From Erythrobacter sp. BLCC-B19 (GTDB lineage: Bacteria; Pseudomonadota; Alphaproteobacteria; Sphingomonadales; Sphingomonadaceae): a stretch of 64,000 bases of DNA. A program made the translations under genes and the position numbers. Every line of letters starts with the position of its first letter. Within the stretch, counting starts at the first letter, position 1. The notes under the pieces were generated by a model, which worked only from the letters and a program-made list of their open reading frames with translations, had not been told where the DNA came from and did no database searches. The stretch is taken from positions 1,510,001-1,574,000 of the forward strand of contig NZ_CP117516.1 in NCBI RefSeq assembly GCF_028621955.1, given 5' to 3'. Below are positions 1-64,000 of this stretch, one piece after another.

Positions 1-890
1 TCACCACGCCCAACACCGGCATCGAGATTTTCTACGAGGAGCACGGCAGCCCCGATGCCCCGGCGCTGCTGCTGGTGATGGGCCTCGGCGCGCAGATGAC
101 ATTGTGGCCGGACGAGCTGGTCGGGGCACTCGTGGGTGAGGGCTTCCGGGTGATCCGCTACGACAACCGCGACATCGGCCTCTCGCAGAAGTTCGAAGGC
201 CACCGCGCGCCCTCGCTCCCCATTCAGGTCTTGCGCAAGAAGATCGGCTTCCCTGCCCGCGTGCCCTATACCCTGAAGGACATGGCCGATGACGGGATCG
301 GGCTGCTCTCCGCACTTGGCATCGACAAGGCCCATGTCGTGGGCGCATCGATGGGCGGGATGATCGTCCAGCTGATGGCGATCCACCATGCCGACCGGCT
401 GCTGACCATGACCTCGATCATGTCGACCACCGGCAATGGCAAGCTGCCCCAGGCCGAAAAGAACGCGATCGGCGCTCTGACCGCGCCGCTGAAGGCGATG
501 GACGAGGAGACGCTCGTCGCCCACGGTATCAACATCATCCGCAATATCGGCAGCCCGGACAGCGCCGAATTCCCGTTCGACGAGGCCGCCCAGCGTGAGC
601 GGGTGCTCGCCAATATGCGCCGTTCGGTCTACCCGGCCGGGCTCCCGCGCCAGCTCGCCGCGATCATCGACGATGGCGACCGCACCGCACGGCTTGCCCG
701 CGTGCGCACCCCGACACTGGTGCTCCACGGCGAGGCCGATCCGCTGGTCAAGCTGCCCGGCGGCGAGGCGACCGCAGCGGCGATCCCCGGCGCCCGGCTG
801 GTGACCTACCCCGGCTGGGGGCACGATCTGCCGATCAAGCTGATCCCGCGTCTGGCGGGCGAGATCGTCGCCCACGCGCGCGGCGTGTGA
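1..890 (+). CDS. alpha/beta hydrolase (5' end outside window)
   Basis: The reading frame is open from position 3, so the start lies to the left of the window; 295 residues are visible. It is a cytoplasmic-looking alpha/beta hydrolase of the 3-oxoadipate enol-lactonase/esterase type. The nucleophile elbow GASMGG gives the catalytic Ser, HGEADPLV near the C-terminus gives the acid, and GWGHDLP gives the catalytic His. No signal peptide can be judged because the N-terminus is missing. The substrate cannot be read from sequence. It ends 82 bases before the ArsR-type gene and is probably a separate transcription unit. The family assignment is firm and the specific reaction unknown. Confidence 0.9.
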   Translation, partial: TTPNTGIEIFYEEHGSPDAPALLLVMGLGAQMTLWPDELVGALVGEGFRVIRYDNRDIGLSQKFEGHRAPSLPIQVLRKKIGFPARVPYTLKDMADDGIGLLSALGIDKAHVVGASMGGMIVQLMAIHHADRLLTMTSIMSTTGNGKLPQAEKNAIGALTAPLKAMDEETLVAHGINIIRNIGSPDSAEFPFDEAAQRERVLANMRRSVYPAGLPRQLAAIIDDGDRTARLARVRTPTLVLHGEADPLVKLPGGEATAAAIPGARLVTYPGWGHDLPIKLIPRLAGEIVAHARGV

Positions 891-917
891 GCGCGTTGTC
901 GATTACGCTTTGAAACC

Positions 918-979
918 TAGCCAATGAGCTAAATATCTTGACGCCACCGCGCGATGGCGAATAGATAGCCATATGGCTA
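918..979. promoter_or_regulatory. tandem TAGCCA-N4-GCTA operator candidates
   Basis: Two related dyads, TAGCCAATGAGCTA (918-931) and TAGCCATATGGCTA (966-979), lie 48 bp apart centre to centre. The second is a perfect 14-bp palindrome spanning the ATG (973) of the ArsR-family gene. The first sits in the presumed promoter, just downstream of a TTGAAA-like hexamer. This arrangement suggests autorepression by the ArsR-type protein encoded immediately downstream; that is inference. Confidence 0.5.
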
Positions 980-1296
980 ACTTAGATTCGATATTCCACG
1001 GCCTCGCCGATCCCACCCGGCGCGCGGTGATTGCCCGACTTGCGCGAGGTCCGGCACCCGTGTCCGAACTCGCAGCGCCACACGACATGGCGCTGCCGAG
1101 CTTTCTCAAACACCTCAAGGTTCTCGAAACCGGAGGCTGGATTGCCTCGGAAAAGGCCGGTCGCACCCGCACATGCCGTTTGCGGCCTGAGACGGTGCAG
1201 CTCGCCGAGGGCTGGCTTGGCCAGCAGAGGCACCTCTGGAACGCGCGTCTTGACCGCCTCGACACTTTTCTGACTGACCCCGAGAAAAAAGGATAA
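973..1296 (+). CDS. ArsR-family winged-helix repressor
   Basis: This 107-residue protein has the compact winged helix-turn-helix typical of ArsR/SmtB regulators: [13 protein letters not shown] at residues 8-20, then a recognition-helix region around residues 35-52 ([14 protein letters not shown]). There is no metal-binding cysteine pair, so it belongs to the subgroup that travels with SRPBCC/AHSA1 proteins rather than to metal sensors. It ends 4 bp before the SRPBCC gene and is almost certainly cotranscribed with it. Its own promoter carries two palindromes, one across its start codon, which suggests autoregulation. No strong Shine-Dalgarno is visible. A paralogous pair occurs at 38532-39375. 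Confidence 0.92.
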
Positions 1297-1300
1297 TCCC

Positions 1301-1768
1301 GTGCCGTACGACCCCGAACTTGATCTGGTGCTTGAACGTACCGTCGCCGCCAGCCCCGCGCAGCTTTGGCGCGCCTGGACCGATCCGTCGCTGATCGCCC
1401 AGTGGTTCGCACCCCGCCCGTGGACCGTGGCCCGCGCCCGGATCGAGCCGCACGCTGGCGGCATCTTCTCGGTGGTGATGGCTTCTCCCGAGGGCGAGGA
1501 AATGGAGGAGACCCCAGGCTGCGTGCTGATCGCAGAACCTGCTGCGCGGCTGGTGTGGACCGACGCAGTCGGCCCCGACTTTCGGCCCAACAACGAAAGC
1601 TTCATGAGCGTCGAGATCACGATGGAGGCCTGTCCGGAGGGTACCCGCTACCGCACGGTGGTGCGGCACAAGTCGGGCGATGACCGGCGCAAGCACGAGG
1701 AGATGGGCTTTCATCAAGGTTGGGGCACGTGCCTCGACCAGCTGGAAGCCTTCGCCGGTTCGCTGTGA
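1301..1768 (+). CDS. SRPBCC (AHSA1-type) domain protein
   Basis: The 155-residue protein spans one SRPBCC/START-like domain: an N-terminal strand with [19 protein letters not shown], the WFAPRPW turn, and a C-terminal long helix ([20 protein letters not shown]) that closes the hydrophobic cavity. Such proteins bind small hydrophobic ligands and are very often encoded next to ArsR-type repressors; the ligand is unknown. The gene follows the ArsR gene by 4 bp. No catalytic residues can be assigned. The fold call is strong and the cellular role open. Confidence 0.9.
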
Positions 1769-1789
1769 ACGAACGGTCCCGCTATCCAG

Positions 1790-2587
1790 CTAGTCTCGTC
1801 CCTCCAGCCACGCCCGCGACGTCCGCGCACATTCGCGGGCGCGCTCCACAAGGTCGGGGAAGGCGTCGCGCAGGGCGGCGGAGCGTTCCTCGACCGCCAT
1901 CGGCAGGTGAACGGGTAAAGCATCGACCATAGCGGCCAGCGGAAGTCCGCCCTTGCCCAAGGCCAAGCGGCGATTGATCGCATCGTCGATGATCGCGTCG
2001 AAGTCGGTCACGTCCGGCCCCTCGGCGGGTGCATCACAGGGCTGGCAGTAGGACAGCCACGCGCGCGGGATTGCCGCCAAGTCCTCCGCCGTCCCGCCGG
2101 AGCGTGCCCAGTGGAGCGTGTCGACCAGAAGCGCCTTGGCCTCGCCCTCGACCGCCTCCAGCACGGCGCGGGCCATGTGGATGGTCTTCACCTCGGTGAA
2201 GATGCCGAATTCGAGATTGACCCTGACCCCGGTGCCCTTGGCTTCGTCGACCAACGCCTGAAACTTGGCGGTGGTGGCGGCCATGTCGGGGTCGGAAGAG
2301 ACGCACAGGAGGTTCGCTGCGCCCAGCTCGGCGGCGATGTGGACGAGCTCGGTCAGCCACGGATCGGGCGGGCCGGGCATGATCCACGCGACCTCGCAGT
2401 CGAGCAATGTGACGCCCGCATCGCGCGCTTGGCTGCGGATGGCGCGGGTGGTGGCCGGGGTCCAGCTGTCCTTCTCGACCCACATCCCGCCGAAGTCGAA
2501 GTCGGCAGCCGCGGCGCATTCGATCAGCTGGGCGGGGGTGGCCTCGGGCATGATCCCGGCGGCGAGCGAGATCAGGCGGCGGGTCAC
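1790..2587 (-). CDS. sugar phosphate isomerase/epimerase-like TIM-barrel protein
   Basis: This 265-residue soluble protein has the pattern of the AP endonuclease 2/xylose isomerase-like TIM-barrel family, with NLEFGIF in the middle and LLVDTLHWARSGG placing typical Glu, Asp and His metal ligands. Family members isomerise or epimerise sugars or act on ring-cleavage products; which applies cannot be read here. Its start overlaps the stop of the upstream SDR gene by 4 bp (ATGA type), so the two are translationally coupled. With the neighbouring Rieske and VOC genes this suggests a catabolic role. Confidence 0.8.
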   Translation of the reverse strand: MTRRLISLAAGIMPEATPAQLIECAAAADFDFGGMWVEKDSWTPATTRAIRSQARDAGVTLLDCEVAWIMPGPPDPWLTELVHIAAELGAANLLCVSSDPDMAATTAKFQALVDEAKGTGVRVNLEFGIFTEVKTIHMARAVLEAVEGEAKALLVDTLHWARSGGTAEDLAAIPRAWLSYCQPCDAPAEGPDVTDFDAIIDDAINRRLALGKGGLPLAAMVDALPVHLPMAVEERSAALRDAFPDLVERARECARTSRAWLEGRD

Positions 2588-3339
2588 AGGGTTTGACCAT
2601 CATCCAGAACGAAGTCCGTGCCCGTCACGAACTCGCTGGCGTCCGAGCACAGGAACAGGATCATTGCGTCCAGCCCCTCCTCGCCCATCAGGCGGCGCTT
2701 GGGGAAGCGCGCGATCTGCTTCTGGCCGGGTTCGGTATCGAACCACGCATCGTTGATTGCGGTGCGGATGTAGCCGGGGGAGACGGTGTTGACGTTGATC
2801 CCCGCCCGCGCCCATTCGCGCGCCAGCGTGCGGCCCGCCTGCACCACACCCGCCTTGGACGCGGCATAGGCGACGAGGCCGGGGGAGGGCTCGAAGGCCG
2901 TGATCGAGGCAATCAGCACGATGCGGCCATTGGTGACGCCGCGCGCCATCATCCGCTTCGCACCCTCGCGCGCCGTCAGGATTGCGCCCTTCAGGTTGAT
3001 CGCGAGGGTCTGCTCGATTTCCTCTTCCGAGATGGTCGTCGCCATCCCCGCGCCGTCGACCCCGGCATTGGCGATCACCGTGTCGATGGCCTTGCCGAAG
3101 ATCGCGTCGGCCTCGTCGAACCCGGCGATAATGTCGGCCTCGCGTGCGACGTCCATCTGAATGGCGGCGGCCTTGGGCCCGATCTCGGCGGCGAGGGCTT
3201 CGAGGCGGTCCTTGCGCCGCGCGCCCAAGGCGACCTGCGCGCCGCTCGCGGCAAGGATGCGGCCGAAGCGGGTGCCGAGTCCGGAAGATGCGCCGGTGAT
3301 CAGGGCCGTGCGGCCTGAGAGGTCGAAGGAGAAGGTCAT
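2584..3339 (-). CDS. short-chain dehydrogenase/reductase
   Basis: A classical SDR of 251 residues. The dinucleotide-binding motif TGASSGLG is at residues 15-22, NAG at 91-93, and the catalytic triad is Ser145, Tyr158 and Lys162 (YAASK). The basic pair RR at 41-42 after strand 2 favours NADP(H). It is the upstream gene of a two-gene unit, overlapping the isomerase-like gene by 4 bp. The substrate is unknown; association with a Rieske oxygenase points to oxidation of an alcohol or dihydrodiol-like catabolite. The C-terminal FVLDDGQTL is typical of complete SDRs. Confidence 0.93.
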   Translation of the reverse strand: MTFSFDLSGRTALITGASSGLGTRFGRILAASGAQVALGARRKDRLEALAAEIGPKAAAIQMDVAREADIIAGFDEADAIFGKAIDTVIANAGVDGAGMATTISEEEIEQTLAINLKGAILTAREGAKRMMARGVTNGRIVLIASITAFEPSPGLVAYAASKAGVVQAGRTLAREWARAGINVNTVSPGYIRTAINDAWFDTEPGQKQIARFPKRRLMGEEGLDAMILFLCSDASEFVTGTDFVLDDGQTL

Positions 3340-3355
3340 GCCTGTTTCAAAGTCT

Positions 3356-3457
3356 CGTCATTGCGAGCCGCAGGCGAAGCAATCCATGCACGGACTGACG
3401 CTCTTGGCGCGAGGGTGATCCATGGATTGCCGCGTCGCTGCGCTCCTCGCAATGACG
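3356..3457. repeat. intergenic palindromic (REP-like) element
   Basis: Arms at 3356-3388 and 3421-3457 are imperfect inverted copies: CGTCATTGCGAG...AATCCATG on the left, CATGGATTG...CTCGCAATGACG on the right. The element fills the gap between the Rieske and SDR genes, both on the minus strand. Such CGTCATTGCGAG palindromes are common dispersed elements in proteobacterial genomes. It may also act as a terminator or mRNA-stabilising structure. Confidence 0.75.
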
Positions 3458-3464
3458 AAGGGCG

Positions 3465-4889
3465 TCACTTAACCGCAGGCAGTTCCCCGTTCACATACTT
3501 CATCAGCGTCGTCTGGAAGTGGCGCACGCGGCTGTCCTGATAGTGGCCCAGTTCCATCAGCCCGTCCTTCATCGCCTTCATGCCGGTCTGGACGTGGGGG
3601 AGGTTGGCCATGTCCTGATCGAACACATTGGCAAGGCCTGCGCCCATGATGTCGGTCGCCCAGGCGAAGGGCTCGTCGTCCGGGATATAGGTCGGCGCCA
3701 CCGCGCGCGGGCGCGGCTGGCCCTTGGGGGTGGGGAACAGCAGGCGGATCTCCATGATGCACCAGTCGGGCGTATCGCCCGGCAGCCAGCGGTACACCAG
3801 CGTCGGCAGAAACCCGATCCAGGGCGAGAAATTGGGGAAGATGTTGTAGGTGAAGTTGTCGAGGATCTCGGTGTCCGACGCATCCGAGTAGTCATAGCCA
3901 TATTGCTCGGCAAAGCCTTTGCGCCCCGCCTCGGCGAGGATCTTGCGCGCGCCGAGCGGATCGTCGGCGACATAATCCTCGGTCGTCCCGCTGGCATTGA
4001 AGCGCCGGTTGGTGCTGGCATCGCTGCCGCCCGAGAACTCGTTCATCTTCTCGAGCACATAGTCCGAATTCTTGCCCTTCACGTGCGGGGACAGCACGCC
4101 CGAGGGCGTGATCGCGCGATTGAAGTGGTCGCCGATATGGTCGTAGCGGGTGTTGGCATCGCCGAGGAAGGCGAGCAGCTGCGGGTGCGTGGTGATCGAG
4201 TGCCAGGCTTCCATGAAGGCTTCGGCGGTGGCCTTCCAGTTGGCGGGGATCTTCTTCTGCACCCACATCCCGGTGTAGCGGTTCCCGAAATCATAGCGCT
4301 CGTAATGCGAGGCCGCCGGGCCGAGCCAGGTCTTGAAATCGGGCAAGGCATGGTTCTCGGTCAGCATGACAAAGCCCTGCCACAGCTCGACGCGCGCCTG
4401 CGGCAGATCCATGTCCTTGCCTTCCAGGTGCTTGAAGTCCCACGAACAGGGGATTTCCTTCAGGCTCCCGTCATTGCGCCAGGTAAAGCCGTGGAACGGG
4501 CAGCGCAATTGCACCGAATTGCCGCTCTCAGTGCGAAGCTTGCGGCCGCGGTGGAGGCAGGCGTTGTAGAACGCCTTCACGCTGCCGTCCTTCTGGCGGA
4601 TCAGGAGGAAGCTCTTGCCGGCGATGTCGAACACCACGGTGTCGCCCGCGTCGGGCATTTCATCCTCGCGCGCGGCGAACAGCCAGACATTGGGCCACAT
4701 CTTCTCGCGTTCGAGACGGGCGAATTCCTCGGAAATATAGGGTGCGACCGGCAGGGGATCGTCACCCATCTCGATCGTGGTTTCCTCGAAGAGGTAATCG
4801 GGCGCCCGGCGGGTGTCGCCGTTGAGCATATCGGTGTAGCTGATCCCCGGGCAGCGGTCGCCGCGGGCAATGTCCTTGATCTCGTTCAT
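3465..4889 (-). CDS. Rieske aromatic-ring-hydroxylating oxygenase, alpha subunit
   Basis: About 474 residues when started at the internal ATG at 4889; an in-frame ATG at 4910 is the alternative, and neither has a strong ribosome-binding site. The Rieske [2Fe-2S] ligands are Cys111, His113, Cys130 and His133 (CLHRG ... CPFHG). The mononuclear iron site is predicted from EAWHSITTH (His230, His235) and Asp426 (FDQDMANL), and both centres look intact. It would hydroxylate an aromatic or polycyclic substrate using a reductase and ferredoxin that are not in the window. A VOC gene is transcribed divergently from the 129-bp region upstream. Confidence 0.92.
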   Translation of the reverse strand: MNEIKDIARGDRCPGISYTDMLNGDTRRAPDYLFEETTIEMGDDPLPVAPYISEEFARLEREKMWPNVWLFAAREDEMPDAGDTVVFDIAGKSFLLIRQKDGSVKAFYNACLHRGRKLRTESGNSVQLRCPFHGFTWRNDGSLKEIPCSWDFKHLEGKDMDLPQARVELWQGFVMLTENHALPDFKTWLGPAASHYERYDFGNRYTGMWVQKKIPANWKATAEAFMEAWHSITTHPQLLAFLGDANTRYDHIGDHFNRAITPSGVLSPHVKGKNSDYVLEKMNEFSGGSDASTNRRFNASGTTEDYVADDPLGARKILAEAGRKGFAEQYGYDYSDASDTEILDNFTYNIFPNFSPWIGFLPTLVYRWLPGDTPDWCIMEIRLLFPTPKGQPRPRAVAPTYIPDDEPFAWATDIMGAGLANVFDQDMANLPHVQTGMKAMKDGLMELGHYQDSRVRHFQTTLMKYVNGELPAVK

Positions 4890-5018
4890 GTCGCTTCGTC
4901 CGATCCTCATCGCCGGGGCACGGCCCCGCCTCTCGTCCTCGCACTTTGTGCAGTGTCTCCGGCGCGGAATATCACACAGCTTCGCAAGCAGGGCACACTA
5001 TCGGATTGGAGAGGAATG

Positions 5019-5555
5019 ATGGGTCTTGCCGGGAAAATCGCCGCCTTGGGCGACATCATGCAGCTGGCCTTTGTGCCGGAGGATTTCGACGCGGCAGTCA
5101 GGCATTGGACCCAGACGATGGGCGTCGGGCCGTTCTTTCTCATCGAGGGGATTCACCTTGAGGGCATGAAGTATCGCGGCCAGCCGACCGATGCCGTGTT
5201 CGATCTGGCGCTGGCCTATTGGGGCGATTTGCAGATCGAACTGATCCGCCCGCGCGACAATCACCCCTCGGTCTATACCGGCGAATATGGGGCGACGGGC
5301 AACGGGCTGCACCATGTCTGTATCCTCGTCGACGACATCGCCCACGCGCGCGCCGTGTGCGAGGCGGAGGGCGCCGAGGTGATGATCGAGGGCACCTTCG
5401 GCACCAGTCAGGCGATCTATGTCGATGCCGGCGGCGGGCCGGGGACGCTGGTGGAGATCTTGCAGCAGGCCAAGGACGGCCCTGACCTGTTCGGCATGAT
5501 CAAGGCCGCGGGCGTGGGCTGGGATGGGTCGGAGCCGCTGAGGAAGCTGGGGTAA
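5019..5555 (+). CDS. VOC-superfamily (glyoxalase-like) protein
   Basis: This 178-residue protein carries a vicinal-oxygen-chelate fold: a first beta-alpha-beta module starting IMQLAFVPEDFDAAV and a second starting GLHHVCILVDDIAHA, with a Glu near the end (TLVEILQ) that could complete a metal site. The ATG at 5019 is preferred over that at 5016 because GGAG at 5008-5011 is then 7 bases upstream. It is divergent from the Rieske oxygenase gene, suggesting a shared catabolic role such as ring cleavage or isomerisation, but the reaction is unknown. Confidence 0.85.
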   Translation: MGLAGKIAALGDIMQLAFVPEDFDAAVRHWTQTMGVGPFFLIEGIHLEGMKYRGQPTDAVFDLALAYWGDLQIELIRPRDNHPSVYTGEYGATGNGLHHVCILVDDIAHARAVCEAEGAEVMIEGTFGTSQAIYVDAGGGPGTLVEILQQAKDGPDLFGMIKAAGVGWDGSEPLRKLG

Positions 5556-5562
5556 GATCGAG

Positions 5563-5680
5563 CCCCTCCTGCCTGCGGGAGGGGAGCGAGACCTGGTCGC
5601 GCAGCGGCCTAGTCGCAGCGGGGTGGGCCTTCGCGACGGTTCGCTTTCCCACCCCCGCCCCCTCCCGCAAGCGGGAGGGG
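5563..5680. repeat. composite REP-like repeat, copy in reverse orientation
   Basis: Two G+C-rich hairpins, 5563-5584 and 5660-5679 (CCCTCCCGC-AA-GCGGGAGGG), flank a conserved core that reads on the minus strand as GGCCCACCCCGCTGCGACTA followed by GGTCTCGC. The same composite, in the opposite orientation, lies at 16921-17066, and a related unit at 16765-16838. It occupies the gap downstream of the VOC gene and the convergent LuxR-type gene. Confidence 0.8.
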
Positions 5681-5689
5681 GGTGTCAGC

Positions 5690-5820
5690 GCGCTGATCTC
5701 GGTCAGGTAGCGACCGCAAGGGCGTCCGCCCGCCCGCAGGTGCCCGGAACGGAGCGAAGCGAAGTGGAGGAATAGCACCGAGGACGACCCCGCGGAGGCG
5801 GGGTCGCAAATCAAGACCCC
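5690..5820. repeat. second intergenic G+C-rich palindromic element
   Basis: Downstream of the composite repeat is gene-free sequence with an 8-bp perfect stem, GACCCCGC (5786-5793) and GCGGGGTC (5798-5805), loop GGAG, preceded by the direct motif GGAGCGAAGCGAAG. It could serve as a bidirectional terminator between the convergent VOC and LuxR-type genes. I see no open frame here with coding character. Confidence 0.5.
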
Positions 5821-5845
5821 CGCGTGGAGGCACCCCCGCAATCAA

Positions 5846-6655
5846 TCAGTCGCTGGCCCCCAAATACCCCAGCTGCCCGGCCTTGAAGATCGTCTGGGCG
5901 CGGTTCACGCTGTCCAGCTTCTCGCCCGCGCGGTGGATGTGGTAGCGGATCGTGGCGTGCGACCGGTTGAGGATCATGCTGATCTCCTTGTCGGTCTTGC
6001 CGATCGCGGCCCAGCGCAGGCATTCCACTTCGCGCTTGGAGAGCACGCAGTCGGACGGGATGCGCCGCTTGGTGCGGTTGGCCTGGACATAGCCCGCCAC
6101 AAAGCACCGCGTCACCATCGCGAAGAGCGCGCCATATTCGGCGAATTCGGCCGAGAGGTCTTCCTTGTCGCGGTCTTCGCTGATGAAGCTGCACGCCGAA
6201 ATCTGGCCGAAGGGCAGGTGCACCGGAATCACGATCGCCGCCTTGCACAGCGCCCGGCGCTCGAAATCATTGAGGTCGATCTCGGCGAGGTAATGGTTGC
6301 GCCAACGGGTGTTGAAACCATGCGCGTTGACCCAGAACGGCTCGCTTTCATAGCGGCAGGCGCGCGGCAGCGGCGAGTGCAGGGCGAGCCGGTGATCCTC
6401 CCACCAGCGTGCGCCGTCATCCAGCCAGCGGAAGATATCGGCGTTGAGAATCGTGCCATCGGCATCGACCATCGGTTCCTTGGAGGAAATGTCGTCGCAC
6501 ACCGCGATCTGCATCCCGCGTTCCTGCGCGATTCGCGCGAGGTTCACCGCCGCATCGTGGATGTCCTCGGGACAGGTGATGGTGACGGATTCGAGCAGCT
6601 GTTCAAGCGACTCACGCCCTTGCGGCGTGCGCAATTCGACAACATTGGTGGCCAT
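5846..6655 (-). CDS. LuxR-family transcriptional regulator
   Basis: The 269-residue protein ends in a LuxR/FixJ-type helix-turn-helix (residues about 205-265; LSKREVECLRWAAIGKTDKE, then IRYHI and the NRAQTIFKAGQLG tail). The N-terminal 190 residues resemble an autoinducer-binding-type ligand domain (WVNAHGFNTRW, HLPFGQISACSF). There is no receiver domain or phosphorylatable Asp motif. It is transcribed divergently from the acyl-CoA synthetase gene with a 142-bp shared region, so that gene is its likely target. No LuxI-type synthase gene is present, so if it senses an acyl signal it is an orphan; a catabolite ligand is equally possible. Confidence 0.88.
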   Translation of the reverse strand: MATNVVELRTPQGRESLEQLLESVTITCPEDIHDAAVNLARIAQERGMQIAVCDDISSKEPMVDADGTILNADIFRWLDDGARWWEDHRLALHSPLPRACRYESEPFWVNAHGFNTRWRNHYLAEIDLNDFERRALCKAAIVIPVHLPFGQISACSFISEDRDKEDLSAEFAEYGALFAMVTRCFVAGYVQANRTKRRIPSDCVLSKREVECLRWAAIGKTDKEISMILNRSHATIRYHIHRAGEKLDSVNRAQTIFKAGQLGYLGASD

Positions 6656-6797
6656 GCTTTGTGGTGCTCCTCTCCAGCCCCGTCCGGTCTGCGCCGAGTC
6701 GGGAAACTAACGCAAGTTTGCAGAATGTCCTCATCATTTACGTAGGGGAACGAAGCGAGGGGCGAGGCTAGCGAAAGAGACAGGGAGAATTGAGCCG

Positions 6798-8411
6798 ATG
6801 GCGTTTGCGGGTGCGAATTTCGGGTATGTGCTGAAGGCTCTGGCAGGAGCAATTCCCTCCGGGCGACCCGCCTTGGTGCACGGGGACCGGGTGGTGACCT
6901 GGGGCGAATTCGATGCGATCACCGATGCCATTGCAGCGGGCCTTGTCGGGCGGGGACTGGGGCCGGGGGACATTGCCGGGCAGATGCTCCGCAATACGCC
7001 CGACTATATGCTCGCCTATTTCGGATGCGTGAAGGCGGGCCTGGTGCCGGTCAATGTGAACTACCACTACAAGCAGCGCGAGCTGGCGGACATTTTCAGC
7101 CGGTTCGGGCTGAAGGCGCTGTTCACCGAGACCGACTTTGCCGAAATCGCGCGTGAGGCAATGCCGGACGGAACGCTGACGGTGGATGTCGGCAGCGCGG
7201 ACTGGGCCGGGCTGTGCGATACGCCGCTGCCCGACAATTTTGCCATCCATGCCGACGCGCAAGCGCTGTTCCTGACCGCCACGGGCGGCACCACCGGGAT
7301 GCCCAAGGCGGTGATGTGGCCGATGGATCAGGCGTGGCAGGCGTTCAGCATCGGGGTGTGGCAACAGGGGCCGGGCCAGCCGCCATTCGTCGCCGCTTCG
7401 CTCGAAGAACAGGTCGCGCGGGCCGCCGCGATCGGCCCCGATCATCCGGCGAGCACATCCCCGCTGCTGCTGCTCTCGCCGCTGATGCACGGCGCGGGAC
7501 AGTTCACGGCGGTGATTCACCTGCTGAAAGGCGGCACGCTGGCGCTGCTGCCGGGGCCGAAATTCGATGCCGATCTGGCGCTGGACGAGGTCGCGCGGAT
7601 CGGCGCGCGCGGCATCTTCATCGTCGGCGATGCCTTCGCGCTGCCGCTCGCCGACCGGCTCGATGCGCGGGGCGATGGGGCCGCGGTGCTGGCGAGCTTG
7701 CGCAGCATCACCTCCTCGGGCGCGGTGTTCTCGGCCAGCCTCAAAGAGCGGCTGATCGCCCATCACCCCGCGCTGATGATCGTTGATGCGCTGGGTTCCT
7801 CCGAAAGCTCGGGCACCGGTATCGTCATCACCACGGCACAAGGATCGAGCGGCGGGGGCAAGTTCCAGCCCTTGCCGGGGCGCGAGACCAAGCTGTTCGA
7901 CGAGCAGTTCAAGGAGATTCCCCCCGGCACCGAGGGCGTCGGCATTGTCGCGCGCACCGGGCCGCTGCCGCTGGGCTATCTCGGCGAGGACGAGAAAAAC
8001 GCCCAGACCTTCCCCGTGATCGGCGGCAAACGCTGGCTGATGACCGGCGACCGCGCACGCTGGAGCCCCGATGGCAGCCTCGAATTCATCGGCCGCGACA
8101 ATATGTGCATCAACACCGGCGGCGAGAAGGTCTTCCCCGAGGAGGTCGAGGCGGTGCTGCTGGGCCATCCGGGGGTCAAGGACGTGCGCGTCGTCAGCCT
8201 TCCGGATGCGCGGTTCGGTCGCAAGGTCGTGGCGGTGGTGCAGCTGGACGGCGAGGTGGATGAGGCCGCGCTTGATGCCCACGCCCGCGCTGGCCTTGCG
8301 GGCTACAAGATCCCGCGGCTCTATCTGTTCACAGCGCAATCGCTCAGGCTCAACAACGGCAAGCCCGATTACAAGACCGCGCAAGGGATTGCCGACGCAT
8401 CTGCGGGGTAA
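6798..8411 (+). CDS. acyl-CoA synthetase (AMP-forming)
   Basis: A 537-residue ANL-superfamily ligase. The phosphate-binding loop TATGGTTGMPK is at residues 160-170, followed by the adenine-binding DALGSSESSGTG, the WLMTGD motif, the hinge region IGRDNMCINTGGEKVFPEE, and the C-terminal catalytic lysine in NNGKPDYK. It would activate a carboxylic acid to its CoA thioester. The substrate is unknown; the Rieske/SDR/VOC neighbours suggest an aromatic or steroid-type acid. The start is preceded by AGGGAGAA. The 3' end is followed by a strong hairpin at 8444-8481. Confidence 0.93.
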   Translation: MAFAGANFGYVLKALAGAIPSGRPALVHGDRVVTWGEFDAITDAIAAGLVGRGLGPGDIAGQMLRNTPDYMLAYFGCVKAGLVPVNVNYHYKQRELADIFSRFGLKALFTETDFAEIAREAMPDGTLTVDVGSADWAGLCDTPLPDNFAIHADAQALFLTATGGTTGMPKAVMWPMDQAWQAFSIGVWQQGPGQPPFVAASLEEQVARAAAIGPDHPASTSPLLLLSPLMHGAGQFTAVIHLLKGGTLALLPGPKFDADLALDEVARIGARGIFIVGDAFALPLADRLDARGDGAAVLASLRSITSSGAVFSASLKERLIAHHPALMIVDALGSSESSGTGIVITTAQGSSGGGKFQPLPGRETKLFDEQFKEIPPGTEGVGIVARTGPLPLGYLGEDEKNAQTFPVIGGKRWLMTGDRARWSPDGSLEFIGRDNMCINTGGEKVFPEEVEAVLLGHPGVKDVRVVSLPDARFGRKVVAVVQLDGEVDEAALDAHARAGLAGYKIPRLYLFTAQSLRLNNGKPDYKTAQGIADASAG

Positions 8412-8443
8412 AGCGGGAACAAACCGCACTTATTCTCCCATCC

Positions 8444-8481
8444 CCTCCGTCGCGATACACCGGGGCGAATCGCGACGGAGG
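8444..8481 (+). promoter_or_regulatory. 13-bp perfect hairpin covering a ribosome-binding site
   Basis: CCTCCGTCGCGAT (8444-8456) and ATCGCGACGGAGG (8469-8481) are perfect inverted repeats with a 12-nt loop. The right arm contains the GGAGG that, with the following AGAG, serves the ATG at 8490. In mRNA the stem would hide this site. It could be a translational switch, a terminator for the upstream synthetase gene, or a protein-binding dyad; there is no T-tract. Confidence 0.55.
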
Positions 8482-8489
8482 AGAGCCCC

Positions 8490-8984
8490 ATGGCCAAGCG
8501 CAAGACCGCCCTCGACCACCTCAACAGCGGGCGAGAGCCGCATATCGTCCACATGATCCCGCCCGGCGCCCCCGGCTATCGCGAGGCGGAAGGCGGCGCG
8601 ATGGTTGTGTCCAGCCCGGCTGAGGTGAATGCGCTGGTGCGCACGCTGCGGCCGGGCGAGATCGTCACGCTCGACGATCTGCGACAGGCGCTCGCCCGGC
8701 GGCATGGCGTTGCGGTGGCGTGTCCGGTCTCGACCGCGATCTTCCTGGGCATGGCCGCCCGCGCCGCCGAGGAGCAGCGCCCCGTCCTGCCCGATGCGGC
8801 GCTGACCCCGTGGTGGCGGGTTCTGAAGAAGGGCGGCTTCCTCAATCCCAAATACCCCGGCGGCACCGACGCGCAGCAGGCGCTGCTCGCGGCCGAGGGC
8901 GTGCGCGTCTCGCCGCTGCGGCGCAAGCCTGCCGTGTTCGATTACGCGGAACGCCGCCCGGCTGACCGGATAGAGGAGCGTTGA
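8490..8984 (+). CDS. MGMT/Atl1-like family protein
   Basis: The 164-residue protein resembles the alkyltransferase-like DNA-binding domain: a helix-turn-helix-like segment (GEIVTLDDLRQALARRHG, then ACPVSTAIFLG) followed by PWWRVLKKGGFLNPKYPGG and QQALLAAEGV, matching the order seen in Atl1/MGMT proteins. The catalytic PCHR cysteine of true methyltransferases is absent, since PWWRV occupies the place. It may bind or flip damaged bases without repairing them, but this divergent subfamily is uncharacterised. Its ribosome-binding site is buried in the hairpin upstream. It converges on the arsenic operon, 4 bp from the aqpS stop. Confidence 0.75.
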   Translation: MAKRKTALDHLNSGREPHIVHMIPPGAPGYREAEGGAMVVSSPAEVNALVRTLRPGEIVTLDDLRQALARRHGVAVACPVSTAIFLGMAARAAEEQRPVLPDAALTPWWRVLKKGGFLNPKYPGGTDAQQALLAAEGVRVSPLRRKPAVFDYAERRPADRIEER

Positions 8985-8988
8985 GGGC

Positions 8989-9657
8989 TCAGGCGGCGGG
9001 GGTGGTCTCTCTGCGCGGGAACAGCAGCGCCGCCGCTCCCATCGCTGCCAGCGCTCCGGCAAACTGCGCCGCCACGAAGCCCGGCACATCCCCCGGCGCG
9101 ATCCCTGCGAAGGTGTCCGAAAGGCTGCGCGCGATGGTGATCGCGGGATTGGCGAAGCTGGTTGACGAGGTGAACCAGTACCCGGCCGCGATATAGAGCG
9201 CGACGCTGACCGGCACCCAGTCGCGGCGCGCTTCCAGCGTGGCGAGGATCGTCAGCACCAGCCCGAAGGTCGCAATTGCCTCGCCCGCCCACTGGCCCAT
9301 GCCGGTGCGCGCGGTGGTGCTCACCTGCGCAATCGGCAGGTCGAACATCAGGTGCGCCGCCCATACGCCGATCACCCCGCCTGCCAGCTGCACCGCGCCA
9401 TAGGCGAGCGCCATGCCCGCCCCGATCTCGCGGCGCAGCGCGAAGACCAGAGTCACCGCCGGATTGAAATGCGCGCCCGAAATCGGCCCCAGCATGGTGA
9501 TCAGCACGAACAGCATCGCCGCCGTCGCCAGCGTGTTGCCGATCAGTGCGATGGCGACATTCCCGCCCGCAAGGCCCTCGGCCATGATCCCTGATCCGAC
9601 CACGGTGGCAAACAGGAAGAAGCTTCCCAAGCCTTCCGCAAACAGCGCACGGTTCAC
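8989..9657 (-). CDS. aqpS: aquaglyceroporin of the arsenic operon (AqpS-like)
   Basis: The 222-residue integral membrane protein has six predicted helices and both MIP-family signature loops: GAHFNPAV (NPA at 65-67) and SFANPAIT (170-172) with the selectivity-filter Arg177. It is the last gene of arsR-arsI-arsC-aqpS and overlaps arsC by 4 bp. In Sinorhizobium meliloti the AqpS channel releases arsenite formed by ArsC down its gradient, in place of an ArsB or Acr3 pump. No pump gene is present here, so the same logic is inferred; passage of methylarsenite is also possible given arsI. Confidence 0.88.
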   Translation of the reverse strand: MNRALFAEGLGSFFLFATVVGSGIMAEGLAGGNVAIALIGNTLATAAMLFVLITMLGPISGAHFNPAVTLVFALRREIGAGMALAYGAVQLAGGVIGVWAAHLMFDLPIAQVSTTARTGMGQWAGEAIATFGLVLTILATLEARRDWVPVSVALYIAAGYWFTSSTSFANPAITIARSLSDTFAGIAPGDVPGFVAAQFAGALAAMGAAALLFPRRETTPAA

Positions 9658-10145
9658 GCTGCACCCTCCATCTGGCCGATTGCAGCAAGGCGGGTCTGCA
9701 ATTCGGCGCGCTCCATCGTCTCGAACGGCAGGGTGAGGAAGGCTTCGGCGCGCAGCGTCAGCCAGTCCCAGGTCTGCGCGAAGGCCGCATCGACCGCCGC
9801 ATCGTCACCCGTCACCGCCGCCGGATCGGGCAGGCCCCAATGCGCCCGCAGGGGCGTGCCGGGGAAAATCGGACAGGCCTCGCCGGCCGCACTGCCGCAA
9901 ACGGTGATGACGAGATCGATCACAGGCGCATCGGGGCCGGTGAAGACATTCCAGCTCTTGGACTGGAGCCCGGATGCGTCAATCCCGCGCGCCGCCAGCA
10001 GCCGCAGCGCGCCAAGATGCACCGCGCCCTTGGGTTGGCTCCCCGCGCTGAAGGCCGTCACCCGCCCCGCGCCGAGCCGGTTCAGGATCACCTCGCCAAG
10101 GATCGAGCGGGCGGAATTGCCCGTGCACAGCACCAGAATGTTCAT
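9654..10145 (-). CDS. arsC: arsenate reductase, low-molecular-weight phosphatase type
   Basis: The 163-residue protein begins MNILVLCTGNSARS, giving the C-X5-R phosphatase loop with Cys7 and Arg13. Resolving cysteines typical of the thioredoxin- or mycothiol-coupled class are at Cys83 and Cys91, and the general acid is probably Asp107 in GLPDPA. It reduces arsenate to arsenite in the cytoplasm. The gene starts 21 bp after arsI and overlaps aqpS by 4 bp, so it is part of one transcript. The C-terminal tail of about 25 residues beyond the usual fold is Glu- and Arg-rich and of unknown role. Confidence 0.92.
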   Translation of the reverse strand: MNILVLCTGNSARSILGEVILNRLGAGRVTAFSAGSQPKGAVHLGALRLLAARGIDASGLQSKSWNVFTGPDAPVIDLVITVCGSAAGEACPIFPGTPLRAHWGLPDPAAVTGDDAAVDAAFAQTWDWLTLRAEAFLTLPFETMERAELQTRLAAIGQMEGAA

Positions 10146-10166
10146 GTGTCGCCCCCGCGGTTCAGA

Positions 10167-10658
10167 TCAGCAGCAGCCCGAGGCCTTGGCCGGCACGGGC
10201 GCAGGCGCGGAAGCCGCTTGCGGCACGCAGCAGGCCCCTGCCGCCGCATCGGCATTCGCCAGCTGGTCGAAATCGGGGCTGCCGCCATAGGTGGTGCTGC
10301 CGCCGGTGGTGAGGAAGGCTTCCCACACCACGCCGTCAGGATCGGCGATCCAGCTCTTTTCCGATTGGGCATAGCAGCAGGTGGTCGCGCCTTCTTCCAG
10401 AACCGGGCGGTCGGCGGCCTTGAGGCGGGCATAGACTTCGGCCAGTTCCTCGGCATTTTCGACCTGAAGGCCGACGTGCTCGATCCCCTTCGTGGCGCCC
10501 TCGCGCATCGAGATTGCGAAGTTGATCCGCGGGTCTTCGAGCATCCACTTGGCATAGTCCGCCTTCACCACTTCGGGCGCGCTGCCGAACAGGTGGGTGT
10601 AGAAGGCGATCGAGGCATCAAGGTCGGTCACGCCGACGTGCAGGTGGAAGCGCTTCAC
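10167..10658 (-). CDS. arsI: ArsI/CadI-type C-As lyase (VOC family)
   Basis: A 163-residue VOC-fold protein with all features expected of ArsI: His5, His61 and Glu113 as Fe(II) ligands and the vicinal pair Cys94-Cys95 (TTCCYAQ) that binds trivalent organoarsenicals; the positions nearly match those known for Thermomonospora ArsI. ArsI cleaves the carbon-arsenic bond of methylarsenite and reduced aromatic arsenicals, yielding arsenite. After the catalytic domain comes an Ala/Pro-rich tail with two more Cys-Cys pairs (143-144 and 162-163), perhaps extra arsenic ligands. It overlaps arsR by 4 bp. Confidence 0.9.
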   Translation of the reverse strand: MKRFHLHVGVTDLDASIAFYTHLFGSAPEVVKADYAKWMLEDPRINFAISMREGATKGIEHVGLQVENAEELAEVYARLKAADRPVLEEGATTCCYAQSEKSWIADPDGVVWEAFLTTGGSTTYGGSPDFDQLANADAAAGACCVPQAASAPAPVPAKASGCC

Positions 10659-10996
10659 AGGACAGTCTCCTTTTCGGGCTGGGGCGTGCAGGCGGCCTTG
10701 TCCTCGCAGGGCAGGCCGCCGCAGCAGTTTTCGGTGAGGTAGCCCATCAGCGCGTTCATCGCGCCGTAGTCGGCCGAATAGATGATCGAACGGCTTTCGC
10801 GCCGCTGGGTGACCAGCCCGGCATGGGCGAGCTGAGCGAGGTGGAAGCTCATCGAAGACGCGGGAACGCCAAGCTGCTCGGCAAGCGCGCCGGCGGCAAT
10901 GCCTCGCGATCCGGCCTGCACCAGCAAGCGGAAGGCGGCGAGGCGGTGTTCCTGCGCCAGAGCGCCAAGGGCGCGGATGACAAGATCGGCTTGCAT
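10655..10996 (-). CDS. arsR: ArsR arsenic-responsive repressor
   Basis: This 113-residue winged-helix repressor has its DNA-reading helix around residues 45-60 (VPASSMSFHLAQLAHAG). Cysteines cluster near the C-terminus: Cys91-Cys92 (ENCCGG), Cys97 and Cys103. The N-terminal CVCDLC motif of the E. coli-type ArsR is absent, so this is one of the variants with a relocated As(III) site. It is the promoter-proximal gene of arsR-arsI-arsC-aqpS and overlaps arsI by 4 bp. A perfect inverted repeat just upstream (11014-11037) is its probable operator. Confidence 0.93.
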   Translation of the reverse strand: MQADLVIRALGALAQEHRLAAFRLLVQAGSRGIAAGALAEQLGVPASSMSFHLAQLAHAGLVTQRRESRSIIYSADYGAMNALMGYLTENCCGGLPCEDKAACTPQPEKETVL

Positions 10997-11013
10997 GGAC
11001 GATGCTCCAACGA

Positions 11014-11037
11014 TTCGATAAAAATGGAAATATCGAA
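11014..11037 (-). promoter_or_regulatory. ArsR operator candidate
   Basis: TTCGATA (11014-11020) and TATCGAA (11031-11037) form a perfect 7-bp inverted repeat with a 10-bp A/T-rich spacer, 18 to 41 bp upstream of the arsR start. Its size, position and A+T content in a G+C-rich genome fit an ArsR dimer site overlapping the promoter. Binding is inferred. Confidence 0.6.
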
Positions 11038-11632
11038 CTCAGGTAGATGCGTCAATCATCATTCGCAGGTCGGATTCGGATCGAGGGCAGATCTATGCGA
11101 GGGCTGTCTGTGCTGTGGTCGGCAAATTCCGCCTGGCCGTCCGCACGCCTTTCCGACCCCTCCGGCGCAACAATCGAACCCCGTCCCGTGCAAAAGATTC
11201 ACGGGTGGATTCGAATGATTCACTCCCCATATTTTTCTTCACAGATTCAGTTTGGGGCTTGCACAGCTCGCGACTCAAGCTTGCTCCACGCGTCGCGGGT
11301 TTGTGACAGGGTGATGAAGGCCTCGGGATGGTAACTAGGGGCTTAATCTGCCGTTGACGGGAATCCCCGGCTGATTCATCATCTAGTGGTTCGGCGCAAA
11401 TCGGACCCCCAAGCCATGGTGACTCCCAGCCGCTCCTCAGCGGAGCAGACGGGGGAGGAGTAGCCCCGGCAGACAGGGCCGCCGCGCGCCGCAAATGGGA
11501 TCAACCGACCTGCCATCACGCCCGAATTCGGGGTGATCTGTTGGCAAGTCTGTGGACCAACCGGTATAGAACAGAATCGGAACATGGCCCCTTGCGTCAT
11601 AGTCCCGATTCGGGGGACAAGTGGGGCTGACA
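11038..11632 (+). other. long non-coding leader region before nrdA
   Basis: About 595 bp lie between the divergent arsR and nrdA genes with no convincing coding frame. Around 11423-11457 there is a nested stem: CTCCC (11423-11427) pairs with GGGAG (11453-11457), enclosing CCGCT-CCTC-AGCGG (11430-11443). An A/T-rich patch at 11216-11245 may hold a promoter. I could not identify a convincing NrdR-box pair, and the conserved core of a cobalamin riboswitch is not present. Confidence 0.4.
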
Positions 11633-13666
11633 ATGGATTTCAAGGCGAGCGACAACGTGCCCAATGACGCGGTGAATACCGGTGTGACCAATGAACTGGA
11701 TGCGGGCGCGCCTGCGGCGGGGGATGAAAAGGCTGTGACAATGAAAACCACTGATAGCGGTTCGGACGCACTGATCGCCGCCAAGGCGGGCGAAGCGCTC
11801 GTGGGCGCGATGGCGAGTGCGATGAAGGATGCCGCCAAGGCTGACAGCAAGAAGGTCAACGACCGCCGGTTCACGATCGTGACCGACGCCAGCCGCGACG
11901 CGCGCCTCACCGATTTCGGCAAGGACACGCTGACCGACCGCTATCTGCTGCCCGGCGAGGTCTATCAGGATCTCTTTGCCCGCGTGGCCGATGCCTATGC
12001 CGACGATCAGGAGCACGCCCAGCGGCTCTATGACTACATTTCGAACCTGTGGTTCATGCCCGCGACCCCCGTTCTCTCGAACGGCGGCACCAACCGCGGC
12101 CTGCCGATCTCCTGCTATCTCAATTCGGTCGAGGACAGCCTCGAAGGCATCGTCGGCACCTGGAACGAGAACGTGTGGCTCGCCTCGAAGGGCGGCGGGA
12201 TCGGCACCTATTGGGGCAATGTCCGCGGGATCGGCGAGCCGGTCGGCCTCAACGGCAAGACCAGCGGCATCATTCCTTTCGTGCGCGTGATGGACAGCCT
12301 GACGCTGGCGATCTCGCAGGGCAGCCTGCGCCGCGGGTCGGCCGCGTGCTATCTCGACATCAGCCACCCGGAAATCGAGGAGTTCCTCGAAATCCGCAAG
12401 CCTTCGGGCGACTTCAACCGCAAGGCGCTGAACCTCCACCACGGCGTGCTCGTCACCGACGAGTTCATGGAAGCCGTGCGCGAAGGCGCCGAGTTCGAAC
12501 TCAAGTCCCCGCGTGACGGCAGCGTGCGCGGCAAGGTCGATGCGCGTTCGCTGTTCCAGAAGCTGGTCGAAACCCGGCTGGCGACCGGCGAGCCCTACAT
12601 CGTCTTCAACGACACCGTGAACCGAATGATGCCCAAGCATCACCGCGATCTCGGCCTCAAGGTCTCGACTTCGAACCTGTGCTCGGAAATCACCCTGCCG
12701 ACCGGGATCGACCACCTCGGCAATGACCGCACGGCGGTGTGCTGTCTCTCCTCGCTCAACCTTGAAACCTGGGAAGAGTGGAAGGGCGACAAGCAGTTCA
12801 TCGAGGACGTGATGCGCTTCCTCGACAACGTGCTGCAGGACTATATCGACCGCGCGCCGGACGAGATGGCCCGCGCCAAGTATTCCGCCTCGCGCGAACG
12901 CAGCGTGGGCCTCGGGGTGATGGGCTTCCACTCCTACCTCCAGCAGAAGGGCGTCGCCTTCGAAAGCGCGATGGCCAAGGCGCTGAACCTCCAGATGTTC
13001 AAGCACATCCACGCCAAGGCCTCGGAAGCCTCGATGCTGCTGGCGCAGGAGCGCGGGCCGTGCCCCGATGCGGCCGATATGGGCGCGATGGAGCGGTTCA
13101 GCTGCAAGATGGCGATCGCGCCGACCGCGTCGATCTCGATCATCTGCGGCGGCACCTCGGCCTGCATCGAGCCGATCCCGGCCAATATCTACACCCACAA
13201 GACCCTGTCGGGCAGCTTCATCGTCAAGAACCCCTATCTTGAAAAGCTGCTCGAGAAGAAGGCGAAGAACTCGACCAATGTCTGGAACTCGATCCTCGAA
13301 CGCGGCGGATCGGTCCAGCACCTCGACTTCCTGACGCCGGAGGAGAAGGCGGTCTACAAGACCAGCTTCGAGATCGACCAGCGCTGGCTGCTCGAATTCG
13401 CCGCCGACCGCACGCCCTATATCGATCAGGCCCAGTCGCTGAACCTGTTCATCCCGGCCGATGTCGACAAGTGGGACCTGATGATGCTGCACTATCAGGC
13501 GTGGGAACGCGGCATCAAGTCGCTCTATTACCTGCGCTCCAAGAGCGTGCAGCGCGCCGGCTTCGTCGGCGGGGTGGAGGCGGACAACACCTCCGAAGCC
13601 CCCCGGATCGAACTCTCCGCCAGCGGGGAGCAGACCGATTACGAGGAATGCCTGAGCTGCCAGTAG
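11633..13666 (+). CDS. nrdA: ribonucleoside-diphosphate reductase, large subunit
   Basis: A class I ribonucleotide reductase alpha chain of about 677 residues from the ATG at 11633; an in-frame GTG at 11621 is possible. Redox cysteines are Cys161 (LPISCYLNS) and Cys370/371 (AVCCLSSLN). The radical-site motif N-x-C-x-E is SNLCSEITLP (Asn348, Cys350, Glu352), and the C-terminal swinging pair is in CLSCQ. The N-terminal 80 residues are Ala/Asp-rich and lack the ATP-cone normally present in NrdA, so dATP overall-activity control through that domain is not expected. It is followed by a small membrane-protein gene and then nrdB. Confidence 0.96.
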   Translation: MDFKASDNVPNDAVNTGVTNELDAGAPAAGDEKAVTMKTTDSGSDALIAAKAGEALVGAMASAMKDAAKADSKKVNDRRFTIVTDASRDARLTDFGKDTLTDRYLLPGEVYQDLFARVADAYADDQEHAQRLYDYISNLWFMPATPVLSNGGTNRGLPISCYLNSVEDSLEGIVGTWNENVWLASKGGGIGTYWGNVRGIGEPVGLNGKTSGIIPFVRVMDSLTLAISQGSLRRGSAACYLDISHPEIEEFLEIRKPSGDFNRKALNLHHGVLVTDEFMEAVREGAEFELKSPRDGSVRGKVDARSLFQKLVETRLATGEPYIVFNDTVNRMMPKHHRDLGLKVSTSNLCSEITLPTGIDHLGNDRTAVCCLSSLNLETWEEWKGDKQFIEDVMRFLDNVLQDYIDRAPDEMARAKYSASRERSVGLGVMGFHSYLQQKGVAFESAMAKALNLQMFKHIHAKASEASMLLAQERGPCPDAADMGAMERFSCKMAIAPTASISIICGGTSACIEPIPANIYTHKTLSGSFIVKNPYLEKLLEKKAKNSTNVWNSILERGGSVQHLDFLTPEEKAVYKTSFEIDQRWLLEFAADRTPYIDQAQSLNLFIPADVDKWDLMMLHYQAWERGIKSLYYLRSKSVQRAGFVGGVEADNTSEAPRIELSASGEQTDYEECLSCQ

Positions 13667-13739
13667 GCCGTGGGCCGGGCGGGCGCGGGGCACCCTTGCG
13701 CCTGCTCGCCGACCGAAGGGTCAAGGGGGAGAGACCGCT

Positions 13740-13928
13740 ATGAACATACCCGTCGCCGCCGCGCTGCTCGGCCTTGCGGTCAGTCTGTGGTTCGGCATCG
13801 CCGCGGTGCGCGAGTTGCGCCGCGATACGCCCGGCCACTCCTTCAACGCCGCGATGATCCACATCGCGATGGTGACCCTGTTCGTGCCCTTCTGCCTGAT
13901 CGTGATCGTCACCTACTGGAACCGCTGA
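13740..13928 (+). CDS. small two-helix membrane protein between nrdA and nrdB
   Basis: The 62-residue protein has two hydrophobic helices (about residues 5-22 and 40-58) separated by a charged loop (RELRRDTPGHSF). The ATG at 13740 is preceded by AAGGGGGAGAG, a strong ribosome-binding site, which supports real translation. It begins 73 bp after nrdA and ends 72 bp before nrdB, so it is probably on the same transcript. I do not recognise the family. Its place inside the nrd operon is unusual; a link to nucleotide metabolism is only a guess. Confidence 0.7.
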   Translation: MNIPVAAALLGLAVSLWFGIAAVRELRRDTPGHSFNAAMIHIAMVTLFVPFCLIVIVTYWNR

Positions 13929-14000
13929 ATCCGCCGTTTGAATCCGGGCGCCCCGGCGCACCGTATCTGTTACAAAGAACACCCTTAGGAGTATCCGCCC

Positions 14001-15050
14001 ATGTCGCTGCTCGAAGCCCGCAACACCTACAAGCCCTTCCAGTACCCCTGGGCCTATGACTTCTGGAAGCGCCAGCAGCAGATCCACTGGATGCCGGAAG
14101 AAGTGCCGCTGGGCGAGGATTGCCGCGACTGGGCGCAGAAGATCACCGATCACGAGCGCAACCTGCTCACCCAAATCTTCCGCTTCTTCACCCAGGCCGA
14201 TGTCGAGGTGCAGAACTGCTACCACGAAAACTACGGCCGGGTGTTCAAGCCGACCGAGGTGAAGATGATGCTCGCCGCCTTCTCCAACATGGAGACGGTG
14301 CACATCGCCGCCTATTCACACCTGCTCGACACCATCGGGATGCCCGAGACCGAATACAGCGCCTTCCTCGAATATGAGGAAATGAAGGACAAGCACGACT
14401 TCCTCGGCCAGTTCGGCGTCGACACCGATGAAGACATCGCCCGCACGCTGGCAGCCTTCGGCGGCTTCACCGAGGGGCTCCAGCTCTTCGCCTCCTTCGC
14501 GATGCTGATGAACTTCCCGCGCTTCAACAAGATGAAGGGCATGGGCCAGATCGTCAGCTGGTCGGTGCGCGACGAGAGCCTGCACTGCGAGGGCATCATC
14601 AAGCTGTTCCACACCTTCTGCGAGGAACGCCAGTGCCTCACCAAGTCGGTCAAGGAAGACCTGATCGACATCTGCCAGAAGACCGTGCGCCTCGAAGACG
14701 CCTTCATCGACCTCGCCTTCGAAATGGGCCCGGTCAACGGCATGAGCGCCAAGGAGATCAAGCGCTACATCCGCTACATCGCCGACTGGCGCCTGAAGCA
14801 GCTGGGCCTGCAGGAGATCTACATGATCGAAGAGCACCCCCTGCCTTGGCTCCAGCCGCTGCTGAACGGCGTCGAACACGCCAACTTCTTTGAAACCCGC
14901 GCGACGGAATATTCGAAGGGCGCGACGCGGGGTGACTGGAACACCGTGTGGTCGTCGTTTGACAAGCGGCAAAAAGCGAAGGCTGCGAACGAGCCGGGCG
15001 CTGCGGGTGAGGCTGAGGCTGGGCTGTTTGGGGTGCAGGCGGCGGAGTAG
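14001..15050 (+). CDS. nrdB: ribonucleoside-diphosphate reductase, small subunit
   Basis: A 349-residue NrdB ferritin-like protein. Metal ligands can be aligned with the E. coli protein: Asp67, Glu98 and His101 (NMETVHIAAY), Glu158, Glu192 and His195 (RDESLHCE). The tyrosyl-radical residue is Tyr105, seven positions after Glu98 as expected, so this is a radical-storing class Ia/Ib-type subunit. No ATP-cone is fused to either end. The C-terminal 30 residues are Ala/Glu-rich. AGGAG precedes the ATG. A foreign-looking two-gene unit begins 3 bp after its stop. Confidence 0.96.
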   Translation: MSLLEARNTYKPFQYPWAYDFWKRQQQIHWMPEEVPLGEDCRDWAQKITDHERNLLTQIFRFFTQADVEVQNCYHENYGRVFKPTEVKMMLAAFSNMETVHIAAYSHLLDTIGMPETEYSAFLEYEEMKDKHDFLGQFGVDTDEDIARTLAAFGGFTEGLQLFASFAMLMNFPRFNKMKGMGQIVSWSVRDESLHCEGIIKLFHTFCEERQCLTKSVKEDLIDICQKTVRLEDAFIDLAFEMGPVNGMSAKEIKRYIRYIADWRLKQLGLQEIYMIEEHPLPWLQPLLNGVEHANFFETRATEYSKGATRGDWNTVWSSFDKRQKAKAANEPGAAGEAEAGLFGVQAAE

Positions 15051-15053
15051 GGG

Positions 15054-15875
15054 GTGAAAACGCAGCTGTATTATAAGCAAGTGCAAGAAGGATTCTCTAC
15101 TCCTTCAGTTCGGGAAGCCTCTTCAGGAGTGCTGTTCCCGGTGCGGCTGCGTACCCGCGAGTTTCCGCCAGAAGGTGCGCATATCGCGCTTTTGGCTCGG
15201 TGCGATGACGGTGGTCTATATTTTTGCAAGGGTGATCAATCTGGTTTGCCTTGCCGTATGAGAGAAGCATTCGGCACCCTCTTTGCTGCTGAGGTAGGTC
15301 TTGCGCCTCCCGACTTTCGGATCGTTGAGGATGAGCAAACCGGGGAAACCTTTTTTGGGTCGCGGGCCTCTCCGAGCACCGCAGATGAGGTGGCTCGCAA
15401 ACGGTTCCTTAGGACGTCCCGGACTGATGAACTGGGACGCCATTTGGACTACCCGGGTAGGTGGCTTAGCCAACTTTATGTCCTAGACATGTTCCTGCAC
15501 AATTGGGATCGAAGCGCTTCGAACCTGATTGCGGTTCGTGACGGTCCCCTCCTGCGCATCCGTCCGATCGATTTCTCAGGCATCGAACTTGGCACCTGCG
15601 CAATCAGTGATTTTCCCGATGGTCGCACCGAGACACTTGCAGTCGCCCGGCAACTGCGGCAGGTGCATGGCTTCTTCGAAGACTCAGCACTTCAGATGCT
15701 GGACAGCATCGCGGCTATCCCGCCGTCTGTGATCGCGAGCTTCTTTAGAGAACTGCCAACGGAGTGGATCAGCGCACATGAAATGGGCAGGATCGTTGAA
15801 CTTTGGGCTGGGGAGGGCCTAGAGATGAGAATCAACCTTCTGCGCGAGGGGCTGATGAATGGCCGGCTCCTCTAG
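15054..15875 (+). CDS. HipA-like kinase domain protein
   Basis: A 273-residue protein starting at GTG, three bases after the nrdB stop. It has a single HipA-type kinase fold: Lys59 in LYFCKGD as the ATP-binding lysine, the catalytic loop FLHNWDRSASNLI (Asp152, Asn157) and a DFG-like IDFSG (Asp173). It lacks the N-terminal subdomain of full-length HipA (about 440 residues), matching the short HipA-like family. It overlaps the next gene by 17 bp. Base composition is clearly more A+T-rich than nrdB. Partner and substrate are unknown; a toxin-antitoxin or stress role is possible but unproven. Confidence 0.82.
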   Translation: MKTQLYYKQVQEGFSTPSVREASSGVLFPVRLRTREFPPEGAHIALLARCDDGGLYFCKGDQSGLPCRMREAFGTLFAAEVGLAPPDFRIVEDEQTGETFFGSRASPSTADEVARKRFLRTSRTDELGRHLDYPGRWLSQLYVLDMFLHNWDRSASNLIAVRDGPLLRIRPIDFSGIELGTCAISDFPDGRTETLAVARQLRQVHGFFEDSALQMLDSIAAIPPSVIASFFRELPTEWISAHEMGRIVELWAGEGLEMRINLLREGLMNGRLL

Positions 15876-16740
15876 GTTCTGGTTGTTGCAGCTCCGGTCG
15901 CACGCGATCCGTGGAGAAGCTCTTAACGTTGGGATTTTGGCTGAACGTGACGGAGAGTACATCGTCCGCGCCGGGTCGCACGTGGAAAAGACACGCGCGA
16001 TAACCGCCGCTATCGAGCCAGACGAGATTCGCGCAGAATTGCATGAGTTGCCCAAGTTGTTGGCTTCCTGCGCCAGTGATCTTGTGACTTCATGTGTCCG
16101 TGACAACAGTTTTTTGTATGCTGATTGCAAGGGCGTTATCCAGCCGGGTGACGCCAAGTTGTTCGACCACTATCTTGATGACCTTGTTCACAGGTACGTC
16201 AATCCTGAACCTGCGCCCCCAAAAGCAATCCGCAAGAGAAATTCTCGCCTTCGTAAAGAGTTGCGAGAGGCACTTAGAGCCGAAAAAATCCTTGCAAAGC
16301 CCACTGAGGGTCTCGACAGCCACCGTGTTTTGTACCGGCATGCTTTGTCAGAAGGCGTGATTGCTGATTTTGTATTACAGAATGGCGCTATGCATGTTGT
16401 TGAGACTGTCGATGCGACGTCGGACGTGATTTCAGTCCACCGTTCGATCACAGAGATCGCGCTCTCTGCGTTGACCTTTGAACATGCGAGAATGAGATTC
16501 TGTAATAGCCCTGTTAAACCTCGATTGGTGTATAATGTCTCTTCAGCGATTGAGAAGGCGGTCGAGCCATCATTAGCTGCAGCACGAAATCAAGGTGCAG
16601 AGCTAGTTAATTGGGCTAGTTTCGATGAGCGGAATAAGTTCCTGACTACATTGACCTCTTTGGCAGAACCCTCCGGCAAATCGCAGGACCAAGGTGCTCT
16701 TTTCAATTCAAGTTTGTTGCCCCGGATCAAGCTGAATTGA
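15859..16740 (+). CDS. DUF3037-type protein paired with HipA-like kinase
   Basis: The 293-residue protein begins with a DUF3037-like segment (FWLLQLRSHAIRGEALNVGI, residues 7-26), the domain most often found beside short HipA-like kinases. A basic linker follows (RKRNSRLRKELREALRAEK), and a C-terminal half containing HRVLYRHALSEGVIADFVLQ and MHVVETVDAT that I do not recognise and that could be a separate domain. Its start lies inside the kinase gene, so the two are translationally coupled. The A+T-rich composition supports acquisition of the pair as a unit. Function unknown. Confidence 0.78.
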   Translation: MAGSSRFWLLQLRSHAIRGEALNVGILAERDGEYIVRAGSHVEKTRAITAAIEPDEIRAELHELPKLLASCASDLVTSCVRDNSFLYADCKGVIQPGDAKLFDHYLDDLVHRYVNPEPAPPKAIRKRNSRLRKELREALRAEKILAKPTEGLDSHRVLYRHALSEGVIADFVLQNGAMHVVETVDATSDVISVHRSITEIALSALTFEHARMRFCNSPVKPRLVYNVSSAIEKAVEPSLAAARNQGAELVNWASFDERNKFLTTLTSLAEPSGKSQDQGALFNSSLLPRIKLN

Positions 16741-16764
16741 TCGTAAGCCGTTTTCCTCGCACCT

Positions 16765-16838
16765 CGGCGTAGGCCCAACCCGCTGCGACTAGGCGGCGGA
16801 GCCGCCAAGTCTCGCGCCCTTCCCGCGGGCGGGAAGGG
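16765..16838. repeat. REP-like repeat unit
   Basis: This unit runs from CGGCGTAGGCCCA, through CCGCTGCGACTA and AAGTCTCGC, to a hairpin CCCTTCCCGC-GG-GCGGGAAGGG. It matches the unit at 16990-17066 in the same orientation, apart from the variable hairpin between CGACTA and AGTCTCGC, and the reverse-oriented unit at 5563-5637. It lies 24 bp after the A+T-rich gene pair. No coding sequence occurs between 16741 and 17070. Confidence 0.8.
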
Positions 16839-16920
16839 TCGTCAGCGCGATGCGGTGTCGCTCGTTGGCGGGAAGGGTTGTCAGAGAGAGCTGATCCCGA
16901 TCGCTTGCCGCCGGTAGTCC

Positions 16921-17066
16921 CCCTCCCGCTTGCGGGAGGGGTTAGGGGTGGGCGCGGGGCCATTGGTCTTGCAGCTTGTTCCGACAGCGCGGCGTAGGCC
17001 CACCCCGCTGCGACTAACTTCGCCTTCGGCTCAATAAGTCTCGCGACCCTCCCGCAGGCGGGAGGG
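16921..17066. repeat. composite REP-like repeat abutting DUF559 gene
   Basis: A 9-bp hairpin CCCTCCCGC-TT-GCGGGAGGG (16921-16940) is followed by a full repeat unit at 16990-17066 ending CCCTCCCGC-AG-GCGGGAGGG. The same order of hairpin plus unit occurs inverted at 5563-5680. The right end stops 4 bp before the stop codon of the DUF559-family gene, an intimate association that may be functional or chance. Confidence 0.8.
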
Positions 17067-17070
17067 TGGA

Positions 17071-17430
17071 TCAGCGCTCCCGTTTCAGCCGCTCGACCTC
17101 CAGCCGGATCGCGGTCACTACGCCCTCGATATTCCCCCGCACATCATCATTGGTGAAACGCAGCACGGTGAAGCCGTGCGCGGCCATCCATGCATCGCGG
17201 CGTTCATCGCGCTCGGGGGCGCAGTCGTGGCTGAAGCCGTCGAGCTCGACCACCAGCGACAGCTCGCGGCACAGGAAGTCGGCGAAGAACGGGCCGACCG
17301 GCATCTGGCGGCTGAACTTCGCGCCCGTCTGGCTTTTCGAAAGAAACGCCCAGAGCCCCCGCTCCGGCCCCGTCGCCTCGCGCCGCAACGCGCGGGCGCG
17401 TTGGGTGTCGCGGGGTTTCCATTCATGCAT
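17071..17430 (-). CDS. DUF559 (Vsr-like endonuclease fold) protein
   Basis: The 119-residue protein matches DUF559: a Lys/Arg-rich start, then TGAKFSRQMPVGPFFADFLC and LVVELDGFSHD, giving the Asp/Glu pairs expected of a PD-(D/E)XK/Vsr-type nuclease core, followed by DAWMAAHGFTVLRFTNDDVR. These proteins are predicted endonucleases, usually of unknown role. The 3' end abuts a REP-like repeat. It is divergent from the DUF1294 gene. Confidence 0.85.
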   Translation of the reverse strand: MHEWKPRDTQRARALRREATGPERGLWAFLSKSQTGAKFSRQMPVGPFFADFLCRELSLVVELDGFSHDCAPERDERRDAWMAAHGFTVLRFTNDDVRGNIEGVVTAIRLEVERLKRER

Positions 17431-17519
17431 TTCAGGAAGTTAGCGGAAACTGGGTCATCGGACAAGACTGCCCCACCCCTCAACCCTTCCGCAACCCCTC
17501 CCGCGCTACATCGCCGCGC

Positions 17520-17852
17520 ATGGACAACCTTGCTGCTCTCGCCAGTCCGCAGAACATCGCCGCCGCCAAGGCGCTCGCTACGCCCGCCAACATCGCCACC
17601 GCGCTGGTCGCGATGAACTTTCTCGCCTTTGCCGCCTTCGGGATCGACAAGGCGCGGGCCGAGGCGGGGGCGTGGCGGATTTCGGAGGGGACGTTGCTGC
17701 GGCTCGCTTTCTTCGGCGGCACGCCGGGCGCATACGCCGGGCGCGCGCTGTTTCGGCACAAGACGCGCAAGCAGCCGTTTTGCAGCCAGCTCCACACCAT
17801 CGCCGCGCTCCAGCTGGCCGCGGGGGTGGGGCTGGCGGTCTATCTGTGGTGA
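17520..17852 (+). CDS. DUF1294 membrane protein
   Basis: A 110-residue protein with a DUF1294 core: NFLAFAAFGIDKARA, then WRISEGTLLRLAFFGGTPGA and FRHKTRKQPF, typical of the family, with two or three hydrophobic helices. Function unknown; some family members are fused to cold-shock domains, but this one is not. A weak AACC-type leader precedes the ATG. A dispersed intergenic element starts 12 bp after its stop. Confidence 0.85.
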   Translation: MDNLAALASPQNIAAAKALATPANIATALVAMNFLAFAAFGIDKARAEAGAWRISEGTLLRLAFFGGTPGAYAGRALFRHKTRKQPFCSQLHTIAALQLAAGVGLAVYLW

Positions 17853-17863
17853 GCCGCCGCCGC

Positions 17864-18079
17864 TTTCCTACACGCGCCGCGCGCGGCTAGGCTTCGGGCG
17901 GGGCATCATGCTCCGGCTCTTTGGGTATCGTGACAGGCGCGGCCATCGCCGCTTGATCGGGATTTGCGCGTTCGCATCCTGTGTCCGTCCGCTTTTGCAT
18001 AAGCGGTGCAATATACTGATTATCCGAAAGAATTAGTCGCGTAGTAAAGTTGACACGGTGTCACCTTTGTAACGCTTAA
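17864..18079 (+). repeat. dispersed intergenic element, copy A
   Basis: Shares ordered blocks with 40259-40438: TTTCCTACA, then TAGGCT 24 bp later, TGTCCGTCCGCT (17982), and after 57-58 bp a 28-nt identical block at 18051-18078 that contains the dyad TGACAC-G-GTGTCA and CTTTGTAACGCTTA. Both copies begin just after the stop codon of a plus-strand gene. It could be a small RNA, a 3'-UTR element or a mobile repeat. Confidence 0.65.
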
Positions 18080-18087
18080 GCGGCTCC

Positions 18088-18573
18088 CTACACCCCGCAC
18101 CACGCGATGCGCGGGCCGCCCCAGCGCGCCGCCAGCCCTTCGCGCACCAGCACGCTGCCGAGGCTCTGGCCGCGCCGGGTGACGAGGCGCAATTCGCGGC
18201 CATAGCGGTCGCGGGTGCGGCCGTCGGCGGGGGTGACGAGCGCGAAGCTGCCGGCGTTGAGCAGCTCGCGCAGGCGGGCGGTGGCGCGCTCGCCCAGCTC
18301 GCGTTCGCGCGGGCAGGCGGGCTGGCTGACCTCGGGGGTGTCGATGTCGGCGATGCGGATCTTGGTGCCCTCGAACCACAGGGTGTCGCCATCGACCACG
18401 CAGGTGACGCGCACCGGCCCGGCGCATATCGGGAAGAGCGCGCGATGCGGATCGCTGCCGCCCGCGCTCTGCGCCTCGCCCGCGTCCGGCCACAGCGCCA
18501 GCGCGCCGGCAGCGGCGAGCGGCACGAGCGCGACGGCCATCGCGCGGCGAAGGAAGGATCCCGGTGGTGTCAT
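18088..18573 (-). CDS. secreted thermonuclease-family protein
   Basis: About 161 residues from the ATG at 18573, chosen because it starts a signal peptide (basic FLRRAM, then a hydrophobic Ala/Leu run ending near AGEAQ). The staphylococcal-nuclease-like core has VVDGDTLWFEG (Asp61, Asp63), IRIADIDTPE (Arg73, Glu81) and DRYGREL, supplying the Ca2+ and phosphate-binding residues. Two Cys pairs outside the core suggest disulfides in the periplasm. An in-frame ATG at 18639 would destroy the signal peptide. It probably degrades extracellular or periplasmic nucleic acid. Confidence 0.85.
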   Translation of the reverse strand: MTPPGSFLRRAMAVALVPLAAAGALALWPDAGEAQSAGGSDPHRALFPICAGPVRVTCVVDGDTLWFEGTKIRIADIDTPEVSQPACPRERELGERATARLRELLNAGSFALVTPADGRTRDRYGRELRLVTRRGQSLGSVLVREGLAARWGGPRIAWCGV

Positions 18574-18695
18574 GCAAATATCCCGCCGCCCACAATAGCG
18601 GCGGATGGCCCGCGATCCAGCGATTTTGACCTCGGTCAAACGCTTAAGCGAAAGCGCGGTCTAGGCAGGGGGTGTTGCACATAAGGGAGACGATG

Positions 18696-18947
18696 ATGTC
18701 CGCACACACCCCCAATGAACTGGCCGATACCTTTCCCGGCGATGCTGCCGCGCTCCACCGGCTGAAGCAGGAAAACGCCCATTTCGCGCGGCTGGCCGAG
18801 CGCCACCACGAGGTCAACCGGGCGATCCACCGGATCGAGACCGAGACCGAAGCGGCAAGCGACGAACGGCTCGAAGCGCTCAAGCGCGAGCGGCTGCACC
18901 TGCTCGACGAGATCGCCGCGATGCTCGAAACCGCGCCGACCGGGTAG
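18696..18947 (+). CDS. YdcH/DUF465 small coiled-coil protein
   Basis: This 83-residue helical protein fits DUF465: LHRLKQENAHFARLAERHHE, VNRAIHRIE and LKRERLHLLDEIAAML form a long alpha-helical hairpin rich in charged residues. The ATG at 18696 is favoured because GGAG is 6 bases upstream; an ATG directly before it (18693) is too close. Function unknown although the family is widespread. No obvious operon partner. Confidence 0.88.
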   Translation: MSAHTPNELADTFPGDAAALHRLKQENAHFARLAERHHEVNRAIHRIETETEAASDERLEALKRERLHLLDEIAAMLETAPTG

Positions 18948-19021
18948 CGCGCAACGGGGCGGGGCTGCGGCAAGCTTGTGCGGGCGGGGTACCAGGCGAT
19001 GCCCCGCTCGCAACCCTGCCG

Positions 19022-19204
19022 TCAGCAGTCGCCGTCTTCGCGCGGGGTCGTGCGGCGGTCGGTGCCGGAGCGACGATCACCCTTGCGGCGGTCGGGGCCG
19101 TCATAGGGTGCATTGCTCTGCCGCCGGTCGCTCTGTCGCCGACCGCCACCGGCCGGATCAGCGCCTCCGGAGGGGGCGGCCTTGTCAGTGCTATCCTCGC
19201 TCAT
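19022..19204 (-). CDS. small DRR-repeat basic protein
   Basis: About 60 residues starting MSEDSTDKA at 19204. The C-terminal half consists of short repeats of the type DRR (RRQSDRRQSN, GPDRRKGDRRSGTDRR), while the N-terminal half is Gly/Ala/Ser-rich. It looks disordered and highly charged. I do not recognise it beyond noting that similar D-R-R peptides are common in sphingomonads. Its standing as a real gene is moderately supported by a GGGAA upstream and by lack of overlap with other genes. Confidence 0.5.
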   Translation of the reverse strand: MSEDSTDKAAPSGGADPAGGGRRQSDRRQSNAPYDGPDRRKGDRRSGTDRRTTPREDGDC

Positions 19205-19416
19205 GCCAGTTCGTTCCCGAGCGCAGCGCCCGGCTTTGGCCGGTGTCACGCGCCATATTGTCGTACGGATGGTGCGACCGTGTGGGGCAAAGCTAACACC
19301 AACTTGCGGAAATGCCTAATCTCTTGTCAACCATGACACCAAGCGCTTGGCCCCGCGCGCCCAAGCCGCTAGGGCGCTCGCCGAAAGCGCGATGCGCACG
19401 GCAGGACAGGAATGCG

Positions 19417-20328
19417 GTGACCGACAAGCCCAACCACCCCAAGGCGGACACGCCCGATCTTTCGAAGGCCGAAGTGCTGATCGAGGCGCTGCCCTATTTC
19501 CAGCGCTACGCCGGGCGCACCTTCGTGGTGAAATACGGCGGCCACGCCATGGGCGATCCCGAAGCCGCGCGCGACTTTGCCGAGGATATCGTCCTCTTGA
19601 AGGCGGTCGGCATCAACCCGGTGGTGGTGCATGGCGGCGGCCCGCAGATCGGCCAGATGCTCAAGCGGCTGGGGGTGGAGAGCACCTTTGTAGATGGCCT
19701 TCGCGTCACCGACGCCGCCACCGCGCAGGTGGCCGAGATGGTGCTGTCGGGCGCGATCAACAAGGAACTGGTCGGCTGGATCGCGGCCGCTGGCGGCAAG
19801 GCGATCGGGATTTCCGGCAAGGACGGCGGGCTCGTCACGGCGAGCAAGGTCACCCGCACCACCCGCGATCCTGACAGCAATATCGAACAGGCGGTCGATC
19901 TCGGCTTCGTCGGCGAGCCGGCGGCGGTCGATACCACGGTGATCGACACGATGGTCGCCGCAGGGATGATCCCGGTGATCGCACCGATTGCGCCCGGCGC
20001 GGACGGGGCGACCTACAACATCAACGCCGACACCATGGCGGGCGCGATCGCGGCGGCGCTGGGCGCGGCGCGGCTGTTCCTGCTGACCGATGTTCCGGGC
20101 GTGCTGGGCGCGGACGGCGAGCTGCTGACCGACCTCACCCCCGCCGACATCGCCAAGCTGCGCGAAGAAGGCGTGATCCGCGGCGGGATGGTGCCCAAGC
20201 TTGAGACCTGCGTTACCGCGGTGCAATCGGGCTGCGAGGCGGCCGTGGTGCTCGATGGCCGGGTGGGCCACGCGATGCTGCTCGAATTCTTCACCGCGCG
20301 CGGGGCGGGCACGCTGGTGCGGGCCTGA
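19417..20328 (+). CDS. argB: acetylglutamate kinase
   Basis: A 303-residue enzyme from the GTG at 19417, chosen because it gives the usual length; the frame stays open to an ATG at 19312. Amino-acid-kinase motifs are [10 protein letters not shown] (catalytic Lys), [10 protein letters not shown], the substrate region [15 protein letters not shown] and the ATP-site [10 protein letters not shown]. It phosphorylates N-acetylglutamate, the second step of arginine biosynthesis. The C-terminal segment GMVPKLETC is typical of arginine-responsive forms. It is followed by a stem-loop at 20360-20383 and then yggT and folD. Confidence 0.96.
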
Positions 20329-20359
20329 CAGCCTGCGTGGGAACTGAGGTGTGGCGCAA

Positions 20360-20383
20360 GGCGTATTAAGAGGCTAATACGCC
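20360..20383 (+). terminator. stem-loop after argB
   Basis: GGCGTATTA (20360-20368) and TAATACGCC (20375-20383) form a perfect 9-bp stem with loop AGAGGC, 31 bp after the argB stop. There is no following T-tract, so it may be a weak terminator, a processing site or a protein-binding dyad. Confidence 0.45.
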
Positions 20384-20450
20384 TGCCAAGGGACTTGACC
20401 GGGCGCCCGCACAGATGCGGTCCAGCGCCGATGCTATGGATAGAAACGCC

Positions 20451-20732
20451 ATGTCGAATGCCATTCTCGAGATCTTCCTGATGGTGGTGAACACCGCCAA
20501 TATGCTGCTGATCATCTGGTTCATCATCGGGCTCCTTTTCGCCTTCAACGTCGTCAGCCCGCGCAACCAGTTCGCCTTTGCGGTGCATGATGCGCTGAGC
20601 CGCCTGTTCGAGCCGGTGCTTCGTCCGATCCGCAAGGTCATGCCCGATACCGGCGCGATCGACTTTTCGCCGATGGTGTTCCTGATGCTGCTCAACGCGG
20701 TCGGATACATCCTGCAAGGCGCGATGATGTGA
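20451..20732 (+). CDS. YggT family membrane protein
   Basis: A 93-residue protein with two hydrophobic helices ([20 protein letters not shown] and [17 protein letters not shown]) flanking the conserved amphipathic region [20 protein letters not shown], as expected for the single-repeat YggT family. The family is linked to osmotic tolerance and envelope function, with no proven activity. Its TGA overlaps the ATG of folD (TGATG), so the two genes are translationally coupled. Confidence 0.9.
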
Positions 20733-21628
20733 TGGCAGAAGCGGCGCGGATCGACGGCAAGGGTTTTGCCGATGCCCTGCGCGCCCGGATTGCGGGGCAC
20801 GCGGGCGAATTTGTCCAGGCGACCGGGCGCAAGCCGGGGCTGGCCGTCGTGCTGGTGGGCGAGGATCCGGCGAGCCAGGTTTATGTCGGAGCCAAGGCCC
20901 GCGCCTGTCACGAGGCGGGGATCGCCAGCTTCGAACACCGCCTTCCCGCCGAAACCAGCGAGGCCGAACTGCTGGTGCTGGTCGAACGGCTCAACCGCGA
21001 CCCCGAGGTTGACGGGATTCTGGTGCAGATGCCGCTCCCGAACGGGCTCGACGAACAGGCGGTGATTGCCGCGATTGATCCGGGCAAGGATGTCGATGGG
21101 TTCCATGTCATCAACGCAGGGCGGCTGAGTGTCGGGCAGGAGGGCTTCGTGCCCTGCACGCCCTTGGGCTGCATGATGCTGCTGAAAGACCGGCTGGGCG
21201 ACCTCAGCGGGCTGGATGCGGTGGTGATCGGGCGGTCGAATATCGTCGGCAAGCCGATGGCGCAGTTGCTGACTGACGCCAACGCCACCGTCACCATTGC
21301 CCATAGCCGCACGAAGAACCTTCCCGATGTGGTGCGCCGCGCCGATATCGTGGTCGCCGCCGTGGGCCGACCGGAAATGGTGCGCGGCGACTGGATCAAG
21401 CCGGGCGCGACGGTGATCGACGTCGGCATCAATCGCCTGCCGCCCACCGATGACAAGCCCAAGGGCCGTCTGGTGGGCGACGTCGCCTTCACCGAAGCCG
21501 CTGCCGTCGCCGGTGCGATCACCCCGGTGCCGGGCGGGGTCGGGCCGATGACGATTGCCGTGCTGCTCAGGAACACGCTGGTCGCCGCCCATGCCCATGC
21601 CGGGCTGGAAGCGCCCGAGGGGCTTTGA
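20732..21628 (+). CDS. folD: bifunctional methylene-THF dehydrogenase/cyclohydrolase
   Basis: A 298-residue FolD. Signatures are [14 protein letters not shown] with the catalytic Lys, GILVQMPLP, the NADP-binding GRSNIVGKP and the C-terminal [10 protein letters not shown]. It interconverts 5,10-methylene- and 10-formyl-tetrahydrofolate in the cytoplasm, feeding purine and formyl-methionine synthesis. The ATG at 20732 shares a base with the yggT stop; a GTG one codon earlier is possible but less likely. Confidence 0.97.
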
Positions 21629-21634
21629 GCAAAG

Positions 21635-21749
21635 TCCGTTCGTCCTGAGCTTGTCGGAAGCGAAGCTGGGCGTTGCCCAACGGCTGCTTTTTCTTCAGGT
21701 TGGACGCGAAAAGGAAAAGCGGGGCTTCGACAAGCTCAGCCCGAACGGA
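21635..21749. repeat. palindromic CGTTCGTCCTGAGCTTGTCG-type repeat
   Basis: Inverted arms TCCGTTCGTCCTGAGCTTGT (from 21635) and GCTTCGACAAGCTCAG-CCGAACGGA (21724-21749) enclose about 62 bp between folD and the lipoprotein gene. This is a widely dispersed bacterial intergenic palindrome. The right arm supplies the GGAGG used by the lipoprotein start. Confidence 0.75.
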
Positions 21750-21756
21750 GGTTGAT

Positions 21757-22533
21757 ATGCGGCGTTTGGCCTTGGTTCTTGCCCTTGCAATCCCCTTGAC
21801 CCTCGCTGCCTGTGCCGGGCAGGGCGGGCCGCCCAAGCCGAACAAGCGGCAGATGGCGCAGATCGGCCGTGCGCTCGAAACCGCGCCGGGCGCTGCGCAG
21901 CCCAGCACCATCGTCGCGGCAGAAATCGCCTTCTCGCGCGCGGCGAAGGAGCGCGGGCAGTGGACCGCTTTCCGCCTGTTCGCCGCTCCCGGCGCGCTGC
22001 TCCACGGGGGCAAGGGGCCGTTTGCGATCGAGCCCTGGCTCGCCACCCAGAAAGACCCGCCTGAGGCCGTCCAATGGGACGCGCGCACCGTGGTGATGAG
22101 CTGCGACGGCGCCACTGCGGTCAGCCAGGGGCGCTATCGCGATCCGCAAGGCAAGGTCGGCAATTTCGTGACCGTGTGGGAACGTCAGGCCGACGGCAGC
22201 TACAAGTATATCTACGATGCCGGAGGCGATGATGTGCCCCAGCCCGCCCCCAGGAAGGTGGTCGAGGACGGCGACTATGTCGTCACCGCCATCGATGCGG
22301 TGCAGGGTCTGGTCGCGACCTGTCCGCGCGGCGGGCCGGGCAGCATCCCGCCGCCGCCCGCGATCCCGATTGGCGAGGACGGCAAGACCGACGCCAAGCT
22401 GTCGAAGGATGGCACGCTGCGCTGGCGCTGGGAACACCGGGCGGACGGCACGCGCTATACTGCGGCGGATTACTACTATCAGGGCCGCTGGCTGACCGGG
22501 ATCGAACAAAGCCTTGTGCCAACCGGCGATTGA
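21757..22533 (+). CDS. lipoprotein of unknown function
   Basis: A 258-residue protein whose start at 21757 gives a clear lipoprotein signal: basic MRR, a hydrophobic stretch and the lipobox LAAC with Cys19. The mature part contains an NTF2/SnoaL-like region (RQMAQIGRALE ... VMSCDGATAVSQGRYRD ... VGNFVTVWERQADGSYKYI), followed by a tail ending with YTAADYYYQGRWL. It is probably anchored in the outer membrane facing the periplasm. No ligand is predictable. GGAGG lies 5 bases before the ATG. Confidence 0.75.
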   Translation: MRRLALVLALAIPLTLAACAGQGGPPKPNKRQMAQIGRALETAPGAAQPSTIVAAEIAFSRAAKERGQWTAFRLFAAPGALLHGGKGPFAIEPWLATQKDPPEAVQWDARTVVMSCDGATAVSQGRYRDPQGKVGNFVTVWERQADGSYKYIYDAGGDDVPQPAPRKVVEDGDYVVTAIDAVQGLVATCPRGGPGSIPPPPAIPIGEDGKTDAKLSKDGTLRWRWEHRADGTRYTAADYYYQGRWLTGIEQSLVPTGD

Positions 22534-22569
22534 TGGGAGGGGCTTGCCCGCCCGGCCTGAAGCGAAACC

Positions 22570-23199
22570 ATGGTGCTGACAGAACTCTTCCTTTCCGCCT
22601 TCGTCACCCTGTTCGTGGTGATCGACCCGCCGGGGTGCGCGCCGATCTATGCCGGGCTGACCAAGGGCGCGAGCGCGGCGCAGGCCCGCAGCATGGCTTT
22701 GCGCGCGACGATGATCGCGAGCATCATCCTGCTCATCTTCGCGCTGTTCGGGCAGGAACTGCTGGGCGCGCTGCATATCGAGCTCAATTCCTTCCGCATC
22801 GCGGGCGGGCTGATGCTGTTCTTCATTGCCTTCGACATGGTGTTCGAAAAGCGCACCGAGCGCCGCGAGCAGCGCGCCGAGAAGGTCGCCGCCACGCCCG
22901 AGATCGAGGATGTCTCGGTCTTCCCGATGGCAATGCCGATGCTGGCCGGGCCGGGCGCGATCGCGGCGGTGATGCTGCTGATGAACGAGGCGGATGATTG
23001 GGCCGAGAAGGGCCAGATCCTCGCCGCGCTGGGTGCGGTGCTGGCGATCACGGCGGCGGCGCTGGTGGCGGCAGGCCCGCTGATCCGGCTGCTGGGCGAC
23101 AAGGTCGAGGCGGTGATCACGCGGCTGCTCGGCGTGCTGCTGGCGGCGCTGGCGGCGCAATATGTGATCGATGGGCTGAAGGGCAGCTTCGGGCTCTGA
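22570..23199 (+). CDS. MarC family integral membrane protein
   Basis: A 209-residue protein with six predicted transmembrane helices and the MarC/UPF0056 motifs VVIDPPGCAPIY near the N-terminus and PMAMPMLAGPGAIAAV in the middle. A charged loop (EKRTERREQRAEK) separates the two halves. Despite the name, this family has no demonstrated role in antibiotic efflux. It stands alone between the lipoprotein gene and a small unknown gene. Confidence 0.92.
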   Translation: MVLTELFLSAFVTLFVVIDPPGCAPIYAGLTKGASAAQARSMALRATMIASIILLIFALFGQELLGALHIELNSFRIAGGLMLFFIAFDMVFEKRTERREQRAEKVAATPEIEDVSVFPMAMPMLAGPGAIAAVMLLMNEADDWAEKGQILAALGAVLAITAAALVAAGPLIRLLGDKVEAVITRLLGVLLAALAAQYVIDGLKGSFGL

Positions 23200-23270
23200 T
23201 CGCGCCGGCCGATTGACTCGCCAATCGCCCGCCATAATCTTGCCCGCGCCGGATGGCGGGGGAGAAAGAC

Positions 23271-23465
23271 ATGACGAAAACCAGGGTTGTGGTCGAAGGC
23301 GGGGGCAGGAACCTTTACCGCGTCGACGAGGTCGGGGGCGTCTTCAAGGTCTACAAGGACGAGGTGTGGGGCTCTGGCGAATTGATCGGCACATCGCGGT
23401 CGATGAACGACGCGCTCGACCGCATCACCGGCCATTCCGGCCGCAAGATCAAGAGCATCGGCTGA
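23271..23465 (+). CDS. small hypothetical protein before the Ter island
   Basis: A 64-residue protein starting MTKTRVVVEGGGRNLYRVDE with GGGGGAGAAAG as ribosome-binding site. It is beta-rich and basic at the end (GHSGRKIKSIG), and resembles small DUF2188-like proteins in size and pattern, but I cannot assign it. It lies 146 bp before the first Ter gene and upstream of its predicted promoter, so it is probably not part of that operon. Confidence 0.55.
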   Translation: MTKTRVVVEGGGRNLYRVDEVGGVFKVYKDEVWGSGELIGTSRSMNDALDRITGHSGRKIKSIG

Positions 23466-23544
23466 TCGCATTCGGCGCTGGCAACCTTAATAAAACCGTA
23501 ATGAAATCAGCCGTAAGTCACTTGCAACCCCCTCGGGCGCAGGG

Positions 23545-23583
23545 TTGACACCCTCACGGCCTTAGGGGATATCCCGTTTCGGG
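23545..23583 (+). promoter_or_regulatory. promoter/operator candidate of the Ter island
   Basis: TTGACA (23545-23550), a 17-bp spacer and GATATC (23568-23573) form a sigma-70-like promoter. Its -10 lies inside the perfect palindrome GGGATATCCC (23566-23575), and a small hairpin CCCGTTTCGGG (23573-23583) overlaps it. A GTG-started TerD-type gene begins 29 bp later. The palindrome is a plausible repressor site. Confidence 0.5.
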
Positions 23584-23611
23584 ACACATTGCGCTTTTAC
23601 GCGGGGGATCA

Positions 23612-24193
23612 GTGGGAATTTCGCTTCAGAAGAGCCAGTCGGTCAGCCTCGCGAAGGAGGCCAAGCACGGACTGGAAAGGATCACCCTCGGCGTGGGCTG
23701 GGATGTCGCCAAGGGCGGCTTTTTCGGCGGATTGTTCGGCGGGGGCGGGGATATTGATCTCGACGCCTCGTGCATCACCTTCGATGCCGACAAGGCGGTG
23801 CTCGAACAGGTGTGGTTCGGCAAGCTGACCAACGCCGCCGGCACGATCCGCCACAGCGGCGACAACCTGACCGGCGAAGGCGACGGCGATGACGAGAGCA
23901 TCGCGATCCAGCTCGACAAGCTCGATCCCAAGGTCGAATATATCGTCCTTACCGTGAACAGCTTTCGCGGGCAGACCTTCGACAAGGTCGCCAATGCCTT
24001 TGCGCGGGTGGTCGACAATCGCAGCGGGCAGGAAATGGCCAAGTTCGTCATTTCCGACGCTGGCCCCCACACCGGGATCATCCTTGCCAGCCTCACCCGC
24101 AATGGCGGGCAGTGGGATTTCAAGGCGATTGGCGAGCGCACCGGCGGCCGCACCGTCCACGATCTGACCGCCCCGGCGCGCGCGATCCTGTAA
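23612..24193 (+). CDS. TerD-family stress protein (TerZ-like)
   Basis: The 193-residue TerD-domain protein starts at GTG 23612 with GGGGGA upstream. Calcium-binding signatures are DLDAS at residues 49-53 and [13 protein letters not shown] at 83-95. A glycine-rich insert (GGFFGGLFGGGGD) precedes the first motif, unlike the two other TerD proteins here. TerD proteins bind Ca2+ and are part of the tellurite/phage/colicin resistance (Ter) system. It opens the Ter island, and the following gene encodes TerA. Confidence 0.9.
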   Translation: MGISLQKSQSVSLAKEAKHGLERITLGVGWDVAKGGFFGGLFGGGGDIDLDASCITFDADKAVLEQVWFGKLTNAAGTIRHSGDNLTGEGDGDDESIAIQLDKLDPKVEYIVLTVNSFRGQTFDKVANAFARVVDNRSGQEMAKFVISDAGPHTGIILASLTRNGGQWDFKAIGERTGGRTVHDLTAPARAIL

Positions 24194-24257
24194 TCCGGCG
24201 GGCTGCGCACCGCCGCGCACGCCCCCGTCTCATTTCCTACCAGCTGGAGCACAGCCC

Positions 24258-25445
24258 ATGCAGTTGCAACGCGGAGAAAAGCGCTCTCTCGCCGATCTGG
24301 GCGTTGGCCCGCAGTGCGAGGTCAAGGTCGATTTCGGGATGGACGGGATCGACATTGCCGCCTTCGGGCTCGAACCCGGGCAGAAGATCGGCGATGACCG
24401 CTATGTCGTGCTGTTCTCCAACCCTGCCACGCCGGGCGGCGAGGTGCGCATGGCGACGAGCGGCAATTCGGCGAGCTTCACCCTCGATCTCGACCGCCTG
24501 CCCGCGAGCATCGACCGCATCGTCTTCACCGCGACGCATGATACCCGCGCCGTGGGTGAAAGCCGCCCGCTGACGGTGACGCTCGATGGCGGCAAGGCGA
24601 GCTTCGATGCCGCCGCCGCGCTCACCAACGAAAAGGCGGTGATGCTGGCGGAAGTCTATCGCCATTCCTCGGGCTGGAAGATCGGGACGATTGCCGCAGG
24701 GTTCGCGGGCGGTCTGGCCGCGCTGATCGGGCATTTCGGCGGCGAGGTGGATGAACCTGCCCCGGCCCCCGCTCCGCCGCCGCCCCCTCCGGCACCTCCG
24801 CCGCCTCCTCCTCCACCCCCGCCGCCGCCCGCCGCGCCGGTGAGCCTCAAGAAGATCAGCCTCGACAAGGGCAATTCCTCGGTCAGCCTCAAGAAGCAGG
24901 GCAACACCTTCGGCGAGATCGTGCTCAACTTGAACTGGACGGCGCGCACTCAGAAGAAGGGCTTCTTCGGCGGCAAGCAGCAGCTTGATCTCGATCTTGG
25001 CGTGATCTTCGAGATGGCCGACGGCATGGGCGCAGGCTGCATCCAGGCGCTGGGCCGCAGCTTCGGCTCGTATCACCAGCCGCCCTTCATCGAACTGTCG
25101 GGCGATGACCGCACCGGCGCGGTCGCGGCGGGTGAGACGATCCGCGTCAACGGCCAGTATTTCGATTACATCCGCCGCATCGGCGTGTTCGCGCTGATCT
25201 ATGAAGGTGCGCCCAACTGGGCCGAGACCGATGGCGTGGTGCGCCTCAACATTCCCGGCCAGCCCGAAATCGAAGTCCGCATGGACGAGGTGAACAGCCG
25301 CGAACGCCTGTGCGGGATCGCGGTGATCGACAATGTCGGCGGCGAATTGAAGATGAGCCGGTTGATGCGCTTCTACCAGAGCCAGAAACCGTTCGCCGAG
25401 GATATTGGCGTCTATCTGCAATGGCAGCGCGGCAGTAAGGACTAA
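24258..25445 (+). CDS. terA: TerA-type protein: TerD-like domain, Pro tract, TerA domain
   Basis: This 395-residue protein has three parts. Residues 1-165 are TerD-like (ending AEVYRHSSGWKIGTIAAGFA, GGLAALIGHFG) but lack the DLDAS and GDN..GDDE calcium motifs. Residues 168-192 are a proline-rich tract, nearly uninterrupted. Residues 195-395 form the TerA domain, beginning VSLKKISLDKG and including FFGGKQQLDLDLG. The Pro tract probably keeps the two lobes apart or binds a partner. It lies between a TerD gene and the DUF475 gene and is presumably part of a membrane-associated Ter complex. Confidence 0.88.
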   Translation: MQLQRGEKRSLADLGVGPQCEVKVDFGMDGIDIAAFGLEPGQKIGDDRYVVLFSNPATPGGEVRMATSGNSASFTLDLDRLPASIDRIVFTATHDTRAVGESRPLTVTLDGGKASFDAAAALTNEKAVMLAEVYRHSSGWKIGTIAAGFAGGLAALIGHFGGEVDEPAPAPAPPPPPPAPPPPPPPPPPPPAAPVSLKKISLDKGNSSVSLKKQGNTFGEIVLNLNWTARTQKKGFFGGKQQLDLDLGVIFEMADGMGAGCIQALGRSFGSYHQPPFIELSGDDRTGAVAAGETIRVNGQYFDYIRRIGVFALIYEGAPNWAETDGVVRLNIPGQPEIEVRMDEVNSRERLCGIAVIDNVGGELKMSRLMRFYQSQKPFAEDIGVYLQWQRGSKD

Positions 25446-25488
25446 GCAACAAGACGGCCGTATCACGCGGCCAAGGGGATCTGATTCA

Positions 25489-26541
25489 ATGTTCAAGCAT
25501 TTTGGCGGCTCGCTGCTGTTTACCGCGGTAGGCCTTGCGCTGGGCGGATGGTATGGCTGGGCGCTGACCGGCACGGTCGATGGCGTGCTGTCGATGGTGT
25601 GGATCTGCGCCGTTCTGGCGGTGCTGGAAGTCTCGCTGTCGTTCGATAACGCCGCGGTCAACGCCTCGGTCCTGAAGGACATGGACCCGGTCTGGCAGCA
25701 GCGATTCCTCACCTGGGGGATCGCGATTGCGGTGTTCGGGATGCGGATCGTCTTCCCGCTGGTGATCGTGATGGTCGCGGCGAAGATCGGGCCGGTCGAA
25801 GCGCTCAACCTCGCGCTCAATTCGCCCAAGGAATACCAGACCATCGTGGAAGGCGCGCATGTCGGCCTGATGGGCTTTGGCGGGGCGTTCCTCGGGATGG
25901 TCGGCCTGAACTACTTCTTCGACAGCGACAAGGAAGTGGACTGGATCGCCGCCATCGAACGCCCGCTGGCGAAGGTCGCCGATATCGAGGCGGTGTCCAT
26001 CGGCCTCGTGCTCGCGGGCACCTGGGCGGTGTCGACCGTGCTGCCGGGTGAAGAGGCGCTGACCTTCTTAACCGCCGCCATCGCCGGGCTGCTGACCTAT
26101 CTCGCGGTCGAAGTGGTCAACCACGTGCTCGAACCCCCCACGCCCTCGACCGGCGATGTCGCCAAGGCGGGCTTTGGGGCGTTCCTCTATCTCGAAGTGC
26201 TCGATGCGAGCTTCAGCTTCGACGGGGTGATCGGGGCCTTCGCGCTCACCAACAACCTCATCATCATCGCCATCGGCCTTGGCATCGGCGCGATGTTCGT
26301 GCGCTCGATGACGATCTTCCTCGTCAAGAAGGGCACCATGAGCGAATACCGCTACCTCGAGCACGGCGCATTCTATGCGATCCTCGCGCTCGCGGTGATC
26401 ATGTACCTCAACACCTTCATGCACATTTCCGAAGTCATCACCGGCCTGATCGGGGCGGTGCTGATCGGGCTCGCCTTCTGGTCTTCGGTTCGCTGGAACA
26501 AGGCCAATCCGGACGGCGAGCCGGAGGATGCGCTGGCGTAA
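25489..26541 (+). CDS. DUF475/TerC-like integral membrane protein
   Basis: The 350-residue protein has about nine hydrophobic helices. TerC-family acidic intramembrane motifs appear twice: EVSLSFDNAAVN in the first half and EVLDASFSFDGVIGA in the second, so a pair of Asp/Asn residues could coordinate a metal within the membrane. Length and motifs fit DUF475, the version that accompanies TerD proteins. In Ter systems TerC-like proteins are thought to anchor TerD/TerB proteins to the membrane; TerC relatives also export manganese. Confidence 0.9.
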   Translation: MFKHFGGSLLFTAVGLALGGWYGWALTGTVDGVLSMVWICAVLAVLEVSLSFDNAAVNASVLKDMDPVWQQRFLTWGIAIAVFGMRIVFPLVIVMVAAKIGPVEALNLALNSPKEYQTIVEGAHVGLMGFGGAFLGMVGLNYFFDSDKEVDWIAAIERPLAKVADIEAVSIGLVLAGTWAVSTVLPGEEALTFLTAAIAGLLTYLAVEVVNHVLEPPTPSTGDVAKAGFGAFLYLEVLDASFSFDGVIGAFALTNNLIIIAIGLGIGAMFVRSMTIFLVKKGTMSEYRYLEHGAFYAILALAVIMYLNTFMHISEVITGLIGAVLIGLAFWSSVRWNKANPDGEPEDALA

Positions 26542-26597
26542 GGCTTTCAGAACCGGCGGCCACCCGCGCCGTCAGACTTGGGTAAAGGAGACGAATT

Positions 26598-27176
26598 ATG
26601 GCTATCTCGCTGTCGAAGGGGGGCAATGTCAGCCTCTCGAAGGAAGCGCCCGGGCTTGACCGGATCATGGTCGGCATGGGCTGGGACGTGCGCGCCACCG
26701 ATGGTCAGGATTTCGACCTCGACGCGTCGGCCTTCGTCTGCGGTGCGGGCGGCAAGGTCCGCTCCGACATGGACTTCTGCTTCTACAACAACATGAAGGT
26801 CGCCGACGGCGCGGTCGTCCACCAGGGCGACAACCGCACCGGCGAAGGCGACGGCGATGACGAGCAGATCGAGATCACCCTCTCGAGGCTGCCCGCCGAT
26901 GTCGACAAGGTCGCGGTGGTGGTGACGATCCACAATGGCGACCAGAACGGCCAGACCTTCGGCCAGGTGTCGAACGCCTTCATCCGTCTCGTCGATGCCA
27001 GCAACAACAACGAAGTCGTGCGCTTCGACCTGTCGGAAGATGCCTCGGTCGAAACCGCGATGATCCTCGGCGAAGTCTATCGCCATGGTGCCGAGTGGAA
27101 GTTCCGCGCGGTCGGGCAAGGCTTCAAGGGCGGTCTCGGCCCGCTCGCCGGGCACTTCGGCGTCAACGTCGGCTAA
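26598..27176 (+). CDS. terD: TerD calcium-binding stress protein
   Basis: A canonical 192-residue Ter[21 protein letters not shown] at the start, DLDAS at residues 40-44 and [13 protein letters not shown] at 77-89, with [17 protein letters not shown] closing the fold. It binds two Ca2+ ions by family analogy. AAAGGAGACG precedes the ATG. It shares its N-terminal 20 residues almost exactly with the next gene's product, so the two arose by tandem duplication. Confidence 0.95.
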
Positions 27177-27243
27177 TCGGGCAAGGCGCGCAGGGGCGGC
27201 AACACCGGCCCTGCGCGCCGCCAACTACAGGGAAGCACACACA

Positions 27244-27825
27244 ATGGCAGTTTCGCTCAGCAAGGGCGGCAATGTCTCGCTCTCGAAGGAAGCACCGGGC
27301 CTCAACGCGGTCACGGTCGGCCTCGGCTGGGACGTGCGGCGCACCGATGGCGCGGCCTTCGATCTCGACGCCTCGGCGTTTGTGGTGGGGGAGAACGACA
27401 AGGTTCTCTCGGACGCGCATTTCATCTTCTACAACAACAAGACCTCGCCCGATGGCGCGGTGGTCTATAGCGGCGACAACCGCACCGGCGAAGGCGCGGG
27501 CGATGACGAGACGATCCTGATCGATTTCGGCAAGCTGACCCCGCAGGCCAAGAAGGTGGTGATCGCTGTCACCATCCATGAAGGCGAGATCAACGGCCAG
27601 AACTTCGGTTCGGTGCAGAACGCCTTTGCGCGCGTGGTCAATCAGGCCGACGGCAAGGAACTGGCGCGTTACGACCTGTCGGAAGACGCTTCGATGAATG
27701 TCGCGATGATCTTCGTCGAGCTCTATCGCGGCCCTCAGGGCGACATCAAGGTCAAGGCGATCGGTGAAGGCTGGCGCAGCGGGCTTGCGGGTCTGGCGGG
27801 CGCGATGGGCGTCAACATCGGCTAA
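27244..27825 (+). CDS. TerD paralogue (TerE-like)
   Basis: A 193-residue TerD protein starting at 27244, duplicate of the upstream one: [25 protein letters not shown] at 40-44 and [13 protein letters not shown] at 77-89, one Asp of the acidic loop being replaced by Ala. It ends AGAMGVNIG. The two TerD genes are separated by 67 bp, and the TerD-protease fusion gene begins 12 bp after this one. Confidence 0.95.
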
Positions 27826-27837
27826 GGCGGCAAGGCG

Positions 27838-28989
27838 ATGCAGCCCGCCCAGCCCGGACAGCGTGTGCCAATCAGCCCCAAGGCCGATTGCCGCATCACC
27901 TTGCGCGGGAGCGAAGGGCAGCGCATCGCGATTGCCGCGATCAGTCAGGCTGGCGGCGGACGCGTGCTCGCCTTCGAACAGATCGACCCGCAGCACTGGT
28001 TCATGGATGGCATGGCCGAGCTGGAGGGCGATTTCGAGATCGTCGCCTATGTGATGGATGATCGCCACGGCGGATTTACCAATCACGCCTACCCGATCGC
28101 AGTCGAGGTCGACGGCACCACCTGGCAGATGCCCGAGCCGACCGAACAGCTTGCCGCGGTGATCCTCGCGGAAGTCTATACCCGCAATGGCGAGCGGCGG
28201 ATGAAGCTGTCGAACGAGGGCTTCACCTTCGGGATCGATGCCTATGTCCGAGCGCGCAATCTTGGCCCGGTGGAGGTGCCGTTCCGCAACACGCCGGGGG
28301 TGCCCTTGCCCGGCAACGGCCCCGTTCCGCATCCTGACGGGCGCGGGTCGGGTCGTCCGGCGCCGGTGCCGGGGCAATTGCTGGGCAGCGGCAGCGGGGT
28401 GCTGATCGCGCCCGACATCATCGTCACCAATGCCCATGTGATCGAGGACGGCCAGCGCTTCGAAATCGGCCGCGCGCGCGATGTTGCCGTGCCGCTGGCG
28501 GTGGATGTTCAGCATGATCTGGCGCTGCTGCGCTGCACGACCCACGGCAGCCCGCTGCCGCTGCGGATCGGATCGCCGCTGTTCCTTGGCGAAGACGTGA
28601 TGGCGGCAGGCTTCCCGCTGATCGACGTGCTGGGGGCCGATCTCAAGGTGACCACCGGCAATGTCTCGGGGCTGACGGGGGGTGGCGGCGATGTGTCGCG
28701 CTTCCAGTTCAGCGCGCCCATTGGTTCAGGATCGTCGGGCGGGGCGATCATCGACGAATGTGGCAATCTGGTCGGCATCACCTCGGCTAGCCTTGCGCAC
28801 CAGAATATGCGCGAACGCGGGTCGATTTCGGAGAACGTCAATTTCGGCATCCGCGCCGCGCTGGTGTTCGAAATGGCCGCCGCTGCCGGGGCCGATCTGC
28901 CGCCCCTGCCGATTGCGACCGACAATCTGCGCCGCAATGTCGTCGCCCGGGCGCGCAATGCGGTGGTCAGCATCCTCGTCCATGCGTGA
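27838..28989 (+). CDS. TerD-like domain fused to trypsin-like serine protease
   Basis: A 383-residue two-domain protein. Residues 1-145 have the TerD-like pattern (AAVILAEVYTRNGERRMKLSNEG mirrors the TerD C-terminal region) without the calcium motifs. After a Pro/Gly linker (150-180) comes a chymotrypsin/HtrA-type protease, with catalytic His200 (VTNAHV), Asp227 (QHDLALL) and Ser300 (GSSGG). No signal peptide and no PDZ domain, so it should act in the cytoplasm, perhaps recruited to Ter complexes. Its stop overlaps the next start by 8 bp. Its target is unknown. Confidence 0.85.
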   Translation: MQPAQPGQRVPISPKADCRITLRGSEGQRIAIAAISQAGGGRVLAFEQIDPQHWFMDGMAELEGDFEIVAYVMDDRHGGFTNHAYPIAVEVDGTTWQMPEPTEQLAAVILAEVYTRNGERRMKLSNEGFTFGIDAYVRARNLGPVEVPFRNTPGVPLPGNGPVPHPDGRGSGRPAPVPGQLLGSGSGVLIAPDIIVTNAHVIEDGQRFEIGRARDVAVPLAVDVQHDLALLRCTTHGSPLPLRIGSPLFLGEDVMAAGFPLIDVLGADLKVTTGNVSGLTGGGGDVSRFQFSAPIGSGSSGGAIIDECGNLVGITSASLAHQNMRERGSISENVNFGIRAALVFEMAAAAGADLPPLPIATDNLRRNVVARARNAVVSILVHA

Positions 28990-30142
28990 ACCCCGAGCCG
29001 CTCCGGCGGCGCCGCAGCACAGCATGGCAGTCGATCTGCCGACCGGGCGGCTGACCCTCTCAGGAGTCGCACCGCAGCAGGTTGGTGAACTTTGCGATTT
29101 CGCCGCGCGGGCCAATCCCAAGCGCGGGTTCCTGATCGTCTCGAAGGTGCTCGGCCGCCATTTGCCGACCGCGCCGCACGCGTTGCGGGCCGCTGCCGAT
29201 GGGCTCGCCGCCCAGATTCCCGCCGATCTTCCCGCCCCCGTCCTGTTCTGCGGGATGGCCGAAACCGCGACAGGTCTGGCGCAGACGGTGTGGGCGGCAT
29301 GGCGGTCGCGGGTTCCAGCTGTCGCCAGCGCCTATGTCCAGTCGAGCCGCCAGACGGTGCAGGGCGCGCGGGTGTTGTGCCGCTTCGAGGAAGGCCACAG
29401 CCACGCCGCCAGCCACATGGTGCAGGTGGCGGGCGCAATCGAGGCACTGCTGCCCGCCGTGCGCAGCCTTGTCATCATCGACGACGAATGCAGCACCGGC
29501 AGCACCTTTGTCGAAGCCGCCGATGCGCTGGTCGCCGCGCTGCCGGGCGTTGAGACTGTCGCGGTTGCCAGCCTTACCGATTGGAGCGGCGGGGCGTTCC
29601 TGCCGCGGATGCCGCGCCCTGCCAGCGCCCATTCGCTGATCGCGGGCACACTCCACTGGACGCCCGGCGCAGGTCAGGCCGCCGCCACCCTCGCCGCCAC
29701 CGCCAACCGTCACGGCACCGCGCCCGCATCGGGGATGCGCAGCCGCACCGGGCTGCTCGAACCCGAAGCCGCCACCCGCGCCCCCGTCACCGCCGCGCCG
29801 GGGGAGCGGGTGCTGGTGCTCGGCGATGGCGAGCACGCCTATGAAGCCTTGCGGATCGCCGAGGAGATCGCGGCGCAAGGGGGCATCGCGGCGGTGCAAT
29901 CGATCACCCGCACCCCCGCCATGCTCGGCCACGCGATGCAAAGCGTCACCACGCTGGCGGACGCCTATGGATCGGGCGCGGCGTGCCATGTCTACAACCT
30001 CCTCGCCCACCGTCCGGATCGCATCGTGATCGCCGCCGAAGTCGCAGGCGCGCAGGCCGACGAACTGCGCCGCTGGCTCGCCGAAGCGGGCGCGGCTGTC
30101 ATGGTCGAGACACTGCTGTGCCGCTATGGCGAGGGCGCATGA
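28982..30142 (+). CDS. Ter-associated phosphoribosyltransferase with TRSP-like C-terminus
   Basis: A 386-residue protein whose ATG at 28982 lies within the end of the protease gene. It has a type I phosphoribosyltransferase core: FLIVSKVLGRHLP early, GMAETATGLAQ at 91-101 and the PRPP loop VIIDDECSTGST (Asp167, Asp168, Glu169). The C-terminal third (VLVLGDGEHAYEALRIAEEI, CHVYNLLAHRPDRIVI, VMVETLLCRYG) fits the TRSP domain that follows this PRTase in Ter operons. It is predicted to make or transfer a ribosyl-linked metabolite. The next gene overlaps by 4 bp. Confidence 0.82.
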   Translation: MREPRAAPAAPQHSMAVDLPTGRLTLSGVAPQQVGELCDFAARANPKRGFLIVSKVLGRHLPTAPHALRAAADGLAAQIPADLPAPVLFCGMAETATGLAQTVWAAWRSRVPAVASAYVQSSRQTVQGARVLCRFEEGHSHAASHMVQVAGAIEALLPAVRSLVIIDDECSTGSTFVEAADALVAALPGVETVAVASLTDWSGGAFLPRMPRPASAHSLIAGTLHWTPGAGQAAATLAATANRHGTAPASGMRSRTGLLEPEAATRAPVTAAPGERVLVLGDGEHAYEALRIAEEIAAQGGIAAVQSITRTPAMLGHAMQSVTTLADAYGSGAACHVYNLLAHRPDRIVIAAEVAGAQADELRRWLAEAGAAVMVETLLCRYGEGA

Positions 30143-30894
30143 CCGCGCCGCGCCCCCTCATTCTCGCCGACCTCGACGACAGCCTGTTCCAGACCCGCCC
30201 CAAATGCGGGGACTGGCCCGAAGGCGACCTCAAGCTGATGAGCCGTCTCGCCGATGGCACCCCCAGCGGCTATGCCACTCCGCCGCAGCAGGCGCTGCTG
30301 GCATGGCTGGGCGAGGGCGAGCTGGTGCCCGTCACCGCCCGCGCCCGCGAGGTGCTGGCGCGGGTCGATATCGCGCAGGCTCCGGCGATCTGCGCCAATG
30401 GCGGCTGCATCCTCACCGCCGACGGGCAGCCTGACCGCGTGTGGCACGACCTTCTCACCGCCGAAGCCCGCAGCGGCGAAGCCCCTGCCGCGCTCTATCC
30501 GGCACTGACCGATGGACTGGACGCCGCCGCTTTCCGCTACTGGCTGGTGAGCGAGGACGGGCTCGATCTCTACATCGTCATCAAATCGAACCACGGCGAT
30601 GTTCCCGCTCTGACCGCGCTGACCGACACCTTGCGCGTGAGCCTGCCCCAAGGCTGGCGCATCCATGCCAACGGCAACAACCTCGCCTTCCTGCCCCCCT
30701 GGCTGAGCAAGCGCGCGGCGGTGCGGTATTTCCTCCAAAGCGTCCGCCGCGACACGCCGGAGCGGCTGGTTATCGGGATCGGCGACAGCTGGTCGGATGT
30801 CGGCTTTCTCGACCTCGCCGACATGGCGATGATCCCCACCGCCGCGCAGCTGTGGCAGCACCACATCGCCGCCGGGCACGATTGGGTCGACTGA
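30139..30894 (+). CDS. HAD-superfamily phosphatase of the Ter biosynthetic module
   Basis: A 251-residue HAD hydrolase. Motif I is LADLDDSLF with nucleophile Asp11 and acid Asp13, motif II is VPVTAR (Thr66), motif III is the Lys of LSKRAAV, and motif IV is IGIGDSWSD. A large C2-type cap lies between motifs II and III, as in Cof/sucrose-phosphatase-like enzymes that hydrolyse sugar or nucleotide phosphates. The 4-bp ATGA overlap with the PRTase gene implies coupled translation and a shared pathway. The substrate is unknown. Confidence 0.85.
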   Translation: MTAPRPLILADLDDSLFQTRPKCGDWPEGDLKLMSRLADGTPSGYATPPQQALLAWLGEGELVPVTARAREVLARVDIAQAPAICANGGCILTADGQPDRVWHDLLTAEARSGEAPAALYPALTDGLDAAAFRYWLVSEDGLDLYIVIKSNHGDVPALTALTDTLRVSLPQGWRIHANGNNLAFLPPWLSKRAAVRYFLQSVRRDTPERLVIGIGDSWSDVGFLDLADMAMIPTAAQLWQHHIAAGHDWVD

Positions 30895-30898
30895 GGCG

Positions 30899-31972
30899 AT
30901 GCGCGGTTTTTCCGGCTCCTATGCGCCTGAGGATGTGACCTTCCTTCTCAAGCCCGCAGAGGTCGCGCTGACCGACGTGGCTCAGAAGGAGGCGCTGATC
31001 CAGTCGGGCGCGCGGCATTATTCGGAAATGCTGTCGGAGGAACGCCTGCCTGATGCGCGCTATTTCGAACTCTACCGCGCCGCGCTGGCGCGCAATGGCG
31101 GGCGGCTGCGGGCGGATGTCGAAACGCTGGCCGATGCCATCGCTGCGCGCCCCGCTACGGCGCGAAGCTGCACCCTGATCTCGCTCGCCCGCGCGGGGAC
31201 GCCCATTGGCGTGCTGCTGCGCCGCGCGCTGGTGCGGCGCGGGATCGATACCGCGCATTATTCGATCAGCATCATCCGGGGCCGGGGGATCGACCGGGTG
31301 GCGCTCGCCCACATTGCCGCTGCGCGGGGCACCGCTGATGCCGTGTTCGTCGATGGCTGGACGGGCAAGGGCGCGATCACCGGGGAGTTGCACGCGAGCC
31401 TTGGCGATGGCGCGACCGGCTTTGCCCCCTTCCTCGCGGTCATCGCCGATCCGGCCGGCTGCGCCAGCCTTGCCGCCACCGCGCAGGACTATCTCATCCC
31501 CTCGGGCATCCTCGGCGGGATCGTCTCGGGGCTGGTCAGCCGCTCGGTGCTGTCCGATGCGCTGGTGGGCGCGGGCGAGTTCCACGCCTGCCGCATCCTT
31601 GCCGAACACGCCGACGCCGACCAGTCGCGCGCCTTTGTCGATGCGGTCGAGGCGGCGCGCCTGCCGGACGGTGCGGCCCATCCCGGCTGGAGCGCCGCGC
31701 AGGCTCCCGCCGACAACGCCGCCTGCACCGCGCTGGTCGAGGGGGTGATGGCCGAATTTGCCGTCACCAATCTCAACCGCATCAAGCCCGGCATCGCCGA
31801 GGCCACCCGCGCGGTGCTGCGCCGGGTTCCGCAAGCGGTGTTCGTGGCCGATCGGACTGACCCGGAAGTGGCGCATTTGTTGCACCTTGCCGCACAAGTT
31901 GACGTCAGCGTCCTCGAACGGGAACTTGGTAACTACCGCGCCGTAACACTGATTGCGAAAGCAGGAGACTGA
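30899..31972 (+). CDS. Ter-associated PRTase-like (StiP/PRTase_1) protein with PELOTA-like end
   Basis: A 357-residue protein beginning with the family hallmark FSGSYAPEDVTFLLK. The PRTase-like core has CTLISLARAGTPIGVLLRR (91-109) and VFVDGWTGKGAITGEL (149-164) in place of a usual PRPP loop. The last 75 residues (VTNLNRIKPGIAEATRAVLR, AVFVADRTDPEVAHLLHLA) resemble the PELOTA-type RNA-binding domain reported at the end of this family. Databases also call it StiP cysteine protease; I favour the PRTase reading because of the operon partners. It starts 4 bp after the HAD gene. Confidence 0.75.
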   Translation: MRGFSGSYAPEDVTFLLKPAEVALTDVAQKEALIQSGARHYSEMLSEERLPDARYFELYRAALARNGGRLRADVETLADAIAARPATARSCTLISLARAGTPIGVLLRRALVRRGIDTAHYSISIIRGRGIDRVALAHIAAARGTADAVFVDGWTGKGAITGELHASLGDGATGFAPFLAVIADPAGCASLAATAQDYLIPSGILGGIVSGLVSRSVLSDALVGAGEFHACRILAEHADADQSRAFVDAVEAARLPDGAAHPGWSAAQAPADNAACTALVEGVMAEFAVTNLNRIKPGIAEATRAVLRRVPQAVFVADRTDPEVAHLLHLAAQVDVSVLERELGNYRAVTLIAKAGD

Positions 31973-31974
31973 GC

Positions 31975-32889
31975 ATGACCAAAGCGGTCGAACTGGGCGC
32001 GACGCTCTATATCCCGGTGCAGCACCCGCGCCTCGCGGACGTGCTGGCCGGGGCCAATCCTGATTTGCGCTCGGTGGTGATCTGCCTTGAGGATTCGCTC
32101 CACGAGGCTGACGTCGGTGCGGCGCAGGCGGTGTTTGGCGCGATCCTGCGGATGCTGGAGGCCGCGCCGCCGCGCCTGATCGCCTATGCCCGGCCGCGCA
32201 ATCCCGCAATGCTCAGCTGGATGCAGACGCATCCGGGGATCGAGCGCTTGGCGGGATTTGTCCTGCCCAAGATCACCACCGCCAATATTGCCGGTTGGCT
32301 GGCGCGGCTGGAGCGGCCCGAACACGGGATCATGCCCACCATCGAAAGCGCCGAGGCCTTCGACCGCGCGGCACTGATGCAGATGGCTGGCACCCTCGCC
32401 CCGCTGGGCGAGCGCGTCCATGCGGTCAGGATCGGCGGGAACGACATCCTCAACCTGCTCGGCGTGCGCCGCTCGCGCCACCGCACCGCCTATGACGGGC
32501 CTCTGGGCCTCGCGATTGCGACCATGGCCAGCGTCTTCCTGCCCGAGGGGCTCGCGCTCTCGGCCCCGGTGTTCGAACACTACGCCCAGACCGACCTGCT
32601 GCGCGAGGAAGTCGCGCGCGATCTGGAGCATGGCCTGCTCACCAAGACCGCGATCCACCCCTCGCAGGTCGCGATCATCCACGAAGCGCTGCGCCCACTG
32701 GCGAGCGAGGTCGAGGAAGCCCGCGCGATCCTTGCGCGCGAGGCCCGCGCGGTGTTCGGGCACGCGGGCAGTATGTGCGAGCCGACGACCCATGCTCGCT
32801 GGGCGGCGGGCGTGCTGGATCGGGTTGCGGTGCATGGCGTTGCGGAGACAGCGCCCGGCCGCCCACGCAAGCCCACCCGGGCTGCCTGA
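31975..32889 (+). CDS. CitE/HpcH-like lyase of the Ter module
   Basis: A 304-residue TIM-barrel protein of the HpcH/HpaI aldolase-citrate lyase beta family. Seen are ICLEDSLHEAD (Glu39, Asp40), FVLPKIT (Lys99), MPTIESAEAF (Glu124), RIGGNDILN (Arg152, Asp157) and KTAIHPSQV. Family members form or cleave C-C bonds of CoA esters or keto acids using Mg2+. It begins 2 bp after the stop of the PRTase_1-type gene. In Ter operons this enzyme is proposed to help build the unknown metabolite. Confidence 0.85.
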   Translation: MTKAVELGATLYIPVQHPRLADVLAGANPDLRSVVICLEDSLHEADVGAAQAVFGAILRMLEAAPPRLIAYARPRNPAMLSWMQTHPGIERLAGFVLPKITTANIAGWLARLERPEHGIMPTIESAEAFDRAALMQMAGTLAPLGERVHAVRIGGNDILNLLGVRRSRHRTAYDGPLGLAIATMASVFLPEGLALSAPVFEHYAQTDLLREEVARDLEHGLLTKTAIHPSQVAIIHEALRPLASEVEEARAILAREARAVFGHAGSMCEPTTHARWAAGVLDRVAVHGVAETAPGRPRKPTRAA

Positions 32890-32903
32890 CGCCGCCGCTT
32901 GCC

Positions 32904-33854
32904 GTGACCGCGATCACCAAACGCCGCCACGCCGAACTGGCCGGGCAGGCGATGAAATTCGTCGCCGAGCTGCTGTTGATCGAGCCCTTGAGCCCCGCCT
33001 TCGATCACAAGCTCGAAGGCATCGAGGCGCTCGGGCGCGACGCGATCACCAGCCTCGCCGCGCGGCAGGCAGCGAGCCTCGCCCCGGTCGCTCCGCCCAA
33101 GACCGAGGCCATCGCCCGCGCCATCGCCGCCCTGCGCGCGCTGGCCGAGAGCCTTGCGCCCTTGCGCGAGGGCAATCTGTCCGGCGGGGGCAAGCGCTTC
33201 GGCCTGTTCGCCGCCAAGCCTGACCCGGCGGCCTATTTCCGCCGCTACCTGGCCGCGCAGGGCCAGATCGAGGAGGCGCTCGCCAGCCTCACCCGCGAAC
33301 GCGACGCCCTGCTGCGCGCCAATACCGCGCTGGCGACCGAGCGGGCGGGCCTGGCCGCGCCGCTTGCGGCGCTGGCCGAACACGCGCTGTTTGCCGAGGA
33401 GGTCGCCCTCACCCTCGCCGCGCGGGCCGAGGCGCTCGCGGCGCGCGAGCCGATGACAGCGCGGCGGCTGCAATCGGACGCGCTCCATGTCGTGCGCACC
33501 CGCCAGCGCGACATCGCCGAGGCGCAGGCCTTGGCGCAGCAGGCGGTGGCGGTGCGCGCGGTCGTGACCGAAACCAATGCGCGCCTCGTCGAAGCCATCG
33601 AGCAGACCACCGCGATGATGGTGCAGGTGCTGCGCACCGCCATCGCCGCCGCGCGCACCTTGGCGCAGCAGGAGCTGGTGCTTGACCGGATCGCGAGCCT
33701 CAACCGCGCGGCGAGCAACCTCATCACCGAGGATGCACCCGTCCCCACCGACGCCAGCGCCGCCGCCTTGCAGGAGGCCTTCGTGCGCTTGACCGATGCG
33801 CTCGACCGGCTCGATGGCGAGCGCGCGGCGATCAGCGGTCTTTCGCCGCGCTGA
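32904..33854 (+). CDS. telA: TelA-family toxic anion resistance protein
   Basis: About 316 residues starting at GTG 32904, 14 bp after the CitE-like gene. It is all-helical with long coiled-coil segments, matching TelA: YFRRYLAAQGQIEEALASLT, ADALHVVRTRQRDI-like middle, QTTAMMVQVLRTAIAAA and LVLDRIASLNRAASNLI near the end. TelA proteins confer tellurite and other anion or antibiotic tolerance by an unknown mechanism. It is slightly shorter than stand-alone TelA (about 380), lacking part of the N-terminus. Confidence 0.85.
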   Translation: MTAITKRRHAELAGQAMKFVAELLLIEPLSPAFDHKLEGIEALGRDAITSLAARQAASLAPVAPPKTEAIARAIAALRALAESLAPLREGNLSGGGKRFGLFAAKPDPAAYFRRYLAAQGQIEEALASLTRERDALLRANTALATERAGLAAPLAALAEHALFAEEVALTLAARAEALAAREPMTARRLQSDALHVVRTRQRDIAEAQALAQQAVAVRAVVTETNARLVEAIEQTTAMMVQVLRTAIAAARTLAQQELVLDRIASLNRAASNLITEDAPVPTDASAAALQEAFVRLTDALDRLDGERAAISGLSPR

Positions 33855-33913
33855 ATCCCGGTCTAAGACAGCCGCGCCGGGCCGATTTCCGGTCAGGGGA
33901 GCCGTTACGCGCC

Positions 33914-34387
33914 GTGGGTCTGTTCGATTCGCTCAGGAAGATGTTTGCCGCGCCCGATCCGGAAGGCCCCCCGGCCTCCGCCGCGCCGTCGCCTGCGCGT
34001 GGGCCTGCCTTCGACTATAACGACGACCGCATCCCCGATGGCGCCAAGGGCAAGATCCGCGGCATCCTCGCCAGCCTGACCGAAGTCGAGGCAATGATGG
34101 ACCGCGAACAGGTGCAGGCTGTCAGCCGCACCGAGATCGAGCTGATGCGCGATGAACACCTGCCCAAGCTGGTAAAGAGCTACATCGACATCCCGCCCGC
34201 CCACCGTGCGGAAATCTTCCGCAAGGCCGGCAAGTCGGCGAGCTTCATCCTCGAAGAAAGCCTCGACACGATGCAGAGCCGCATCGACGAGATCGCCCGC
34301 AATCTGGCGCAGCACGATCTCGATGCCTTCTCCAGCAACGCCGCCTTCATCAGCCGCCGTTACAGCGACAGCGATCCGTTTCGGTAA
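33914..34387 (+). CDS. hypothetical partner of TelA
   Basis: The 157-residue protein starts at GTG 33914 with AGGGGAG some 12 bases upstream. A Pro/Ala-rich stretch (residues 13-30) follows the MGLFDSLRKMF amphipathic start; the rest is helical (IRGILASLTEVEAMMDREQ, LVKSYIDIPPAHRAEIFRK). I do not recognise a named family, but it ends the Ter island and is coded 59 bp after telA, so a joint role is likely. The amphipathic N-terminal helix could touch the membrane. Confidence 0.7.
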   Translation: MGLFDSLRKMFAAPDPEGPPASAAPSPARGPAFDYNDDRIPDGAKGKIRGILASLTEVEAMMDREQVQAVSRTEIELMRDEHLPKLVKSYIDIPPAHRAEIFRKAGKSASFILEESLDTMQSRIDEIARNLAQHDLDAFSSNAAFISRRYSDSDPFR

Positions 34388-34399
34388 TTGGCCGTTGCG

Positions 34400-34687
34400 C
34401 TAGGCCCAGTCGCCAAGCAGCGGGGTAAACTCGTCCACCCGGATCAGCTGCCACACCCCGCCGGTGAGGTAGGGATCGTCCGCCAGTATCGCCCGCGCGG
34501 CGGCCTCGTCTTCGGCCTTCACGATCAGCAGTGATCCGATGATCAGCCCGTCGGCGCGTTTCAAAGGGCCGACGATCACGAAGTGCTCGGCATTGGCGTG
34601 GACGAATTCGAGATGCGCGGGCCGGTGGATCGCGCGCAGGCGGCCGCCGTCTTCGCCGTCGCGGCAGTGAAAGCAGAACATCCGCAT
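34400..34687 (-). CDS. YciI-like protein
   Basis: A 95-residue protein from the ATG at 34687 with a YciI-type dimeric alpha/beta fold: MRMFCFHCRDGEDGG, HRPAHLEFVHANAEHFVIVG with the conserved His, LLIVKAEDEAAARAILADDP and GVWQLIRVDEFTPL. Family members may be small hydrolases or lyases for stalled metabolites, generally without known substrates. It is convergent with the end of the Ter island, 12 bp away. Confidence 0.88.
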   Translation of the reverse strand: MRMFCFHCRDGEDGGRLRAIHRPAHLEFVHANAEHFVIVGPLKRADGLIIGSLLIVKAEDEAAARAILADDPYLTGGVWQLIRVDEFTPLLGDWA

Positions 34688-34840
34688 GATCCGATGAGCC
34701 CCTGTTGGTCGCGCCGGCAAGGCTAACCGCACGCCGCCGCACGGGTCAAGGACAGCGGTTGCAAACAGCGCGCTTGAAGCGCAGCCTCGGCAGGTTCAGA
34801 GGGCCGCTTTCCGCTCTCGAATCGTTTCAGGTGAAACCAG

Positions 34841-37800
34841 ATGGCCGACTTTTCGCCCGCTCCCGCAATTGACCGCACCGACCTCAGCCGCGCCTATCGT
34901 CAGGATGAGGAAGCCTGCATCGCCGAGCGGCTGGAGCAGGCGGCGCCTGCCGCGAAGGTGCACCCGCAGGCAGCGGCGCTGGCGGTGCAACTGATCGAAG
35001 GCGCGCGCGGCAAGAAGGCTTCCGGGATCGATGCGTTCCTGCAGCAATATGGCCTCGATACCGAAGAGGGCATCGCGCTGATGTGCCTTGCCGAAGCGCT
35101 GCTGCGCGTGCCCGATGCGGCGACGGCGGATGCGCTCATCAAGGACAAGATCGGCCAGATCGACTGGGGCGAGCATCTGGGCGAGAGCAGTTCCACCTTC
35201 GTCAACGCGGCGACCTTCTCGCTGATGCTGACGGGCGAAGTGCTCGATCCGCCAGATGCGCGGCAGAAGGGGCTGGGGAGCGCCTTCAAGCGCGCGATGA
35301 ACCGGCTGGGCGAGCCGGTGATCCGCACCGCGACGGGCCAGGCGATGAAGATTTTGGGCGGCCAGTTCGTCTTTGGCCGCACCATCGACGAGGCGCTCAA
35401 GCGCGCGGCGCCCGAGCGGGCGCGCGGGATCACGCACAGCTTCGATATGCTGGGCGAGGCGGCGATGACTTTCGATGATGCCGAGAAATACCGCCTCGCC
35501 TATGAAAGCGCGCTGGCGCGGCTGGCGCGTGAAGCGGGCGCGGGTGTGGCCGGATCGCCGGGGATTTCGGTGAAGCTTTCGGCGCTCCATCCCAAATACA
35601 ATTTCTTCCACGCCGATGCGGCCAAGGCGGCGATGGTCCCGGTGATCCGCGATCTCGCCATCAAGGCGCGCGATGCCGACATCCACTTCACCATCGATGC
35701 CGAGGAAGCCGAGCGGCTCGAACTCAGCATGGACATCATTGAGGAACTGGTCGCCGACGACGATCTGTTCCGCCGCGCGGATGGCTCGCGGTGGGAGGGC
35801 TTCGGCCTTGCTATCCAGGCCTACCAGAAGCGCGGGATCTGGGTGTGCGACTGGGCAGGCAAGCTCGCGCGGCGGCATGGGCGCAAGCTGTTCGTGCGGC
35901 TGGTCAAGGGCGCCTATTGGGACAGCGAGGTGAAGCTCGCGCAGGTGGGCGGCTATACCGACTACCCGGTGTTCACCCGCAAGGTCGCGACCGATGTCAG
36001 CTACCTCGCCTGTGCTGCGCGGTTGTTCGAGCATTCGGACGTGATCCGCCCGGCTTTCGCGACCCACAACGCCTATACCATTGGTGCGATCAAGCATCTC
36101 GCCGCCGGGAAACCCTTCGAGTTCCAGCGCCTGCACGGCATGGGCGAGGAAGTCTACGATGCGCTCCACGCGCTCGAGGGTAACCAGCGCACGCCGGTGC
36201 GGATTTACGCGCCGGTGGGGGGGCACAAGGAGCTGCTCGCCTATCTGGTGCGCCGCCTGCTCGAAAACGGGGCCAATACCAGCTTTGTGAACCGCATGGG
36301 CGATGCCGATATTCCGGCCACAGAGCTGGTCGGCGATCCGGTGGCGGAACTTGCGGCGATGAACCCGCGCCGCAATCCCGCGATCCCGCTGCCTGCGGCG
36401 ATCTTCGGCAAGCGCCAGAACAGCGCCGGGATCGACCTTTCCGATCCGCTGGTGCGCGGGCCGCTGATGGAGCGGCTGGCTGCGCTCGCCAAGACCACGT
36501 GGAGCGCGCAGCCGACCTTCGCGCTGGCCGATGCTGGCCCGGTGACCACGATCACCGCGCCGCAAGACCGCAACCACACGGTCGGCACGGCGCGCGCGGC
36601 GAGCCCGGCCGAGATCGACCACGCCTTTGGCGCTGCCGCCGCGATCCAGCCCGGCTGGGACGCGCTGGGCGGCGAGGCGCGCGCGCTGCTGCTGGAAAAC
36701 GCCGCCGACCTGTTCGAAGCGCACACCGCCGAATTCCTCAGCCTGTGCCAGCGCGAGGCGGGCAAGACGCTGCTCGATTCGGTGCTCGAACTGCGCGAGG
36801 CGGTCGATTTCCTGCGCTATTACGCCGCCGAGGCGCGGCGGCAGTTCAGCGCGCCGATGATGCTGCCGGGGCCGACGGGGGAGGAGAACAGCCTCTCGCT
36901 CCATGGACGCGGGGTGTTCGTCACCATCGCGCCGTGGAACTTCCCGCTCGCGATCTTCATCGGCATGGCGGCGGCGGGGATCGCGGCGGGCAACGCCGTG
37001 CTCGTCAAGCCCGCACCGCAGACCCCGCTGATCGCCGCGCTGGCGGTGACGCTGTGCCATCAGGCCGGCATCCCGCCCGAAGTGCTCCAGCTGATCCCCG
37101 GCGGCAGCGAGGTGGGCGCAGGCCTGACCGCCGATCCCCGCTGCGCCGGGGTCGCCTTCACCGGATCGACCGCCACCGCCCGCGCCATCAACCGCGCGCT
37201 GGCGATGCGCGACGGCCCGATCGCCACCCTGATCGCCGAGACCGGCGGGCAGAACGCGATGATCGTTGACAGCTCGGCCCTGCCCGAACAGGTGGTGCGC
37301 GATGTCGTCGGCAGCGCCTTCCAGAGCGCCGGGCAACGCTGTTCGGCCTTGCGGGTGCTCTATCTGCAAGAGGACGTCGCCGATACCATGCTCGCCATGA
37401 TCCGCGGCGGGTTCGAGGCGCTGCGCATCGGTGATCCGCAATCGCTCGCGACCGACGTCGGCCCGGTGATCGACGCGGCCGCGCGCGAACGGCTGGAGGC
37501 GCACATCGCCGATTGCCGCGCCAAGGGCTACCCCGTCACCCGCCTGCCGCTCCCCGCCGAGGCCGAGCACGGCTGCTTTGTCGCGCCGACGATGATCGAA
37601 GTCCCCTCGATCGCCGCGCTCACCGACGAGCATTTCGGCCCCGTCCTGCACATTGCGCGCTTCCGTGCGGGCGAGCTGCCGCAGGTGGTGGCGGACATCA
37701 ACGCGACCGGTTTCGGCCTCACCCTCGGCCTCCACAGCCGCATCGCCGAGACCCGGCGCTATGTGCAGGCGCACGCCAGGGTCGGCAATTTCTACGTCAA

Positions 37801-37975
37801 CCGCAACCAGATCGGCGCGGTGGTGGAAAGCCAGCCCTTTGGCGGCGAAGGCCTGTCGGGCACCGGGCCCAAGGCCGGCGGCCCGCATTACCTCGCCCGC
37901 TTCGCGACCGAGCGCGTCACCTGCATCGACACCACCGCAGCGGGCGGCAATGCCAGCCTGCTGGCGGCAGGGTAA
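34841..37975 (+). CDS. putA: bifunctional proline dehydrogenase/P5C dehydrogenase
   Basis: A 1044-residue PutA. The FAD-dependent proline dehydrogenase half has GISVKLSALHPKY, RLVKGAYWDSE and RRLLENGANTSFVNR; the aldehyde dehydrogenase half has the catalytic Glu800 (AETGGQN) and Cys834 (GQRCSALRV). It converts proline to glutamate with substrate channelling. The N-terminal ribbon-helix-helix DNA-binding domain of E. coli PutA (about 1320 aa) is absent, so this is the short type A enzyme and cannot self-repress. No Lrp-type putR lies beside it. Confidence 0.96.
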   Translation: MADFSPAPAIDRTDLSRAYRQDEEACIAERLEQAAPAAKVHPQAAALAVQLIEGARGKKASGIDAFLQQYGLDTEEGIALMCLAEALLRVPDAATADALIKDKIGQIDWGEHLGESSSTFVNAATFSLMLTGEVLDPPDARQKGLGSAFKRAMNRLGEPVIRTATGQAMKILGGQFVFGRTIDEALKRAAPERARGITHSFDMLGEAAMTFDDAEKYRLAYESALARLAREAGAGVAGSPGISVKLSALHPKYNFFHADAAKAAMVPVIRDLAIKARDADIHFTIDAEEAERLELSMDIIEELVADDDLFRRADGSRWEGFGLAIQAYQKRGIWVCDWAGKLARRHGRKLFVRLVKGAYWDSEVKLAQVGGYTDYPVFTRKVATDVSYLACAARLFEHSDVIRPAFATHNAYTIGAIKHLAAGKPFEFQRLHGMGEEVYDALHALEGNQRTPVRIYAPVGGHKELLAYLVRRLLENGANTSFVNRMGDADIPATELVGDPVAELAAMNPRRNPAIPLPAAIFGKRQNSAGIDLSDPLVRGPLMERLAALAKTTWSAQPTFALADAGPVTTITAPQDRNHTVGTARAASPAEIDHAFGAAAAIQPGWDALGGEARALLLENAADLFEAHTAEFLSLCQREAGKTLLDSVLELREAVDFLRYYAAEARRQFSAPMMLPGPTGEENSLSLHGRGVFVTIAPWNFPLAIFIGMAAAGIAAGNAVLVKPAPQTPLIAALAVTLCHQAGIPPEVLQLIPGGSEVGAGLTADPRCAGVAFTGSTATARAINRALAMRDGPIATLIAETGGQNAMIVDSSALPEQVVRDVVGSAFQSAGQRCSALRVLYLQEDVADTMLAMIRGGFEALRIGDPQSLATDVGPVIDAAARERLEAHIADCRAKGYPVTRLPLPAEAEHGCFVAPTMIEVPSIAALTDEHFGPVLHIARFRAGELPQVVADINATGFGLTLGLHSRIAETRRYVQAHARVGNFYVNRNQIGAVVESQPFGGEGLSGTGPKAGGPHYLARFATERVTCIDTTAAGGNASLLAAG

Positions 37976-38031
37976 GCCGGGGTTCAGGCGGGCGGGCGCA
38001 GATTGCCGGGCCTGACAACAGGAGCCCGGAC

Positions 38032-38409
38032 ATGAGAGCCTTGCTGATTGGCGTAAGCCTTGCGTTGACGAGCGCTGTGCCCGTGGGGGCGCAGGATGCC
38101 TCGCCGCGCGGAACCTTCAGCACGGCGCCCGCCCCGCAACCGGGCACGCCGCCCGATGCCTACACCTTGCAGCAGGAGCGCGCCGCGCGCGCGCGCGACA
38201 ATCTGGTGGCGCTGCGGCAAGGGCGCATCTCCGTCGCCGATCTCACCCCGCAAGAGCAGCAGGACGTGATCGACCTTGATCGCATGAGCCGGGGCGAGGG
38301 CGCCGACAACCGCAGCTTCAAGCAGCAATGCATCGACGACGAAGTGCGCCGCGCGGGCGGCAACCCGTCGCGGCTGGCGTGGGAGGTGATCCGGCTGAAG
38401 TGCAAATAG
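38032..38409 (+). CDS. small secreted protein of unknown function
   Basis: A 125-residue protein with a clear signal peptide (MRALLIGVSLALTSAVPVGA, cleavage near AQD). The mature part is Gln/Arg-rich and helical (YTLQQERAARARDNLVALRQ, LTPQEQQDVIDLDRM) and has two cysteines (KQQCIDDEV, RLKCK) that may form a disulfide in the periplasm. CAGGAGC precedes the start. No family recognised. It follows putA by 56 bp but has no evident metabolic link. Confidence 0.7.
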   Translation: MRALLIGVSLALTSAVPVGAQDASPRGTFSTAPAPQPGTPPDAYTLQQERAARARDNLVALRQGRISVADLTPQEQQDVIDLDRMSRGEGADNRSFKQQCIDDEVRRAGGNPSRLAWEVIRLKCK

Positions 38410-38531
38410 GCGGGCGGCGCGTCCGCTATTGGGACGTGGGCGGCATACGCGCAATGACCACAAGTGGGTGGATTGCGGAACGGCTGCTTTTGGTCCTCGT
38501 TGGCGCAAAAGCTGAAATGAGTCCTGCTCCC

Positions 38532-38891
38532 TTAGGAGCTTTCGAGCCTTTCGACGTAAACCTGAAGTCGATCTAGCCGCTTCTCCCAAAGTGTCCGTTG
38601 GGCCGCCATCCAGTCCTCGGCCTCGTACATCGGCTCCGGCGTCAGTTTGTATAGTCGCGTACGGCCCTCCTTTTGTGACGCTACCAGGCCTGCATCCTCC
38701 AGAACTTTAAGGTGCTGCGTGAACGATGGGAGCGCCATTTTGAACGGTTGCGCCAGTTCGGTAGTCGATGCCGGTCCAAGGCAAAGCCGCTCCACGACTG
38801 CGCAACGCGTAGGGTCAGCCAAAGCGTGGAAAATCTTGCCGTTTGGACGTTTCCCCACAGAATATCGCGAGCCGTCTGCAAGCGACATCAT
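38532..38891 (-). CDS. ArsR-family repressor, second SRPBCC-linked copy
   Basis: About 119 residues from the ATG at 38891, which overlaps the stop region of the upstream SRPBCC gene. The winged helix has IFHALADPTRCAVVERL and MALPSFTQHLKVLEDAGLVAS, close in pattern to the regulator at 973. There is no metal-type Cys pair. It is second in a two-gene unit, whereas in the first pair the ArsR gene comes first. The A+T-rich composition suggests recent acquisition. Confidence 0.9.
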   Translation of the reverse strand: MMSLADGSRYSVGKRPNGKIFHALADPTRCAVVERLCLGPASTTELAQPFKMALPSFTQHLKVLEDAGLVASQKEGRTRLYKLTPEPMYEAEDWMAAQRTLWEKRLDRLQVYVERLESS

Positions 38892-38892
38892 A

Positions 38893-39375
38893 TCAATGAT
38901 CCTCCACGAACTCAGACAGCTTTTTGAGCGTTTCATACCCTCGCTCTACCGCGCCAAAGCCGATACCTCTGTCGCGTTGCGACTTGTTCGGATGGAGCTG
39001 CCTTAATGTCAGCACCGTTTTGCCGTCGTCTTGCTGATCAAATGTGACCGTCATCCGGAAACGCTTCGGATCGTCATCGGTGTCAGCCCCGTGATCGAAA
39101 ACCAGACGTTGATTTGGCACCACTTCAATAAATGTCATCCGGCTATCCCACCGCTGACCATCGGGTCCGGTCATGACAAACCGTCGAACCGTACCAACAC
39201 GCGCTTCATCTTGTGGCGGTGCATCGCACTTGTATCCATCGGGGCCAAACCACTTGAACATGTTTTCAGGTTCGACCCAAGCGCGGTAGACGCGCTCGAC
39301 CGGAGCTTCGATCACGCGGCTTAGCACGATCTCACGGTCAAGCTCACCGCTCAGGTAGGACGTATTCTCGGTCAT
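38893..39375 (-). CDS. SRPBCC (AHSA1-type) protein, second copy
   Basis: A 160-residue SRPBCC-fold protein from the ATG at 39375; an ATG at 39402 is also in frame. The typical segments are REIVLSRVIEAPVERVYRAW, MFKWFGPDGYKC and the long final helix GAVERGYETLKKLSEFV. It is the promoter-proximal gene of an ArsR pair. The predicted promoter at 39420-39447 is flanked by an inverted repeat. Ligand unknown. Confidence 0.88.
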   Translation of the reverse strand: MTENTSYLSGELDREIVLSRVIEAPVERVYRAWVEPENMFKWFGPDGYKCDAPPQDEARVGTVRRFVMTGPDGQRWDSRMTFIEVVPNQRLVFDHGADTDDDPKRFRMTVTFDQQDDGKTVLTLRQLHPNKSQRDRGIGFGAVERGYETLKKLSEFVEDH

Positions 39376-39409
39376 CAGGTGGCTCTCAAGGTTTGAGGTC
39401 AAGACAAGG

Positions 39410-39447
39410 TAAGTGCCTTAGTATCTTAACCGCGACACTTAGGTCAA
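39410..39447 (-). promoter_or_regulatory. promoter with overlapping inverted repeat for SRPBCC/ArsR pair
   Basis: On the minus strand TTGACC (39447-39442), a 16-bp spacer and GATACT (39425-39420) make a good promoter. TAAGTG (39410-39415) and CACTTA (39436-39441) form inverted half-sites around the -10, a plausible site for the ArsR-type protein. The remaining gap to dcd (39448-39698) shows no gene or structure I can support. Confidence 0.5.
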
Positions 39448-39698
39448 TGCCTTTGTGTTAGCGCCCGCGTCATCGCGATAATGAGGTTGAACATGCTCGA
39501 GAAAAGTTAGTCTGATTGAGCAATGATCATGCTTCTCAGCCATGGCTGAGCGGCAGCAATGGGGTCGATAGCCGAACAGCAGCTTTTGTCGCGTGACCCC
39601 CCTGAATCAGACACGCCCTCGCCGCTCGCGCGCAGACTCATCCGGATAATTCGCCCGCGCCCCTTGCTGGCCTTTCCCCCATCGGGAATCACAGCCCT

Positions 39699-40253
39699 AT
39701 GGCGATTCTCTCCGACAAATGGATCCGCGCGCAGGCGCTCGAACATGGCATGATCGAGCCTTTCGTCGAGGCGCAGCGGCGCGATGGGGTGATCTCCTAT
39801 GGCCTCTCGTCCTACGGCTATGACGCGCGGGTCGCGCCCGAGTTCAAGATTTTCACGAACGTCGATTCCTCGGTGGTCGATCCCAAGCAGTTCGATCCCA
39901 AAAGCTTCGTCGATCGCGAGACGGACGTCTGCATCATCCCGCCCAATTCCTTCGCGCTCGCCCGCACGGTCGAATATTTCCGCGTGCCGGAGGATGTGCT
40001 GGTGATCTGCCTTGGCAAGAGCACCTATGCGCGCTGCGGGATCATCGTGAACGTCACCCCGCTCGAGCCGGGCTGGGAGGGGCACGTGACGCTCGAATTT
40101 TCGAACACCACGCCGCTGCCCGCCAAGATCTACGCCAATGAAGGCGCGTGCCAGTTCCTGTTCCTTCAGGGCAATGAACGCTGCGAGACGAGCTACAAGG
40201 ACCGCGCAGGCAAATACATGGGCCAGCGCGGGGTGACGCTGCCGCGGCTTTAG
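39699..40253 (+). CDS. dcd: dCTP deaminase
   Basis: A 184-residue dCTP deaminase of the trimeric dUTPase fold. The catalytic segment [10 protein letters not shown] gives Ser108 and Arg112, and [14 protein letters not shown] gives Glu133, the general base. The C-terminal [14 protein letters not shown] is the usual lid. It forms dUTP plus ammonia from dCTP for thymidylate synthesis. Monocistronic in appearance. A dispersed repeat begins 6 bp after its stop. Confidence 0.97.
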
Positions 40254-40258
40254 AGCGG

Positions 40259-40438
40259 TTTCCTACAGCACGCCAATCGCGATAGGCTCGCCGGATCGGT
40301 AACCCGAGGAGCCGCGGCCATGCTTTCTCTCCCGAAAAATTTTGTCCGTCCGCTCGGAAATCTGAGTGTAAGTACCTGCCTTTGCGTAAGAAATGCGCGT
40401 GTTGGAAAGGTGACACGGTGTCACCTTTGTAACGCTTA
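40259..40438 (+). repeat. dispersed intergenic element, copy B
   Basis: Second copy of the element at 17864-18079: TTTCCTACA (40259), TAGGCT 24 bp on, TGTCCGTCCGCT (40343) and, after the same 56-57 bp, the identical 28-nt block at 40411-40438. Here the dyad extends to GGTGACAC-G-GTGTCACC. The middle region is 34 bp shorter than in copy A. The rest of the 261-bp gap to the next gene shows no other feature. Confidence 0.65.
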
Positions 40439-40514
40439 TTGCGCGTGCCACGATGGCCTTTGACACGGGCGCAGCGCGACTGCATGGCTGTGACAAAGCC
40501 AAGGGAGACCAAGC

Positions 40515-41690
40515 ATGAGCACCCGCGAATTCGATATCATCGTTTATGGCGCCACGGGTTACACTGGGCGGCTGGTGGCGGAATATCTCGCCCACCATTA
40601 CGGCAGCCGCGCAGATGGCCCGAAGTGGGCGATGGCCGGCCGCAGCCTTGCCAAGCTCGAGGAAGTCCGCGACCTCATCGGCGCGCCGGCCACCACGCCG
40701 CTGGTGGTCGCCAATGCCGATGACGATGCCGATCTCGAAGCCATGTGCGCGCGGACGAAGGTCGTTCTCACCACCGTCGGCCCCTACCAGCTCTATGGTG
40801 ACAAGCTGGTCGCGGCCTGCGTGAAGACCGGCACCGACTATGCCGACCTGTGCGGCGAGCCTGCATGGATGGCGGCCAAGATCGCCGAGCATCAGGCCGC
40901 TGCCGAAGCGAGCGGCGCGCGCATCTGCTTTTCCTCCGGGTTCGATTCGATCCCCTTCGATCTCGGCGTGATGATGACCCAGAAGGCCTGCGTCGAACGC
41001 TTCGGCAAGCCTGCGCCGCGCATCCGTGGCCGCGTCCGCGCGATGCAGGGCACCTTCTCGGGCGGCACCGCGGCGAGCCTCGGCGCGACGATGAAGGCGG
41101 CGGCGAAGGACCTGTCGGTGATTGCCGCGCTGCGCAATCCCTTCGCGCTGACCCCGGGCTTCGAGGGGCCGGATCAGCCCTCGGGCATGATCCCTTCGTA
41201 TGAGGACGATCTCGGCAAGTGGTCTGCGCCTTTCGTGATGGCGCCGATCAACACCAAGAACGTCCACCGCACCAACTTCCTGCTCGGCCACCCCTATGGC
41301 ACCGACTTCCAGTATGACGAGATGATGCTGACCAGCCCCGGCGAGGCGGGCAAGGCGGCGGCCAATGCCGCGCTCGAATTCATGAAGAACCCGTTCGGCG
41401 CCAAGCCCCCCAAGCCCGGCGAGGGGCCGAGCAAGGAAGAGCGCGAGAACGGCTTCTACGATGTCGTCTTCGTCGCCGATATGCCCGGCGGCGAGCGGCT
41501 GCAATATGGGGTCAAGGGCCGCTACGATCCGGGTTATGGCTCGACCAGCCGGATGCTGAGCGAGACGGGGATTGCGCTGCTCGCCTGTGACAAGCCGGGC
41601 GGGATCGGCACGCCGGGGGCGTTCCTTGGCGAGGATCTGGTCAAGCGGCTCGAAGAGCACGCCGAACTGACCTTTGCGGTGGAAGACTGA
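40515..41690 (+). CDS. saccharopine dehydrogenase-like NAD(P)-binding oxidoreductase
   Basis: A 391-residue protein starting STREFDIIVYGATGYTGRLV, a Rossmann nucleotide-binding motif, with MAGRSLAKLEEVRDLIG and VLTTVGPYQLYGDKLVAAC after it. It matches the saccharopine-dehydrogenase/trans-acting enoyl reductase family, whose members reduce double bonds in lipid or polyketide chains rather than lysine intermediates. The absence of the C-terminal saccharopine-binding half supports that reading. A good AAGGGAG site precedes the start. Confidence 0.88.
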   Translation: MSTREFDIIVYGATGYTGRLVAEYLAHHYGSRADGPKWAMAGRSLAKLEEVRDLIGAPATTPLVVANADDDADLEAMCARTKVVLTTVGPYQLYGDKLVAACVKTGTDYADLCGEPAWMAAKIAEHQAAAEASGARICFSSGFDSIPFDLGVMMTQKACVERFGKPAPRIRGRVRAMQGTFSGGTAASLGATMKAAAKDLSVIAALRNPFALTPGFEGPDQPSGMIPSYEDDLGKWSAPFVMAPINTKNVHRTNFLLGHPYGTDFQYDEMMLTSPGEAGKAAANAALEFMKNPFGAKPPKPGEGPSKEERENGFYDVVFVADMPGGERLQYGVKGRYDPGYGSTSRMLSETGIALLACDKPGGIGTPGAFLGEDLVKRLEEHAELTFAVED

Positions 41691-41699
41691 CACGAAAAA

Positions 41700-41727
41700 G
41701 GGGCAGCCGGCTGTGACCGGCTGCCCC
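41700..41727 (-). terminator. strong intrinsic terminator between convergent genes
   Basis: GGGGCAGCCGG (41700-41710) and CCGGCTGCCCC (41717-41727) form a perfect 11-bp stem with loop CTGTGA. GAAAAAG just upstream reads as CTTTTTC on the minus strand, so it is a classic terminator for the receptor gene (minus) and probably also stops the reductase transcript. Confidence 0.88.
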
Positions 41728-41758
41728 AATTGCGACCCTCCCTGAAAGGGGCGGAAGC

Positions 41759-43954
41759 TTAGAAGCTGAGGCGCACGCTCGCCCGGAAATTGCGGCCCAT
41801 CAGGGGGACGAAGTCCTTGGTGAAGCTCGCATGGCGGCGGCCGGTGACGTCGAACAGGTTGTCGGCCGCGATTTGCAGCGTGACGTTCTGGTTGTCGGCC
41901 AGCGGACGCCAGGCGACCAGCGCGTTGACGAGGGTGAAGCTGTCGGTCGGCGTCTCAAAGGTGGTGACGCGGTCCTGCTTGTCGAACCACTGCACCTCGC
42001 CCCGGACGTCGAAAGCGCCGGTCTGGGCTTCGAGCGCGCCGAGCAGGGAGAGCGGCGGGATGCGCGGGACGGCGGTGCCATCGGCGAGTTCGGCCTCGAC
42101 ATAGGAGGCGCGGGCATCGGCCAGCAGGCGGAAACCGTCGGTGTCGATCACGGGGTAGTTGAACTCCGCTTCGACGCCCCAGAAGTCGGCATCCTGCTGG
42201 AGATACTGGAACACGGGGAGGTCGTCCTCCTCCGCGCCGGTTTCCTCGAGGAAGATGTAGTTGCCGAACCACTGGCGGTAGGCGGTGAGGCTGAAGGTGC
42301 CCTTGCCGATGCTGCCACGGGCATAGGCTTCAAGGCCCCAGGCGTTCTCGGTCTTGAGGTCGGCGTCGCCGATCTCGAAGGCCTGCGTGGCGATGTGCGG
42401 CCCGTCGGAGAACAGCTCTTCGGCGCTGGGGGCACGTTCGGCGCGCGAGCCGTTGATGCCGATGCGCACGCCCTCGATGCCTTCGTAGACGACGCCGAGC
42501 GCGCCCGAGAAGGTGTCGAAATCCCGCTCGATTCCCAGCGTCTGGGCCTCGACCTTGGTGAATTCGGCGCGGCCGGCGGCTTCGATCTGGATCGGGCCGG
42601 TGCCGAACTCCTGCAGGGTGAAGACGGCGAACTGGTCGGTCAGGTTGGGCGGGATATAGGCTTCGGCCCCGACGGCGAAGAAATCGCGGTGGAGGTACTG
42701 GATGCCCGAGGAACCGCGCCATGCGCCGCCGGTGTTCTGCACCAGTTCGGCGCGGGCTTCGACGCTCGTGCTGTCGAACACGGTGCCGACTTCGGCGCCT
42801 TCGAATTCGGTGTGGGTGTAGTCGGAATAGCCGACCCGGAACTTCAGCCGCTCGAAGGTGCCATCGCCAAGGAAGACATCGCCCTTGAGGTCGGCGCGGA
42901 ACTGCTTGAGGCCGATGGTGACGAGCTCTTCGCCTTCCTCGCCGCCTTCTTCCTCCGCGCCTTCCTCACCGTGGTGGTGGCCAGCACCCGGACGGGTGGG
43001 GACGCCGTAGGTGGTGTCGTACCAGCCGAGCGAGGCGCCGAAGGTGCTTTCGCCGAGGATCAGGCCGAGGCCGGTGTTGATCGTCCAGCTTTCCATCGCC
43101 GAATTGGGCACGGTGCCGCGCTGATTGGCAGCCTCGCGCAGTTCGGCAGCCTCCTCCAGCTCGCCCTCGTCTTCCTCCTCGTCGGCGTCGGCGAGCAGGT
43201 CTTCGCGCAGGGCTTGCCCCACCTGGAAGCCGCCAATGTCGAAATCGTCGGTCTGGCGCCACGATCCGTCGACGTGGAACACGAGGTTGGAGCTGACCGC
43301 GACATCGAGGCTGGCCGCCCCGGTGCGCAGATCAGCCGCGCTATCGACACCGGCGAAGGCATCGAGGTGGATGTCGTGATCGGGCATCCGGGTCGGGATG
43401 CGCTTGTCGATCACGTTGACCGCGCCGCCGATCGCCTGGCTGCCGTAGAGCAGCACGGCCGGGCCGCGCAGCACTTCGATGCGCTCGACCGTGATCGGCT
43501 CGATCGTGGTGGCGTGGTCGACAGAGGTGTTCGAGACGTCCGCCGTGCCGACCCCATCGACCAGCACGCGCACGCGCTCGCCCTGCTGGCCGCGCAGCAC
43601 CGGGCGCGAGGAACCGGGGGCAAAGCTTGTCGAGGAGACGCCCGGAATCTTGGCGAGCAGATCGCCGATCTGGCCGTTCACGGCATCGCGCTGGATGTCG
43701 CGGATTTCGACCACGCTGGTGCCGGCCAGCAGGTCGAGCTCCTTGAGGCCCGCGGCGCTGACGATGATGTTGCCTGCCGGATCGGATTGACGATTGTGCA
43801 GGTCGTCCTCGACCTGCGCGCCACCTTCAGCCGGAGGCGCATCCGCGAGGCTTTCGCCCGTTTCGGCGAGCGCCGGCGTGGCAAAGGCGGCGGCCCCAAG
43901 GGCGGCAATGAGGGCGAGGCGAGAGGACGCCTGACGGGTCGTTGTGCGGTTCAT
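41759..43954 (-). CDS. TonB-dependent receptor, ZnuD-like (zinc uptake)
   Basis: A 731-residue receptor from the ATG at 43954 with a signal peptide (SSRLALIAALGAAAFATPALA). The plug domain contains VRVLVDGVGTADVS and VERIEVLRGPAVLLYGSQAIGG, and the barrel ends with the aromatic FRASVRLSF. Two extracellular-loop segments are metal-binding in character: an acidic run (ADEEEDEGELEEAAELRE) and a His/Glu cluster (GAGHHHGEEGAEEEGGEE). Such loops are a hallmark of ZnuD-type zinc receptors, so Zn2+ import is inferred. A possible Zur site lies 17 bp upstream of the ATG. A terminator follows. Confidence 0.88.
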   Translation of the reverse strand: MNRTTTRQASSRLALIAALGAAAFATPALAETGESLADAPPAEGGAQVEDDLHNRQSDPAGNIIVSAAGLKELDLLAGTSVVEIRDIQRDAVNGQIGDLLAKIPGVSSTSFAPGSSRPVLRGQQGERVRVLVDGVGTADVSNTSVDHATTIEPITVERIEVLRGPAVLLYGSQAIGGAVNVIDKRIPTRMPDHDIHLDAFAGVDSAADLRTGAASLDVAVSSNLVFHVDGSWRQTDDFDIGGFQVGQALREDLLADADEEEDEGELEEAAELREAANQRGTVPNSAMESWTINTGLGLILGESTFGASLGWYDTTYGVPTRPGAGHHHGEEGAEEEGGEEGEELVTIGLKQFRADLKGDVFLGDGTFERLKFRVGYSDYTHTEFEGAEVGTVFDSTSVEARAELVQNTGGAWRGSSGIQYLHRDFFAVGAEAYIPPNLTDQFAVFTLQEFGTGPIQIEAAGRAEFTKVEAQTLGIERDFDTFSGALGVVYEGIEGVRIGINGSRAERAPSAEELFSDGPHIATQAFEIGDADLKTENAWGLEAYARGSIGKGTFSLTAYRQWFGNYIFLEETGAEEDDLPVFQYLQQDADFWGVEAEFNYPVIDTDGFRLLADARASYVEAELADGTAVPRIPPLSLLGALEAQTGAFDVRGEVQWFDKQDRVTTFETPTDSFTLVNALVAWRPLADNQNVTLQIAADNLFDVTGRRHASFTKDFVPLMGRNFRASVRLSF

Positions 43955-43970
43955 TATGCTTCCCGTTGCT

Positions 43971-43983
43971 TTAATGAGATAAC
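43971..43983 (-). promoter_or_regulatory. possible Zur box
   Basis: TTAAT-GAG-ATAAC matches 8 of 10 defined positions of the GTTAT-N3-ATAAC pattern described for alphaproteobacterial Zur. It sits 17-29 bp upstream of the receptor ATG, in an A/T-rich patch. With only one degenerate site the call is tentative. The remainder of 43984-44183 has no recognisable feature. Confidence 0.35.
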
Positions 43984-44183
43984 GTATCGCGCGCCTAGCG
44001 TCGTCCCAATCGAATGCAAGCGAAAATCCGGCGAGAGCCAGTTCCGGGCCGACGAAATGCGCGGGTCGCTGCGCCAAGTCTCGCAGCGAGCCTCAGGTCA
44101 TCCTGACGATGTTGCCGGGCGGCGGCGCCTTGTGGCCGGCCGCCTTCGTGTCCCGCCCTTCACAGGTGCGAAAGCTGGGTCGA

Positions 44184-44837
44184 TCAGACTGGGGTGCGCG
44201 CCAGTCCGGCGCGGTCCAGCCGCCACCGCAGGGTGTCAATCCGGTCCTGGCCGAAGAAGGGTTCGCCCCGGAACACCATGGTCGGCACGCCCCAGTGCCC
44301 CGCCGCGTCGAGCGCTTGCTGATTGCGCTCGATTTCGTCGAGGTGATCGCCCTCGGCAATCGCAGCCTCGAGCGCGGCGAGATCGAGGCCGGCATCGGCG
44401 ACAGCATCCTTCAGCAGGTCGCCCTTGTCCCATCCGCGGGTGCCGCCGAAGATCAGCGCGGCCACCCGGTCGGCAAACTCCACCCCGCGGCCACGGCGGT
44501 GGGCCTCGACCCCCAGCTTGGACAGGCGGTAGATATAGGGTTGCTCCTTGGCGACGGCCATCGTGCGGAAGTCCTGGACGATCGGGTCGGGATCGGCTGG
44601 CAGCACCACGGGCCGTCCCAGCATTTCGCCGCGGCGCATACTGTCGCGCGCGATATACATCGGCGGCTTGCGATTGGCCGGATCGAACAGCGCTTCCGGG
44701 TTGCGCACCGCCAGCGGCAGAACGACGCGCAGCTGCACCTCGACCGCGTAATCCTCGCGCAATTGCAGAAGATCGGCCGTTACCAGCCGCGAATAGGGGC
44801 TGCGAAACGACCAGAATACGTCAACGGTGTCGCTCAT
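44184..44837 (-). CDS. DsbA/2-hydroxychromene-2-carboxylate isomerase-like protein
   Basis: A 217-residue thioredoxin-fold protein of the DsbA-like, GST-kappa/HCCA-isomerase group. It starts VDVFWSFRSPYSRLVTADLL, where SPYS replaces the DsbA CXXC and supplies the Ser used for glutathione activation. GHWGVPTMVFRGEPFFGQDR near the end holds the cis-Pro loop. It lacks a signal peptide and is cytoplasmic. It may isomerise a chromene-type aromatic intermediate or conjugate glutathione. It lies 32 bp after the sulfatase gene. Confidence 0.85.
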   Translation of the reverse strand: MSDTVDVFWSFRSPYSRLVTADLLQLREDYAVEVQLRVVLPLAVRNPEALFDPANRKPPMYIARDSMRRGEMLGRPVVLPADPDPIVQDFRTMAVAKEQPYIYRLSKLGVEAHRRGRGVEFADRVAALIFGGTRGWDKGDLLKDAVADAGLDLAALEAAIAEGDHLDEIERNQQALDAAGHWGVPTMVFRGEPFFGQDRIDTLRWRLDRAGLARTPV

Positions 44838-44869
44838 GGTCTTGTCCTCACTCCGGGTGGCTTCAGGCA

Positions 44870-46648
44870 TCAGGCGGCCCTCAGGCGGCGGCGCAATTGC
44901 CGAAAGGCCAGCCATATCCCTGCTCCCAGCATAAGCAGAGCGCCCGCCACAACACCCCACAGCAGCGGGTAGTTGCTCAGCAGGCGGGCAGCGATATTGC
45001 GCGCGATCTGGGTCTCCGAATTGTAGCCCTCGGGCATGGGCAGCACGCCGACGCGCTTGGCATAGGCGTCCCATTCGGCCAGCAGCCGGGCCTTGGTTGC
45101 AGGCTCGCGCGCGCTGAGATCACTCGTCTCGCCCGGGTCCTTGGCCAAGTTGTAGAGCCGCCATTGCCCGTCGCCGACCGGCGGCACGCTGCGGGTGATC
45201 TTGTAGTCGCCCAGATAGAGCGCCGAATTGCCCGACACCTCGACTGCACGGGCCTCGTCAGGGCCATAGGCGCTGGCCACCTCGCCGTTCAGCACCGGGA
45301 GCAGGCTGCGCCCGGTCATCGGCTTGCCCTGGCCGGGGGTGGTGGGCACCTTGAGCCAGTCCAGCACAGTCGGCGCGACATCGCTGACCATGGCCGGGCT
45401 GGTGACGCGCTGCGCTGCGACGCCGGGGCCAGCCACGATCAGGGGCACGCGGATACCCCCCTCGGTCGCGTAGAATTTGAACCACGCCCCCGGTGTCGCG
45501 GCAGCCGCGGCCCATTCGGGGCCGATGAAGCCCCAGACACCGGGGCCGCCCATCTGCGCAGGGGCAATGTCGTAACCGGTCAGGCGGTGATAGGCAGCAA
45601 GGCTGAGGCTGTCGTCCCCGCGCGAGGGCTCCGGGCCGTTGTCTGAGGAGACGACGAAGATCGTGTTGTCATACTGACCGGTGGCCTTGAGATGCGCGAT
45701 CAGCCGGCCGATGTGAAAGTCCATCGCCTCCAGCATCGCCGCATTGACCTCCATCCGCGCAGCATAGAGCGCGCGGTCTTCGTCCGAGAGGCTTTGCCAT
45801 GAACGGAATTCGGGCGGCGGGGCGGCCAGCGGCGCGCCTTGCGGGATCAGGCCTAGCGCCTGTGCCCTGTGGTGCCGTTCCCGCCGCAATGCATCCCATC
45901 CCGCGTCATAGCGGCCCTTGTAGCGCGCAACGAAGTCTTGGGGGGCCTGCACCGGAATGTGGATCGCCTGAAACGGGATATAGGCGAAGAACGGCTTGTC
46001 CTGATCGGTCTGCGCCAGATACCGGATCGCTGTGTCGACGATGAAGCGGGAGGAATAGAAATCCTCAGGCAGGCTCGCCTCGACCCCGTCCTCGAACCAC
46101 GGCGCGTCCTTGTAATAGGGCATGTAGGCGCGGTCGTCCCAATTGTCCGCGCCCGATGCCGCCAGCGCAAAACTGCGTTCGAACCCGTGGGCCTGGGGCA
46201 TTTCGTCAGCCGCCTCGCCAAGGTGCCACTTGCCCGCCATGACCGTGCGGTAGCCCGCGGCCCTGAGCCGGTCCGCCAACGTCAGCACCCCCGGCTCCAG
46301 CGCCATGCTGTAGCCGGGCTTGCCCCTCTGCTCCTTGGGCAGAACTTCGGGGATGGTGGCAACGCCGGTCAGGTGCGCGTCCATCCCTGTCAGCAGCATT
46401 GCCCGCGATGGCGAACACAGGGGCGAGGCGCGATATTGGGTGAACAGCGCGCCGCGCGCGGCGAGGGCATCAATATTGGGTGTTCGCGCCTCTCCGCCAT
46501 AGGCGCCAAAGTCCATCAGGGCGACATCGTCGGCAAGGATGATGACGAGGTTGGGCCGCTTGTGCGCGGCGGGCGCCGGGCCGGTTGCGCCGACGAGCGC
46601 GCCAAGCGCAAGGACGGGCAGCAGCAGCCGGTCGCGCAGCCGCAGCAT
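44870..46648 (-). CDS. S1-family sulfatase with C-terminal membrane anchor
   Basis: A 592-residue sulfatase. Signal peptide (RLLLPVLALGALVGATG), metal residues Asp40-Asp41 (ILADD), the formylglycine motif CSPSR with Cys78, and GKWHLGEA and SSDNGPEPS complete the active site. After the catalytic domain a transmembrane helix (LLWGVVAGALLMLGAGIWLA) and a basic tail anchor it to the inner membrane with the enzyme in the periplasm. It resembles arylsulfatases of the S1_4 type. It begins 3 bp after a small membrane-protein gene. No formylglycine-generating enzyme gene is in the window. Confidence 0.93.
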   Translation of the reverse strand: MLRLRDRLLLPVLALGALVGATGPAPAAHKRPNLVIILADDVALMDFGAYGGEARTPNIDALAARGALFTQYRASPLCSPSRAMLLTGMDAHLTGVATIPEVLPKEQRGKPGYSMALEPGVLTLADRLRAAGYRTVMAGKWHLGEAADEMPQAHGFERSFALAASGADNWDDRAYMPYYKDAPWFEDGVEASLPEDFYSSRFIVDTAIRYLAQTDQDKPFFAYIPFQAIHIPVQAPQDFVARYKGRYDAGWDALRRERHHRAQALGLIPQGAPLAAPPPEFRSWQSLSDEDRALYAARMEVNAAMLEAMDFHIGRLIAHLKATGQYDNTIFVVSSDNGPEPSRGDDSLSLAAYHRLTGYDIAPAQMGGPGVWGFIGPEWAAAAATPGAWFKFYATEGGIRVPLIVAGPGVAAQRVTSPAMVSDVAPTVLDWLKVPTTPGQGKPMTGRSLLPVLNGEVASAYGPDEARAVEVSGNSALYLGDYKITRSVPPVGDGQWRLYNLAKDPGETSDLSAREPATKARLLAEWDAYAKRVGVLPMPEGYNSETQIARNIAARLLSNYPLLWGVVAGALLMLGAGIWLAFRQLRRRLRAA

Positions 46649-46651
46649 CGT

Positions 46652-47047
46652 CTAGCTGCCGGTTCCGGGCCTGCGCCCGAGCAGCCGGGCAGCAAGGAGC
46701 AGGGCCGCGCCCATGACCACCTCGACCGCCACCATGCCTGCCAGAAAAGGCGCGCCGTGCAGGAGGAAGGCCGCCGTGCGGTAGGCGGCCGCGCCCAGCA
46801 GCGGCACGGCTGCGGCAAGGAACCACGGCCGTTCCCGCGTCACCAGCGCCATCACGATGAAGCAGGCACCTGCCAGAAAGAACGCGCCGATATCCATCTG
46901 GCTGCTGAGGGCAGGGCCGCTCAGCAAGGGCATGGCGAGCGCCTCTGCGGCGCGCGCGGGTGCCAGCAGCCAGAGCGCGGCGTTGGCGGCCATCAGCAGC
47001 CCGATCAGGCCGACAAGGCCCAGCACAACCGTTCGGCGCAGATCCAT
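46652..47047 (-). CDS. four-helix membrane protein upstream of sulfatase
   Basis: A 131-residue protein from the ATG at 47047, preceded by GGGAGAGGGAA. It has four hydrophobic helices (VVLGLVGLIGLLMAANAAL, IGAFFLAGACFIVMALV, FLAAAVPLLGAAAYRTAAFL, LAGMVAVEVVMGAALLLAA). It recalls DUF4345-type proteins in length and layout but I do not assign it. It abuts the sulfatase gene by 3 bp, so the two are cotranscribed and may meet in the membrane. Confidence 0.65.
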   Translation of the reverse strand: MDLRRTVVLGLVGLIGLLMAANAALWLLAPARAAEALAMPLLSGPALSSQMDIGAFFLAGACFIVMALVTRERPWFLAAAVPLLGAAAYRTAAFLLHGAPFLAGMVAVEVVMGAALLLAARLLGRRPGTGS

Positions 47048-47130
47048 TGCGATTGTTCCCTCTCCCTGCAACGGGGCTAAATTATGGCGCTTATAGTGTC
47101 AATATGTCCTCGCTGCGCGCGCCGCGCACG

Positions 47131-48198
47131 CTACATCAACTGGCGGCGCGTGATGGTGTCGCTGTCCGGGGGGAGCGAGAACAGCATACCGTCCTCTCCC
47201 ACCACGATGTCGCCGCCGAAACGCGCAGGCGCCTCGCCGAGGAACGCGGGGTAGAGGTAGGCACGCGGCAGCGGCGGCACGAGGTGCGAGAGCACCAGCA
47301 ACCGCGCGCCGGCGTCCTGTGCGCTCTCGGCTGCCTGTTCGGGAGAGGCGTGGTAATCCTGAATATCGGCGAAGATCTTGGCCGTGTTGGCATCGCCCTT
47401 GGCAGCGAAGGCGGCCCGGATGTCCTCCACCATGCGCGGCTGGAGCGCGTCATGCACGATGATGTCGGCCCCTTTGCAGACAGCGATCAGATTGGCCGAC
47501 TTGGCGGTGTCGCCGCTGATGCAGACAGCGCGCCCCCTGTAATCGAAGCGATAGCCGACGGCGGGTTCGACGGGGTCGTGATCGACGGTGAAGGCCGTGA
47601 CCGTCAGGCCTCCGCCTTGCAGGACAACCGCGCGCGTCCCGGTCATCGTGAAAGGCCGCGCTGTCGCGCCGCCGCCGCTGCTTGGCACCACGGCTTCGCC
47701 GTGATGGGCGACGCGGTAGGTCTTGTCGGGCGCGTAGGCGGCATTGAAGCCCGCGACGACCTGCTCGACCCCTTGCGGGCCATAGACCGGCAGCGGTGCG
47801 GCGCTCGCCCCGCGCGTCCAATGATACAGCATCAACGGGCCAATGCCGTCGATATGATCCGAATGGAAATGCGTCAGCAGCAGGGCGTCGACCCTGGCGG
47901 CGCTGATCCCCATCAGATTGAGATTGCGGTTGCCGCCTTCGCCCATGTCGATCACCAGCACCTGATCCCCGGCGATCACGACATTGCACGGCCCCGCCCG
48001 GTGAGGATTGGGCATCGGCGATCCCGTCCCGCACAGGCCCAGGTGGAGCCCGTCTGCAAGGCCTGCAAGCGCATCGCGCCCCGGTGCGGCCTCGGCCGCT
48101 CGCTGGACGATGGCCATGCCGATTGGCTTCTGGAAGGCATAGGCCGCACCCAGACCCAGCACGGCAATCACCAGAATCCCGATGGCAATTCGCTTCAT
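47131..48198 (-). CDS. periplasmic metallo-beta-lactamase-fold hydrolase
   Basis: About 355 residues from the ATG at 48198, with an N-terminal hydrophobic helix (IAIGILVIAVLGLGAAYAF) acting as signal or anchor. The metal-binding motif is LLTHFHSDHIDG, with CISGDTAKSANL and HDAL supplying the later Asp and His. Before it, LCGTGSPMPNPHRAGPC resembles the start of MBL-type (type III) arylsulfatases such as AtsA of carrageenan degraders. Given the sulfatase neighbours that is a reasonable alternative to a generic MBL call, but unproven. Confidence 0.8.
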   Translation of the reverse strand: MKRIAIGILVIAVLGLGAAYAFQKPIGMAIVQRAAEAAPGRDALAGLADGLHLGLCGTGSPMPNPHRAGPCNVVIAGDQVLVIDMGEGGNRNLNLMGISAARVDALLLTHFHSDHIDGIGPLMLYHWTRGASAAPLPVYGPQGVEQVVAGFNAAYAPDKTYRVAHHGEAVVPSSGGGATARPFTMTGTRAVVLQGGGLTVTAFTVDHDPVEPAVGYRFDYRGRAVCISGDTAKSANLIAVCKGADIIVHDALQPRMVEDIRAAFAAKGDANTAKIFADIQDYHASPEQAAESAQDAGARLLVLSHLVPPLPRAYLYPAFLGEAPARFGGDIVVGEDGMLFSLPPDSDTITRRQLM

Positions 48199-48294
48199 CC
48201 CCGCTCTCCCCCTGCCGCCTTGCACAGATATCGGCACTCACAATGCCATTAAGCAGGGGGGTTGCTCAAGCGCAATCGGGGTCGGGGCTCCGCA

Positions 48295-50160
48295 TCAGGA
48301 TGCGGCTGTGGCCTCGAGCACGGTGCCTGCCTCCAGCCATGCCTCTTCGGCATCGGCAAGCGCCTTGGCGGTGGCCGATCGCTCGGTCAGCAGGCCTTGC
48401 ATCGCAGCACCGCCCGTGCCGCCGCCATTGCTGCTCAGCGTGAGAATTCTGCTGTCGAGGCGGGCGAGCTCGTCGGTCAGGCGCGCAATCGTTGCCTCGG
48501 CTTTCTCCAGCGCCGATTTGGCGCTGCGCCTGTCGGTTGCGCCCTTCGAGTTGCGGGAAGCGGAAGACTTGTCGGCCCCCCGCGCACCCTTGGGCTGGTT
48601 CCGGCCGAGGATGAAGTCGATGTAATCATCCATGCTGCCGTCATATTCGCGCGCCGTCCCGCCATCGACGAGAAACAGGCGGTCGGCGGTCAGTTCGACC
48701 ATGTGGCGATCGTGGCTGATCAGGATCACCGCGCCCGAATAGGCGTTCAAGGCCTGCACCAGCGCCTCGCGCGCGTCGACATCCAAGTGGTTGGTCGGCT
48801 CGTCGAGGATCAGGAGGTGCGGCGCCTCGCGGGTGATCAGCGCCAGCGCGAGCCTTGCCCGTTCCCCGCCCGAAAGCTTGTCGACACGCTGGGTCGCGCG
48901 CGGGCCGGAAAAGCCGAAGCGCCCCAATTGCGCGCGCACCGCAGCGGGGGACTGGCCCTCCATCGCACGGTTCATCAGATCGAGCGGGGTGTCCTCCCCC
49001 GTCAATTCCTCGACTTGATACTGGGTGAAGTAGCCGACCTTCAATTTGCCCGGCGCGTTCACTGCCCCTTCGGCGGGGGTGAGCTGCGCGGCGAGCAGGC
49101 GGGCGAGCGTCGTCTTGCCGTTGCCGTTGCGGCCCAAGAGGGCGATGCGATCATCGGCCTCGATCCGGAAGTTCAGCCGCTTCAAGATCGGCGGCGCCAC
49201 GCCATATCCGACCGCCGCCTGCTCCAGCGTGATCATCGGCGATTTCATCTCGGCCGGATCGGGGAAATCGAAGCTCAGGCTCGGGTCTTCCATCAGCGCG
49301 GCGATGGGCTGCATCTTGGCGAGCATCTTGGCGCGCGACTGGGCTTGCTTGGCGGTCGAGGCGCGGGCGGAGTTGCGGGCGACGTAATCCCTGAGCCGCG
49401 CGGCCTGCGCCTCCTGCGAGGCCTTGGCGGCGGCCAGCTGCGCCGCGCGCTCGGCGCGCTGCTTCTCGAAGGCGTCATAGCCGCCCGGATAGAGCGTCAG
49501 CTGCCCGCCTTGCAGGTGCAGGATGTGATCGACCACCTTGTTGAGGAGGTCGCGCTCGTGGCTGATCACCACCAGCGTCGCGGGATAGGACTTGAGGAAG
49601 TTTTCCAGCCACAAGGTCGCTTCAAGGTCGAGGTGGTTCGAAGGCTCGTCCAGCAACAGGATGTCCGGCTCGGAGAACAGCAATGCGCCGAGCGCAATGC
49701 GCATCTTCCACCCGCCCGAAAAGCTGTCGACGGGGCGCTGTTGCATCTCCTCGTCAAAGCCGAGGCCATTGAGGATCTTCGCCGCGCGCGCCGGGGCGCT
49801 GTAGGCGTCGATCGCCAGCAGGCGCTCGTGCACGTCGCCCATCCGGTCCATGTCGGTGCAGGTTTCCAGCTCGGCCAGCAGCGCCGCACGTTCGGTGGCC
49901 GAGGCGAGCACGACGTCCTCGGGGGTCATGCTTCCGCTTGGGGCTTCCTGCGCGATGTAGCCGATCCGCGCGCGGGCGGGCTTGGCAATTTCGCCGTCGT
50001 CGGGCTCGATCTCGCCGATCAGCGCCTTCATCAGCGTCGATTTGCCCGCGCCGTTGCGGCCGATCAGCCCGACGCGCGCGCCCACCGGAATGGTGGCGCT
50101 AGCGCGTTCGAGGATGGCCCGGCCGCCAAGCCGGACGGTGATGTTGTCGATGGTAAGCAT
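48295..50160 (-). CDS. ABC-F family ATPase
   Basis: A 621-residue protein with two nucleotide-binding domains: Walker A IGRNGAGKSTLM and LGRNGNGKTTLA, signatures FSGGWKMR and LSGGERAR, and Walker B DILLLDEPSN and LLILDEPTN. No transmembrane helices. The interdomain linker carries the charged helical pair usual for ABC-F proteins, and the C-terminal coiled-coil region (LEKAEATIARLTDELARLDS) matches the Uup/YheS type. It acts on ribosomes as a translation factor. It is housekeeping in character and probably unrelated to the sulfatases around it. Confidence 0.94.
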   Translation of the reverse strand: MLTIDNITVRLGGRAILERASATIPVGARVGLIGRNGAGKSTLMKALIGEIEPDDGEIAKPARARIGYIAQEAPSGSMTPEDVVLASATERAALLAELETCTDMDRMGDVHERLLAIDAYSAPARAAKILNGLGFDEEMQQRPVDSFSGGWKMRIALGALLFSEPDILLLDEPSNHLDLEATLWLENFLKSYPATLVVISHERDLLNKVVDHILHLQGGQLTLYPGGYDAFEKQRAERAAQLAAAKASQEAQAARLRDYVARNSARASTAKQAQSRAKMLAKMQPIAALMEDPSLSFDFPDPAEMKSPMITLEQAAVGYGVAPPILKRLNFRIEADDRIALLGRNGNGKTTLARLLAAQLTPAEGAVNAPGKLKVGYFTQYQVEELTGEDTPLDLMNRAMEGQSPAAVRAQLGRFGFSGPRATQRVDKLSGGERARLALALITREAPHLLILDEPTNHLDVDAREALVQALNAYSGAVILISHDRHMVELTADRLFLVDGGTAREYDGSMDDYIDFILGRNQPKGARGADKSSASRNSKGATDRRSAKSALEKAEATIARLTDELARLDSRILTLSSNGGGTGGAAMQGLLTERSATAKALADAEEAWLEAGTVLEATAAS

Positions 50161-50242
50161 GGCGGCGCTCCTAACAGGCTATCGGGAGCGCCCCAAAGGA
50201 AATCCCGACAGGCATCGCCGCAGGCCGGTTGCAGCGCGAGTC

Positions 50243-51811
50243 TCAGGGGGCGGCGGGCGACGAGTGCGGCTTGCGAAACAGTCCGCGGTTGGCCCGTGTC
50301 GGGCCGGCGATGTTGTCGGGCCGCTTCCATTGCAGGATGTCCGCGCGCGCCTGTGCGGCGGCGGTCTCGCCGTCCATGAAGCGGCGCAGCGCAGTCCGGT
50401 CTGCACGGGAATCAAAGGCAGCGATCAGCGGATCACCCGTGCGGAGCATCTGCGCCCACATGGCTGCGCGCAGGTCTGCCAGGCGGGGTGCAAGGGTGGG
50501 ATCCTCGGCCCGGTTGATCAGGCAATCGGGATCGACGGTCAGGTGGCACAGCTCTTCGACGGGCGGTGCAAGGTAGAATGCGAGGCGTGCCCTGATTGCG
50601 GGATCGTGCGGCGCATGGCGCACCATCTGCTTGAAGGTGGCATGGTTCATGTCGTCATTCTTGATGGTGTATGCGCCATCCGACCACGCGTTGAAGACAT
50701 AGATCCACTCCTGCCCGATCGCCGCGCGCATCGGCACGGGATAGCCGCGGGCGTTCTCGTCGAAGCTGCCGAACACGTGATCGGGGGCAGGCGAGGGTTC
50801 GGATGCCAGCAAGGCCCGGCCCGGAAAGGGCGTCCCTGCTGGCAGTGCAGTGCCAGTGGCATCAAGAATGGTCGGCAGCAGATCGACGGTCGAGACAAGA
50901 CCCGTCTCCAGGCTGCCGGGCGCGATCCGGCCCGGCCAGCGCATGATCAGCGGCGTCCTGAGGCTGTTGTCGTAGACGGACGATTTGGCGAAGGGGAAGG
51001 GCATTCCGTGGTCGGACAGAAAGACGACCAGCGTGTCCTGCGCCATCCCGCTTGCCTCAAGCGCGGCGATGATCGCGCCGACCGCGTCGTCGGCGCGCTT
51101 CACCGAGTTGAGGTAGTTGCGCAAATCTGCGCGAATTTCCGGCACATCGGGCAGAAAGCCCGGCACGGTCACTTCGCTGGCCGCGATGATCCGGCTCGGG
51201 GCATGGGCATCGGCGCCTGACGCGGTGGCTTCGGGGTCATTGAAATTGGGCTTGTGCGGATCGGCGATGTTGACCGTCAGATAGAATGGCCGCCTCTCGG
51301 CGCGCGCGCGGGCAAGGAACGCCGCCGTTGTCTGGCCCATCTGCTGCGGCGCGTATTTGTCGGCCTTGCCGAGATTGCGCGCGAAGTCCCAATAGCGTTG
51401 CCGATCGGGCCCGGGATTGGTGTCTTCAACCTTGTTGATCACGCCGGTGAGATAGCCGCGGCGGCGCAATTCGGTTGCGATCGTGGGCAGGCCGCTGTCA
51501 TCGACGTAGAAGAACCCGGTTGCGCCAGTCTGCTGCGGATAGCGCCCGGTCTGGAGCGCCACGCGCGATGGCGAGCAGTTCGACGCGGTCACATAGGCGC
51601 GCTCGAACCGGCGGCCCTGCTGCGCGAGCGCGTCGATATGCGGGGTGATGTCCCTGATCGGTGCTCCGAAGGCGCCGACCGAGTTCCAATTCATGTCATC
51701 GACCGTGACGATGAGGATGTTGACCTGCGTTTCTGCCGGAGCCTCGGCCCGCGCATTTGCGGCGCCGAGGAGAACGAGCCAGCAGGCAAGCAGACGGGTG
51801 AGCGTGATCAT
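50243..51811 (-). CDS. S1-family sulfatase (sulfamidase-like)
   Basis: A 522-residue secreted sulfatase: signal peptide LTRLLACWLVLLGAANARAEA, metal residues Asp38-Asp39 (TVDDMNWNSVG), formylglycine motif CSPSR with Cys79, and VFLSDHG. The opening ILIVTVDDMNWNSVG and DITPHIDALA are close to the S1_8 group, which holds heparan N-sulfatase (sulfamidase) and related bacterial enzymes. Its exact position specificity cannot be read. It is divergent from the esterase gene (51912), and the 100 bp between them may hold a shared promoter region. Confidence 0.92.
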   Translation of the reverse strand: MITLTRLLACWLVLLGAANARAEAPAETQVNILIVTVDDMNWNSVGAFGAPIRDITPHIDALAQQGRRFERAYVTASNCSPSRVALQTGRYPQQTGATGFFYVDDSGLPTIATELRRRGYLTGVINKVEDTNPGPDRQRYWDFARNLGKADKYAPQQMGQTTAAFLARARAERRPFYLTVNIADPHKPNFNDPEATASGADAHAPSRIIAASEVTVPGFLPDVPEIRADLRNYLNSVKRADDAVGAIIAALEASGMAQDTLVVFLSDHGMPFPFAKSSVYDNSLRTPLIMRWPGRIAPGSLETGLVSTVDLLPTILDATGTALPAGTPFPGRALLASEPSPAPDHVFGSFDENARGYPVPMRAAIGQEWIYVFNAWSDGAYTIKNDDMNHATFKQMVRHAPHDPAIRARLAFYLAPPVEELCHLTVDPDCLINRAEDPTLAPRLADLRAAMWAQMLRTGDPLIAAFDSRADRTALRRFMDGETAAAQARADILQWKRPDNIAGPTRANRGLFRKPHSSPAAP

Positions 51812-51911
51812 GCAGCGATCCTTCCGGCAGATTGGCGTGTCCCAAGGTTGCCGCGCCTGCGCAGAGCCCGCATAGGTTGGCGCAGGCGGCGAAAGGGCGG
51901 TGGGACAGGCA

Positions 51912-52790
51912 ATGGGATCATGGACGCGCGCAGCCGTGATGCTGGCAGCCTTGCTGGTGCAGCCCGTTCATTCGGACACGCCAGCACCTGACCAGGCCTT
52001 GGCGGCCAGCAACGCGGCGCCTCAGCTTGTCGCCTACAAGACGACAGCGCGGCGTACGCTGTTCCTTCATGTCTTTGCCCCTGATGCGGCAGCCTTCCCC
52101 GGCCCGCGGCCCGCGATCATCTTCTTCCACGGCGGTGGCTGGGTCGAGGGCGATGCGCTGCGCTTCTACGATCAGGCACGCCATCTGGCCGGCAAGGGCA
52201 TGGTCGCGATCTCCGCCGACTACCGGCTTGGCCAGACGGACGGCACCGACCCGCGCGCCGCGCTGGCGGACGCGATTTCGGCCATGCGCTATGTGCGCAG
52301 TCATGCCGCAACTCTCGGCCTTGATCCCGATCGCATCGCGGCCGGCGGCGGATCGGCGGGAGGCCAGCTCGCGGCGGCTCTCGCCACCAGCGAGGGCTTC
52401 GCCGAGCCGAGCGAGGCAGAGGGCATATCCCATCGCCCGGCGGCGCTGGTGCTGTTCAATCCCGTTATCGACAACGGGCCAGAGGGCTTCGGAAATGCGC
52501 TCGTGTCGGATTACTGGCAGGCGTTCTCGCCGCTCCACAACATCAGGCCTGGCCACCCGCCGACGCTGATCATGCTCGGCACCCGCGACGCGCTGGTGCC
52601 GGTCGCGACCGGAGAGGCTTACTGCGCGAAGGTGCGCGCTGCGGGGGCGCCCTGCCGGCTGGAGCTTTACGAAGGCCAGCCCCATGCCTTCTTCGGCCGT
52701 AACCGCTCGCCGTTCTATTTTGGCAAGACTTTGGCGGCGATGGACGGGTTTTTGGCATTGCTTGGCTATATCGCGGCCGCCGCGCCCTAG
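51912..52790 (+). CDS. secreted alpha/beta hydrolase (esterase)
   Basis: About 292 residues with a signal peptide (RAAVMLAALLVQPVHS). It has the hormone-sensitive-lipase hallmark HGGGW (oxyanion hole), the nucleophile GGGSAGG, Asp in GTRDALVP and the catalytic His in EGQPHAFFG. In a glycan-utilisation setting it might remove acetyl or other acyl groups from the polymer. A GTG at 51900 is an alternative start. Convergent with the glycosidase-like gene, 17 bp away. Confidence 0.88.
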   Translation: MGSWTRAAVMLAALLVQPVHSDTPAPDQALAASNAAPQLVAYKTTARRTLFLHVFAPDAAAFPGPRPAIIFFHGGGWVEGDALRFYDQARHLAGKGMVAISADYRLGQTDGTDPRAALADAISAMRYVRSHAATLGLDPDRIAAGGGSAGGQLAAALATSEGFAEPSEAEGISHRPAALVLFNPVIDNGPEGFGNALVSDYWQAFSPLHNIRPGHPPTLIMLGTRDALVPVATGEAYCAKVRAAGAPCRLELYEGQPHAFFGRNRSPFYFGKTLAAMDGFLALLGYIAAAAP

Positions 52791-52807
52791 CTGCGGGCGC
52801 CGGGACG

Positions 52808-54103
52808 TCAGCCAGTCCACCCTTCTTCCAGCGCCTGCATTTTCTCGAAGCCTGACGCCTTGAGCACCTCCAGCGCGCGCGCGCGGAACGCATCACGGCT
52901 GGGGAGCGCCCCCGTATCGCGGCAGGATTGCGCCACAAAGCTCTTCATTTCGGCCAGATAGTTGCGGTGCAGCATATAAAGCGCACGCTTGCGCCCGCGC
53001 TCGTCGATCAGCGACATTTCCTTCGACCGGCCGTCTTCGGTGTATTCGTTGTTATACATCTGCCAAATCAGCGCGAAGGGCAGATCGAGCGCCACTGCGC
53101 TCTGCATCACGAAGCGGCTCTTCATGTATTGCTGCTTCACGGTCAGCGGCTTGGCGCGATCGGCATGATAGCCGAATTCGCCGATGAACACGCGGCGCTT
53201 GAACGGCAGGCCTTCCTTGGGCGGCAACTGGGCTTCGAGAAAGCCCAGGATCTCTTCCAGCGGCTGGCGGATCGACATCAGATCAGGCGTGGGCGACTGT
53301 TTGATCGCCTCATAGGCCGAATAGGACACCAGATCGGGATTGACCTCGCGCAGCACCGACAACCCGATGCTGGGGCGGCCCGCCATCGCTTTCTTCACGA
53401 GGTTGACCTCGATGTAGTGATAGACCGCCACATCCTTGTGCGCGACCGCTGCGCGGGCATTGTCGACCGCGAGCTGGCGGATCTTCATCCAGGCGATCAT
53501 CCCTTCGACCGCCGTGGGCGAGGGATCAAGCTCGCGGTTCTGGCGGCCCAGCAACAGCCAGTCACCCTCCCAGTTGCCGAGCATGAACACCTTGCCCGTG
53601 CCCGAATAGCGTTCGAGCAGCCACGCGGTCAGGGCGTACATCTCGTCATAATACTGGCGCGCCTCGGTCATATCGACCCCGTCGCGCCATGTGGCGTCGG
53701 TGAAGGAATGGACCCACGCCTGATAATAGGTGAAGTCCATGTCGAGCGCCTGCTGCACTGCGGGCGCGGCCTTCACATAGTCGAGCGTGGTCTTGGCCCC
53801 GCGCGCCGCTTCGGCCGAATCGTAAGCGGGTGCGGCGCCCTCGGCCAGCGAGATCTTGAGCAGGTTGGAGCCCATGCCCCGCACATTGTTGGCCTGCTCG
53901 ATCAGGCGGTTGCCCTTGGTGTGCTGGTAAGGGCCACCGATCGCCTGCGTGCCGAGGATGTAGTTGTAGCTGCGCGCGGCGGCTTCCGGATCGGCTGCGC
54001 AGCTGGCCCCCGATTGCGCGGCGACAGGGGCGGAGAGCGCCAGCGCGAGCATCGCCGCCGCCCCCCGGCGGAGCGCCGCCCCGCGCTGACGCTGGCGCGC
54101 CAT
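52808..54103 (-). CDS. unassigned secreted glycoside hydrolase-like protein
   Basis: A 431-residue secreted protein (signal region AAAMLALALSAPVAAQ). The order of segments suggests a TIM barrel with two candidate catalytic glutamates: FMLGNWEGDW (Glu179) and RRVFIGEFGYH (Glu309), the spacing and context of clan GH-A retaining glycosidases. Between them come MIAWMKIRQLAVDNARAAVA, VYHYIEVN and LVSYSAYEAI, also GH-A-like. I cannot place it in a named GH family. Its ATG shares one base with the stop of the large TonB receptor, so uptake and cleavage are co-expressed. Confidence 0.65.
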   Translation of the reverse strand: MARQRQRGAALRRGAAAMLALALSAPVAAQSGASCAADPEAAARSYNYILGTQAIGGPYQHTKGNRLIEQANNVRGMGSNLLKISLAEGAAPAYDSAEAARGAKTTLDYVKAAPAVQQALDMDFTYYQAWVHSFTDATWRDGVDMTEARQYYDEMYALTAWLLERYSGTGKVFMLGNWEGDWLLLGRQNRELDPSPTAVEGMIAWMKIRQLAVDNARAAVAHKDVAVYHYIEVNLVKKAMAGRPSIGLSVLREVNPDLVSYSAYEAIKQSPTPDLMSIRQPLEEILGFLEAQLPPKEGLPFKRRVFIGEFGYHADRAKPLTVKQQYMKSRFVMQSAVALDLPFALIWQMYNNEYTEDGRSKEMSLIDERGRKRALYMLHRNYLAEMKSFVAQSCRDTGALPSRDAFRARALEVLKASGFEKMQALEEGWTG

Positions 54104-57100
54104 CAGAAGCTCACCTGCACGCCGAGGTTGAAGCGGCGTCCCGCGAGCGAGACGTAGTTCACCAGCTCCTCGTACTTGAGATAGCGGAAGGTGCCGGTGT
54201 TGGTGAGGTTGGTCGCATCGGCGGTGATGCGCAGGTTGCGGTTGATGATGAAGCGTGCCGCGAGATCGAGCTGCCCGCGGGCGGCTTCGACCTCGGGCAA
54301 GGCCTCGGGGCGACCGAAACCGAGCTGCACCACCTCGCGCCGGGTGAAGGCCGAGCGCCAGTTATAGGCAAGGCGCAGGTTGAACGTCTTGTCGTCGTAA
54401 TAGGCGCTGGCGTTCCAGGTGTATTTCGACAGACCGCGCCGGCTGATGGGATCACCTTCCTGATCGCGCAGGTCGCTCTTTTCGTCGATATAGGTGAAGT
54501 TGCCCGTCACCCCCAGATGGCGCAGCACGCCCGGCAGGTAGGTGAAGGCATGGGCCGCGCCCACTTCGACGCCCTTCAGCTTGGTGCCGCCGAAATTGCC
54601 GAAGGTGGTGACCGAGAACACCTCGCCGTTGATGTCGCGCGCGGTGGGGACGGGGTCGCGGAAGATCGTGGTGTCGATGTTCTTCATGAAGGCCGCGACC
54701 GACACGAAGCTGCCCTTGTCGTAGTACCATTCGAACGAGGCATCGAAATTGTCCGACCGCACCGGATCGAGGAACGGATTGCCCGCCACCCCGAAGCCGG
54801 CGAAGTTCGGATCGACATCCGACCGCGTCAGTTCCAGCCCCGGCGAAATCTGCGTCAGCGCCGGACGCCCGATCGTGCGCGAATAGGCGAAGCGGGCGAT
54901 GATGTCCTTCGACAGGCCGAAATTGAGGTTCGCGGTCGGCAGCCAGTCGTCATAGCTGTTGTCGAAGGTGACGATGCTGTAGCTGACCGGGGTGCCCGGA
55001 TTGATCAGATAGCCCGACGAGGTGGTGTCCGTCTCGACATAGCGCAGGCCGACATTCCCGAACATCGACACAGATCCGATATCGGTGCTGAAATTGGCCC
55101 GCAGATAGCCGGCGATGGTCTCCTCCGTAACGCTGAAGCGTTCGTCCTCGACCTCGTAGAAGCCCGAGCCCGAGGCCGGGTTGACCGCGCGGATGTCGAA
55201 CAGATTGAAGTATTCCGCCACGCTGGCGATGTTGCACCCGGCGGTCGATCCGAAGGTCATCGGCAGATTGCCGCCGAAACGCTTGAGGATGTCCGGATCG
55301 CCCGCCGTGGTCAGGCACGAGCTGAGGAAGGTGGCGGTTGCCGCTGCGCCTGCATTGGTGGTGTTGGCCGGGTTGAGCGGCACCGCCCAGACGTTCACCG
55401 CCTGCACCGGATCGCGCACCTCCTGGCCAGCGATGGCGGCAATGCTGCCGCCTTCGTTGGCGTTTTCATACCGCGCCCGCTGGAACCCGCGCTCGGCCCA
55501 GCGCAGACCCGCCTGGAACGACTGGAAGAAGCCGCCCGGCGTTTCCCAGGTGGCATCGAAGCGGAGCGAATCGTCGGTGTTCTCGGTATCGGCCGCGTTG
55601 CGCTGGAATTGGCGGTAACGGTAGCGGTTGTAGCTGAGATCGCCGGGATTGAGCACCACCAGCTGATCCTCCGGCACGACCCCATTCACCCCATAGGCCG
55701 TCGAGGGGAAGGGGTTTTCGTAGAAGGTGACGTTGGGGATCTTGTTGTCGCCGAGCTGGAAGTCGACGATGTTGTAGAAGTCCTGCGTGTTGAACACCGG
55801 GGCGGTGCCGCCCTGCTGCTCGATGCTCGCGCTCAATTGTCCGAAGTTGAGCGTGGTCGCCTTCCCGCGCGACGTGGTGCCCTTGGCATAGAAGGTCAGG
55901 CTCGGGGTCACATCCCAGGTCGCCTCGGCCGAATATTGCTGCGATTCGCGCGAGACTTCGTTGATCGAGGGCGCGGCGCCCACGCGGGTGGTGAAGGACG
56001 CCAGACGCCCGCCGGTCAGGACATAGACATCGCCGAACCCGGCCGAGGTGCCCAGCTGTTCAAAGGTCGCCCCCGGGCCGCCGACCAGAATGCCCGAACG
56101 CGGAATGTTCGAGACGATGTTCATGTTCGCGCCGGTCAGGCTTTCGTTGAGATCGGTCAGCACCGCATCGAAACGGATGTCGAGATTGGACGCGGGCTTC
56201 CACTGGAGCGTGCCGTTGAACGACTTGCGGGTATCGTCGCGCACACGCTCGGACACGCCGAACGCGCCGGGGATATAATAGACGTCATTGGCATCGCTCA
56301 GGCCGTCGCCATTGGGATCGTCGAAGGCATAGCGATAGGGGTTGGGCCGCGTGCCGCCGCCGGTCGCGTTGGGAATGGTGGCGAGCTGGAAGAAGTTGTA
56401 ATTGGCCGCCGACTGGTTGGCGCCCTGGCTGGCGGGCGGATCGATGTTGCCGATCTTGCGCGTCCAGATGCCGGGCGCGTCGATCACCTCGTTGCCGCCA
56501 TAGACATAGGCGTAGCTGGCGATTTCCTTGTAGCCGACATTCATGATCACCCCGAAATCGCCCAGCGGCGTGTCGAGGAATTTTTTCTGCACGAACAGGT
56601 TGCCGTCCTGGCGGCTGAGATCGCCGACCTCGGCATATTTGGCGGTGCCGGTGATGTTGACGATCAGATCGCGCTTGCCCTTGAGCGGAGCGCGGGTCTG
56701 GAGGTTGATCGTCCCGCCGAGCGAGCCTTCGATCTGGTCGGCGGTCAGCGCCTTGAGGATCTCGACCCCGGCGAAGAGTTCCGCGGGCAGATCCTGGAAA
56801 TTGACGCTGCGGTCGTTGCCCTGACTGAGATCGACATCGCCCGTGCCGGAAGCAATCGCACCGTTGATGGTGACGTTATTCTCGGACAGGCCGCGCACCT
56901 GCACCTGTCGGCCTTCGCCATCATTGCCGCGGTTGACCTGCACCCCGGTGATGCGCTGGAGCGCCTCGGAGATGTTGTCATTGGCGAGCTGGCCGATGTC
57001 CTCGGCGTTGATGACGTCCTTGATCTCGGTCGCGTTGCGCTTGTCGTCGATCGCACTTTCGATCGACTGGCGCACGCCGGAGACGACGATGACATTCTCC

Positions 57101-57234
57101 GGCTGGTCGTCCGTGACCTGCGCTTCGGCGGTCGCAGGGTCATTGTCCTGCGCGACGGCGGCCGTACAACCGAACGCCAGAACGCCGGAGATCAGAGCCA
57201 GTCTGGAGCCAGACACGACGAGATGCTGCTTCAT
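54103..57234 (-). CDS. large TonB-dependent receptor (carbohydrate type)
   Basis: About 1043 residues from the ATG at 57234 (GGGGGAG upstream), with a signal peptide (LALISGVLAFGCTAAVAQ). The TonB-box-like NVIVVSGVRQSIESAIDDKR and plug segments EALQRITGVQVNRG and GRQVQVRGLSENNVTING are typical of the long receptors of Xanthomonas, Caulobacter and sphingomonads. The barrel ends RRFNLGVQVSF. Overlap with the glycosidase-like gene and nearby sulfatases indicate an oligosaccharide substrate. Regulation is probably by the ROK repressor, since operator-like sequences lie in the 385-bp upstream region. Confidence 0.93.
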   Translation of the reverse strand: MKQHLVVSGSRLALISGVLAFGCTAAVAQDNDPATAEAQVTDDQPENVIVVSGVRQSIESAIDDKRNATEIKDVINAEDIGQLANDNISEALQRITGVQVNRGNDGEGRQVQVRGLSENNVTINGAIASGTGDVDLSQGNDRSVNFQDLPAELFAGVEILKALTADQIEGSLGGTINLQTRAPLKGKRDLIVNITGTAKYAEVGDLSRQDGNLFVQKKFLDTPLGDFGVIMNVGYKEIASYAYVYGGNEVIDAPGIWTRKIGNIDPPASQGANQSAANYNFFQLATIPNATGGGTRPNPYRYAFDDPNGDGLSDANDVYYIPGAFGVSERVRDDTRKSFNGTLQWKPASNLDIRFDAVLTDLNESLTGANMNIVSNIPRSGILVGGPGATFEQLGTSAGFGDVYVLTGGRLASFTTRVGAAPSINEVSRESQQYSAEATWDVTPSLTFYAKGTTSRGKATTLNFGQLSASIEQQGGTAPVFNTQDFYNIVDFQLGDNKIPNVTFYENPFPSTAYGVNGVVPEDQLVVLNPGDLSYNRYRYRQFQRNAADTENTDDSLRFDATWETPGGFFQSFQAGLRWAERGFQRARYENANEGGSIAAIAGQEVRDPVQAVNVWAVPLNPANTTNAGAAATATFLSSCLTTAGDPDILKRFGGNLPMTFGSTAGCNIASVAEYFNLFDIRAVNPASGSGFYEVEDERFSVTEETIAGYLRANFSTDIGSVSMFGNVGLRYVETDTTSSGYLINPGTPVSYSIVTFDNSYDDWLPTANLNFGLSKDIIARFAYSRTIGRPALTQISPGLELTRSDVDPNFAGFGVAGNPFLDPVRSDNFDASFEWYYDKGSFVSVAAFMKNIDTTIFRDPVPTARDINGEVFSVTTFGNFGGTKLKGVEVGAAHAFTYLPGVLRHLGVTGNFTYIDEKSDLRDQEGDPISRRGLSKYTWNASAYYDDKTFNLRLAYNWRSAFTRREVVQLGFGRPEALPEVEAARGQLDLAARFIINRNLRITADATNLTNTGTFRYLKYEELVNYVSLAGRRFNLGVQVSF

Positions 57235-57619
57235 GATTTCACTCCCCCGGCCAAGACTTCTGTCTCGACCTTGTTGTTTTTCAGAAGACTGTCGAGCCGC
57301 GCGGCGCGTTGCGCTGTGACCGGATTGGCGTGCCGGACTCGCAAACGGCCGCTCTCCCTCAGCCTTCGAACCCAAAATGACCCGGATTTCGACTTTAGTA
57401 AAGAAAATTGTTTCATTTAAAATGGAGGCGCTTGGGCATCCGCTCGACATAGCTGCGGGCCGCCTTGGCGAGATTCTCTGGGCAATCGGTACTGATTCGG
57501 CGGCAAGCGCGGCGCGTCATCGGGCGTGGGTGCCGATTGAAGCTTGACCGGATCGAGAATGTATAAATAAAATGGTTTTCGAAAATTGAGGCGAGCCGAC
57601 TCGTCGGGAGGGGAAACTT
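57235..57619. promoter_or_regulatory. divergent regulatory region between receptor and GH2 genes
   Basis: This 385-bp region carries two A/T-rich sites sharing GAAAATTG: 57394-57414 (TTTAGTAAA followed by GAAAATTGTTTC) and 57576-57588 (palindrome TTTTCGAAAA running into ATTG). Each is a likely promoter-proximal site for one of the divergent genes. TATAAA at 57562-57567 with TTGAAG at 57537-57542 is a candidate promoter for the GH2 gene. The encoded ROK repressor (62018-63250) is the obvious candidate to bind; that is inference. Confidence 0.5.
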
Positions 57620-60600
57620 ATGGTCTGGTTGCGCAAGGCGCTTGCAGTTGCGCTGATGGTGGTGGCCTGCGCACTTTCCTCTGCCGCTCCGGCGCAAGGG
57701 AATGCGGAGCCTGCCGTCCTTGTCGGCCCGGTCAACGCCCGCTTTCCCGCTGCGGGAACCGCTCTGCGCAAGGATCTGGCCGCGCCGCTTGCGGTGCAGG
57801 ACAGCTGGACGATCAAGGGCTGGGTTCGGCTGGATGAGCAGACCCCTGGCCCGCGCACCATTTTCTCGCTGATCGACGACAAGGGCGGCGCGCTCGTCTC
57901 GCTCGCGCTTCAGGACGGCCGGATTCAGGCAGAAGCGGGCGGCGCACGTGCTGCTGCCAACGTCAATGGCAAGCCCGGTGACTGGTTGCTCGTCACCCTC
58001 ACGTCTGACGCCGATGGCGTTGCGCTGATGGTCGGCGCGGAGCGGCCCGTTCGCCTGAAGGTTGTTGAGCCGTCTCAGGCTGTGGCGGTCGTGCTCGCGC
58101 CGCGCGCGCCGGGGCGCGACGTGTTCCGCGGCGCGCTCGCCAGCTTTGCGGTGTGGCGAGGCGCGCCTGCGGCCGTGTCGCGCATGGTGTGGGCGCGGCC
58201 TGAGGAAAGCCTCATTCAGTTCGAAAGCGGGAGCCCGTCCTGGCCGTTGCAGGTCAAGCAGATGATGGGGCAGACCATACCGCAGGATCCGGCCACGCTG
58301 CCGGTCAGCCGCGCCGCCGCAGTGCCGCTCGCCAAGGCCGTGCGGCCTGTGCCGACTGCACCGCTGACGCCTGCAGGAGAGAGCCGCTGGGTGCTCGGTG
58401 ACTGGCGACTGGCCGCTGCGCCCGACGTGAGCGCGGCGCCTGCCGCGATCGCGCAGCCCGGCTTCGATGCGGACAAGTGGCTGCCCGCGATGGTGCCCGG
58501 GACGATCCTTGCAACCTATGTCGCCAACGGGATTTACCCCGACCCTGCCTTTGGCCTCAACAACCTGCAGATCCCCGAGCATCTCAGCCGGCAGGATTAC
58601 TGGCTGCGCACCGAGTTCGTGGTGCCCCACAGCGGGGCGCGCGGCAATCTCGCGCTCGCGTTCAAGGGCATCAACTACGCCGCGGAAATCTGGCTGAATG
58701 GCGCGAAGCTGGGCACGACCGAAGGCGCCTTCACGCGAGGGCGCTTCGATCTGCCGGGGCGGTTCAAGGCGGGCGAGCGCATCGCCCTTGCCGTTCGCGT
58801 CACGCCGCCGCCGCACCCTGGCTTGCCTCACGAGGAATCGCTCACCGCCGGGCCGGGACAGAACGGGGGCGCCATGATGATCGACGGCCCGACCTTTGGG
58901 GCCAGCGAGGGCTGGGACTGGACGCCGACCGTGCGTGATCGCAACACCGGTATCTGGCAGGATGTCGTGCTCGAGGCATCGGGCGATGTCAGGATCGGCG
59001 ATCCGCACGTTGCCACGGTCTTGCCCCGGCCCGACAATTCGCTCGCCGAACTCACCATCATCGTGCCGGTCATCAACGATGGCGATCAAGGCCGGTCGGT
59101 GGCCGTCGAGGCGCGCTTCGGGGATGTGATCCTGCGCCAGAATGTCGACGTTCCGGCTGGTGCGAGCGCTGATGTCCGCTTTGCGCCTGACCGGTTCCAG
59201 GAGCTGCGCATCAGCAACCCGAAGCTGTGGTGGCCCAATGGCTATGGCGATCCCGTGCTGCATGATCTTGCCATCACCGCCAGCGTTGCAGGCAGCCCCA
59301 GCGACCGGCGGACGATCCGCTTCGGTATTCGCGAGGTCAGTTATGAACTCTCGCTGGTCGACCCGGCCGAGGCACTGCGCCGGGTGGCGGTCGCCCCGGC
59401 GCGCAGCAGCGGCGAACAATTGCTCGATGTGCGCCATCAGGCGATCCGCAAGGTCGAGGGCGGCTGGGCGGTCTCGCTCGCCCGCGACATCGCCGGAACC
59501 CCGGCGCTGGCTACGGTCGCCGATAGTGCGCTCGCCCCGCATCTGCTGATCCGGGTGAACGGGGTGCCGATCGCGGTGCGCGGCGGCAACTGGGGCATGG
59601 ACGACTGGATGAAGCGCGTCTCGCGCGCGCGGATGGAGCCCTATTTCCGCCTCCACCGCGAGGCCAACGTCAACACCATCCGCAACTGGATGGGGCAGAG
59701 CACCGAGGAGGTGTTCTTCGACCTCGCCGACGAATACGGCCTGCTCGTCCTCAACGATTTCTGGCTGTCCACGCAGGATCACAACGCTGAGCCGGGTGAT
59801 TCCGCGCTGTTCCTCGCCAATGCGGCGGACACCGTCAGCCGGTTCCGGCACCACCCTTCGATCGTGCTGTGGATCGGTCGCAACGAGGGCGTCCCGCCGC
59901 CGGTGCTCAATAGCGGTCTTGAAAAGCTGGTGCGCGAGATCGACGGAACGCGCGCTTACCTGCCCAACTCGCGCGATGTGAACATGGCCAACAGCGGCCC
60001 GTGGAACTATCAGCCGCCCGAGGCCTACTTCACCCGCATCGGGCGCGGCTTTTCAACCGAGGTCGGCACGCCCTCCTTCCCGACGCTGGAAACGTTCAAG
60101 GCGATGATGCCGCCGGAGGACCAGTGGCCGGTCAGCGATGCCTGGGCCTATCACGACTGGCACCAGGGCAAGGCCGGGGATGTCGCCAGTTTCATGAAGG
60201 CGATGGACAACCGGCTTGGGGCCGCCACCGATCTCGCCGACTTCGAGAACAAGGCACAATTGCTCAACTACGAAGCGCACCGCGCGATCTTCGAGGGGAT
60301 GAACGCGGGGCTGTTCACGCGCAATTCCGGGCGATTGCTGTGGATGACTCAGCCCGCCTGGCCGAGCACGACATGGCAGATCTACAGCCACGATTACGAC
60401 ACCCACGCCGCCTTTTTCGGCACCCGCAAGGGCGCGGAGCCGGTGCACGTTCAGGTCAACCTGCCTGATCGCAAGCTCGCGGTGGTCAACAGCCTCGGCG
60501 CAGCCCTCGCCGATGCGCGGCTGCGGGTTCGCAACTTCGCGCTGGACGGCGCGCTTCTCGACGAGCGCGTCATGCCCGTCGAAGCGCCAGCCTATGGCGT

Positions 60601-61051
60601 GATCGAAGCGGGCGAGGCGGTGCCCGAGGCGGTCTTCGCCCGCGCGCCGGTTGTCATCACCAAGCTTGAACTGCTCGGCAGCGATGGCGGGGTGCTGAGC
60701 GAGAACCTCTACTGGCTGGCGCGTGAGCCTGCCGCCTACCGCGCGATGAGCGCGATGCCGCGTGCGGCGGTCACCGTGACGGCGCGCCCGATCGCCGATG
60801 CCAAGGAACAGGTGATCGAGGCGACCCTGACCAACAGCACCAGCCAGCCAGCCTTGCTGGTGAAGCTGACGCTGAGCGATGCGGCCGGCCAGCGCCTGCT
60901 GCCCGCCTATTACAGCGACAACTACGTGTCTCTTTTGCCCGGCGAAACGCGTGTGCTGACGATCCGGCTGCCGCGTTCCGCAGCCGCGCCAGCAAGCCTT
61001 GGGGTGCGCGGATGGAATGTCGATGCGGGAACGGCACGGGTGCAACCATGA
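57620..61051 (+). CDS. LamG-like plus GH2-type exo-glycosidase
   Basis: A 1143-residue secreted enzyme (signal AVALMVVACALSSAAPAQ). Residues about 45-175 form a LamG/concanavalin-like domain (SWTIKGWVRLDEQT, LASFAVWRG). From residue 260 comes a GH2 series: sugar-binding jelly roll (WLRTEFVV, INYAAEIWLNGAKLG), immunoglobulin-like domain (LWWPNGYGDP) and the barrel with acid/base Glu756 (WIGRNEG) and nucleophile Glu814 (FSTEVGTPSFP). It resembles exo-beta-glucosaminidases and beta-mannosidases more than beta-galactosidases. It should trim non-reducing ends in the periplasm. The ROK kinase gene follows by 25 bp. Confidence 0.9.
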   Translation: MVWLRKALAVALMVVACALSSAAPAQGNAEPAVLVGPVNARFPAAGTALRKDLAAPLAVQDSWTIKGWVRLDEQTPGPRTIFSLIDDKGGALVSLALQDGRIQAEAGGARAAANVNGKPGDWLLVTLTSDADGVALMVGAERPVRLKVVEPSQAVAVVLAPRAPGRDVFRGALASFAVWRGAPAAVSRMVWARPEESLIQFESGSPSWPLQVKQMMGQTIPQDPATLPVSRAAAVPLAKAVRPVPTAPLTPAGESRWVLGDWRLAAAPDVSAAPAAIAQPGFDADKWLPAMVPGTILATYVANGIYPDPAFGLNNLQIPEHLSRQDYWLRTEFVVPHSGARGNLALAFKGINYAAEIWLNGAKLGTTEGAFTRGRFDLPGRFKAGERIALAVRVTPPPHPGLPHEESLTAGPGQNGGAMMIDGPTFGASEGWDWTPTVRDRNTGIWQDVVLEASGDVRIGDPHVATVLPRPDNSLAELTIIVPVINDGDQGRSVAVEARFGDVILRQNVDVPAGASADVRFAPDRFQELRISNPKLWWPNGYGDPVLHDLAITASVAGSPSDRRTIRFGIREVSYELSLVDPAEALRRVAVAPARSSGEQLLDVRHQAIRKVEGGWAVSLARDIAGTPALATVADSALAPHLLIRVNGVPIAVRGGNWGMDDWMKRVSRARMEPYFRLHREANVNTIRNWMGQSTEEVFFDLADEYGLLVLNDFWLSTQDHNAEPGDSALFLANAADTVSRFRHHPSIVLWIGRNEGVPPPVLNSGLEKLVREIDGTRAYLPNSRDVNMANSGPWNYQPPEAYFTRIGRGFSTEVGTPSFPTLETFKAMMPPEDQWPVSDAWAYHDWHQGKAGDVASFMKAMDNRLGAATDLADFENKAQLLNYEAHRAIFEGMNAGLFTRNSGRLLWMTQPAWPSTTWQIYSHDYDTHAAFFGTRKGAEPVHVQVNLPDRKLAVVNSLGAALADARLRVRNFALDGALLDERVMPVEAPAYGVIEAGEAVPEAVFARAPVVITKLELLGSDGGVLSENLYWLAREPAAYRAMSAMPRAAVTVTARPIADAKEQVIEATLTNSTSQPALLVKLTLSDAAGQRLLPAYYSDNYVSLLPGETRVLTIRLPRSAAAPASLGVRGWNVDAGTARVQP

Positions 61052-61076
61052 AGGCGGATCAATGGAGAGGGTCGTG

Positions 61077-62003
61077 ATGACGGATTCCATGCTGGCGGGC
61101 GTCGAGCTCGGGGGAACCAAATGCGTTTGCGTGCTGGCCACGCGGGCCGGCGAGATCCTCGCCGAAGAGCGGGTTGATACGCTCGCTCCGGAGATCACCC
61201 TGCCGCAGATCAAGCAGGTGCTTGCGCGGTGGTTCGGCGCGGGACGACCGATTGGCGGCCTTGGCATTGCATCCTTCGGGCCGGTGGACATCGACGGAGC
61301 CTCGCCGCGCTGGGGCCACATCGGTCAGACGCCGAAGCCCGGCTGGGCCGGGATCGCGGTGGCGCAGGAGCTTGGTGAAGGGCTGGGTGTGCCCATCGCG
61401 CTCGACACCGACGTCAATGGCGCCGCGCTGGCGGAACTGCGGTGGGGCGCGGCGGCCGGGCTTGAGGATTTCGCCTATGTCACGATCGGCACCGGGGTGG
61501 GTGTCGGCCTGATTGTCGGCGGCAAGCCGATTGCCGGTTTCGGCCATTCGGAGCTTGGCCACATGCGCATCGCGCGTGTGCCGGGTGATACCTGGCCAGG
61601 GTCATGCCCCTATCACGGCGATTGTGTCGAAGGTCTGGCCGCCGGGCCTGCCATCGTCCAGCGGTCGGGTATGCGGGCCAGTCTGATCGCGGCCGATGAT
61701 CCGATCTGGCATCTCGTTGGCCATGCCATTGCCCAGATGCTGCACAATATCGTCCTGACGGCCACGCCCCGCCGCATCTTCCTTGGTGGCGGCGTGATGG
61801 CCGCGCAGCCGCAGCTCTTCCCGATCATCCGCCGCGAATTGCAGGCGAGCCTGGCCGGCTATGTCAGCTCGCCCGAGCTTGACCGGATCGATGACTATGT
61901 CACCGCGCCCGGTCTGGGCACCCGCGCCGGGCCGCTGGGGCCGATTGCGCTGGCGGCGGCGCTGGCGCCGCAGGCGGTGCGGCAGGTCATTCCCGCTGCG
62001 TGA
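61077..62003 (+). CDS. ROK-family sugar kinase (fructokinase type)
   Basis: About 308 residues from the ATG at 61077 (GGAGAGG 6 bases upstream; ATG 61062 possible). Motifs are the phosphate loop GVELGGTKC, the catalytic LDTDVNGAALAE with its Asp, a zinc site GH...CPYHGDCVEGLAAGPA and the adenosine region FLGGGVMA. The HGDC zinc pattern is that of fructokinase/mannokinase-type ROK enzymes. In this locus it most likely phosphorylates the monosaccharide released by the GH2 enzyme. It is convergent with the ROK repressor gene, and GACGCCTAGGCGTC (62013-62026) lies across their junction. Confidence 0.9.
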   Translation: MTDSMLAGVELGGTKCVCVLATRAGEILAEERVDTLAPEITLPQIKQVLARWFGAGRPIGGLGIASFGPVDIDGASPRWGHIGQTPKPGWAGIAVAQELGEGLGVPIALDTDVNGAALAELRWGAAAGLEDFAYVTIGTGVGVGLIVGGKPIAGFGHSELGHMRIARVPGDTWPGSCPYHGDCVEGLAAGPAIVQRSGMRASLIAADDPIWHLVGHAIAQMLHNIVLTATPRRIFLGGGVMAAQPQLFPIIRRELQASLAGYVSSPELDRIDDYVTAPGLGTRAGPLGPIALAAALAPQAVRQVIPAA

Positions 62004-62017
62004 TCGGGCGGTGACGC

Positions 62018-63250
62018 CTAGGCGTCGGTCTTCATCAGCGCGGTGCGGTTGGGCAGGAAACGGCTCGAAAAAGGCAGGATCGCCGCACCGATGGCGGCGG
62101 CATCCTCGGCCAGTTCGGCTCGGCGGATCGGTGCCCGCACCGGGAGCGAAACGCCGCGGTGGCGCACGTTGAGCGCCAGCCTGTCGCACAATTGATCGAC
62201 GAGGCCAGCCGGCAGTCGTCCGCCGATGAAGATCGCGTCGGGATCGATCACTGCATTGATGACCATCAGCGGGTCGGTGAGCTGGTCGGCGGCCGTTTCG
62301 ACCCACTGCGCGGCTGCCATGCTCGCCTCCGGCCCGAGGCGGTCGAGCGGGCCGGGATCGGGAAAGCCCGCAGCCGTCAGGTGACTGTATAGCCCGGACA
62401 GCGAGGCAATATCCTGCAACACCACCGGATTGCGGCGTGCCCGGCCAATTGGCAGGAAGCCGATTTCCCCGCTGCGCCCCGTTGCCCCCGTGACCGAGTG
62501 GCCATCGATCACCAGCCCGCCGCCCAGCCCGGCGCTGACCAGCAGGTAGAAGAAGGTCGGCGCCACACGGCCATGCCCGAATTGCAGCTCGCCGATGGCA
62601 GCGGCTGTCGCATCGTTTTCGGTTATTACCTCAAGCCCGTGCGCGCCGAGGAGATGCCGGGGATCGGTGGTTTCCCAGATGCCGAAGGCGGCCGGTCGAT
62701 TGGGCAAATCGACCCCGCCAAAATCGTCGGGAATGGCAAGCCCGATCCCGGCAATCCGGCTCATGTCGATGGTGCCGGCCACGCGCATGGCTTCGAGGTT
62801 GCGGGCGACGAAATCGGCGACCTGATCGGGCATCGGGAAGCGGATGTTCTCGACCACCCGCATCCTGAGGTCGCCGAGGAAATCGAGCGCCACCATCGTC
62901 ATGTGATCGCGGTCGACATTGACCCCGATCGAGAAGGCGCCGTCCGGGTTGATCGCCAGCTTGAGCGCGGGTTGCCCGCGCTCGCCCCGCCGCCGCCCGG
63001 CTTCAATGATCAGGCCATCGGCGAACAGCTTGCGGGCGATGTTGGTGATCGACGGCGGGGTAAGCCCGGTAATCTCGGCCAGTTCGACCTTGGTCACCGG
63101 CGCATTGAGGCGGATCGCCTGAAGCGTGACACGCAGGTTGTGCGAGCTGCCGCGTTCCAGATTGGTGCCGGACAGCCCATTGCTGAGCAGGTTGACCCGG
63201 TCGCGGGTGGAGACACCGACACCTGACGGCTTGCGTTCAGTTGTCGCCAT
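62018..63250 (-). CDS. ROK-family transcriptional repressor
   Basis: A 410-residue NagC/XylR-type regulator from the ATG at 63250 (GGAGACGAAGG upstream). Residues 38-90 form the winged helix-turn-helix (APVTKVELAEITGLTPPSIT), and residues 100-400 a ROK domain (VSAGLGGGLVIDG, GRSGEIGFLPIG, AVIDPDAIFIGG). The CXCGXXGC zinc motif of the family is missing. It probably represses the glycan locus until a sugar or sugar phosphate binds. Predicted sites lie between the receptor and GH2 genes. Confidence 0.92.
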   Translation of the reverse strand: MATTERKPSGVGVSTRDRVNLLSNGLSGTNLERGSSHNLRVTLQAIRLNAPVTKVELAEITGLTPPSITNIARKLFADGLIIEAGRRRGERGQPALKLAINPDGAFSIGVNVDRDHMTMVALDFLGDLRMRVVENIRFPMPDQVADFVARNLEAMRVAGTIDMSRIAGIGLAIPDDFGGVDLPNRPAAFGIWETTDPRHLLGAHGLEVITENDATAAAIGELQFGHGRVAPTFFYLLVSAGLGGGLVIDGHSVTGATGRSGEIGFLPIGRARRNPVVLQDIASLSGLYSHLTAAGFPDPGPLDRLGPEASMAAAQWVETAADQLTDPLMVINAVIDPDAIFIGGRLPAGLVDQLCDRLALNVRHRGVSLPVRAPIRRAELAEDAAAIGAAILPFSSRFLPNRTALMKTDA

Positions 63251-63364
63251 CGAACCTTCGTCTCCAGATTGGCCGCAAGCCTGCAAGAATGGCACGGTCT
63301 ACCCGCCAAGCGGCCCGAGTGCAATTTTCGAGCGCGGGTCGTACCCCGGCGTCTCGGGCGCCCT

Positions 63365-64000
63365 TCAGTGTGCGCCGGGCTTTCCGCCTTCGGCCTTCTC
63401 ACCGGCCTTAAGATCGGTTTCCGTTCCGTCGCGCAGCCAGCGGGCGGGAAACTGGCCCGGGCCCGCTCCGTTGCGGTTGCGCAGCACCGACCCTTCGTCG
63501 AGCCGCTCGGTGAAGGTCACGCTCGACCGACCTTGCTCGGGGGCGAGACCGGCGAACAGATCCGCGCGCATCTTCTTGACCACCGGACGCAGCGCGGGGT
63601 CGGCGATAAGGTTGCGCATCTCCATCGGGTCGGCCTTGAGATCGTAAAGCTCCTCGGTGTCCCAGACGCCGTGATACTGGATGTACTTGTAGCGATCCCC
63701 GCGCAGCGCAAAGGTGGTCGGGGTCTGCGGGTAATTGTATTCCCAGTAATATTCGTAATTGAGCGAGGTGCGCCACGGCCGGTTGAAGGCGCGCCCCATC
63801 AGCAGGTCGGCATAGCTCATCCCGTCGAAGCGGACGCCTTCGGGACGCTGTGCGCCGGCGAGTTCGAGGAAGGTTGGCGCGATGTCGATATTGGCGACGA
63901 TCTCGTTGACCACCCGCCCGCGCGGCATTCCGCCCCCGAAGGCGATCAAGGGCACACGCATCGATTCCTCATAGGCGCTTCGCTTGTCGATCATGCCGTG
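63365..64000 (-). CDS. sulfatase, C-terminal part (start outside window)
   Basis: The open frame enters from the right edge; 211 residues of the C-terminal domain are visible. HGMIDKRSAYEESMRVPLIA is the conserved segment after the DNG motif of S1 sulfatases, followed by NIDIAPTFLELAG, YEYYWEYNYPQTPTTFALRG and DLKADPMEMRNLIAD. The pattern resembles N-acetylglucosamine-6-O-sulfatase-like (S1_11) enzymes. The formylglycine cysteine lies outside the window. It is the third S1 sulfatase of the locus and is 114 bp upstream of the ROK repressor start, in the same direction. Confidence 0.9.
   Translation of the reverse strand, partial: HGMIDKRSAYEESMRVPLIAFGGGMPRGRVVNEIVANIDIAPTFLELAGAQRPEGVRFDGMSYADLLMGRAFNRPWRTSLNYEYYWEYNYPQTPTTFALRGDRYKYIQYHGVWDTEELYDLKADPMEMRNLIADPALRPVVKKMRADLFAGLAPEQGRSSVTFTERLDEGSVLRNRNGAGPGQFPARWLRDGTETDLKAGEKAEGGKPGAH

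What the first reader, a model, noticed from the sequence alone, without database searches (positions are those of the whole stretch)
27838..28989. TerD-like domain fused to a complete trypsin-like protease in a Ter island
A cytoplasmic two-domain protein joins a calcium-motif-less TerD-like module to a serine protease with intact His200/Asp227/Ser300. It sits between a canonical TerD pair and the biosynthetic enzymes and overlaps the next gene. This suggests Ca2+/metal-dependent Ter assemblies recruiting proteolysis, a possible stress- or phage-triggered effector. I know of no characterised example.
Basis: partly seen in the sequence, partly recalled or inferred. Interest (0 to 1): 0.75.

Follow-up and report, generated by a model that had tools for sequence, protein, structure and literature searches.

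The report
TerD-tethered serine protease in Ter operon
The gene makes a real two-part protein, a stress-response (TerD-type) module joined to what looks like a working protein-cutting enzyme; the combination was listed in print before and is annotated in other bacteria, but I found no test of what it does.

The parts
27838..28989 (+). TerD-trypsin fusion gene, 383 aa (called TPROT or 'the fusion' below)
27838..28272 (+). divergent TerD-fold domain, residues 1-145, TerA-like, without the canonical acidic motifs
28273..28377 (+). variable linker, residues 146-180 (mean conservation 0.32; pLDDT under 50 at 153-171)
28378..28896 (+). HtrA/S1C-type protease domain, residues 181-353; His200 28435-28437, Asp227 28516-28518, Ser300 28735-28737
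28897..28986 (+). conserved C-terminal tail, residues 354-383, modelled with a helix 365-375 and a strand 376-382
23612..24193 (+). TerD protein
   Evidence: PF02342 1.7e-45
24258..25445 (+). TerA-like protein with a divergent TerD domain; its family is the best profile match of the fusion's N-domain
   Evidence: PF02342 3.7e-25; hhalign
25480..26541 (+). TerC-family membrane protein
   Evidence: PF04332 2.1e-108 and PF03741 1.9e-22
26598..27176 (+). canonical TerD
   Evidence: PF02342 1.3e-83
27247..27825 (+). canonical TerD, 12 bases upstream of the fusion gene
   Evidence: PF02342 3.7e-70; spacing
28982..30142 (+). PRTase_2/TRSP phosphoribosyltransferase; overlaps the fusion gene by 8 bases if it starts at ATG 28982
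   Evidence: PF15609 3.1e-50
30139..30894 (+). HAD-like phosphatase
   Evidence: no Pfam match; TIGR01482 2.3e-5, below its cut-off; conserved place
30899..31972 (+). StiP-PELOTA protein
   Evidence: PF11202 2.8e-91, PF15608 8.3e-25
31975..32889 (+). C-C bond lyase (citrate-lyase-like)
   Evidence: PF15617 3.8e-76
32838..33854 (+). TelA protein (start uncertain, overlaps the lyase gene as drawn)
   Evidence: PF05816 1.8e-29
33914..34387 (+). small conserved protein of unknown family, last gene of the island

Best explanation
A cytoplasmic HtrA/S1C-type serine protease held on the Ter complex by a TerA-like TerD domain. Shown by sequence and modelling: TerD fold, protease fold, conserved triad, absence of the canonical acidic motifs, and tight packing between a TerD gene and the phosphoribosyltransferase gene. 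Inferred: that the genes are one transcript; that the TerD domain does not sense metal itself but docks on canonical TerD, TerA or TerC partners; that a stress signal through that complex switches the protease on, in the way that peptide or partner binding activates DegS-type proteases (recalled); and that it then makes limited cuts in one or a few proteins and so sets the output of the neighbouring biosynthetic pathway or resets the complex.
Against: No substrate, partner or phenotype is known. 15 of 17 sampled StiP loci lack the gene, so the pathway does not depend on it. Loops near the active site are modelled poorly (blocks 261-270, 291-300 and 321-330 at pLDDT 53, 65 and 50). No contact between the domains or with partners was modelled.
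Confidence: 0.45

Rival explanations
1. A protein quality-control protease: the TerD domain brings an HtrA-like degrader to proteins damaged under metal or oxidative stress.
For: The protease domain's solved relatives are DegS, DegP, DegQ and HtrA, many of which degrade misfolded proteins (recalled).
Against: No PDZ domain found by Pfam; the gene keeps company with one small pathway.
Confidence: 0.22
2. A biosynthetic peptidase: it trims a peptide or aminoacyl group from an intermediate or product of the nucleoside-like metabolite pathway.
For: At most one gene from the PRTase gene in 22 of 22 loci; an ATP-grasp gene is the co-directional upstream neighbour in 8 of 22, and lies upstream in the other orientation in L042; StiP, annotated as a cysteine protease, is in the same gene row.
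Against: No ATP-grasp match was found in the 11 loci closest to the window, L005-L015. A TerD tether is not needed for small-molecule work.
Confidence: 0.15
3. An infection- or colicin-triggered effector: the activated protease stops growth of the cell.
For: ter loci have been linked to phage inhibition and colicin resistance, and insertions in terA lowered phage inhibition only (passages of PMC12054061 citing a 1995 paper); the fusion's N-domain is TerA-like. Trypsin-like domains occur in NTP-dependent conflict systems (passages of PMC7159879).
Against: PADLOC hits are generic to the trypsin domain: three export-type relatives score higher than the window protein. In those of the Erythrobacteraceae loci that reach far enough, the island sits between conserved genes (FolD and MarC on one side, YciI and PutA on the other), not in an obviously variable spot. 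No homologue in the phage collection.
Confidence: 0.12
4. A catalytically silent peptide-binding module that keeps a protease fold.
For: PMC7159879 reports that nearly all trypsin domains in one effector position of other systems are inactive (passage).
Against: His, Asp and Ser kept in 250 of 250 listed relatives.
Confidence: 0.04

Closest known systems
TerD-Tryp architecture, YP_273108.1, Pseudomonas syringae, in a 2008 survey of prokaryotic serine proteases (BMC Genomics 9:549, PMC2605481)
   Same: TerD N-terminal to a trypsin-like domain; said there to be functionally uncharacterised (passages)
   Different: That record was not fetched. P. syringae-named relatives found here carry a TerD domain that Pfam recognises; the window protein does not
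'Trypsin-like peptidase domain-containing protein' with PF02342+PF13365 of Pseudomonas, Burkholderia and others (here L026, Stutzerimonas stutzeri plasmid CP140617)
   Same: similar length, same domain order and triad, same place before PRTase, HAD, StiP and lyase genes
   Different: 27% identity to the window protein; there an ATP-grasp gene precedes it and a TerB gene lies in the row
TerA (TerA-like TerD-family protein, 24258-25445 in the window)
   Same: best profile match of the N-domain; also mostly lacks the canonical motifs (3 and 0 of 30 ORFs have them)
   Different: no protease domain
DegS/HtrA serine proteases (S1C)
   Same: protease fold, triad and sequence
   Different: no PDZ domain, no leader-like N-terminus, a TerD domain in front

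Membership tests
TerD domain family | Pfam PF02342 above its curated cut-off | tested here: not met
   11.1 bits against 25.3 in the window protein; met in L024/L046, L025/L047, L026 and L043
TerD domain family | TerD beta-sandwich fold | tested here: met
   [not shown]
TerD domain family | homology by profile | tested here: met
   96.6% to the TerA-like family over 132 columns, 60.2% to canonical TerD over 41; 15 other families at most 0.5%
canonical (calcium-motif) TerD subgroup | two acidic motifs | tested here: not met
   0 of 95 N-domains; 78 and 80 of 81 canonical TerD ORFs carry them. That they form the calcium sites is recalled
S1C/HtrA-type serine protease | chymotrypsin/HtrA fold and sequence | tested here: met
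S1C/HtrA-type serine protease | His-Asp-Ser triad | tested here: met
   250 of 250 listed relatives; geometry not measured
S1C/HtrA-type serine protease | proteolytic activity | not testable with these tools
   needs an assay
HtrA (Do/DegS) family proper | PDZ domain | tested here: not met
   no PDZ match at E up to 1; only 30 residues follow the protease domain
HtrA (Do/DegS) family proper | NCBIfam cut-off for Do-family proteases | tested here: not met
   59.6 bits against 416.2
HtrA (Do/DegS) family proper | export signal | tested here: inconclusive
   hydropathy 0.34 near the N-terminus of the window protein, but no signal-peptide predictor was available and the 1.6 threshold also misses 4 of the 9 comparison proteins
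Ter biosynthetic module component | place next to PRTase_2, HAD, StiP and lyase genes | tested here: met
   next to the PRTase gene or one gene away in 22 of 22 inspected loci
Ter biosynthetic module core | present in most modules | tested here: not met
   2 of 17 StiP loci sampled outside the own genome; 4 of the 17 end within 1.9 kb upstream of the PRTase gene
Anti-phage defence system | specific match to a known defence protein | tested here: inconclusive
   only generic trypsin-domain matches in PADLOC; six other island proteins had none

The most novel reading that the evidence does not exclude
A TerA-like TerD domain has taken the place of the PDZ domain as the regulatory handle of a cytoplasmic HtrA-type protease, so that the Ter membrane/metal complex controls a nucleoside-like metabolite pathway by regulated proteolysis, perhaps with the conserved C-terminal strand as a built-in inhibitor or docking element.
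Probability: 0.25. Interest if true: 0.65.

Novelty: new member of a known kind. Interest (0 to 1): 0.38.

Why it matters
How the Ter stress complex talks to its biosynthetic genes is an open question (called unclear in PMC8115787, passage). A protein of which one half is a Ter domain and whose gene keeps beside the PRTase gene is a concrete, testable candidate for that link, in organisms that can be handled safely. As a domain combination it is not new.

Tried and rejected
Defence effector by PADLOC: RT-Protease_XI matched the window protein at 6.7e-11 and Avs1b at 0.002, but L054, L055 and L058, trypsin proteins without TerD and with leader-like N-termini, matched RT-Protease_XI at 2.9e-18, 6.1e-21 and 4.2e-18, so the match is generic.

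Single origin of the fusion: a protease-domain tree of 31 rows put the 18 fusion proteins at 2 changes; 0% of 200 bootstrap trees had one change; inner support is weak and one outgroup branch is very long. One origin is neither shown nor excluded.

Empty-site test: in two same-genus genomes without the fusion, MarC and PutA lie about 24 and 27 kb apart with MarC in the other orientation, so no simple empty site can be read.

Phage carriage: no match among 50,697 phage records with the L026 protein.

Whole-protein fold search: the protease filled the list, so the N-domain was folded alone.

Hydropathy as an export test: at the 1.6 threshold only 5 of 9 leader-bearing comparison proteins pass (these 9 are 9 of the 13 outgroup loci), so I now quote values, not the threshold.

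Literature: the main comparative paper on Ter systems (Anantharaman 2012) is not held, so whether it already lists this fusion is unknown to me. Searches, in an open-licence library only, listed no experimental study of the fusion; one returned nothing and 40, 68 and 69 mostly unrelated papers. Of the papers, I saw passages of PMC2605481, PMC7159879, PMC8115787 and PMC12054061, a reference-list passage of PMC10853773, and only search listings of the rest.

Full report
Observation. The ORF at 27838-28989 encodes 383 residues. A TerD gene ends 12 bases upstream, and the PRTase gene overlaps it by 8 bases if that gene starts at ATG 28982. Pfam finds Trypsin_2 (1.5e-22, residues 185-314) and Trypsin (7.6e-6), and TerD only at 0.28 over residues 97-137. 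On Pfam alone the TerD half would be unproven, so it was tested separately.

Canonical motifs. Two acidic motifs present in the three canonical TerD genes of the island occur in 78 and 80 of 81 canonical TerD ORFs of the loci, in 3 and 0 of 30 TerA-like ORFs, and in 0 of 95 N-domains. That these motifs form the calcium sites is recalled; the title of 2kxt names calcium binding. The domain is thus TerA-like and probably does not bind calcium as TerD does.

Location. The highest 19-residue hydropathy in the first 43 residues is 0.34 in the window protein, with median 0.53 and top 1.42 in the 95 relatives; further in, 15 of 95 exceed 1.6. Nine protease-domain relatives without TerD (9 of 13 outgroup loci) have values of 1.29 to 2.37 in the first 53 residues and begin, by eye, with export-like leaders; 4 of the 9 carry Sel1 repeats. 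This is a simple scan, not a signal predictor.

Distribution and context. The genome scan gave 18 loci, of which 16 hold the full fusion (L005-L020, 54-87% identity); the other two, from Bacteroidota-named records, match the protease part only. The order is TerD, TerA-like, TerC, TerD, TerD, [ATP-grasp], fusion, [DUF4236-like], PRTase, HAD, StiP, lyase, TelA, X, with small departures and with contig ends cutting some loci short. PRTase follows directly in 12 of 16 and after one DUF4236-like gene in 4 of 16; ATP-grasp precedes in 5 of 16 (the label DUF4236 comes from a similar gene's annotation). With L026, L042, L043, L046, L047 and L051 added, the fusion is next to the PRTase gene or one gene away in 22 of 22 and co-directional in 21; in L043 it is divergent. 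All 22 were found through the fusion or through StiP. In a phylum sample of 397 genomes searched with the L026 protein, 25 had matches at 1e-20 and only one (G497) covered both domains; the own protein itself was missed and at most 4 candidates per genome were scored, so this search is insensitive to the branch of the window. A fusion gene far from any module could therefore have been missed. In the family sample 3 of 149 genomes had the fusion, the own genome included.

It is an optional part. StiP passes its cut-off in 15 of 397 phylum and 5 of 387 class genomes. Of the 17 distinct such loci outside the own genome, 2 have the fusion (L042, L043), and in L042 the frame is interrupted by a stop. 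In 4 of the 17 (L031, L032, L033, L035) the contig ends within 1.9 kb upstream of the PRTase gene, so absence is less sure there. Most sampled modules do without the protease.

Known before. A 2008 survey of prokaryotic serine proteases tabulates TerD-Tryp (YP_273108.1, P. syringae) and says that it is not functionally characterised to the authors' knowledge (passages read, PMC2605481). A search with the L026 protein found 464 relatives; in all 120 listed, PF02342 and PF13365 are both precomputed, with names from Pseudomonas, Burkholderia, Microbulbifer and Ventosimonas among those that have one. So the architecture is not new.

Mechanism. I favour a docked, signal-gated processing protease (0.45). 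The place between the Ter genes and the pathway genes, the TerA-like domain and the DegS-like protease all fit; substrate and trigger are inferred. Quality control (0.22), a biosynthetic peptidase (0.15), a growth-stopping effector (0.12) and a silent binding module (0.04) remain. Phage and colicin phenotypes are reported for ter loci in general, including lower phage inhibition on terA insertion (passages of PMC12054061), not for this gene.

Verdict. Interest 0.38: a tidy, testable candidate for a missing link in Ter biology, built from a domain pair already in print.

Noticed in passing
33914-34387: Small conserved protein after TelA at the end of the island with no Pfam or NCBIfam match above cut-off; relatives in 14 of the 36 loci annotated.
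   Followed up: partly
23612-34387: In the 11 loci closest to the window (L005-L015) no ATP-grasp or TerB match was found, though many related modules have one or both; the rest of the own genome was not searched for them.
   Followed up: partly
L016, L017, L019, L020 between fusion and PRTase: A DUF4236-like gene of about 350 codons sits between the fusion and the PRTase gene in 4 of 16 alphaproteobacterial loci.
   Followed up: no
L016:5657-6949: An extra TerD-family protein whose second half looks by eye like a von Willebrand A-type domain (TerF-like).
   Followed up: no
L042:12307-13311: The fusion gene of one gammaproteobacterial-type module is interrupted by a stop, so the protease may be dispensable there or the assembly may be faulty.
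   Followed up: no
28897-28986: The last residues of the fusion are conserved across the alignment and end in a modelled strand; a possible inhibitory or docking tail.
   Followed up: partly
[not shown]
   Followed up: no
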